Positions 1-32,535 of a DNA stretch of 32,535 bases are shown here, one piece after another; within the stretch, counting starts at the first letter, position 1, and every line of letters begins with the position of its first letter. The DNA comes from Pseudomonadota bacterium. Lineage in GTDB: Bacteria > Pseudomonadota > Gammaproteobacteria > Burkholderiales > Chitinibacteraceae. The stretch lies in NCBI GenBank assembly GCA_026399755.1, contig JAPLQI010000038.1:1-32535 (forward strand), in the 5' to 3' direction. A model generated the notes under the pieces. It ran no database searches. It saw only the letters and a list, made by a program, of their open reading frames with translations, and was not told the origin of the DNA. Both the position numbers and the translations under genes were made by a program.

Positions 1-2733
1 AGGCGCTTTATCTAGATAACCCGGCTTTTCAAACTTCGCTTTGATTCTTTCCAGATTCTCAGAGAGCTTGCCGATTTCTTTAGTTAAACGCGCCGATTCT
101 GCTGCTTTATCAATTTCTACTTTCAGCATTAAACGCGTGCTACCCGCAACCGCCACCGGCGCATCGTCTTCAGGCAATTTAGCCACGATGGTTACGCTGG
201 CAAGCTTGGCTAATGGCACTAAGTAAGCGGCGTACTGCTGCAGCTCTTCGCCGCCTTCCAGCAATAACGGTGTTTTTTGCGATGGTGGCAAGCCCATTTC
301 GCCGCGCAGATTACGCACGGCAAAGGCCAGTGCTTTTAAGCTTTCAACCTGCGCGTTAGCCGCATCGTTCACCTTGCTTAAATCCGCCACCGGCCAGTCG
401 GCCACCATGATGGATTCAGTTTTCTTAGCGTTCGCCAAGGGAGCCACAACCTGCCACAGCTCTTCAGTAATAAACGGAATAATCGGGTGAGCCATACGCA
501 ATGTGGTTTCTAATACGCGAACCAAGGTGCGGCGAGTTGCGCGTTGCTGCGCTTCGTTGCCGGTTTGTAGTTGCACCTTAGCCAGCTCGATATACCAGTC
601 GCAGTAATCGTTCCAAACAAATTCGTAAATGCCCTGAGCCGCCAAATCGAAGCGGAAGGTATCCAGCGCGGTAGTGACATCATGCTCTGCCTGCTGCAAG
701 CGACCTATCATCCACTGATCGGCAAAGCTGTATTCCAACGGCAAGGATTCATCCTGCCCTACGTCTTTGCCTTCCACATTCATCAACACATAACGGGTGG
801 CATTCCACAGCTTATTGCAGAAGTTGCGATAGCCTTCGCAGCGATGCTGATCAAAATTAATACTGCGGCCCAAAGTTGCTAGCGATGCAAAGGTGAAGCG
901 CAGTGCATCGGTACCAAAAGCTGGAATGCCTTCTGGGAATTCTTTCTTGGTTTTAGCTGCCACCTTAGGCGCGGTTTCTGGGCGACGCAGGCCGGAAGTG
1001 CGTTTTTCCAACAGCGTTTCTAAATCAATCCCGTCGATCAGATCAACCGGATCCAGCACATTGCCTTCCGATTTAGACATCTTCTGGCCTTCGCCGTCCC
1101 GCACCAAGCCGTGGATATACACATGCTTAAACGGCACCTTGCCGGTGAAGTGCTTGGTCATCATAATCATCCGGGCTACCCAGAAGAAAATAATGTCAAA
1201 GCCCGTGACCAGCACCGATGAAGGCAAAAATGCTTCCAGCTCAGGGGTGGTTTGGCCGGGCTTCCAACCCAAGGTAGAGAATGGCACCAGTGCCGAGCTA
1301 AACCAAGTATCGAGCACATCCACATCACGGCGCAGTGTTTTGCCCGGCGCTTGTGATTCTGCTTCGGCCTGATTACGGGCTACATAAACTTTGCCGTCTT
1401 CATCGTACCAAGCCGGAATCTGATGCCCCCACCATAGCTGACGGCTAATGCACCAGTCTTGAATATTATTCAGCCACTGGTTGTAAGTGTTCACCCAGTT
1501 TTCTGGCACAAACTTAACTTCACCATCCGCCACAGCTTGCAAGGCTTTTTCGGTAATGCTTTGGCCGGTTTCATCTGCCTTACTCATGGCCATAAACCAC
1601 TGGTCGGTCAGCAAAGGCTCAATCACCGAACCAGTACGATCACCACGTGGCACCATCAACTTGTGTTTTTTTGTTTCGAGCAATAAGCCCTGCGCATCTA
1701 GATCAGCCAGCATCGCTTTACGCGCGGCCAGAGCCGTTAAACCCGCATAAGCCGCAGGTAAATCAATACTGCCCAGTGCATCACCATCAAAGCTAAATAC
1801 CTGCGCTTTAGCCAGAATCGTGGCTTCCAAGCTCATCACATTAATCAGCTGGGTGTTATGACGCTTACCGACTTGGTAATCGTTAAAGTCATGCGCTGGG
1901 GTGATTTTCACCAAGCCGGTACCGAAAGCCGCATCCACATAATCGTCGGCAATGACGGGGATTTCACGGTTGGTCAGTGGCAAGGACAGTGTTTTACCGA
2001 TCAGATGAGTAAAACGCTCGTCGTCTGGATTCACCGCTACGGCTACGTCGCCGAGCAAGGTTTCAGGACGGGTGGTGGCCACCACGATAAATTCATCGCT
2101 GCCCACTACCGGATATTTGATATGCCACATATGGCCGTCTTCTTCCTCGGAAACTACTTCGAGGTCGGAGATCGCGGTACCCAGCTTTGGGTCCCAATTA
2201 GATAAACGCTTGCCACGGTAAATCAGGCCTTGTTCAAACAGGCTGACAAAGACTTCGCTAACCGTGGCCGAGCACTGCTCGTCCATGGTGAAGTATTCGC
2301 GCTTCCAATCTACCGATGCACCCATGCGGCGCATTTGCTCGGTGATAGTTGCACCCGATTCTTTTTTCCATTCCCAGATTTTTTCTACGAATTTCTCACG
2401 GCCCAATTCATGGCGGCTGATGCCTTGCGCATCCAGCTGGCGCTCAACTACGATTTGCGTAGCGATACCGGCGTGATCGGTGCCAGGCTGCCAAAGGGTG
2501 TTCTCACCTTTCATACGATGGTAGCGGGTTAGGCCATCCATAATCGTTTGATTGAAGGCATGGCCCATATGCAAAGTACCTGTCACATTGGGTGGCGGCA
2601 GTTGAATGCAGAATGATTCGGCGCTTTGCATATTTGGCTGAAAGTAACCGGCTTTCTCCCACTCTGGGTAGTAGCGGCTTTCGATCTCAGCGGGTTCGAA
2701 ACTTTTTGCGAGTTCTTTAGGCGTGGTGCTCAT
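1..2733 (-). CDS. valS: Valyl-tRNA synthetase, C-terminal end outside window
   Basis: Class I aminoacyl-tRNA synthetase that charges tRNA-Val in the cytoplasm. The reverse strand reads open from the ATG at 2733 to the window edge, giving 911 residues. The family is usually about 945-950 long, so roughly 30-40 C-terminal residues are missing. Visible motifs are [13 protein letters not shown] with the HIGH-type signature at H55-H58, an editing-domain region containing [12 protein letters not shown], the [11 protein letters not shown] segment, and KMSKS at K551-S555. The visible C-terminus matches the ValS coiled-coil arm ([12 protein letters not shown]). No clear Shine-Dalgarno precedes the ATG, but the [14 protein letters not shown] start fits the family. 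In relatives I recall valS following pepA-holC and a small gene on the same strand. Here the iron cluster lies in between. Identity is very secure. Confidence 0.97.
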
Positions 2734-2769
2734 GGGAAAAGGGCTCAGTCGTTCATAGATTAACCCGCG

Positions 2770-2775
2770 ATTATA
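2770..2775 (-). promoter_or_regulatory. Candidate -10 box for valS
   Basis: Read on the minus strand this is a perfect TATAAT, about 37 bp upstream of the valS ATG. No convincing -35 hexamer sits 16-18 bp further upstream, so the assignment rests on the -10 box and its position in the valS/chaN divergent region. Confidence 0.4.
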
Positions 2776-2986
2776 TCCTTAACCGCCGCTTGCAGAGCGA
2801 ATCTCCACGCGGATTACTACCTTAAAAAGTAATTTTTAGCCCTCATTTAGCAATTTTAGCGGTGTTTTTCTACGCTAAGCCCATAGTTTCACGGCTGAAT
2901 AGCCGATCTCTCCTGCTTATCTTCCCCAGCTATTAAGCCATTATTTTTATAGGGCAATTCATGCCCATTTGTCATTTGAGCATGAG

Positions 2987-2999
2987 ATTGATTATCAAT
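2987..2999. promoter_or_regulatory. Possible second Fur-type half-site palindrome
   Basis: ATTGATTATCAAT is a perfect 13 bp palindrome about the central T, of the AT-rich TGAT/ATCA type found in Fur boxes. It lies 7 bp before the better Fur-box match at 3007-3025. Two adjacent sites would suit cooperative Fur binding. On its own the match to the 19-mer consensus is weak. Confidence 0.35.
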
Positions 3000-3004
3000 A
3001 AACA

Positions 3005-3033
3005 TTGAAGGTGATAATCATTACGAATACAAT
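3005..3033 (+). promoter_or_regulatory. Promoter with embedded Fur box upstream of the iron cluster
   Basis: TTGAAG (3005-3010), 17 bp, then TACAAT (3028-3033) forms a sigma-70-like promoter. The 19-mer at 3007-3025 (GAAGGTGATAATCATTACG) matches the classic Fur consensus at 14 of 19 positions and fills the spacer. A repressor bound there would block RNA polymerase. Position, orientation and the iron genes downstream agree. Actual binding is inferred. Confidence 0.65.
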
Positions 3034-3099
3034 ATGCCGTAGCCATTGGCAATTTCTGCAAAAAACACCCCGCAGCTCATCAAATAAAGCACATCTTCC

Positions 3100-3978
3100 A
3101 TGAAAGTTTTACTCTCGCTTTGCAGCCTGTTTTTAATCAGCTGCACCTCGCTTCCCCCAGCCAAACCCACCGTAGTCGCCGATATGGCTCAATTGGGCAA
3201 GATTATTGATTTAAAAACCGGCGATGTTTTATCGCCTGAGCAACTGCTCAATAAGCTGGCATCGCAGCAACGCGTCGTCGTGGGCGAGCAACACGACAAT
3301 CGCTACCATCACCAAATCGAGCTGTGGCTGGCGCAAAGCCTAGCCAAACAACGCCCGCAAGGCAGTGTGCTGCTAGAGATGCTGAATCCAGATCAACAAA
3401 GCAAGGTCGATAAAGTAAAAGCGTGGCTGCAAGGCAACCCCGTAGTGCGATCAGAACGCATTGCCGAGCTGCTCAATTGGCAAGGGGGGTGGGATTGGGA
3501 TTTATACGGTGATTTAGCCGTGGGCTTGATGCACGCACCATATCCGCTGCTATCGGCCAACCTAGACAAACCCGAAATGCAGGCCATTTATCGCAACAAG
3601 CCGCTGCTGACAGGCGAGCGCTCAGGCCAGCCTGCGGTAAGGGCTAAGATCGAAACCATTGTGCGTGAAATGCACGACAATCAAATTGCAACACCACAAT
3701 TACTATCCATGATTGCTGTACAGCAGCAGCGTGATCGCCGCATGGCCGAACGCCTGCTCGCAGCGCCCACCCCTGCCCTGCTTATGGCTGGCGGCTACCA
3801 CGCCGCTAAAGATGTAGGCGTGCCACTGCATGCCCAAGATCTGGCCCCCACGCAGCCAGTTACTGTATTGATGCTCGCCGAGCAAGGCGCTGAAATAGCC
3901 CTAGCCCACGCAGACTATGTATGGCTCACCCCGCTCGCAGCGAATGAAGCGTGCTTTTGCATTGTGCCTAAGCACTGA
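3100..3978 (+). CDS. chaN: ChaN-like heme/iron-regulated lipoprotein
   Basis: A 292-residue ChaN-family (COG3016) protein. The N-terminus is a lipoprotein signal with lipobox LISC and lipidation at Cys15, so it should be membrane-anchored and face the periplasm or surface. The family hallmark VVVGEQHDNRYHHQIE is present, followed by LLEMLNPDQQ, then a conserved C-terminal part with MIAVQQQRDRRMAERLL and LLMAGGYHAAKDVGVP. The Campylobacter homologue binds heme as a dimer, so a heme-handling role is likely. It is the first gene after the Fur-box-like promoter and precedes exbB by 310 bp, which contains a repeat element. There is no strong Shine-Dalgarno. The ATG is chosen because it begins a good signal peptide. 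Confidence 0.85.
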   Translation: MKVLLSLCSLFLISCTSLPPAKPTVVADMAQLGKIIDLKTGDVLSPEQLLNKLASQQRVVVGEQHDNRYHHQIELWLAQSLAKQRPQGSVLLEMLNPDQQSKVDKVKAWLQGNPVVRSERIAELLNWQGGWDWDLYGDLAVGLMHAPYPLLSANLDKPEMQAIYRNKPLLTGERSGQPAVRAKIETIVREMHDNQIATPQLLSMIAVQQQRDRRMAERLLAAPTPALLMAGGYHAAKDVGVPLHAQDLAPTQPVTVLMLAEQGAEIALAHADYVWLTPLAANEACFCIVPKH

Positions 3979-4016
3979 TCGCGGCACCGCAGGCACTTGT
4001 AAGGCGGATGAAACCA

Positions 4017-4205
4017 AATCCTATCAACTTAAACCAAACCAGAAGATGTGATGTTTTTCGTAGGAGCGGCTTTAGCCGCGAAGGCACTGCTTATTCAAAA
4101 ATTCGCGGCTAAAGCCGCTCCTACGTTACAGATTTCTAAGTTGATAGGATTGGGATGTAACCCGCGAGCCATGGTAGATAAAGACGCGGGTTTCACCCGC
4201 CCTAC
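4017..4205. repeat. Composite dispersed repeat (family A) with nested palindrome
   Basis: The outer inverted repeat AATCCTATCAACTTA (from 4017) and TAAGTTGATAGGATT (from 4138) flanks a perfect 24 bp palindrome (4059-4082 and 4102-4125). To the right follows the ACGCGGGTTTCACCCGCCCTAC end seen in other family A copies. It occupies most of the 310 bp chaN-exbB gap. No ORF of substance is inside. Transcribed from chaN it would form a strong stem that might reduce read-through into exbB. Confidence 0.8.
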
Positions 4206-4288
4206 ACGTATATGTAATACCTAGCAGCAGGCATTTTAAGCCCCCTACATCCCTAGCATTTACAACCATTCCATAAGCATAAAACGAT

Positions 4289-5116
4289 ATGATTATTAAA
4301 CGAACCACAGTACCCGCCTCACACAAAAGCATCGCCTGTATTGCAGCCTTGTTGCTCAGCCACACCGCAATGGCTGCCACTCCGGCCAGCGCGCCACTCA
4401 CGGCCTTGCTGCCTGCGGATATGTCGCCACTTGGGATGTTTTATGCTGCCGACCATGTGGTTAAAAGCGTATTGATCGGGCTAATTTTTGCCTCGCTCGC
4501 CACTTGGGTAGTGCTGTTAGTTAAAGGCTCGGCGCTGTTTTATGCACGCAAAGAAGCTGATCGCGCCATTGCCTTGCTCAAGCAATCTGCATCTTTAGCC
4601 GATGCTATTGCCCGCACCGCCGCTGCGCCTAAGCAAGCTTTGGCACAGCTTTTACTAAACGATGTGCAAGAAGAGCTGGCGCTTTCCCATCAAGGCGCAG
4701 CCACGCAAACGCTAAAAGAGCGGGCAGGATTTCGTCAGGAACAAATCATGGCGCAAAAAGCTCGCCAAATGACTCAGGGCATCGGCCTGTTGGCCACCAT
4801 AGGATCAGTCGCGCCTTTTGTGGGGCTGTTTGGCACGGTGTGGGGAATTATGAATAGCTTTATCGGCATTGCGGCCAGCAAAAGCACCAATCTTGCCACC
4901 GTAGCACCGGGCATTGCCGAAGCGCTGCTGGCCACGGCAGCCGGGCTGGTGGCGGCGATCCCCGCCGTGATTATTTATAACCTATTCAGCCGAGGCATTA
5001 ATCATTACAAAGCGCTGCTAAAAGATGCTTCTGCACAAGTTTTGCTGATGCTAAGCCGTGATCTGGATGTGCCGCAGCGCCTAGAAATCGGCAGCTCATC
5101 CAAGGCAAAGGATTAA
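4289..5116 (+). CDS. exbB: ExbB, TonB-complex proton-channel subunit
   Basis: Inner-membrane subunit of the TonB-ExbB-ExbD motor, which uses the proton motive force to energise outer-membrane receptors. It is 275 residues long with a signal-like N-terminal extension ending [10 protein letters not shown], as in the longer ExbB proteins of other proteobacteria. A first membrane segment lies near residues 58-80 ([18 protein letters not shown]). The MotA/TolQ/ExbB core has [21 protein letters not shown] and then [32 protein letters not shown]. exbD starts 3 bp after its stop. The start codon has no strong ribosome site, but no better in-frame choice keeps the leader. Confidence 0.95.
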
Positions 5117-5119
5117 GTC

Positions 5120-5536
5120 ATGGGCGCTTTCTTTTCTTCTGAAAACGATGAAATCAACGAAGTTCACGAGATCAACGTCACGCCCTTTATTGATGTGATG
5201 TTGGTGCTGCTGATTATTTTTATGGTGGTGTCGCCATTGGCTACGGTCGATCTCAAAATTGATTTACCAGCAGCCAGCGCAGCGCCCGAGCCTCGGCCAG
5301 AAAAACCGGTGTTTATTTCGCTTAAAGCCGATAAAAGCCTTTATCTTGCCGAGCAGGCGGTTTCACTTACCCAGCTTGCTGGGCAACTAGATAGCCAAAC
5401 TGGTGCAGATAAGCAAACCACGCTGTTTTTTCAGGCCGATAAGCAAGCGCAATACGAAGATGTACTCGCCGTGATGGATGCGCTGCGCAAAGCGGGCTAC
5501 TTAAAAGTAGGCCTAGTTGGGCGTGAGGCCGAGTAA
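5120..5536 (+). CDS. exbD: ExbD, TonB-complex subunit
   Basis: A 138-residue ExbD/TolR-family protein with one N-terminal membrane helix and a periplasmic domain. The motif INVTPFIDVMLVLLIIFMVV carries the essential membrane aspartate at D25, the same number as in E. coli ExbD. It begins directly after exbB and its stop codon overlaps the tonB ATG by one base, so the three genes are translationally linked. Confidence 0.96.
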   Translation: MGAFFSSENDEINEVHEINVTPFIDVMLVLLIIFMVVSPLATVDLKIDLPAASAAPEPRPEKPVFISLKADKSLYLAEQAVSLTQLAGQLDSQTGADKQTTLFFQADKQAQYEDVLAVMDALRKAGYLKVGLVGREAE

Positions 5537-6303
5537 TGCACACAGCTCCTCAACCCGGCATGCGCTGGCGCACCGGCATTTTATTGGTTTCATCAGTCTA
5601 TCTCATGCTGCTGTTTATGCTGCTGCGCCAGCCTATCGTTATGCTCGCCAGCCCCATGCCCGCTGCAGCAGTTATGCTGGTGATGGCGCCGCAAATCAGC
5701 TCATCGGCCACTAAGCAGCAACAGGCGGTTGGCGCGCAGCAATCGGTCGCGGTAAAACCAGCCAAGCCCAATAGTAGCAAGCCAGAGAAGATGCCTTCTT
5801 TGGCCAGCGCACAGGCGCCAGTGATTATTGCTGCGGCAGAGAAAACGCATACTGCGCCCACCCCTGCTGCCGATCTAAAACCTGTGCCAGATAAAACGCC
5901 GCCCAGCGACACGCCACCCACGGCAGCAGCCGCCAATAGCAGCGCAGCCCCTGCACCAGCGGCGATTCAATCGGCCCTAACAGCTGCCCCGTTTAATAGC
6001 GATTCGCCATCAAACAGCGCGGCCAGCCTTAACTGGCAAAGCCAGGTGTTGAGTCACTTAGGCAAATACCGGCGTTATCCGGGCGATGCAAGGCTGCGTA
6101 AACAGGCAGGTGCAGCGTGGATAAAACTCACCATAACGGCAGAGGGAAAAGTCCTGAATAAGCAGCTGATTGCCTCCTCAGGCGCACTGATTCTGGACCG
6201 TGAAGCGCTGCAAATTTTAGAGCGCGCCCAGCCGCTGCCATTGCCGCCAAAACTAATACCCATCGTCATCACGCTACCGGTTCGTTTTGATATAGAAAAC
6301 TAA
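5536..6303 (+). CDS. tonB: TonB energy-transducing protein
   Basis: A 255-residue TonB. An N-terminal membrane helix (about residues 13-36) is followed by a long Ala/Pro/Lys/Ser-rich periplasmic spacer (about 50-165) and a typical TonB C-terminal domain (about 170-255). That domain contains LGKYRRYPGDARLRKQAGAA, then LTITAEGKVLNKQLIASSG, LDREALQILERAQPLPLPP and a final VRFDIEN. Its ATG overlaps the exbD stop. A dedicated TonB set beside a receptor suggests a substrate-specific motor and not the housekeeping one. Confidence 0.95.
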   Translation: MHTAPQPGMRWRTGILLVSSVYLMLLFMLLRQPIVMLASPMPAAAVMLVMAPQISSSATKQQQAVGAQQSVAVKPAKPNSSKPEKMPSLASAQAPVIIAAAEKTHTAPTPAADLKPVPDKTPPSDTPPTAAAANSSAAPAPAAIQSALTAAPFNSDSPSNSAASLNWQSQVLSHLGKYRRYPGDARLRKQAGAAWIKLTITAEGKVLNKQLIASSGALILDREALQILERAQPLPLPPKLIPIVITLPVRFDIEN

Positions 6304-6312
6304 ATCCAGCCC

Positions 6313-6336
6313 GCCCGCTGGCTAAAACCAGCGGGC
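6313..6336 (+). terminator. Hairpin between tonB and the peptidase gene
   Basis: GCCCGCTGG, loop CTAAAA, CCAGCGGGC: a perfect 9 bp GC-rich stem starting 10 bp after the tonB stop. No T-run follows, so it is more likely an mRNA-processing or attenuating stem than a full terminator. Confidence 0.45.
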
Positions 6337-6356
6337 ATCCCCATATCGGAAACCCC

Positions 6357-8477
6357 ATGAATCTGCCCTCCTCGCGCTGGCTGCACGCCAGCCTGCTTGC
6401 TGCATTATTTATCCACCAAAGCGCAAGCGCACTTAGCCCGCCCAAGGCTGAGCAAATCCCGCAAATCTTGCAAGCGCATGGCGAGCAGCGTGTGGATAAC
6501 TACGGCTGGCTGCGTGACGATCAACGCAAGGCACCCAAGGTGCTGGATTATCTAAATGAAGAGAATCGCTATACCGAAGCGATGCTAGAGCCTGCGGCTG
6601 AGCTGCGCCACACCCTCTTCTTTGAAATGGCAGGAAGGATTAATCAGCAGGATCAATCCCTGCCTTACACATTGGATGGCTATCAATACCGCGAGCAATT
6701 AATTGCCGGTAAAGAGCACGCTATTTACCAGCGCAAAAAACAACAGGCCAATAGCGAGTGGGAAGTCTTGCTGGATGCCAATTTACGCGCCGCTGGCCAG
6801 CGCTACTACCGCATGGCAGGCATGGAAATTAGCCGCCACAGCCCGCTGATGGCGATTGCTGAAGATTACACAGGGCGACGCCAATACCGCATTGCCATCC
6901 AGAATATCAGCGGCGGCAATGAAGAAACAATCGAAAACACCTCAGGCAATATGGCTTGGGCGAACGATGGCAAATCTTTGTTTTATGTGCGCAACCACCC
7001 CCAAACACTGCGCCCTTGGCAGCTGTATCGACATCAATACGGCAGCGCGCCCAGCAGTGACCAACTGGTTTATCAGGAAGACGACGAGGGCTTTTATTTA
7101 AGCCTCTCTACCTCGTCTTCCCGCCAATACATCCTGCTCACCAGCAATAGCACCTCCACTTCTGAAGTGCGGCTGATCAATGCCGATCAGCCTGCCGCTG
7201 CGCCCGAGCTATTCGCCGCCCGCCAAACGGGGCGCGAATATTATTTAGATCATTATCGCGGCCAGTTTTACCTGCGCGCCAATCATCAAAGCCCGCAGTT
7301 TGGCCTCTACCAAACCGCATCGACCAAAGCGCCTTGGCAAGTATTGATCGCCCCCGATAAAGAGCGCGAACTAGAAAGCTTTGCCGTATTTCGCAGTGCG
7401 CTGATTACTAAAGAGCGCCATCTAGGCCTGTCCCGCATTCGCCAGCTGAGCTGGGATGGCAAATTGCAGCGCGAGCTCAGCTTTGACGACCCAAGCTATA
7501 TGGCTTGGCTGGGCAATAATCCAGATCCAGACAGCACAACGCTGCAATACCGCTACTCATCCATGACCACGCCCACCTCCACTTTTGCCTGGAATCTGCA
7601 AAATGGTGAGCGCAGCCTATTAAAGCAGCAGCAAATCAAAGCCTTTCAGCCACAGGATTACCGCAGCGAGCGGCTATGGCTAAGCGCGCGGGATGGCGTC
7701 AAAGTGCCGGTTTCTCTGGTATATAAAAAATCGCTGCTTAAGCCTGGCAAAAATCCGCTACTGGTTTACGGCTATGGCGCTTACGGCATGAGCATGGATG
7801 CCTCGTTTAGCCCGGCAAGGCTTAGCCTGCTGGATCGCGGCTTTGTGTTTGCTATTGCCCATGTCAGGGGCGGTGGCGAGCTGGGCCAAGCTTGGTATCA
7901 ACAGGGCAAACTGGCCAATAAACAAAATAGCTTTAATGATTTTATCGACAGCACCCAAGGCTTAGTTAAAGCAGGATTTGGCCAGCCGGGGCGCTTATAC
8001 GCTATGGGCAGCAGCGCCGGTGGCCTGCTGGTTGCGGCCAGCATTAATCAAGCGCCTCATCTATTTAATGCAGCGGTTGCCCAAGTACCTTTTGTGGATG
8101 TGCTGAGCACCATGCTCGACCCTAGCCTGCCGCTAACGGTGGGTGAATACGAAGAATGGGGCAATCCACAGCTCAAAGCCGATTACCAGCGCATCAAATC
8201 CTACAGCCCCTACGACGGCATAACAGCCCAGCCCTACCCTCATCTGCTCGTAACCAGCGGCTTGCACGACTCGCAAGTGCAGTACTGGGAACCTGCCAAA
8301 TGGGTAGCCAAACTGCGCGCGCTTAAACAAGGCGACTCCATGCTGCTGCTCTCTACCGATATGAATGCCGGCCACGGCGGCAAATCAGGGCAACTGGGCA
8401 AGCTTAGAAATAGCGCGATGGAATACAGCTTTATTTTGCATCTGGACGCAGAAGCCCAGCGTGCCTTAGCGCCATAG
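6357..8477 (+). CDS. Exported oligopeptidase B-like serine peptidase (S9A)
   Basis: A 706-residue prolyl-oligopeptidase-family protein closest to oligopeptidase B (PtrB). An N-terminal beta-propeller domain starts with the family signature RVDNYGWLRDDQRKAPKVLDYL. The C-terminal alpha/beta hydrolase domain contains LLVYGYGAYG, HVRGGGELGQAWYQQGK and the nucleophile elbow GSSAGG (Ser553). Asp638 (in GLHDSQVQYWEPAKW) and His673 (in AGHGGKSG) complete the triad. Unlike cytosolic PtrB it begins with a signal peptide (LLAALFIHQSASA), so it should act in the periplasm or outside. The family cuts short peptides after basic or prolyl residues because the propeller limits access. It sits between tonB and the TonB-dependent receptor, 53 bp after tonB. 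A role in processing an imported or captured peptide ligand is inference. Confidence 0.9.
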   Translation: MNLPSSRWLHASLLAALFIHQSASALSPPKAEQIPQILQAHGEQRVDNYGWLRDDQRKAPKVLDYLNEENRYTEAMLEPAAELRHTLFFEMAGRINQQDQSLPYTLDGYQYREQLIAGKEHAIYQRKKQQANSEWEVLLDANLRAAGQRYYRMAGMEISRHSPLMAIAEDYTGRRQYRIAIQNISGGNEETIENTSGNMAWANDGKSLFYVRNHPQTLRPWQLYRHQYGSAPSSDQLVYQEDDEGFYLSLSTSSSRQYILLTSNSTSTSEVRLINADQPAAAPELFAARQTGREYYLDHYRGQFYLRANHQSPQFGLYQTASTKAPWQVLIAPDKERELESFAVFRSALITKERHLGLSRIRQLSWDGKLQRELSFDDPSYMAWLGNNPDPDSTTLQYRYSSMTTPTSTFAWNLQNGERSLLKQQQIKAFQPQDYRSERLWLSARDGVKVPVSLVYKKSLLKPGKNPLLVYGYGAYGMSMDASFSPARLSLLDRGFVFAIAHVRGGGELGQAWYQQGKLANKQNSFNDFIDSTQGLVKAGFGQPGRLYAMGSSAGGLLVAASINQAPHLFNAAVAQVPFVDVLSTMLDPSLPLTVGEYEEWGNPQLKADYQRIKSYSPYDGITAQPYPHLLVTSGLHDSQVQYWEPAKWVAKLRALKQGDSMLLLSTDMNAGHGGKSGQLGKLRNSAMEYSFILHLDAEAQRALAP

Positions 8478-8484
8478 CAAATAC

Positions 8485-8543
8485 AAAACCCAAATCCTGA
8501 ACCACGGAGGACACAGAGAACACGGAGTTTCACGGAGAAAAAA
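8485..8543. repeat. Dispersed repeat family B, single arm
   Basis: The AAAACCCAAATCCTGAACCACGGAGG-type sequence continues through ACACAGAGAACACGGAG and TTTCACGGAGAAAA. It matches the left arm of the inverted repeat at 23351-23479 almost base for base. Only one arm is present here, between the peptidase gene and the receptor gene. Confidence 0.8.
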
Positions 8544-8619
8544 TCAAAGAAATGGCTCAAGCCATGCACAGATTTGCAATAAGCCAGCCACAGGCTGACA
8601 TTTATAAAAAGAGGAAGAA

Positions 8620-10881
8620 ATGAAAATTAAGATCATGGCTCAGGCCATTGCCATCAGCATGCTAATCGTTGGCCAACAAGCCCGTGCAGCAGAGGCCCCT
8701 GCCGCCAGCGAAGGCAGTGTGGTGTTTAATCCGCTTAATATTTCTGCAACGGCGATCAATCCTGAGCAAGAAGCACTAGAAAAACCCGGCACTACCAGCA
8801 GCCGTGGCGAAAACATCAAGCTTGAGCCTATAGATCAAATCATGCGCAGCATGCCAGGCACCTACACCCAAATCGATCCGGGCCAAGGCGCAGTCAGCGT
8901 AAATATCCGTGGCATGAGCGGCTTTGGCCGCGTGAATACCATGGTGGACGGCGTCAGCCAAAACTACTACGGCAGCGCTCCTTCCGAGGTTTCTCATGGC
9001 AGTGTTCCAAGCAGCCAGTTTGGTGCACTGATCGATCCTAATTTTATTGTGGGCGTAGATGTTACTCGTGGGGATGAAAAAGGCTCGGCAGGGATTAATG
9101 CTTTAGCAGGTAGTGCCAACTTCCGAACCATCGGTGTAGACGACGTTGTCTTTGCGGGCAACTCATTGGGTTTTAGAAGCAAATTTTCGGCGGGAACCAA
9201 TGGCACCGGGCGCAGCGGAATGATGGCTGTCGCGGGTAAAACAAAAGCATTCACTGATAGCGGCAGTATCGGCATGATGGCCGCCATTAGCAGCAGCTCA
9301 ATTGAGAGCCGTTATAAAAATGCCGAAGGCACGGGCAGCGAAGAGTTTGGGTTTGGCTACAATCAATCCTATAAGCAAAACCCTAAATCGCAATTAGTAA
9401 AGTTAGATATCAAACTTGATGATTTTCATAGCTTCGAATTTTCTGGCCGCCGATATGAAAACAGCTTTACCAAACGAGATATAGAAAGTAACGATTACTA
9501 TATCAAGTATCACTATTCTCCTTATTCCGAGCTGATTGATTTAAACGTGATCGCCAGCAGCGGCCATGGCAATCAAAAATATATGCCGGGCTCATTATTT
9601 ACCTTTACCAATACCAATACAGAAAATAAAGCGGATGCTATTGATATCAATAACACCAGCCGCTTCAGCTTAGGCACGGCCGATGTTTCGTTCAATTACG
9701 GCGGCAAGCTGATGCGTAATCAATATGAGAAGCATGTAGAAAGCCTGATAGAAGACCCGAAGCAAAATCTAGAATCAATTGAAAACAATACCTTTGCACC
9801 GGCAGGTAATCAGCGTATTTCCAGCCTTTACTCTGCATTGCAACTTAATCATGGTATTTTTCAGCTAAATTTAGGCGCAAACTACACCAGCTATAATCTA
9901 ACAGGCTATAAGCCTGCATGTGATGAACGCGTGCAGTGCTTCCCGCAGGGAAGTAGCAATATCTCATTAGAAGAAAGTGGATTTAATCCATCGATTATGC
10001 TGTCTGCCTTTATATCACCTTGGTTCCAGCCTTTTGCCAGCTATGCAAAAACCATGCGCAGCCCGAATCCACAAGAGGTGTTCTTCTCAAATGATGGTGG
10101 TGCATCAATGAATCCCTTTCTTAAGGGCGAAAAATCAGATACCTATCAATTGGGTTTTAACTCAAGTGCCAATGGCTTATTTTTTAAAGAAGATGCTTTA
10201 CGCTTTAAAGCCGTTTACTTCCGAAGCAAGATTAAGGATTATATTGCAAGCCAATCATTCCTTGTCTGCACAGGGGGCCGAAAATGCAGTATGGAAGAAG
10301 TCATTTCCTCGGATTGGACCATTGATAGCGATGACTACATAAGCAATATGCATATCTATGTTAATTCTGCCACTCCGGTTGACACCAGTGGTTTTGAATT
10401 AGAAGCCAATTACGATGCAGGCTTTGCTTATGCTCGCTTATCGTTTAGCCATGAAAACACCAGCCAGCCAACATCCATTGCCAGCGGTTCTTTTGGCGCT
10501 GGTGATATTGGCGATCTGCCAGAAGATTTCTTTAATTTAGATGCAGGTGTACGCTTTTTAGATAAAAAACTGGTGTTTGGTAGCCTTGTTAAATTTACCG
10601 GTACTAATCGAAAACTATCTCCTGATCAGGAATACAACGAAACAAGCGGCGCTTTAGAAAAAGTAAAAAACGAGAAAAACCCTGTTATTGTTGATTTATA
10701 TAGCAATTATCAAATTAGCAAAAATATGTCAGTTAGATTTTCGGTACAAAATCTAATGAACAGAAATTACTCAGAGGCATTAAACCGCCTCAATTCTAAT
10801 CCATCACAATCAAGTAGTGAATCACCCGCCAATACGGCGCGTGGCCGCACTTATTTAGTGGGTGCTGAATTTAGGATGTAA
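8620..10881 (+). CDS. TonB-dependent outer-membrane receptor (heme-type likely)
   Basis: A 753-residue outer-membrane receptor with a signal peptide ending ARA-AE. The N-terminal plug (about residues 45-165) contains VSVNIRGMSGFGRVNTMVDG and GSAGINALAGSANFRT. A long beta-barrel ends NPVIVDLYSNYQISKNMSVRFSVQNLMNRNYSEA and a final aromatic-poor strand YLVGAEFRM. MRSPNPQEVFF and MNPFLKGEKSDTYQLGF resemble the FRAP and NPNL boxes of heme/hemoglobin receptors. I see no histidine between them, although many heme receptors have one there. Two close cysteine pairs (C434/C440 and C550/C556) probably form disulfides in surface loops. A GAGGAA ribosome site precedes the ATG. Heme or heme-protein uptake is favoured by ChaN next door. 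A siderophore or other metal ligand cannot be excluded. Confidence 0.9.
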   Translation: MKIKIMAQAIAISMLIVGQQARAAEAPAASEGSVVFNPLNISATAINPEQEALEKPGTTSSRGENIKLEPIDQIMRSMPGTYTQIDPGQGAVSVNIRGMSGFGRVNTMVDGVSQNYYGSAPSEVSHGSVPSSQFGALIDPNFIVGVDVTRGDEKGSAGINALAGSANFRTIGVDDVVFAGNSLGFRSKFSAGTNGTGRSGMMAVAGKTKAFTDSGSIGMMAAISSSSIESRYKNAEGTGSEEFGFGYNQSYKQNPKSQLVKLDIKLDDFHSFEFSGRRYENSFTKRDIESNDYYIKYHYSPYSELIDLNVIASSGHGNQKYMPGSLFTFTNTNTENKADAIDINNTSRFSLGTADVSFNYGGKLMRNQYEKHVESLIEDPKQNLESIENNTFAPAGNQRISSLYSALQLNHGIFQLNLGANYTSYNLTGYKPACDERVQCFPQGSSNISLEESGFNPSIMLSAFISPWFQPFASYAKTMRSPNPQEVFFSNDGGASMNPFLKGEKSDTYQLGFNSSANGLFFKEDALRFKAVYFRSKIKDYIASQSFLVCTGGRKCSMEEVISSDWTIDSDDYISNMHIYVNSATPVDTSGFELEANYDAGFAYARLSFSHENTSQPTSIASGSFGAGDIGDLPEDFFNLDAGVRFLDKKLVFGSLVKFTGTNRKLSPDQEYNETSGALEKVKNEKNPVIVDLYSNYQISKNMSVRFSVQNLMNRNYSEALNRLNSNPSQSSSESPANTARGRTYLVGAEFRM

Positions 10882-10917
10882 AAAAAAGGCCAGAAACTTT
10901 GTTTCTGGCCTTTTTTT
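10881..10917. terminator. Bidirectional intrinsic terminator
   Basis: GGCCAGAAAC (10888-10897), loop TTT, GTTTCTGGCC (10901-10910), with a T7 run on the right and an A-run on the left that is a T-run for the opposite strand. It lies between the convergent receptor gene and the 10943-11686 gene and can serve both. Confidence 0.92.
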
Positions 10918-10942
10918 AAACGTGGCTGATGAAAGATTGTGC

Positions 10943-11686
10943 TTATTGGTGTTTACGCAATTCTTCTTTCACCAACTCTTCCACACGTGGCAACAACTTC
11001 TGCTCAATTTCTACAGTCATATCGCTCATTAAGCGGCGTAACGTATCTTCATAAAAATTGCTCATTAAGCTAGCAAAATGCTGGCGAGTCAGTTGTTCAA
11101 CTTCGGTGGCAATTTCGACGCCAAGCTGCGCTGCGACTGTGGCGCTTAACTCGGCAATGGCTCGCTCGCTAAGTAGAGCTGGCTCAGCCTGAATCGCTAA
11201 TGGCTGCATATTGGGCTCAGCGGCGGGCGAATCAAAGAGTTGATCGTCGTCCCACTCCGCATCATTGGTAATACTGATCAATTGTATCGGGGCACTTGCT
11301 TCAACTACGGCAAGCTGGGGAGCGGCAACTGCGTCTGGTATTTTCTCTTCTTCCCATGAGGCTCCCCAAGGATTGGCTTGGGAAAGAACGGCCAAATCAA
11401 GCAAAGGTAAATCGAGAAATTCTGCCACGGGCTGTGGGCTGCTCATGGCTACAGGCTCAAAGAGTGGCTGCTCAGTTAGCTCAATCAACACAGCCTCCTC
11501 AGCAAACTCTTCTGGCGGAAACATTAATACATCGCCATCAGCCTGTTCATCCACCGCCTCGGTCAACACGGGAATATCGTCAGCCTCATCAAGCAAGGTA
11601 GGGATATTTTCAGCGCCACCTCGATGTCGCGCCAAAAGCGCGTCCATTTTGTCAAACAAGGGGCTGCTTTCAGACTCGCGACTCAT
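10943..11686 (-). CDS. Acidic hypothetical protein downstream of holC
   Basis: A 247-residue protein of unknown function. The N-terminal two thirds are acidic and probably disordered, with short motifs IPTLLDEADDIPVLTEAV. The C-terminal part (about 165-247) is predicted helical and charged (ELSATVAAQLGVEIATEVEQL to VEELVKEELRKHQ). Its ATG overlaps the holC stop by 4 bp, so the two are translationally coupled. In Burkholderiales a DUF2486 gene holds this place after holC, and the IPVLTE-like start resembles it. I treat this as a probable distant match, not a firm one. No signal peptide or membrane segment is seen. Confidence 0.8.
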   Translation of the reverse strand: MSRESESSPLFDKMDALLARHRGGAENIPTLLDEADDIPVLTEAVDEQADGDVLMFPPEEFAEEAVLIELTEQPLFEPVAMSSPQPVAEFLDLPLLDLAVLSQANPWGASWEEEKIPDAVAAPQLAVVEASAPIQLISITNDAEWDDDQLFDSPAAEPNMQPLAIQAEPALLSERAIAELSATVAAQLGVEIATEVEQLTRQHFASLMSNFYEDTLRRLMSDMTVEIEQKLLPRVEELVKEELRKHQ

Positions 11687-12108
11687 GCCCTATCCATCAT
11701 ATCGAAAGAAGTAGGCTTAAAGCCCTGAGCAACATAGGCTTTCCAGCGCTCACGCGCCAAAGTACGCGCCTCTTCATCAATGGAAACCACTTCAATCACC
11801 CGCTGATAACGCTCAAAGCCCGGTGGCAAACCATTGGTCCAGTTAAACAGCAGTTGCCGAGCAGGCAAAATCTCAGGGCGGTAATCCAACACAATCGGCG
11901 TATCCGCAACAATAGCGGCATCGGCAGCGCAATGCGGTAAAAAGCCAGTCTGCGGCACTTCCCACAGCAAACCATCCAGCGCAGCAGTCGCCGCCTGACT
12001 ATCAGTCAGAATATTGATACTTAAGCGCTTTGCTAAGGCTTTGCTCACCAACTGGCAAAGCGCATGCTCACGATTAGGGACATTGAAGTAGAAGGAAATT
12101 TCAGTCAT
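11683..12108 (-). CDS. holC: DNA polymerase III chi subunit
   Basis: 141 residues, the usual length for HolC, the clamp-loader accessory protein that links the replicase to SSB. The sequence MTEISFYFNVPNREHALCQLV at the N-terminus is characteristic. So are the central GFLPHCAADA and VLDYRPEILP segments and the C-terminal VIEVVSIDEEARTLARERWKAY. It follows pepA on the same strand, as in other betaproteobacteria, but 418 bp away because of a repeat element. Confidence 0.93.
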   Translation of the reverse strand: MTEISFYFNVPNREHALCQLVSKALAKRLSINILTDSQAATAALDGLLWEVPQTGFLPHCAADAAIVADTPIVLDYRPEILPARQLLFNWTNGLPPGFERYQRVIEVVSIDEEARTLARERWKAYVAQGFKPTSFDMMDRA

Positions 12109-12147
12109 TGACCATTTCTAAGGATTACAGCTGTAAATCAAGGCATC

Positions 12148-12517
12148 GTAGGGCGGGGAAACCCCATATGCGCTAAGTAATTTGCTTTTGTATCAGCAAA
12201 CAACGAAAAAACATAATAACCACGCTCTCCGCATAGGGCTTTAAAGTCCCCTTGAAACACGCCGTAGAGAGGAACAAGCGGGGCGGGGTTTCGGCAAGGG
12301 AGCGAGGCAGCGAGCCAATCCCGCCCGCCGCCGACTCGATTGTCCGCAGCGGAGGGGCCTTCGTGTTTCGTGGGGCGGCCTTCTTTTGGTTCTTTTCTTG
12401 GCCGTTCAAGAAAAGAACGCCCCCGCGGTGGCTACCGCTCCAAAATCAATGTGCCGAAGGCACTAAAAAGAACTTTTTGACTTTGGATTAGCGCAAATGA
12501 GGTGAAACCCGCCCTAC
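12148..12517. repeat. Long MITE-like repeat, family A copy 1 (pepA-holC gap)
   Basis: A 370 bp element with imperfect terminal inverted repeats of about 30 bp: the left end GTAGGGCGGG...ATGCGCTAA, and on the opposite strand the right end GTAGGGCGGG...TTGCGCTAA. The interior is about 85 percent or more alike by eye to 27148-27560. It contains a conserved GC-rich core and a run of hairpins near its right end. There is no transposase and no clear target duplication. A short open frame at 12252-12491 runs through it but is not treated as a gene. Confidence 0.85.
12389..12418. ncRNA. Conserved hairpin in long repeat, copy 1
   Basis: A 12 bp stem (12389-12400 with 12407-12418) around the loop GCCGTT. 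The copy at 27432-27463 has the same loop and the stem is kept by paired changes. Further small hairpins follow in both copies: GCGGT-GGCT-ACCGC and GTGCC-GAA-GGCAC. This suggests a folded transcript or DNA structure. Expression is not shown. Confidence 0.45.
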
Positions 12518-12526
12518 AAACCCAAC

Positions 12527-13996
12527 TTATTTCTTTTTAGCTGCCGCACGCTGGCTTAAAAACTCTACCAACAATGGCACCGGACGGCCTGTTGCACCTT
12601 TTGCTGCGCCAGACTTATGTGCCACACCCGCGATATCCAAGTGAGCCCATGTGTATTCCTTAGTAAAGCGGCTAAGGAAGGCAGCAGCGGTGATCGATCC
12701 AGCAGCACGGCCACCAATATTAGCCATATCGGCAAAATTGGATTTCAGCTGCTCTTGGTAATCATCCCACAGCGGCATGCGCCATGTTTTGTCACCCGTT
12801 TCGCGTGAGGCTTTGATCAAGTCATCGGCCAATTGGTCATTGGTGGTGAATAAACCGCTCGCCACATGGCCCAGACCAATAATAATTGCACCGGTCAGTG
12901 TAGCGATATCGATCACCAGCTCTGGCTCGTAGCGTGCAACGTAAGTTAGCGCATCGCACAGAATCAAGCGGCCTTCGGCATCGGTGTTCAAGATTTCAAT
13001 CGTTTGGCCGCTCATCGAAGTCACGATGTCGCCCGGCTTAACGGCATTGCTGGAAGGCATGTTTTCGCAAGTTGGGATCACGCCAACCACATTGATCGGC
13101 AGGCCTTGTTCGGCAATCGCGCGAATCACGCCCATTACCGTGGCAGCGCCGCACATATCAAACTTCATTTCATCCATCTCTGCGCCGGGCTTGAGCGAGA
13201 TACCACCCGAATCAAAGGTAATGCCTTTACCGACCAGCACCACAGGTTTTTCTGATTTCTTGCCACCTTGGTATTCAAGGCAGATCAGCTTAGGCGGCTC
13301 GATGCTGCCTTGGGCTACTGACAAGAATGAGCCCATGCCAAGCGCTTCCATTTCTGGTTTTTCCAGCACGGTGCATTTCATTTTGTAGCTGGCAGCCAAC
13401 AGATGCGCTGCATTAGCCAAATAGGTAGGCGTACAAATATTGCCTGGTAGATTACCCAAATCACGGGTTAAATTCATACCGTGGCCAAGAGCAACACCGG
13501 CTTGCAGGCCATTTTCGGCTTTTTCTACTTCGGATTTTTTGCTTACGGCAATATTTACAGCAGTCAGAACAGGAGCGGCTTCAGGCTCAGATTTAAACTG
13601 CACAAAACGATAGCTTTCAAAAACCAGTGCTTGAGCGATAATGGCAACGGCATCTTTCAGACCGATTGCTTTTGCAGCAGCCAAGGCTAAGAAAATATCT
13701 GCAGAAGTGGATTTACCCGCCACTAAAGCTTTAGCCGCAGCAAGCGCTGCCTTACGTAGCGCATCTGCATCAAGCTTTTGCTCATCGCCTAGCTGTACTA
13801 ATAAAACACGGCGGCCTGGCAAGGGAATATATAAAGTGGAGCCAACGCTATCGCCCAATTCATTGCAGGTTTCTGCCAACCAACCGTCTTTGTCCAAACC
13901 CGCTGCAAGTGGAGCAAGTTGTGTACCAAACACCGGCAGCACTAGACAATCCGCTGCTGTTTTTTCGGGGACAGATAGATTTATGCTAAATTCCAT
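12527..13996 (-). CDS. pepA: Leucyl aminopeptidase (M17)
   Basis: A 489-residue cytosolic dinuclear-metal aminopeptidase that removes N-terminal residues from peptides. The C-terminal catalytic domain is intact: VGKGITFDSGGISLKPG gives K257 and D262, MKFDMCGAA gives D280, and NTDAEGRL gives D339 and E341. All are offset by 13 from the E. coli numbering. The N-terminal domain is present at normal length. E. coli PepA also binds DNA in Xer recombination and car regulation, but nothing here speaks to that. It is divergent from lptF, with 83 bp between the start codons, which must hold both promoters. Confidence 0.97.
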   Translation of the reverse strand: MEFSINLSVPEKTAADCLVLPVFGTQLAPLAAGLDKDGWLAETCNELGDSVGSTLYIPLPGRRVLLVQLGDEQKLDADALRKAALAAAKALVAGKSTSADIFLALAAAKAIGLKDAVAIIAQALVFESYRFVQFKSEPEAAPVLTAVNIAVSKKSEVEKAENGLQAGVALGHGMNLTRDLGNLPGNICTPTYLANAAHLLAASYKMKCTVLEKPEMEALGMGSFLSVAQGSIEPPKLICLEYQGGKKSEKPVVLVGKGITFDSGGISLKPGAEMDEMKFDMCGAATVMGVIRAIAEQGLPINVVGVIPTCENMPSSNAVKPGDIVTSMSGQTIEILNTDAEGRLILCDALTYVARYEPELVIDIATLTGAIIIGLGHVASGLFTTNDQLADDLIKASRETGDKTWRMPLWDDYQEQLKSNFADMANIGGRAAGSITAAAFLSRFTKEYTWAHLDIAGVAHKSGAAKGATGRPVPLLVEFLSQRAAAKKK

Positions 13997-14079
13997 TATT
14001 GCTTCCTATTGCTAAGTTTAAAGGCCGCGAAAATTTCGCTCGATTATTTCCTAGTACCCCCGCAAAGTCAAAAACGCCC

Positions 14080-15138
14080 ATGCTGTTTCGTAAAAGCCTA
14101 ATTCAAGAAATGTCCTGGGTCGCCCTTGGGGCCTTCTTCGTGTTGCTCATGTTGATCATGACAACGCAAATTGTACGCCTGCTCGGCCAAGCCGCCATTG
14201 GTGCTCTCGCTAGTTCTGCGGTCTGGGCCATGATGGGCTTCGCTGCTGTGCGCTATCTGCCCATTCTGTTATCACTCATGCTGTTCTTTTCGATACTGGC
14301 CGTGTTAACTCGGCTCTGGAAAGACCATGAAATGGTGATTTGGTTTGTCAGTGGCCGCTCCATTGTGAGCTTTATCCGGCCTGTCCTCGAATTTACCATA
14401 CCTGTAGTCATTCTTATTGCGCTGCTATCGTTGGTTCTTTCACCTTGGGCCTTAGAAAAAGGCCAAGAGTACAAAGAAAAATCACTTTCACGTCAGGAAG
14501 TCACTCAGGTCGCCCCTGGTGTATTTAGGGAATCTCCTGCGGCTGATCGAGTTTATTTTGTTGAGAATTTCACCGGCGGCAATGGCAATAATGTCTTTGT
14601 ACAATTACGCCGCGACGATAAATTAACCGTGATTTTGGCGGAAAAAGGCGGTCTTTATCTGGATAGCGATGGCTCTCGTTGGCTATGGCTAGCCAAGGGC
14701 AAGTCTTATGAAGGGCTGCCCGGTACGGCATCTTACGAAATGCTGGAGTTTGAAAATGCTCGGCTGCGTATTGAGGCAGGTGAAAACCCGCGCTCCAGCC
14801 CATCCACACAGGCCACCAGCACCATGGCGCTTTGGGATAGTAGCCTGCCCGAGCACAAGGCCGAATTAGCTTGGCGAATAGCGATCCCCATTTCGGCGCT
14901 CATTCTTAGCTTGGCAGCCATTCCTTTGGCATTTTTCAACCCACGTGGTGGGCGAGCTTCTAATTTATTGGTCGCCGTCTTTTCCTACTTCTTTTATTAC
15001 AACTGCATCAATATTGCACAGGCTTGGCTGAGCGACGGCAAAGTGCCAGCGATGCTCGGCATGTGGCCGCTACACGCAATAGCGGCGTTGATTACACTGA
15101 GCCTATTTGCTTGGCGCAGTAAGTTGCGAGGCCATTGA
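14080..15138 (+). CDS. lptF: LPS export permease LptF
   Basis: An inner-membrane half of the LptB2FG ABC exporter that extracts lipopolysaccharide and passes it to LptC. 352 residues from the ATG at 14080 (MLFRKSLIQEMSWVALGAFF). An upstream in-frame ATG at 13999 would add 27 residues without membrane character and would crowd the pepA start, so it is rejected. It shows the family plan of three N-terminal helices, a periplasmic beta-jellyroll (about residues 120-255, with GVFRESPAADRVYFVEN) and three C-terminal helices. The stop lies 1 bp before lptG. Confidence 0.95.
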   Translation: MLFRKSLIQEMSWVALGAFFVLLMLIMTTQIVRLLGQAAIGALASSAVWAMMGFAAVRYLPILLSLMLFFSILAVLTRLWKDHEMVIWFVSGRSIVSFIRPVLEFTIPVVILIALLSLVLSPWALEKGQEYKEKSLSRQEVTQVAPGVFRESPAADRVYFVENFTGGNGNNVFVQLRRDDKLTVILAEKGGLYLDSDGSRWLWLAKGKSYEGLPGTASYEMLEFENARLRIEAGENPRSSPSTQATSTMALWDSSLPEHKAELAWRIAIPISALILSLAAIPLAFFNPRGGRASNLLVAVFSYFFYYNCINIAQAWLSDGKVPAMLGMWPLHAIAALITLSLFAWRSKLRGH

Positions 15139-15139
15139 A

Positions 15140-16219
15140 ATGAGTTTGTTATCTCGCTATTTAATGCGTGAATTATCGCTGTTTATTTTATTTGCCCTGA
15201 TTGGCCTACTGGGCCTTTACACTTTTTTTGATCTTATTGCCGAGCTAACCGATCTAGGGATAGGCGGCTATCGCCTTAGCGATGCGCTCATTTACGTGGC
15301 CCTACGTGCCCCCGCCAATGCTTATGAGCTGCTCCCTATTGCCGTGCTGATTGGTGGCATCTTTGGGCTATCGCATTTATCTGGCTCGTCCGAGCTAACC
15401 GTCATCCGCGCTTCGGGTGTATCGCTCAAGCGCCTCTTACTCTGGCTTTGCCTGATCGGTGCATTTTATGGCGTGATTACCCTGCTCTTGGGTGAATACA
15501 TTGCCCCTGCAGGCAAACGCATGGCCAATCAGCATCGCTTAGCCGCCACGCAATCCATGCTAGTGGGTGATTTCCGATCCGGCGTATGGATTAAAGACGG
15601 CAAGCAAATTGTAAATATCGGCGAGATGCTGCCCGACCTCACCGTGGTGAATGCGCGGATTTATGAGTTTGGCAAAACACTGACATTAGATCGGGTGATC
15701 GAAGGGCATAACGGCCGCTTTCAAAGCAAAGGCAACTGGACGCTGCAAAAAGCCACCGTCACCCAGTTTTTACCTGAGCACGCAGGCGTTGTACTGACAA
15801 AACCCGCTGTATTTAATTGGCAAACGTCGATTTCCCCAGCCATGCTCGCGGTGCTGCTGGTAGAGCCTGCCCAGATGTCGGCCACCTCTTTACTCAGCTA
15901 TATCGATCACTTAAAGCGCAATAAACAAAAAACTTCACGCTACGAGCTGGCGCTGTGGGGCAAATTATTTTATCCCCTCGCCTGTTTATCTATGGTGCTC
16001 ATCGCCCTGCCCTTTGCCCAAAGCCAGCGCCGCAGCAGCAATGCGGGTGTACGTGTTTTTATCGGCATTGCTTGTGGTTTGATATTTCACTTTGCCAATC
16101 AGATCGTGGTGTATTTAGGCGATTTATATAGCTGGCCACCGCCGATAGTGGTTTCCATCCCCACCCTGCTTTTTCTATCCGCAGCGGCTTTTATGCTGTG
16201 GCGACAAGAGCGGCGCTAA
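15140..16219 (+). CDS. lptG: LPS export permease LptG
   Basis: Partner of LptF in the LPS transport ATPase, 359 residues. The start at 15140 (MSLLSRYLMRELSLFILFAL) is chosen because it follows the lptF stop by one base and matches the family N-terminus. The in-frame ATG at 15107 lies inside lptF. Helices flank a periplasmic domain (about 135-250, with GDFRSGVWIKDGKQIVNIGEM). The last part has ALPFAQSQRRSSNAGVRVFIGIACGL, a typical LptG segment. lptC, lptA and lptB are not in the window. Confidence 0.95.
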   Translation: MSLLSRYLMRELSLFILFALIGLLGLYTFFDLIAELTDLGIGGYRLSDALIYVALRAPANAYELLPIAVLIGGIFGLSHLSGSSELTVIRASGVSLKRLLLWLCLIGAFYGVITLLLGEYIAPAGKRMANQHRLAATQSMLVGDFRSGVWIKDGKQIVNIGEMLPDLTVVNARIYEFGKTLTLDRVIEGHNGRFQSKGNWTLQKATVTQFLPEHAGVVLTKPAVFNWQTSISPAMLAVLLVEPAQMSATSLLSYIDHLKRNKQKTSRYELALWGKLFYPLACLSMVLIALPFAQSQRRSSNAGVRVFIGIACGLIFHFANQIVVYLGDLYSWPPPIVVSIPTLLFLSAAAFMLWRQERR

Positions 16220-16243
16220 GTAACAATCAATGTGTAAGCTAGC

Positions 16244-16270
16244 TTGCTCATGATTTAGGCAAGCTACCCA
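16244..16270 (+). promoter_or_regulatory. Stem between lptG and galE
   Basis: TAGCTTGC and GCAAGCTA form an 8 bp stem around an 11-base loop in the short gap before galE. There is no T-run, so termination is unlikely. A good AGGAGA ribosome site for galE follows downstream. Confidence 0.3.
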
Positions 16271-16293
16271 CTCGATACATCCAGGAGATTTCC

Positions 16294-17304
16294 ATGCACG
16301 TTTTACTGACCGGTGGTGCGGGTTATATTGGCTCGCATACCTATATCGAATTGCTTGCAGCTGGCTTTAAACCGGTTATTTTTGATAACTTTTATAATGC
16401 TAAGCCAGAAGTTCTGAATCGCATCGCCACCATCACCGGCCAAGCAGCCGAATATGTGGAAGGCGATGTGCGCGATGCTGCGGCTTTAAAAGCACTGTTT
16501 CAGCGCTATGACTTTAGCGCCGTCATTCACTTTGCAGGCCTGAAAGCTGTTGGCGAATCAGTTGAAAAACCACTGATGTATTACGACAACAATGTAGTGG
16601 GCACCCAGCGCCTGCTTGAAGCCATGCAGGATGCTGGCGTTAAAAACCTAGTGTTCTCATCCAGCGCCACCGTTTATGGTGACCCGCACGCTGTACCGAT
16701 TACCGAAGATTTCCCACTATCTGCCACCAATCCTTATGGCCGCTCCAAGCTGATGGTTGAAGATATCGTCCGTGATATTTTTAGAGCGGACGCCAGCTGG
16801 AACTTTGCCCTGCTGCGTTATTTCAACCCTGTTGGCGCGCATATTTCTGGCCTAATTGGTGAAGACCCACAGGGTATTCCAAACAATCTGATGCCTTTTG
16901 TAGCCCAAGTAGCAGTTGGTAAACGCGAAAAACTATCCGTGTTTGGTAACGACTATCCAACTCCTGATGGCACCGGCGTACGCGATTATATCCACGTAGT
17001 CGATCTAGCCCGTGGTCATGTCAAAGCCCTGCAAAAGCTGGCAACAGCCCCAGGCTTAGTGACCGTCAATCTAGGTACGGGAGTTGGTTATTCTGTACTG
17101 GATATGGTTAAAGCCTTTGAAAAAGCCTCAGGCAAAGCCGTGCCTTACCAAATTGTGCCGCGCCGCGCTGGCGACATCGCAGCCTGCTATGCCAACCCAG
17201 CATCAGCGCTGGCCGTATTAGGCTGGAAGGCAGAAAAAACGCTAGACGATATGTGCCAAGACAGCTGGAAATGGCAGAGTCAAAACCCAAATGGCTTTAA
17301 TTAA
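16294..17304 (+). CDS. galE: UDP-glucose 4-epimerase
   Basis: A 336-residue extended short-chain dehydrogenase that interconverts UDP-glucose and UDP-galactose using bound NAD. The glycine-rich NAD motif GGAGYIGSH is at residues 7-15. Catalytic Ser124 lies in SSSATVYG, and Tyr148 and Lys152 in NPYGRSK. The C-terminal substrate region [10 protein letters not shown]-type (here [14 protein letters not shown]) and [13 protein letters not shown] are standard. AGGAGA lies just before the ATG. With the flippase and glycosyltransferases 5 kb downstream it probably supplies UDP-galactose for surface glycans, although the genes are not in one operon. Confidence 0.96.
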
Positions 17305-17314
17305 TAGCTAACAT

Positions 17315-17347
17315 AAAACAAAGGCGCATTTAATGCGCCTTTGTTTT
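17315..17347 (+). terminator. Intrinsic terminator after galE
   Basis: AAAACAAAGGCGCATT and AATGCGCCTTTGTTTT form a near-continuous 16 bp stem with a GC-rich middle and T-rich 3' side, 11 bp after the galE stop. Confidence 0.88.
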
Positions 17348-17494
17348 ATAAAAAATACGCGTCAAAATATAAAAAATCTATTTAAATATTTTATATCATT
17401 CATTTAATAAATTGAGCTATGACTTATCCTGTTTAAGATGCCTTATCAATCGATATAAAGCCATTAAAAAGCGATACACTAAAAAATAAACCCC

Positions 17495-19273
17495 ATGAAT
17501 ATAAATGATCCCGCCGTATTACAACGCACCACCGCGCTGAGCTACCGCAATGCCCATAGTGGCCAAATTATCGGCATCATTGCCGCTTGCATTTTATTTA
17601 TTGCACTACGCGAAGATCATTCGCTGCCTATTTTAAGCAGTTGGTTAATCATTAGCTGCAGCCTCGCCCTATTTCGCCTCTCTGTTTTTAAAAAATATGC
17701 GCAAAATCCAGCGGCTCATCATTTTAGTTATTGGCGAAGAATCCATTTAATTGGCGTAGTGGCCACAGGCGTCGTTTGGAGCACGGGTGGCATGTATTTC
17801 ATGCTCAGTAGTAGTATTTTACTCAAGATGTTCACTGCCATTGTATTTTCTGGCCTCGTTGTAGGTTCCCTGCCTATTTTGGGACCCATGATCCCTGCAA
17901 TGCGTATTTATGCCGTTTTAATGATGTTGCCCATATTAATTAACGCTTGCATAAACCACACACAAATGGATTTAATTTTAGGAGGGATGAATCTATTTTT
18001 CTTTATGGCCTTAATGAAAAGCGCCCGTGTTTATCACGACACTATTGTAGAAAGTTTAGTTTTAGAATTAGATCAAACTCGCCTTGCTGAAGACTTAGTC
18101 AAAGCCAGAAATGATGCCGAGTTTGCCAATCGGGCAAAAAGTGAATTTATTGCCAATGTAAGCCATGAAATAAGAACCCCAATGAATGGCATTCTAGGTA
18201 TGGCGCATTTATTAGAACAAAGCCCCCTATCCCCCCAGCAACAAGAAACTGTGGGGATCATTTCTAATTCAGCCAATTTGCTTTTAGAGCTGGTGAATGA
18301 CGTGCTCGACCTATCTAAAATGGAAGCTAATTGCCTCACTATTAGTGAAAAACCCATCGACTTATCTGCGCTACTCAATGAAACACAGCAAATGTTCAAG
18401 CTAGCAGCAAGCAATAAAGGCTTAAAACTAACGCTAGATTATCAAGGGGAGCCTAATATCATTATATTGGGCGATGGCTTACGCCTAAGGCAGATATTAG
18501 TGAATTTATTAGGCAATGCAATTAAGTTTACTAATCATGGCCAAGTAGTCCTGCATGTTAGAGCGCAGCATATTCAAGAACAATACCACTTAGATTTTAT
18601 TGTGATTGATAGCGGCATAGGCATATCAGCTGATCGCTTACCCTATATATTTGAAGCCTTTGTGCAAGCCGATGGATCATCCACTCGAGAATATGCCGGA
18701 ACCGGCCTAGGGCTTACCATTGCCCGCCGCTTAGTTAAAGCAATGGGCGGGGAGTTAATTGCAAATAGCGAAGCCAAAATTGGTTCCCAGTTTAAATTCT
18801 CACTGATCTGCCCTAAGGGACTAATGCCAGATCTTCATCCAGCCATCCCAGAAATAAGCAGTGCGAATATCAAAACGAAACCACGTCAATTACGGGTGCT
18901 ATTGGCCGAAGACAATCCAACCAATCGCCTTGTGGCCACACGCTTATTAGAAAACGATGGCCACACCGTATTTAGCGCAGAAAATGGCCAATTGGCCTTA
19001 GCATTTCTAGCTAAAGAGCAAGTCGATTTAGTTTTAATGGATATGCAAATGCCAGAAATGGATGGCCTAGAAGCCACCCGCATCATTCGTGCGAATGAAA
19101 AAGCCAACCCAGCCATCAAACGCCTACCCATTATGGCATTAACGGCAAATGCCTTAGAAGAAGACCGGAAATTATGTATGAACGCAGGCATGGACGTATT
19201 TTTAACCAAACCATTACGCCCTGCCCTATTAAAACAAGCATTGGTAGAATTAATGGAAGAGAAAATGACTTAA
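17495..19273 (+). CDS. Membrane hybrid histidine kinase with receiver domain
   Basis: A 592-residue sensor kinase. Residues about 20-175 hold roughly six membrane helices and no periplasmic sensor domain of note. A HisKA dimerisation domain follows with [15 protein letters not shown] and the phospho-histidine H224. The HATPase_c domain has N-, G1- and G2-box sequences ([43 protein letters not shown]). The C-terminal receiver has [10 protein letters not shown], the phospho-acceptor D516 in [11 protein letters not shown] and the conserved lysine in FLTKPLRP. No PAS or HPt domain and no neighbouring response regulator are present, so a phosphotransfer partner must be encoded elsewhere. The signal is unknown. 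The gene is flanked by AT-rich DNA and a weak ribosome site. Confidence 0.93.
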
Positions 19274-19354
19274 TCATCCATTATCTTGCCTGCTTAGATT
19301 TAAAAGCTTAGATTTAAAAAACTAAACAATTAAAAAAAATGGCTTATTTAATTA

Positions 19355-19418
19355 TGCTTTTCTCCATGAAATACCGTGCTCTCATTGACCTCCATGTTTC
19401 AAGATTTGGGTTTCACTG
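19355..19418. repeat. Degenerate family B repeat arm
   Basis: ATGCTTTTCTCCATG...CCGTG.TCTC...CCTCCATGTTTCAAG.TTTGGGTTT is a decayed relative of the right arm at 23419-23478, with G to A changes in the CCGTGG steps and small deletions. It lies between the kinase and the convergent OLD gene. Confidence 0.6.
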
Positions 19419-19436
19419 CAAAATCTCAGCTAAGCC

Positions 19437-21128
19437 TTACTCGCTATAACTCGCCAGTTGTTGCAAGGTATCAAACATTTGCTGTAACTCTTGCGGAATG
19501 GCCTCTGCACCAGCAATTTCGGCAGCTTCGGCGATTTCTAACGCCATGCCGGGTTTGGAGTGGTAGCGCAGCGCGCGTTGGATGATTTCTTCGTCGGGGC
19601 GCGGCGGTGCTGCGTCCATTGCGGCTTGGTGCCAATGATTAAGCGGGCCACGGGGCTTGGCTGCGTTGCGGTAAGTATCGGCAAAGCCGTTATCCCACAA
19701 ATAATGCTCAATATCGCGGCTGGTGATGGTCGTGATATGCAGGGCGTCGGGCCTATCGTTGAGCAGGCTTCTGGCCTTGGCGATATAGCGCTGGCCTGCC
19801 TCATCGCCATCGGCAATCAAATGCCAAACTATCCCTAAGCGATCGGCAAATTTAATTAGCGGCGTTAAGCCCGCTTGAGCAAATTCAACACAGCGTATGC
19901 CCTCCATAGGGAAATTCACGCCGTAAATCCGCGCTAGCTCGGGCATCAGCCAAAACTCGGTTTCGCCCTCTACCAGCAGCCAAACACGGGCAAACATGCT
20001 GCTGGCGCGATTTGCGCGAATATGAAACGCCACTTTACGTGCGTCGCTGGCCGATAAAGCCTGCTCCCCAACCTGATAAACGTGCACATGCTGATGGCGG
20101 CGTACCAGACGGCGTAAAGCTTGGTGCGGAAAACTCGCCAGCAAATCACCATGATTGGTGGTAATCAGTTTTTGCAGCGGTAATTGCTCGATCAGCCCCC
20201 ACATCATCGCAAGCTGAATCGGGTGTAAATGGGTTTCTGGGTCTTCCATGAGTAAAATCGGATGTGCGCCCTGCTGCAAGGGCAAATCGCCACGGGCATT
20301 AATCAGCGCCCCCAACAGCATTAACAGCGCTACCCGCCGCTGGCTGGACCCAGCCCGCCCGGCAATATCCAGCAGGCTGTCGTCATCGCGTAAATTAAAT
20401 GGCGTGCTGGCAATTTGCTTGGCAAGGCGCTGCAAGGGCACCGGCGCTTGCAGCAGCTCTGCATGCTCAGACAGAAACTGCTCAACCGCGTCTAGGCCTT
20501 GAGTCAGCTCCTGCGGGTGCAGCTGATGCGGCAGAGTAAGGATGCGCTCGAATACGGCGCGCACCGCGGCGGATGCGGGCTGAGGCGGATCATCACTACG
20601 GTTTTTTTGCGCGAGGCGCGGATGCTCTAACCAATCGGTGAGCTGCATATCGCGAAAACGCAGCACCGGATGATGGCGAATCAGCAATACCGCCAGCTCA
20701 TCGCTGGCCACATGTTGCCGCTCCGCGCCCTGAGCATCAATAAAGCTGCGGTGGCTGCGCACCTCGCCATGACCATAGCGCTCAGCCGAAAAGCGCAATG
20801 CCAGCCACTGCCGGCCCTCATCATCTTGCCAGCTTAAATCCTGCAAAGCGGGGTCGGGCAGCGGCTCCGCGCTTCCTCCACAGAAAAACAGCGTGATATT
20901 TAAACGCCGCGCAATCGTCGCCCGCGTATTGGCCACGCGGTGAAAATCTTCATGGGTAAACAGCGCATCCAGCGGCACCGCCTCGCTTAGGCAACGGGTC
21001 AGCGCGGTAATCAGGCTGGTTTTGCCCCAGTTATTTTCGCCAAACAGCGCGGTGCGTTCGCGCTCTAGGCTTAAATCAATCTGGCTGATGCCCCGAAAAT
21101 TGGTGATTTGTAAGCGTAATAAATGCAT
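19437..21128 (-). CDS. YbjD-like OLD-family ATPase/TOPRIM nuclease
   Basis: A 563-residue stand-alone OLD-family protein. The N-terminal ABC-type ATPase domain begins LLRLQITNFRGISQIDLSL, with Walker A GENNWGKTS (residues 30-38, K36). Walker B is in LLMEDPETHLHP and the His-loop in KLITTNHGDLLASFP. The C-terminal TOPRIM domain has LLVEGETEFW (E387) and LIADGDEAGQ (D440 and D442), the metal-binding acidic residues of an active nuclease. Length and layout fit E. coli YbjD (DUF2813 type). No UvrD-like GajB partner or reverse transcriptase is adjacent, so it is not a Gabija or retron locus as seen. Roles in DNA repair or phage defence are possible but unproven. A GGAAG ribosome site precedes the ATG. 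Confidence 0.85.
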   Translation of the reverse strand: MHLLRLQITNFRGISQIDLSLERERTALFGENNWGKTSLITALTRCLSEAVPLDALFTHEDFHRVANTRATIARRLNITLFFCGGSAEPLPDPALQDLSWQDDEGRQWLALRFSAERYGHGEVRSHRSFIDAQGAERQHVASDELAVLLIRHHPVLRFRDMQLTDWLEHPRLAQKNRSDDPPQPASAAVRAVFERILTLPHQLHPQELTQGLDAVEQFLSEHAELLQAPVPLQRLAKQIASTPFNLRDDDSLLDIAGRAGSSQRRVALLMLLGALINARGDLPLQQGAHPILLMEDPETHLHPIQLAMMWGLIEQLPLQKLITTNHGDLLASFPHQALRRLVRRHQHVHVYQVGEQALSASDARKVAFHIRANRASSMFARVWLLVEGETEFWLMPELARIYGVNFPMEGIRCVEFAQAGLTPLIKFADRLGIVWHLIADGDEAGQRYIAKARSLLNDRPDALHITTITSRDIEHYLWDNGFADTYRNAAKPRGPLNHWHQAAMDAAPPRPDEEIIQRALRYHSKPGMALEIAEAAEIAGAEAIPQELQQMFDTLQQLASYSE

Positions 21129-21183
21129 TAGCTGCTTCCACTCGATACCTTGATGAAAGCCTACACCATTTACAGCTTAAGAA

Positions 21184-21696
21184 TTAATAAGCCTGTAGGG
21201 GCCGTTGCCATTGCATGGCCACTCGCAGCAAAGTACGAAACATAAAACCATTAAATAGGCCGTAAACCAAAGCCACGGCAATCGCAAAGCTGCTTTGCTG
21301 TGCCAAGGATGGGTTCATCGCCATCATGACTTCTGCACAATATTTGCTCAGAAAAATACCCAGCATCAAAAATAGCGGCCAATAGCTACCTTTCATTGCC
21401 ACAGTTTTATCTTCGGCATTAAATCTCGCCAGCTCTGGCTTGCCCGATTTCCAGACTAGGGCCGCTGCAATCGCCATGCCCAACAACCAACAGGCCCAAA
21501 CAATAGGCTGATTAAAGTGCTTGAGCATGCCGCTCACCGCCAGAGCCAGCATGGCTAGGGGCAAAATTAGCAGCTGATTTAATCCCATCACCCTATCCTT
21601 CGTGGCACGCCTGCCCATCATAATCAGCAGCACTAAAACACCCCAAACCCACACTGGTGTATGTGTCAGAATTTGCATCATGATCTTGATTTCCAT
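21184..21696 (-). CDS. Small multi-pass membrane protein (DUF6622-like)
   Basis: Up to 170 residues with four to five hydrophobic segments. The N-terminal QILTHTPVWVWGVLVLLIMMG and the following GLNQLLILPLAMLALAVSG recall the DUF6622 family, from memory. The function is unknown. The start is uncertain: ATGs at 21681 and 21678 lie better behind a GGAAAT sequence than the one at 21696, which has no ribosome site. It is upstream of, and on the same strand as, the OLD gene, with 55 bp between them, so the two may be cotranscribed. Confidence 0.7.
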   Translation of the reverse strand: MEIKIMMQILTHTPVWVWGVLVLLIMMGRRATKDRVMGLNQLLILPLAMLALAVSGMLKHFNQPIVWACWLLGMAIAAALVWKSGKPELARFNAEDKTVAMKGSYWPLFLMLGIFLSKYCAEVMMAMNPSLAQQSSFAIAVALVYGLFNGFMFRTLLRVAMQWQRPLQAY

Positions 21697-22011
21697 CTGA
21701 ATTTTTTATGACGTAAGAATATTGCAAAAGCACACAATAGCAAAATATTTACGACAAGATGTTGTAAGTACAGATAAAGCGGTTACAGCAAGGATGAAAG
21801 AATTAAAAAAACGGGTAAATAATGAATAGCCCACAGCAAGGCCTCCATCTTGCTGCAATAAAAAAACAGCCATTTGCAGCAAGCCAATTTTGCAATCAGC
21901 AAGAAACAAAACTCAAACTGTGTTTATTCCTCCTCTGCAAGCAAGGCAAAGCGCCGTGCCCACCCCACACGTCTGCGGTACAATCAGTGCCCCCGCATCC
22001 AGAAACGCATC
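21697..22011. other. Intergenic region before the flippase gene
   Basis: A 315 bp divergent gap. It is AT-rich with short A-runs and must hold the promoters of both flanking genes, but no hexamer pair stands out. An imperfect inverted repeat TTACGACA/TGTTGTAA lies near 21749-21767. No dispersed repeat of family A or B is present, unlike most other gaps here. Confidence 0.5.
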
Positions 22012-23319
22012 ATGTCGCTAGACTCCCGCCTTAAATCCAATATCTTTGCCCTCTATGCTGTACAGGGGCTTAATTATTTGGTGTCTTTTGTTACCTTTCC
22101 TTTTCTATTGGTGCAGCTAGGAACGGAAGGATTTGGGGTGATGAATTTTGCCTTTGCCTCTATCCAGTACGGCGTTTTGCTAACTGATTTTGGTTTTAAT
22201 TTATCAGCGGTGCGCGATGTGGCGCAGGCTAGGGATAATCCACGAGAAGCGGCGCGGATTTTCTGGCGGGTGACATGGGCCAAAACGCTGCTGATGGTGG
22301 CATCCAGCCTTGTCTTACTGGTACTGACGTTTGCGCTGGGTAGCTGGCAGGAGCATGCAAGTATCTTTTTGTGGAGCCAGCTGTATATCGTCAGCTCGGT
22401 GCTCTTCCCTATTTGGTATTTCCAAGGGCAAGAGAAGCTGCAGCTTGCAGCGGGCTTAATGGTGTTTGCCCGTGCCTTAACGCTGGGCTTTTTGCTGCTT
22501 TGGGTAAGTGGGCCGCAAGACCTAGCGCTGGCCGTGATTTTGCAGGCCACGCCACAAATTTTAGCTGGATTGCTATGGTGGTTTACCGGCTGGGGCGTGC
22601 CGAAACCAGAGTGGGTGCGCGTGCAATGGCATGAGCTTAAAGGGGCTATGCGCGCGAGCTGGCCGTTTTTCCTTTCGGCGATTTCTACCAGCCTTTACAC
22701 CACCTCCACCACGGTTTTGCTGGGGATGTTTGCTGCGCCGCTGCAAGTAGGCTTGTTTGCAGCCGCTAACAAGCTGGTTTATATCGCCCAAGGCCTGATC
22801 GGCCCCTTGGTACAAGCAACCTATCCGCGCATTGCCCAGCTGGCGGTCAACGATAAACCCGCAGCAATCCAATTGATCAAAAAAGCCTTTCGAATTCAAG
22901 GCGCAGTCGGCTTGTTGATGACACTGGCGTTGGCACTATTTTTACCGCTGCTTACCCCGCTTTGTGTACAGCTATTTGGTGCAGGCTTCGGCTTATCGCG
23001 TGCATTTTTGGCGCTGAATAATTCGCAAGACGTGATGATCTGGCTGTCCCCAGTGATTTTACTCGGTGCTTTATCCTTAGTTTACGGCCAGCAAACGCTG
23101 CTGGTATTTGGCTTTGAGCGCTATTTCAGCCGTGTGCTGGTGGCGGCTGGCTTACTGAATGTGGCTTTAATGTGCTGGTGGGTGCCGGGCTCTGCCCACG
23201 GCGGCTTACGCGCGGCACAAAGCGTGCTGACGGTTGAAGCCTTTATTGTGCTGGCGTTTTGGTGGCAAGCCCGAAAAATCCACGCGGAGCATGGTTTAAA
23301 CCTCGGGAAAAATGAATAA
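22012..23319 (+). CDS. Polysaccharide/O-antigen flippase (Wzx-like)
   Basis: A 435-residue MATE/MVF-superfamily membrane protein with about 12 helices, starting MSLDSRLKSNIFALYAVQGLNYLVSFVTFPFLLVQLGTEGFG. This N-terminus is the standard one for Wzx/RfbX lipid-linked oligosaccharide flippases, so the ATG at 22012 is preferred over the in-frame ATG at 21874, whose extra 46 residues are hydrophilic and low in conservation. It would move undecaprenyl-linked repeat units to the periplasmic face. Two glycosyltransferases follow on the same strand. No Wzy polymerase is seen. The ribosome site is weak. Confidence 0.88.
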   Translation: MSLDSRLKSNIFALYAVQGLNYLVSFVTFPFLLVQLGTEGFGVMNFAFASIQYGVLLTDFGFNLSAVRDVAQARDNPREAARIFWRVTWAKTLLMVASSLVLLVLTFALGSWQEHASIFLWSQLYIVSSVLFPIWYFQGQEKLQLAAGLMVFARALTLGFLLLWVSGPQDLALAVILQATPQILAGLLWWFTGWGVPKPEWVRVQWHELKGAMRASWPFFLSAISTSLYTTSTTVLLGMFAAPLQVGLFAAANKLVYIAQGLIGPLVQATYPRIAQLAVNDKPAAIQLIKKAFRIQGAVGLLMTLALALFLPLLTPLCVQLFGAGFGLSRAFLALNNSQDVMIWLSPVILLGALSLVYGQQTLLVFGFERYFSRVLVAAGLLNVALMCWWVPGSAHGGLRAAQSVLTVEAFIVLAFWWQARKIHAEHGLNLGKNE

Positions 23320-23350
23320 AAACGAGTACAGAGTAATTTCACTGTGAGTA

Positions 23351-23479
23351 AAACCCAGGTCTTGAACCACGGAGGCCACAGAGAACACGGAGTTTCACGG
23401 AGAAAACCTTATATATTATGCTTTTCTCCGTGGCCCTCCGTGTTCTCCTTTTCCTCCGTGGTTTAAGGTTTGGGTTTTG
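23351..23479. repeat. Family B inverted repeat between flippase and GT2
   Basis: The left arm 23351-23406 (AAACCCAGGTCTTGAACCACG... to TTTCACGGAGAAAA) and the right arm 23421-23479 (CTTTTCTCCGTGG... to TTTAAGGTTTGGGTTTTG) are imperfect complements over about 55 bp, separated by about 14 AT-rich bases. Transcribed, they would form a very long hairpin in the flippase-GT2 message. Confidence 0.88.
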
Positions 23480-23547
23480 CTGACGATGGATCTTCCACTA
23501 TTTGAGCACAGGCCAGCAATGTACGCATCAAATGTATTGAGATAAAA

Positions 23548-24564
23548 ATGAGTCCTTCCCCTAAAGTCAGCTTTGTTTTGCCCTGCTACAACTCCGCTGC
23601 GTATTTACAAGAGACGCTGGATTCAATCAGCTGCCAGCGTTTTACCGATTTTGAATGCATCGCCGTAGACGATGGCTCGAACGATGCCACGCTAGCGATT
23701 TTGCAGGCGCATGCGGTAAAAGATGCTCGCTTCTCCATTATCACCCGTGAAAATCGTGGCCTGATTGCTACGCTTAACGAAGCGATTGCCCAAGCGCAGG
23801 GCGAATGGATTGCCCGCATGGACGCCGATGATATTTGCGATCCGCAGCGAATTGAAAAACAACTCCAACGCCTTCACGAGACCCAAGCCGATGTATGCGG
23901 CAGCTGGATTCGATTTTTTGGCGACAAAAATGGCGAGTGGATGACGCCATCTACCGATGGCGCAATCAAGGCCATGCTGCTATTTAACTCGGCCTTTGCC
24001 CACCCCAGCGTGATTGCACGTACGACGCTGCTCAAAGCGCATCCTTATTCACCGCACGCAGTGCATGCCGAAGATTACGCACTGTGGTGCGAGCTGGCTC
24101 AAGCAGGAGCCTCCTTTACCGCCGTGCCAGAAGTGCTGCTGCAGTATCGTTGCCACGCTGGGCAAATCACCCAAAGTAAGAAGGACGAGCTGCGAGCCAC
24201 TGCGCACATTATCCGCAGCAAATACGCCCGCTTCGCCCTGCCCGTCGCCATGCAAAAACACGCGGACCGCTTTGTAGAGCTAGCCGAGCCCGCCCGTCAA
24301 CTTAGCCGTGCCGAATTTGATTGGATGTGCGATTTTTATCTGCAATTAGCAGAGGCTTGGCCAGCAAGCCGCAGCCCGCTGGGTGAAGTATGGGTCGATA
24401 CCCTACAACGCACTTCTGGGGTAAATATATTCTTGCTAGGCAAAGTACAAGCCCTAAGACTAGCCCTGCCGCCGCCCGCCAGCGAAATGGGCAAACTAAA
24501 ACGCCAGAAAATCCGCTGTTTAATCGGCGATACGGCTTGGCAGTTGATTAAAAAATTTAGATAA
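23548..24564 (+). CDS. Family 2 glycosyltransferase
   Basis: A 338-residue GT-A-fold transferase that would add a sugar from a nucleotide donor at the cytoplasmic membrane face. The N-terminal SFVLPCYNSAAYLQETLDSI is followed by the UDP-binding VDDGSNDATLAIL. The metal-binding motif is MDADD (D92-D94). An acceptor-side segment with HAEDYALWCELAQAG then follows. No membrane helix is evident. The start at 23548 fits the family, and the preceding 68 bp after the repeat would hold its ribosome site. Donor and acceptor sugars cannot be read from sequence. Confidence 0.9.
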   Translation: MSPSPKVSFVLPCYNSAAYLQETLDSISCQRFTDFECIAVDDGSNDATLAILQAHAVKDARFSIITRENRGLIATLNEAIAQAQGEWIARMDADDICDPQRIEKQLQRLHETQADVCGSWIRFFGDKNGEWMTPSTDGAIKAMLLFNSAFAHPSVIARTTLLKAHPYSPHAVHAEDYALWCELAQAGASFTAVPEVLLQYRCHAGQITQSKKDELRATAHIIRSKYARFALPVAMQKHADRFVELAEPARQLSRAEFDWMCDFYLQLAEAWPASRSPLGEVWVDTLQRTSGVNIFLLGKVQALRLALPPPASEMGKLKRQKIRCLIGDTAWQLIKKFR

Positions 24565-24570
24565 GAACCT

Positions 24571-24708
24571 AAGGTCTGTAGACACAGAGATAAATAAGAA
24601 CACAAAGCACACAGAGAAAACCTTAAAAATTGAATCGCAGCCTATTTTTATGTTTTCTCTGTGTGCTGCTTTTTATCTCTGTGTGCTCTGTGTCTACAGA
24701 CCTTTTTT
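24571..24708. repeat. Family B variant inverted repeat between GT2 and GT4
   Basis: The left arm begins AAGGTCTGTAGACACAGAG (about 24571) and ends CACACAGAGAAAACC. The right arm runs TTTTCTCTGTGTG... to GTGTCTACAGACCTTTT (to about 24708). It has the same architecture as 23351-23479 but uses CACAGAG where that copy has CACGGAG. The right end ends in a T-run, so a terminator or attenuator effect just before the GT4 gene is possible. Confidence 0.87.
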
Positions 24709-24717
24709 GAGGCCGTC

Positions 24718-25842
24718 ATGAAAATTGTATTTTTTGTCCGTGATCTGGGCCTAGGTGGCGTGGAGCGTTGTGTGGCCTTGGTGTCTGAAGGGCTGATTGC
24801 GCGGGGCTGCAAGGTCAGCATTGTGATGCTGGGCGGCAATCGCAATCTGTGGTCGGCTCGCACTGGCAAGGCCGAGGTGATCGATTTATCGACAACTTGG
24901 CAAGGCAAAAAACCGTGGACTTGGCTGGTAGGTTGGCGCGCAGCAAGGCAGCAGATTAAAGATGCCGATATCCTCATCCCCGCCACTTTTTTAATGCCGC
25001 TGTATATGGCGTATGCCGTAACGCGTGGCTTAAAAACTAGGGTAATTGGATGGGTACATGGGCCGCTGTTTGAACTAGACCAATTCGCCACCATGAACCC
25101 GATTCATCGCAGCGCTTGCCAATATATCTACCGGCACTTAAATGAATTGGTGTTTGTGTCTGAGCACGCAAGGGATTCGCTGGCGCGTTGGCTAAAACAG
25201 CCGATCAGCGATAACTGGCAAGTTTTGCCTAATTTTGTGGATGAAGAACAGCACAAAGTTTATCCAGAAAAACCAGCCAGCCACGCCTTGCAACTGCTCT
25301 TCGTGGGCCGTATCGCCATAGAGAAACAGCCCCATCTATGGCTAGAAACTTTAGAGTGCCTGAATAAAAAAGGCATCCATGCCAAGCTCACCGTAGTGGG
25401 CGATGGCCCGCTGGAAGACTGGCTTAAAAATACCAGCAAAGCGAAGCAGCTCGATAAGCAAATCAGCTTTGCTGGCCACCAAAGCAATGTAGGAGAATAT
25501 TTACATGCCGCCGATGTGCTGCTGCTGACATCCAGCTTTGAAGGCTGCCCGCTGGTGGTTTTAGAAGCCATGCCGCTAGGATTAGTCGTGGCATCCACCA
25601 ATGCCGGTGGCGTTTATGAGCTGTTTGGCAAAAGACGTAGCGAGTTCGTGGTCGAAACCGCAAGCGGGGAAGCACTGGCAGAACTCATCGCCACGCAACG
25701 CCGCCCCGAGCTATCCATATGGCTGAAACAGCGGGCAAAACATTATTCATCCGAGCAGATACTGCAACAATGGATGACACTTTGCCTTGCTTCATCCCCG
25801 ACAAAGCTGAAGTCTGTAGACATAGAGAACAGGGAGTTGTAA
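24718..25842 (+). CDS. Family 4 glycosyltransferase
   Basis: 374 residues, GT-B fold. The N-terminal FFVRDLGLGGVERCVALVSEGL is the usual acceptor-side glycine loop. The C-terminal half has LLFVGRIAIEKQPHLWLE and the E-x7-E donor motif SSFEGCPLVVLEAM (E275 and E283). The ATG at 24718 is chosen because GAGG lies 6 bp upstream. An in-frame ATG at 24661 lies inside the repeat and would add 19 residues encoded by it. The last residues (KSVDIENREL) and the stop codon are encoded by another family B repeat, so the native C-terminus has probably been replaced or shortened. Probably acts on the same glycan as its neighbours. Confidence 0.9.
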   Translation: MKIVFFVRDLGLGGVERCVALVSEGLIARGCKVSIVMLGGNRNLWSARTGKAEVIDLSTTWQGKKPWTWLVGWRAARQQIKDADILIPATFLMPLYMAYAVTRGLKTRVIGWVHGPLFELDQFATMNPIHRSACQYIYRHLNELVFVSEHARDSLARWLKQPISDNWQVLPNFVDEEQHKVYPEKPASHALQLLFVGRIAIEKQPHLWLETLECLNKKGIHAKLTVVGDGPLEDWLKNTSKAKQLDKQISFAGHQSNVGEYLHAADVLLLTSSFEGCPLVVLEAMPLGLVVASTNAGGVYELFGKRRSEFVVETASGEALAELIATQRRPELSIWLKQRAKHYSSEQILQQWMTLCLASSPTKLKSVDIENREL

Positions 25843-25930
25843 GGCAGAACACAGAGAAAACAAGGGTTCAAGCTTTTGTTTAAGCATCAAAACAGATAAA
25901 TCTGCGTTCTCTGAGTTCGTATAAAGAAAA
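25808..25930. repeat. Family B variant repeat overlapping the GT4 3' end
   Basis: AAGTCTGTAGACATAGAGAAC from about 25808, then CAGAACACAGAGAAAACAAG, matches the left arm of 24571-24708. After about 45 bases a weak right arm (CTGCGTTCTCTGAGTTCG, about 25902-25919) follows. The first part codes the tail and stop of the glycosyltransferase. Confidence 0.75.
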
Positions 25931-25937
25931 GATACTT

Positions 25938-26143
25938 GTAGGGCGGGTGAAACCCGCGAACCATGCTGAAAAGTACGCGGGTTTCACCCGCGAACCATGC
26001 TGAAAAGTACGCGGGTTTCACCCGCTCACCCGCGAACCATGCTGAAAAGTACGCGGGTTTCACCCGCCCTACGATGATTCAATGCTTGTTATTGTGTTGC
26101 AGAATCTAGCTAAATTGCTAGGGTTGGGTTTCCACCGCCCTAA
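25938..26143. repeat. Family A repeat with internal 34 bp tandem array
   Basis: The ends are GTAGGGCGGGTGAAACC (from 25938) and GGTTTCACCCGCCCTAC (to 26072). Inside, a 34 bp unit (CGCGAACCATGCTGAAAAGT plus ACGCGGGTTTCACC) occurs three times without mismatch, at 25955-25988, 25989-26022 and 26031-26064, with an extra CGCTCACC before the third. GATGATTCAATGCTTG and a decayed CTAGGGTTGGG tail continue to about 26143. This explains most of the 329 bp gap between GT4 and rlmJ. Confidence 0.88.
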
Positions 26144-26171
26144 TTTATGATTTTCAAGAAAAGAGATTGTT

Positions 26172-27017
26172 ATGCTGAGCTACCGCCACGCTTTTCACGC
26201 AGGCAACCATGCCGATGTGTTGAAGCACTATATTCAAACGCAGATTTTGTCGTACTTTAATCAAAAAGATAAATCCTACTGGTATATCGACACGCATTCC
26301 GGCGCAGGCGTTTACTCGCTCACGGAAGGCTACGCCACCAAAAATGCCGAGTTTGAAAGCGGCATCGCGCGCCTGTGGGAAAGGGACGATTTGCCTGAAT
26401 CCATCGCCGAATATGTGGATGTGGTGAAGGCGTTAAATCCTGATGGCAAGCTCACGCTCTACCCCGGCTCGCCCTATGTTGCCGATCAGCTGCTGCGCCC
26501 AACTGATCGCTTACGCCTATTTGAATTGCACAGCTCGGATAGCAAAATCCTAAAAGAGAATTTCGCCGAAGCAGGCCGCCGTGTGGCGGTGATTGCAGGC
26601 GATGGCTTTGCGGGGATTAAAGCCGTGCTGCCGCCACCGCCACGCCGTGGTGTAACGCTGATCGACCCGCCTTATGAAGACAAAAATGATTACGACTATG
26701 TAATCGATATGCTGCACGAGGCGCTTAGCCGCTTTGCTACCGGTACTTATGCAGTATGGTATCCGCAGCTACAACGCGCGGAATCGAAACAGCTACCAGA
26801 AGAGCTGAAAAAACTAGGCGTAAATAGCTGGCTACATGTGGCACTGAGTGTACAAAGCCCTTCTGCAGATGGCTTTGGCATGCACGGCAGCGGCATGTTT
26901 ATTTTGAACCCACCTTGGACTTTGGCCGCCACCCTTAGAGAAACCATGCCTTATCTGGTAAAAATCCTCGGCCAAGGTAAGGGCGCTAAGTATATTTTGG
27001 AAGAAAAAGCAGCCTAA
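26172..27017 (+). CDS. rlmJ: 23S rRNA (adenine2030-N6)-methyltransferase RlmJ
   Basis: A 281-residue SAM-dependent methyltransferase that modifies A2030 of 23S rRNA. The N-terminus MLSYRHAFHAGNHADVLKH carries the conserved K18. The SAM region is DTHSGAGVYSL, and the catalytic motif is DPPYE with D165. Length equals the E. coli protein (280). A GAGA ribosome site precedes the ATG. It is preceded by a repeat and followed by a strong hairpin, so it is probably monocistronic. Confidence 0.95.
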   Translation: MLSYRHAFHAGNHADVLKHYIQTQILSYFNQKDKSYWYIDTHSGAGVYSLTEGYATKNAEFESGIARLWERDDLPESIAEYVDVVKALNPDGKLTLYPGSPYVADQLLRPTDRLRLFELHSSDSKILKENFAEAGRRVAVIAGDGFAGIKAVLPPPPRRGVTLIDPPYEDKNDYDYVIDMLHEALSRFATGTYAVWYPQLQRAESKQLPEELKKLGVNSWLHVALSVQSPSADGFGMHGSGMFILNPPWTLAATLRETMPYLVKILGQGKGAKYILEEKAA

Positions 27018-27021
27018 CATT

Positions 27022-27053
27022 GTAGGGTGGGCACGCTTTTGTGCCCACCCTAC
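27022..27053. terminator. GTAGGGTGGGCAC palindrome after rlmJ
   Basis: GTAGGGTGGGCAC, loop GCTTTT, GTGCCCACCCTAC: a perfect 13 bp stem starting 5 bp after the rlmJ stop. There is no T-run after it. The same palindrome type is common in intergenic DNA of many bacteria, so it may be a dispersed repeat working as a transcript end. Confidence 0.6.
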
Positions 27054-27096
27054 ACACTGGCCTGCCTTGGTAAACAGTGGCAGGGAGCATAAAACC

Positions 27097-27591
27097 CATT
27101 CCTGTCGACTTAGCAATAAGCAGCACCATGACAAGTATTGAATCATCGTAGGACAGGTGCAACCCGCTGTTTTCATCGTATTTCATGCTAAATTCTGGTG
27201 AGTTACACCCCATAGGCGCTAACCAGTTTGCTTTTCTCTTAGCAAACAATAAAAAAACGTAATAACAACAATCTCTGCTTAGGGCTTAAAGTCCCCTTGA
27301 AACACGCCGTAGCGAGGAACAAGCGGGGCGGTGTTTCGGCCAGGGAGCGAGGCAGCGAGCTGATCCCGCCTGCCGCCGATTCGATTGTCCGCAGCGAAGG
27401 GGCCGTCGTGTTTCGTGGGGCGGCCTTCTTTGCTTCCTTTCTTGGCCGTTCAAGAAAGGGAGTCCCCCGCGGGGATACCGCACCAAAATCAACGTGCCGA
27501 AGGCACTATAAAAAGGTCTTTTTGATTTGGTTAGCGCATATGGGGTTGCACCCGTCCTACGAATAACATTTCGCTTAAGTTGATAGGATTG
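27097..27591. repeat. Composite family A element, full length
   Basis: The outer ends CATTCCTGTCGACTTAG and (opposite strand) CAATCCTATCAACTTAAG are inverted. Inside them lies the long MITE-like copy 2 (27148-27560), with GTAGGACAGGTGCAACCC at its left and GGTTGCACCCGTCCTAC at its right. Compared with 12148-12517 it has about 40 extra bases near the left end. It fills most of the 700 bp rlmJ-sigma gap. The short open frame at 27297-27566 is not treated as a gene. Confidence 0.85.
27432..27463. ncRNA. Conserved hairpin in long repeat, copy 2
   Basis: A 13 bp stem (27432-27444 with 27451-27463) around the loop GCCGTT, including two G-T wobbles. Relative to 12389-12418, one T-A pair has become C-G and one G-C pair has become C-G. 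One T-A has become a T-G wobble. The paired changes point to selection on the fold. Expression is unknown. Confidence 0.45.
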
Positions 27592-27639
27592 ACATAAAAC
27601 CAGCCTGCTACGGGCATTATAAATGCCTAGAAAATCACA

Positions 27640-27658
27640 GCAAATAAGAATCATTATC
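27640..27658. promoter_or_regulatory. Fur-box-like site upstream of the ECF sigma gene
   Basis: GCAAATAAGAATCATTATC matches the Fur 19-mer consensus at 15 of 19 positions, with the right nine bases exact. It ends 24 bp before a TATAAT at 27683-27688, so it would overlap or adjoin the -35 region. This is a better match than the one at 3007-3025. Iron control of the bufferin regulon is inferred from this site. Confidence 0.6.
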
Positions 27659-27660
27659 AA

Positions 27661-27688
27661 TACAAAAGTAAACAAAGCAATATATAAT
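27661..27688 (+). promoter_or_regulatory. Candidate promoter of the sigma factor operon
   Basis: A perfect TATAAT (27683-27688) lies 29 bp before the ATG. The best -35 is a weak TACAAA (27661-27666) with 16 bp spacing, so activation or an alternative sigma factor is possible. Confidence 0.45.
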
Positions 27689-27717
27689 CAAAACCACAAA
27701 CCCGCAGAGCTATCTCC

Positions 27718-28284
27718 ATGGCCATCCGTATCGAAGATCTAGAGCCACTCAGAGATTATCTCTACCGTTTTGCACTCTTCCAATTGCAGCACAGCAGCAG
27801 CGCCGAAGATGCCGTACAGGAAACGCTACTGGCTGCGCTAGAAAAACCCGACTCCTTCAATGGGCAATCGTCTTTAAAGACGTGGCTGACTGGCATTTTG
27901 AAATTCAAAATTATCGACACCCAGCGGCGTATCTACCGCGATCCACTGCTGCTGGCCGCCGTAGATGGCGAAGACGACAACAGTGATTTTGATGTGCTAT
28001 TTAATAAAACCGGCCATTGGGGATCCGATGCGCCAAGACGTTGGGAAAAGCCCGAGGCCAGTTTAGAAGATAAGCAATTTTGGGCAGTTTACGCCCGGTG
28101 TAGCCAGCTTATGCCGCGCCGCACCGCCATGGTGTTCGCCATGCGTGAAGAGCTGGGGCTAGAGATTGAACATATTTGTCAACAATTAGAGATCACCGCG
28201 ACTAATTGTTCAGCAATGCTCTATCGCGCCCGAATGAGTTTGCGCCTCTGTTTAGAAAAAAACTGGTTTGGAAACTCGCCATGA
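27718..28284 (+). CDS. ECF sigma factor of the bufferin operon
   Basis: A 188-residue extracytoplasmic-function sigma factor. Region 2 spans about residues 8-75 (LRDYLYRFALFQLQHSSSAEDAVQETLLAAL, then LKTWLTGILKFKIIDTQRR). Region 4 spans about 125-180 (LMPRRTAMVFAMREELGLEIEHICQQL, then RARMSLRLCL). Between them is an acidic linker (DGEDDNSDFD) longer than in most ECF factors. The stop overlaps the anti-sigma start as ATGA, so the pair is translationally coupled. The gene order onward is what I recall for the neisserial sigma-E (Ecf) operon. It probably transcribes bufA and perhaps itself. The inducer may be copper or oxidative stress. Confidence 0.9.
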   Translation: MAIRIEDLEPLRDYLYRFALFQLQHSSSAEDAVQETLLAALEKPDSFNGQSSLKTWLTGILKFKIIDTQRRIYRDPLLLAAVDGEDDNSDFDVLFNKTGHWGSDAPRRWEKPEASLEDKQFWAVYARCSQLMPRRTAMVFAMREELGLEIEHICQQLEITATNCSAMLYRARMSLRLCLEKNWFGNSP

Positions 28285-28457
28285 TGAACTGCCGCCAAGC
28301 GTCTATTTTATTATCGGCCCAACAAGACGGGCCGCTTACTCTTAGCCAGCGGAGTCGCTTACGCATGCACTTATTTTTTTGTAAAAACTGCCGGAATTTT
28401 AATCGTCAACTACACTTTATGCGGGAAGCGGCCCGTACTCCGGCACATTGGGAATAA
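28281..28457 (+). CDS. Small ZAS/zf-HC2-like anti-sigma factor
   Basis: 58 residues with the zinc-binding anti-sigma signature H30-x3-C34-x2-C37 (MHLFFCKNCRNF) and an extra Cys4. There is no membrane helix, so it is a soluble, redox- or metal-responsive anti-sigma of the type described for MseR of Neisseria, from memory. The start at 28281 overlaps the sigma stop by 4 bp. The longer in-frame extension upstream lies within the sigma gene and is rejected. Metal or thiol oxidation would release the sigma factor, by analogy. Confidence 0.8.
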   Translation: MMNCRQASILLSAQQDGPLTLSQRSRLRMHLFFCKNCRNFNRQLHFMREAARTPAHWE

Positions 28458-28574
28458 AGCCTCCCAAAAAAATTTTTTAAATTTTTATCAGAAATCTTTA
28501 ATCACCACGACTGAATACGCAGGTGTACTTCACACCATAAGCAAGTCATCCGACTTTACCAAGGAGCTATACCG

Positions 28575-28844
28575 ATGAAAACGTCATTGATGCTATCTTC
28601 CGCCCTTGCCGCCGTGATTGGCTGCGCCTCAATTGGCAGCGCTATTGCTGGGCCAAGCGCAGAAGAAATGAAGGCCATGGAAAAATGTTACGGCGTCGCC
28701 AAAGCAGGCCAGAACGACTGTGCTGCAAATGGCCATGCCTGCGCAGGACAAGCGACTAAAGATATGGATAAGGCTGAATGGAAAGCCGTTAAAAAAGGAA
28801 CTTGCGAAAAAATGCACGGCTCCCTAATGGCCCCAAAGCCTTAA
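28575..28844 (+). CDS. bufA: Bufferin-type RiPP precursor (DUF2282)
   Basis: An 89-residue precursor. The signal peptide [16 protein letters not shown]...GSAIA is probably cut before G26, leaving 64 residues with exactly four cysteines: C38, C49, C56 and C76. The core [21 protein letters not shown] with a terminal [10 protein letters not shown] is the DUF2282/BufA1 pattern. In characterised bufferins the two middle cysteines become thiooxazoles that chelate copper, and the whole peptide is exported as a copper-buffering product without leader removal by a dedicated protease. An excellent AAGGAG lies 8 bp before the ATG. The strong ribosome site and the 117 bp gap after the anti-sigma gene suggest high, separately regulated expression. 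Confidence 0.9.
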
Positions 28845-28866
28845 GCTAATTATAAAAGGCTACATC

Positions 28867-29703
28867 ATGACTACACTTCCCACTCAAGCAGGCCTTGGCC
28901 TTCGGTCTCCTCATCTGCCCGAAGTCCTTGCCACACGTCCCAACGTGGCTTGGTGGGAAGTGCATAGTGAAAACTACTTTGGCGGCGGGGCTGCCCCCGC
29001 CACCTTAGAAAAAATCCGCCGCGATTACCCGATCAGCCTACACGGTGTGGGATTAGGCCTTGGCAATGCCGAGCCGCCCGAAGCGCGGCATTTAACACAG
29101 CTGGCAGAATTAGCCGAGCGCATCCAGCCAGCCGCTATTTCTGAGCATCTGGCTTGGAATCGCTACGGCGATGTTTGGTTTAATGATCTATTGCCCGTGC
29201 CGCGCTATGCCGGTGCCATCGACACCCTTTGCGCGCATATTGATCTGGTACAAAGCCGCTTAAAACGCATCATCTTGCTAGAAAATGTTTCCAGCTATAT
29301 CGCCTTTAGCGACGAAACACTCAGCGAAGCCGAGCTACTCGCCCAGCTGGTCGCCCGCACAGGCTGCGGCCTCTTGCTGGACGTCAACAATATGCATGTA
29401 AATCAACTCAATCATGGCATTGATGCCAGGCAAGAGATCGCCCGCCTACCCTTACACCGCGTGGCCGAAATCCACGTAGCTGGGTTTGAATATTGCGATG
29501 GTTTAGTAATCGATACCCATGGCGCACCCGTTTGCGATGCCGTTTGGAAGCTGCTCGAAGACACGCTCAAGCTTACCGGCCCCAAGCCCGTTTTATTAGA
29601 GCGAGACACCAACTTACCCACGCTCAATGGTCTGCTGGATGAATACAGCAAACTTAAAACGCAAATAGCACGGCAGCCGCAATATATTGGAGCAATAGCA
29701 TGA
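28867..29703 (+). CDS. bufB: BufB, MNIO-family (DUF692) iron enzyme
   Basis: A 278-residue TIM-barrel multinuclear non-heme iron-dependent oxidase, the family that includes MbnB. Metal-ligand candidates appear in order: H59 (SLHGVG), E93 and H94 (ISEHLAWN), E139 (LLENVSSY), D172 and H177 (LLLDVNNMHVN), H203 (EIHVAGFE), D216 and H218 (DTHG), and E245 (LLERD). All are the expected positions, so the enzyme should be active. It would oxidise BufA cysteines in the cytoplasm before export, with BufC. It starts 22 bp after bufA, with AGG upstream, and overlaps bufC by 4 bp. Confidence 0.94.
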   Translation: MTTLPTQAGLGLRSPHLPEVLATRPNVAWWEVHSENYFGGGAAPATLEKIRRDYPISLHGVGLGLGNAEPPEARHLTQLAELAERIQPAAISEHLAWNRYGDVWFNDLLPVPRYAGAIDTLCAHIDLVQSRLKRIILLENVSSYIAFSDETLSEAELLAQLVARTGCGLLLDVNNMHVNQLNHGIDARQEIARLPLHRVAEIHVAGFEYCDGLVIDTHGAPVCDAVWKLLEDTLKLTGPKPVLLERDTNLPTLNGLLDEYSKLKTQIARQPQYIGAIA

Positions 29704-30425
29704 ACTACGCTGCTGCTTTAAAAGACTTTAGCCAGATATTTAAAGATGCCGATTACCTACCGCAATCTGTATTAGCCCGTAGCCTTCCATTTTTAGACGT
29801 TTATCGCAATAACACCCTAGCCAATCGCAGTGCAAATCTTGCCAATACTTATCCCACTGTATTGGAATTAGTTGGGGAAGAATTCTTTAGCGCTATGGCT
29901 CGCATATTTGTTGAAAATAGCCAATCTCATTCCGGTAATTTGCATCAAGATGGTGAAAGTTTTCCTGATTTTCTAAGCGCATTCCCCCACGTTAGCGATC
30001 TACCCTATTTAAGCGATGTGGCAAATATGGATTGGGCGATTCATTTGGCGCATTACAGTGCAGATTGCAATAGCATCGCCATAGAAACGCTCGCCATATA
30101 TTCGCCAGAGCAATTTGGCCAATTAAAACTAGCGCTCCACCCTGCTGTTGCTATTATTCAATCTAAGCAATGGCCTATTTATCAAATTTTAATGATGCAT
30201 CATGGTGAAAAAGCGGCAGATTTAAGTGCTGGGGGTGAGCAAGTATGGATATGGCGAGATCATTGGCAATTACTCTCTATCAGCGATGCGCTATTTTTAT
30301 CCAGCCTATTAAATGGCCAAAGCATAGAAAACGCAATGCGAGCAACCACAAATGATGAATACGATGCAGGCCCTATTTTAATTCAATTGTTTAGTCGTAG
30401 TTTAGTTTGCCAAATTAACGCGTAG
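29700..30425 (+). CDS. bufC: BufC, DUF2063 partner protein
   Basis: A 241-residue DUF2063 protein that acts as recognition partner for the DUF692 enzyme. The N-terminal domain (about 1-100) has FLDVYRNNTLANRSANLANTYPTVLELVGEEFF, the family hallmark. A second domain (about 105-241) is less conserved. The start overlaps the bufB stop as ATGA. The TAG stop (30423-30425) is inside the GTAGGGCGGG end of a dispersed repeat, so the original C-terminus may have been a little different. Confidence 0.92.
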   Translation: MNYAAALKDFSQIFKDADYLPQSVLARSLPFLDVYRNNTLANRSANLANTYPTVLELVGEEFFSAMARIFVENSQSHSGNLHQDGESFPDFLSAFPHVSDLPYLSDVANMDWAIHLAHYSADCNSIAIETLAIYSPEQFGQLKLALHPAVAIIQSKQWPIYQILMMHHGEKAADLSAGGEQVWIWRDHWQLLSISDALFLSSLLNGQSIENAMRATTNDEYDAGPILIQLFSRSLVCQINA

Positions 30426-30546
30426 GGCGGGTGAAACCCGCCGAGCTATGCTGAAAGCACGAAAAACGGTGGGTTTCACCCCTACGATGATTCAACATTT
30501 GTAATTGCGCGACAAATTATGGAAAACAACTAAACCGATAGGATTG
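30422..30546. repeat. Family A repeat between bufC and the DoxX gene
   Basis: GTAGGGCGGGTGAAACCCGCCG (from 30422, one base before the bufC stop triplet) pairs with GGTGGGTTTCACC and CCTACG. GATGATTCAACATTTG then continues, ending ACCGATAGGATTG at 30546. It shares ATGCTGAAA with the 25938 copy. A stem here could separate bufABC from doxX expression. Confidence 0.82.
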
Positions 30547-30617
30547 AAGCTAAACCCGCCATTTCATCATCCGTATAAAATTATATATCACGCTTTATTC
30601 CTATCTAGGTGATCACA

Positions 30618-31088
30618 ATGAAAAAACGTCTTTTTCAACTTTATGGCTACTATCGCTGCGCCGAATCATTATGCCTACAATATCTAAGCCCAATATTTAG
30701 TCTGATATTGCGCATTTATTTAGCACAAGTTTTCTTTTTATCTGGCCTGACTAAAATACGCAATTGGGATGGTACTTTATTTTTATTTAATTTCGAATAC
30801 CAAGTGCCACTTATTCCACCTGAAATAGCCGCCATCATGGCCGCTGGGGGCGAGCTTATTCTGCCCATATTACTCATTAGCGGCACCCTAGGGCGATTTG
30901 CGGCCGTGGGTTTATTTATTCTCAATGCAATGGCCGTTATTTCTTACCCAGCCCTGCTGCCCATCGCCCTCAAAGATCATTATCTCTGGGGCTCATTACT
31001 CGCCGTATTGGCCATCTATGGTGCGGGAAAATGGTCGATAGATGAATGGCTTAATCGCTGCTACACAATAAGCAAGATTAAACCTTAG
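30618..31088 (+). CDS. DoxX-family membrane protein
   Basis: A 156-residue protein with four membrane helices and the DoxX signature LRIYLAQVFFLSGLTKIRNW near the N-terminus, then GGELILPILLISGTLGRFAA. The ATG at 30618 has AGG 8 bp upstream and is preferred over an in-frame GTG at 30609. DoxX genes commonly end DUF2282/DUF692/DUF2063 operons, so this is probably the membrane member of the bufferin system. Its exact job there is unknown. It is 192 bp after bufC, with a repeat in between. Confidence 0.87.
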   Translation: MKKRLFQLYGYYRCAESLCLQYLSPIFSLILRIYLAQVFFLSGLTKIRNWDGTLFLFNFEYQVPLIPPEIAAIMAAGGELILPILLISGTLGRFAAVGLFILNAMAVISYPALLPIALKDHYLWGSLLAVLAIYGAGKWSIDEWLNRCYTISKIKP

Positions 31089-31116
31089 AACCCTAAGCAA
31101 TTGTAAGCGATGATAC

Positions 31117-31136
31117 AGCCCGCTTTAGAGCGGGCT
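31117..31136. terminator. Hairpin between convergent doxX and ABC permease
   Basis: AGCCCGCT, loop TTAG, AGCGGGCT, in the 57 bp between two convergent stop codons. A T-run is missing on either strand, so it is a moderate terminator candidate. Confidence 0.55.
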
Positions 31137-31145
31137 TGCGCCCAA

Positions 31146-32282
31146 CTACATTGAGCCTATCGATTTACGCAGGCGATGATGGGCCAGCATAAAGAAGACG
31201 GCGGCAATCGCCACGATCGCCAACATCTGTGGCCAGACCACGTTGAGATTCGCAGCCCTGAATAAAATCGCCTGCGATAAAGATACAAAGTGCACTGTGG
31301 GCGTAAACGACATAATCCACTGCACCATTTCCGGCATGCTTTCACGCGGAGTGACTGCACCCGATAACATTTGCAGCGGCAGCAACACTAAAATCGCAAG
31401 TAAGCCAAATTGCGGCATGGTGCGCGCCAGTGTTCCCATAAAAATGCCGATCGACGAAGTGGCAAATAAATAGAGCAGCGTACCCAGCGCAAATAAAAGA
31501 CCCGAGCCATTGACCGTTACATCCAGCACGCCTTTCACCATAATCTGCAAGGCAAAAATAGAGGCAATCAGCACCACCGCCGCCATAGACCACACTTTAG
31601 AAAGCATGATTTCAAGTGGGGTAATGGGCATCACCAATAAATGCTCAATGGTGCCATGCTCACGCTCACGAATCAGCGCGGCCCCGCTTAAAATAATAGA
31701 TAAGAGGGTGACATTATTAATAATCGCGGTGATGCTGCCGAACCAAGAAGAATGTAAATTGGGATTAGACAAGACATGAATCACCTGCTCGGCAGGCAGA
31801 ATCGATGCACTTGGCTTATCTCTTAATGCAAAGTTTTTAGCCTCGTCATTTAAAATTTTCTGAATATAGGCCGAGCCTATCAGCGCCTGACTTTGCCGCG
31901 TGGCATCTACATTTAATTGCAGCGCTGGAATACGCCCCGCCATCACATCACGTTGAAAATTAGGGGGAATATTCAAAACAAAGGTATCTCTGCCTGAATC
32001 CAGCCCCTTATCTACTTCATTCAAAGAAAGCAAAATAGGCGGTCTGAAATATGGCGGCTGCATGGCATCGATTAAGCGCCGCGATAATTGTGACTGATCT
32101 TCATCCACCACGGCAATTGCAGCATGATTAAGCGAATCGGGCTTTGCACGGGCATCTAAATAAATTGAGGCCGTAAACATAAAGGCAATCATCACCAACA
32201 TGGCTATATCATGAAACAAGCTGCGAAACTCTTTTAGCCCCAAGTGAAAAATATTACTCAGATGTATATTTAATTTATTCAT
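31146..32282 (-). CDS. ABC-2 type transporter permease (YhhJ/YbhR-like)
   Basis: A 378-residue ABC-2 permease. The N-terminal helix is in LFHDIAMLVMIAFMFTASIYL. A large periplasmic domain (about 50-180, with HAAIAVVDEDQSQLSRRLIDA) follows. Five C-terminal helices come next, with REREHGTIEHLLVMPITPLEIMLSK and LQMLSGAVTPRESMPEMVQWIM. This is the usual drug/peptide-efflux permease layout. The ATG at 32282 has AGGTG about 5 bp upstream. An open frame extends to 32408 but that stretch is a dispersed repeat, so the longer start is rejected. The partner ATPase and membrane-fusion genes would lie upstream, outside the window. Confidence 0.9.
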   Translation of the reverse strand: MNKLNIHLSNIFHLGLKEFRSLFHDIAMLVMIAFMFTASIYLDARAKPDSLNHAAIAVVDEDQSQLSRRLIDAMQPPYFRPPILLSLNEVDKGLDSGRDTFVLNIPPNFQRDVMAGRIPALQLNVDATRQSQALIGSAYIQKILNDEAKNFALRDKPSASILPAEQVIHVLSNPNLHSSWFGSITAIINNVTLLSIILSGAALIREREHGTIEHLLVMPITPLEIMLSKVWSMAAVVLIASIFALQIMVKGVLDVTVNGSGLLFALGTLLYLFATSSIGIFMGTLARTMPQFGLLAILVLLPLQMLSGAVTPRESMPEMVQWIMSFTPTVHFVSLSQAILFRAANLNVVWPQMLAIVAIAAVFFMLAHHRLRKSIGSM

Positions 32283-32297
32283 TCCTTCACCTATTTC

Positions 32298-32428
32298 CAA
32301 TCCTAACAACTTAGCAATATGCCTCGTCATGACAAGCGTTAAATCATCGTAGGGCGGGTGTAACCCGCCGTTTTTTCGTATCTCATCGTAAAGCCCGGCG
32401 GGTTTCACCCCAATCCTATCAACTTAAG
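32298..32428. repeat. Family A repeat upstream of the ABC permease
   Basis: CAATCCTAACAACTTAGC (from 32298), GACAAGCGTTAAATCATCG, then a GTAGGGCGGGTGTAACCCGCC hairpin closed by GGCGGGTTTCACCC, and CAATCCTATCAACTTAAG at 32411. The two CAATCC ends are direct here, unlike the inverted ends of 27097-27591. It may affect permease transcription. Confidence 0.8.
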
Positions 32429-32429
32429 C

Positions 32430-32458
32430 CGCTTGCCTTTATTCAAGGCATGCGGCAA
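32430..32458. terminator. Hairpin near the window end
   Basis: GCCGCTTGCCTT and AAGGCATGCGGC pair with one T-T mismatch around TATTC. It could terminate an unseen minus-strand gene or be part of the permease leader. The remaining bases to 32535 are AT-rich, with no open frame I can support. Confidence 0.35.
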
Positions 32459-32535
32459 CATCTTTAATCAATCGCAACTCACTGATTTATAATTACAATA
32501 TGATTAAGCGCCTTAACTGACATAATTGGTAATTT

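Follow-up and report, generated by a model that had tools for sequence, protein, structure and literature searches.

A DUF2282-type bufferin gene cluster with an MseR-like sigma/anti-sigma pair in a probable Iodobacter strain

Gene content and conserved residues of the cluster

The window (the whole 32,535-nt stretch of DNA that was analysed) comes from a host whose relatives point to the genus Iodobacter. Six intact genes follow one another on its + strand, from 27718 to 31088. They encode an ECF sigma factor of the TIGR02943 family (27718..28284, 188 aa), a soluble ZAS-type, MseR-like anti-sigma factor (28281..28457, 58 aa), the DUF2282 bufferin precursor BufA (28575..28844, 89 aa), the MNIO (DUF692) maturase BufB (28867..29703, 278 aa), its DUF2063 partner protein BufC (29700..30425, 241 aa) and a DoxX-family membrane protein, a likely member of the cluster (30609..31088, 159 aa). 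All six proteins reach their Pfam cut-offs, in agreement with the gene set and order proposed by a previous sequence-only reading. In six other Iodobacter genomes, BufB is 89-96% identical and the sigma and anti-sigma genes lie upstream of the cluster, which excludes a chance assembly. At the gene level, the bufferin-type cluster is complete, with its own ECF sigma factor and small soluble ZAS protein, as had been claimed. The 183-nt gap between bufC and doxX contains a palindromic dispersed repeat (30426..30443), so that doxX possibly belongs to another transcript; the gene is found 3' of bufC in many relatives and is absent from this place in others.

The sigma factor reaches the cut-offs of the Pfam sigma-70 r2 and r4_2 profiles and that of NCBIfam TIGR02943 (235 vs 162). 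Its gene overlaps the anti-sigma gene by ATGA, and the product of the latter is recognized by Pfam zf-HC2 (36.6 vs a cut-off of 22.2 bits) and NCBIfam NF052368 (75 vs 50), which bears out the 58-residue H-x3-C-x2-C anti-sigma factor described earlier. Like MseR and other ZAS proteins, it is short, combines this motif with Cys4 and has no membrane segment discernible by eye. The positions of Cys4, His30, Cys34 and Cys37 of MseR match those of the window's protein, and the four residues are kept in 22/22 distinct sequences; comparison with solved structures gave no match. NrsF is a membrane anti-sigma factor, and the Pfam profile search of the window's protein yielded zf-HC2 and no NrsF match; the contrast previously drawn with the anti-sigma factor of the Caulobacter SigF system is thus upheld. 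Outside the genus, sigma adjoins anti-sigma in 18/19 sigma loci, which supports the predicted binding and inhibition of the cognate sigma factor by the ZAS protein. Among 41 genomes, 25 have both sigma and bufB, 11 neither, three bufB alone and two sigma alone (Fisher P 7e-6, kinship not being corrected for).

BufA matches Pfam DUF2282 (80.6 vs a cut-off of 22.4), its best NCBIfam match, the BufA2 model, being below cut-off (25 vs 60). The four cysteines attributed to the mature peptide are indeed conserved: C38 in 43/44 relatives and C49, C56 and C77 in 44/44. With a precursor carrying these cysteines and a signal peptide (recognized by eye), accompanied by MNIO, DUF2063 and DoxX genes, the locus has the composition of a bufferin 1 (DUF2282) cluster. 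BufB is assigned by PF05114 (322 vs a Pfam cut-off of 25) and NCBIfam NF050167 (340 vs 310). Its residues H59, H94, E139, D172, H203, D216, H218 and E245, which we take to be the metal ligands, are kept in 51/51 sequences and align with identical letters in 3BWW, in agreement with the full DUF692 ligand set reported earlier. BufC reaches the Pfam DUF2063 cut-off (64.6 vs 27.2); its best NCBIfam match is below threshold (29 vs 142) and no match was found among solved structures. For DoxX, the corresponding values are 60.7 vs 23.6 (Pfam) and 54 vs 80 (best NCBIfam match, below cut-off).

A candidate ECF-type promoter before bufA

Directly before bufA lies an ECF-type promoter-like site, ATCAGA-N15-CGACT (28487..28512, + strand), on which the sequence-only reading was silent. 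It agrees with GTMAKA-N15-CGACH at 10/11 positions, its -35 element having A where most loci have G. At least 10/11 positions of this pattern are found before bufA in 32/43 loci, against 1.8 expected from mononucleotide shuffles, an enrichment that is partly circular because the site was first spotted by eye in the same loci. For this count, 12 of 55 loci were left out as duplicates, though L042 and L048 were not duplicates; the scorings with the Neisseria consensus and with dinucleotide shuffles include both and drop only rows with identical last 100 upstream bases. When the pattern is narrowed to its Iodobacter form (N15 only), 19 of the 38 loci that lie outside the Iodobacter operon set score 10/11 or better, compared with 0.11 expected by dinucleotide shuffling. 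Before sigma, the pattern of the 43-locus count occurs in 0/22 cases (0.7 expected). The site is also kept before bufA where sigma is located elsewhere, with 11/11 in G018 and 10/11 in G010, G003 and L006 (a record matching G020). It is missing from 11/43 loci, including the sigma-first loci L023, L026 and L053 as well as L054 of G033, whose sigma gene is elsewhere in the genome. G015 has an 11/11 site, yet no sigma or anti-sigma was found there.

Since the site is conserved before bufA and absent before sigma, the sigma factor most likely transcribes bufABC from an internal promoter directly before bufA. The earlier description of an operon led by sigma is right as to gene order; the single unit that it implied was over-read, the pattern of sites pointing to two transcription units. 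It could be argued that the genes from sigma to doxX form one polycistronic operon with a single autoregulated promoter, the bufA site not being a promoter used by this sigma factor. The six genes do lie on a single strand with short gaps, and their Neisseria counterpart is an autoregulated polycistronic operon (PMC2893595). Moreover, the Neisseria sigma-E consensus alone, GTMAGBWTT-N12/13-CGTCTAAH, fails to single out the bufA site: 3/44 loci reach a shuffle P <= 0.05, one of them (L027) with the match elsewhere, and the window has P 0.33, the layout being similar. This strict published consensus was set aside as a scorer, as real upstream regions and shuffles could not be told apart with it. 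The placement of the ECF-type site before bufA and never before sigma nevertheless makes a single operon unlikely, as does G003, where sigma and anti-sigma have no adjoining bufABC and the 10/11 site precedes a remote bufABC.

An exact-pattern scan of the genus gave five matches, namely the bufA site in four genomes and one place in G001 with no gene start just after, vs six for the reversed control; it thus yields no further regulon member. Searches before sigma, doxX, msrA and a second MNIO cluster on C52 found at most 9/11, except at the msrA locus L101 (10/11). These data bear on the idea that sigma and anti-sigma act in a general response to oxidation (methionine sulfoxide), with bufABC as one incidental target, since msrAB is also controlled by Neisseria sigma-E (PMC2893595) and Haemophilus RpoE2 (PMC7907618). 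Each of nine genus genomes has one MsrA-family match, and eight upstream regions were scored (L107 has none, L104 only 100 nt). Seven score 7-8/11; the eighth, L101, belongs to G001, a genome without this sigma. An msr target comparable to that of the Neisseria sigma-E regulon was therefore not seen in the eight msrA regions and, given also the co-occurrence of sigma with bufB, a general oxidative role appears improbable.

A Fur-box-like site before the sigma gene

Upstream of sigma, a TATAAT hexamer (27683..27688, + strand), read from the sequence, may be a sigma-70 -10 element; it is at the same place in 5/7 Iodobacter loci, and a scan for promoter consensuses listed no promoter at this position. 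Further upstream, TAAGAATCATTATCA (27645..27659) is a Fur-box-like palindrome with two mismatches to TGATAATNATTATCA. The sequence-only reading did not mention it. Two mismatches are found in 4/7 Iodobacter operons (the window and 3/6 others). The site is degenerate, with 4-5 mismatches, in the remaining 3/7 and has six in G003; in other genera, the best match before sigma never has fewer than five. This distribution would suit an AT-rich upstream promoter element in which Fur has no role, a reading to which we give slightly better than an even chance. Genome-wide, 42 sites are of equal quality vs 23 in a reversed control. Among the eight sites with at most one mismatch, just four lie by iron genes (a receptor gene, a siderophore-interacting gene with two sites, and TonB); the others are next to sbcD, to a radical SAM or a DUF2325 gene, or to no long frame. 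Against this reading, when the 200 bp upstream are shuffled by dinucleotide, only 1/500 shuffles is as good, and at four loci one or none of 500 shuffles matches the quality of the site. In addition, the identical 15-mer precedes an imelysin gene of the same genome and a di-haem oxidoreductase gene, and the sole perfect site of the genome precedes a TonB-dependent receptor gene. PerR was set aside as the binder because the genome has just two Fur-family matches, as counted at the family level.

From these sequences, the sigma and anti-sigma genes may be repressed by Fur and iron in the window's strain and some other Iodobacter. A two-step gate can then be envisaged in some Iodobacter, in which Fur would set the amount of sigma and anti-sigma and a metal or thiol signal would free sigma for the internal bufA promoter, the peptide joining the iron-starvation response. 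We hold this proposal tentatively, somewhat short of an even chance. A literature search found no report of a Fur-gated bufferin sigma factor; the portion of PMC3240639 consulted mentions Fur in two roles only, as something that a sigma-E small RNA may target and as a regulator of nspA.

Proposed mechanism and comparison with known systems

We consider it likely that this DUF2282-type bufferin cluster is governed by the MseR-like sigma/anti-sigma pair. In the cytoplasm, the ZAS protein would hold the ECF sigma factor through its cysteine and zinc site, until a thiol- or metal-reactive stress, presumably copper or an oxidant, disturbs this site and frees sigma for transcription of bufABC, and perhaps doxX, from the ECF-type promoter before bufA. 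BufB and BufC would then convert precursor cysteines into thiooxazoles, and the BufA peptide would be exported by Sec and bind copper in the periplasm. The chemistry is proposed by analogy with relatives, whose MNIO products have thiooxazoles and bind copper (PMC13097082), and with bufferins reported as copper-sequestering (PMC12452194); copper buffering by the window's cluster is a prediction from homology only. Gold, zinc or iron could be the metal buffered or used instead, as the Cupriavidus gig genes respond to gold as well as copper (PMC10304878) and a Fur-like site precedes sigma. Copper sequestration by bufferins and the binding of 1-2 Cu by gonophorin (PMC13097082) render another metal hardly probable. 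Several published results count against the preferred reading of an MseR-like switch: in Cupriavidus, gig expression is higher, not lower, once rpoQ is deleted (PMC10304878), and in N. meningitidis sigma-E expression is unchanged by oxidants and His30 of MseR is dispensable (PMC2893595). The precursor type, which differs from that of published ZAS-controlled clusters, also counts against it.

Overall, the locus would represent a copper-buffering peptide system of a known type, controlled in the manner of MseR and, in some Iodobacter, possibly gated by iron. All its parts are known; the modest novelty is the combination of a DUF2282 bufferin with a ZAS protein, plus a possible iron-sensing switch ahead. 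The locus joins DUF2282 bufferins that the sources, as far as consulted, describe with NrsF or a membrane anti-sigma factor to a small ZAS protein described over EGKCG-type clusters. It also points to a specific site as the candidate promoter of bufferin genes in several beta-proteobacterial genera and, in Iodobacter, opens a connection between iron starvation and copper buffering to direct test.

The soluble ZAS regulator, stressed in the sequence-only reading as distinctive, is already published for MNIO operons, with experimental proof for MseR of N. meningitidis (PMC2893595) and HrsE of Haemophilus influenzae (PMC7907618). The published ZAS-controlled clusters have EGKCG-type precursors (PMC13097082), a feature on which that reading was silent. 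Neisseria sigma-E/MseR (NMB2140-2145) and the gonococcal ngo cluster (gonophorin) resemble the window in having an ECF sigma gene with that of a soluble ZAS (C4/H30/C34/C37) directly after it; as predicted for the window, the pair controls precursor, MNIO, DUF2063 and DoxX genes. However, the gonococcal precursor is of the EGKCG type (PMC13097082; for meningococcus this is deduced from gene arrangement), whereas that of the window is a DUF2282 protein. In Neisseria, DoxX is at the end opposite sigma and one autoregulated promoter serves the operon, whereas here sigma comes first and a separate site precedes bufA; Neisseria sigma-E also controls msr, whereas no site precedes msrA here. Haemophilus RpoE2/HrsE likewise has a small cytoplasmic ZAS (67 aa), with a sigma-dependent MNIO cluster, hvf (oxazolin), but its sigma gene is beside msrAB and away from the cluster, the precursor is EGKCG and the system responds to hypochlorite (PMC7907618). 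The Caulobacter-type SigF/NrsF cluster has the same DUF2282 precursor, MNIO, DUF2063 and DoxX, with NrsF, named as the anti-sigma factor of DUF2282 clusters (PMC12452194), in place of the 58-aa soluble ZAS. Cupriavidus gigPABT-rpoQ-rsqA combines the same four kinds of cluster genes with an ECF sigma pair, but in a divergent layout and with RsqA predicted to be membrane-bound (PMC10304878). Finally, Sinorhizobium RpoE7 (ECF16) is likewise an ECF sigma over DUF692/DUF2063 targets, whose listed promoters have a GTAACA-type upstream element (PMC6180224), but it belongs to a different ECF group and its anti-sigma factor is EcfR7.

Gene content and conserved residues

The window is one complete contig of a genome totalling 4.95 Mb. 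Its plus strand carries six intact genes, which encode an ECF sigma factor of the TIGR02943 family (27718-28284), a 58-residue soluble, MseR-like ZAS anti-sigma factor (28281-28457), the DUF2282 bufferin precursor BufA (28575-28844), the MNIO (DUF692) maturase BufB (28867-29703), its DUF2063 partner BufC (29700-30425) and a DoxX-family protein (30609-31088). All six proteins exceed the Pfam cut-offs, each in its own family. With NCBIfam, the sigma factor, the anti-sigma factor and BufB are above cut-off, and BufA, BufC and DoxX reach related models only below it. These gene and family assignments are practically certain. The genus is inferred to be Iodobacter from the closest named BufB relatives, two Iodobacter records (92%) and a MAG labelled Janthinobacterium (95%). 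A dispersed palindromic repeat, GGCGGGTGNAACCCGCCG, occurs in the window at 4184, 25942-26068, 27152, 30426, 32353 and 32396 (11 matches with at most three mismatches vs 0.03 expected, two places being counted on both strands).

Residues C4, H30, C34 and C37 of the anti-sigma factor occupy the positions given for Neisseria meningitidis MseR and are all kept in 22/22 distinct sequences. In the MseR study, the cysteines are described as important and His30 as replaceable (PMC2893595). Judging from sequence, the anti-sigma factor very probably controls the sigma factor. In BufA, C49, C56 and C77 are each kept in 44/44 sequences and C38 in 43/44, the exception being a poorly aligned sequence (L018). 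Eight BufB residues, H59, H94, E139, D172, H203, D216, H218 and E245, are kept in 51/51 sequences and line up with 3BWW; we take them to be the iron ligands. By analogy, thiooxazole and copper seem likely for the peptide of this cluster.

Co-occurrence of sigma and bufB, and a candidate promoter ahead of bufA

Across 41 genomes, including the window's own, bufB matches were found in 28 (E 0.001, a threshold because of which distant MNIO genes are counted) and sigma matches in 27 (E 1e-20). Both occur in 25 genomes, neither in 11, bufB only in three (G015, G025, G028) and sigma only in two (G030, G034), a co-occurrence with a Fisher P of 7e-6, uncorrected for kinship. The anti-sigma search gave no match in G001, G015, G025 and G028. 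The sigma gene precedes bufA in Iodobacter, one Formivibrio and one Propionivibrio, and is distant from bufB in G010, G018, G020, G033 and G036. In Andreprevotia and most Trinickia, among others, it follows doxX. In the Iodobacter genome G003, the sigma/anti-sigma pair adjoins an RlmJ-like gene with no bufABC there (L108, 3972-4714), which is the old place, and a divergent bufABC lies separately (L109, 3096-4968). Tandem bufA pairs stand ahead of bufB in L009, L013 and L024. In L004 (3274-3401), sigma and anti-sigma are separated by about 125 nt, and L005 and L037 have the same spacer; by eye, it resembles the disrupted start of an anti-sigma gene with the end of a sigma gene behind it, as a collapsed tandem copy might leave.

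An ECF-type pattern, GTMAKA-N14 to N16-CGACH (11 scored positions, spacer nearly always N15), reaches at least 10/11 ahead of bufA in 32/43 loci, where mononucleotide shuffles would give 1.8. Its distance from the gene is 65 to 131 bp, apart from one doubtful case at 167 (L052). Ahead of sigma, the same score is reached in 0/22 loci (0.7 expected). The stricter Iodobacter form scores at least 10/11 in 19/38 loci, 37 from other genera plus the divergent G003 copy, vs 0.11 expected from dinucleotide shuffles. The window's own site, at 28487-28512, scores 10/11. We are fairly confident that sigma would drive bufA from this internal site. Against it, however, the strict Neisseria consensus alone is uninformative (3/44 loci), the pattern is missing in 11/43 loci, G033 has sigma without the site, and an exact genus-wide scan gave 5 matches vs 6 for the reversed control. 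G015 likewise counts against it, with a perfect site ahead of bufA (L041) but no sigma; its genome consists of two contigs, in which neither a sigma match (E 1e-20) nor an anti-sigma match was found.

The window's own genome holds a second MNIO cluster on contig C52 (L084, 3-1565), made of a small Cys-rich precursor with GKCG motifs and HvfB-like and HvfC-like genes, all three under the NCBIfam cut-offs (precursor vs HvfA model, 18.7 bits, cut-off 95). No ECF-type site was found ahead of it.

A Fur-like palindrome ahead of sigma

The 15-mer TAAGAATCATTATCA (27645-27659) ahead of sigma has two mismatches to the Fur palindrome. Among seven sigma-first Iodobacter operons, four show two mismatches (at most 1/500 shuffles as good) and three show four to five (L003, L037, L038). 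G003 has six, and the best site has five both in 17 loci of other genera and in a set of 19 sigma loci. On contig 80 of the window's genome, TAAGAATCATTATCA also stands ahead of a gene pair for imelysin and a di-haem oxidoreductase (L082, 883-3594). In the window itself, two further Fur-like sites (2983-3026) precede ChaN-like, ExbB, ExbD, TonB, prolyl-oligopeptidase and TonB-dependent receptor genes; the region 2983-10881 is an iron or haem uptake block. A Fur gate on sigma is possible, if tentative. Genome-wide, 42 sites have at most two mismatches vs 23 in the reversed control, so that a lone Fur-like site is weak evidence. Alternatively, the palindrome may be an AT-rich upstream promoter element with no Fur role. 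A TATAAT (27683-27688) is kept in 5/7 loci; the consensus promoter scan listed none at that position. As a yardstick, the genome's eight sites with at most one mismatch were inspected: four adjoin iron genes, the only perfect match being next to a TonB-dependent receptor gene, while a single siderophore-interacting gene has two and tonB has one. The remaining four neighbour a radical SAM gene, an sbcD gene, a DUF2325 gene or no long frame at all. Because of this yardstick, the reading without a Fur role is slightly favoured.

Relation to known systems

In published DUF2282 clusters, the precursor is of the present type, whereas the anti-sigma factor named is NrsF and not a ZAS protein; the terms zinc, ZAS and zf-HC2 are absent from the main text of that study (PMC12452194). 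Conversely, the clusters of Neisseria and Haemophilus share ZAS control but have EGKCG precursors instead of DUF2282 (PMC13097082; PMC7907618). Cupriavidus RsqA is membrane-bound by prediction, in contrast to the soluble ZAS protein here, and rpoQ deletion raised gig expression in that organism (PMC10304878). The parts and logic of the cluster are therefore already known. Matches to bufA and the anti-sigma gene occur together in many relatives' loci, and the DUF2282 and ZAS pairing is not peculiar to the window. What makes the cluster a variant is this pairing, together with the separate site ahead of bufA and, possibly, a Fur gate.
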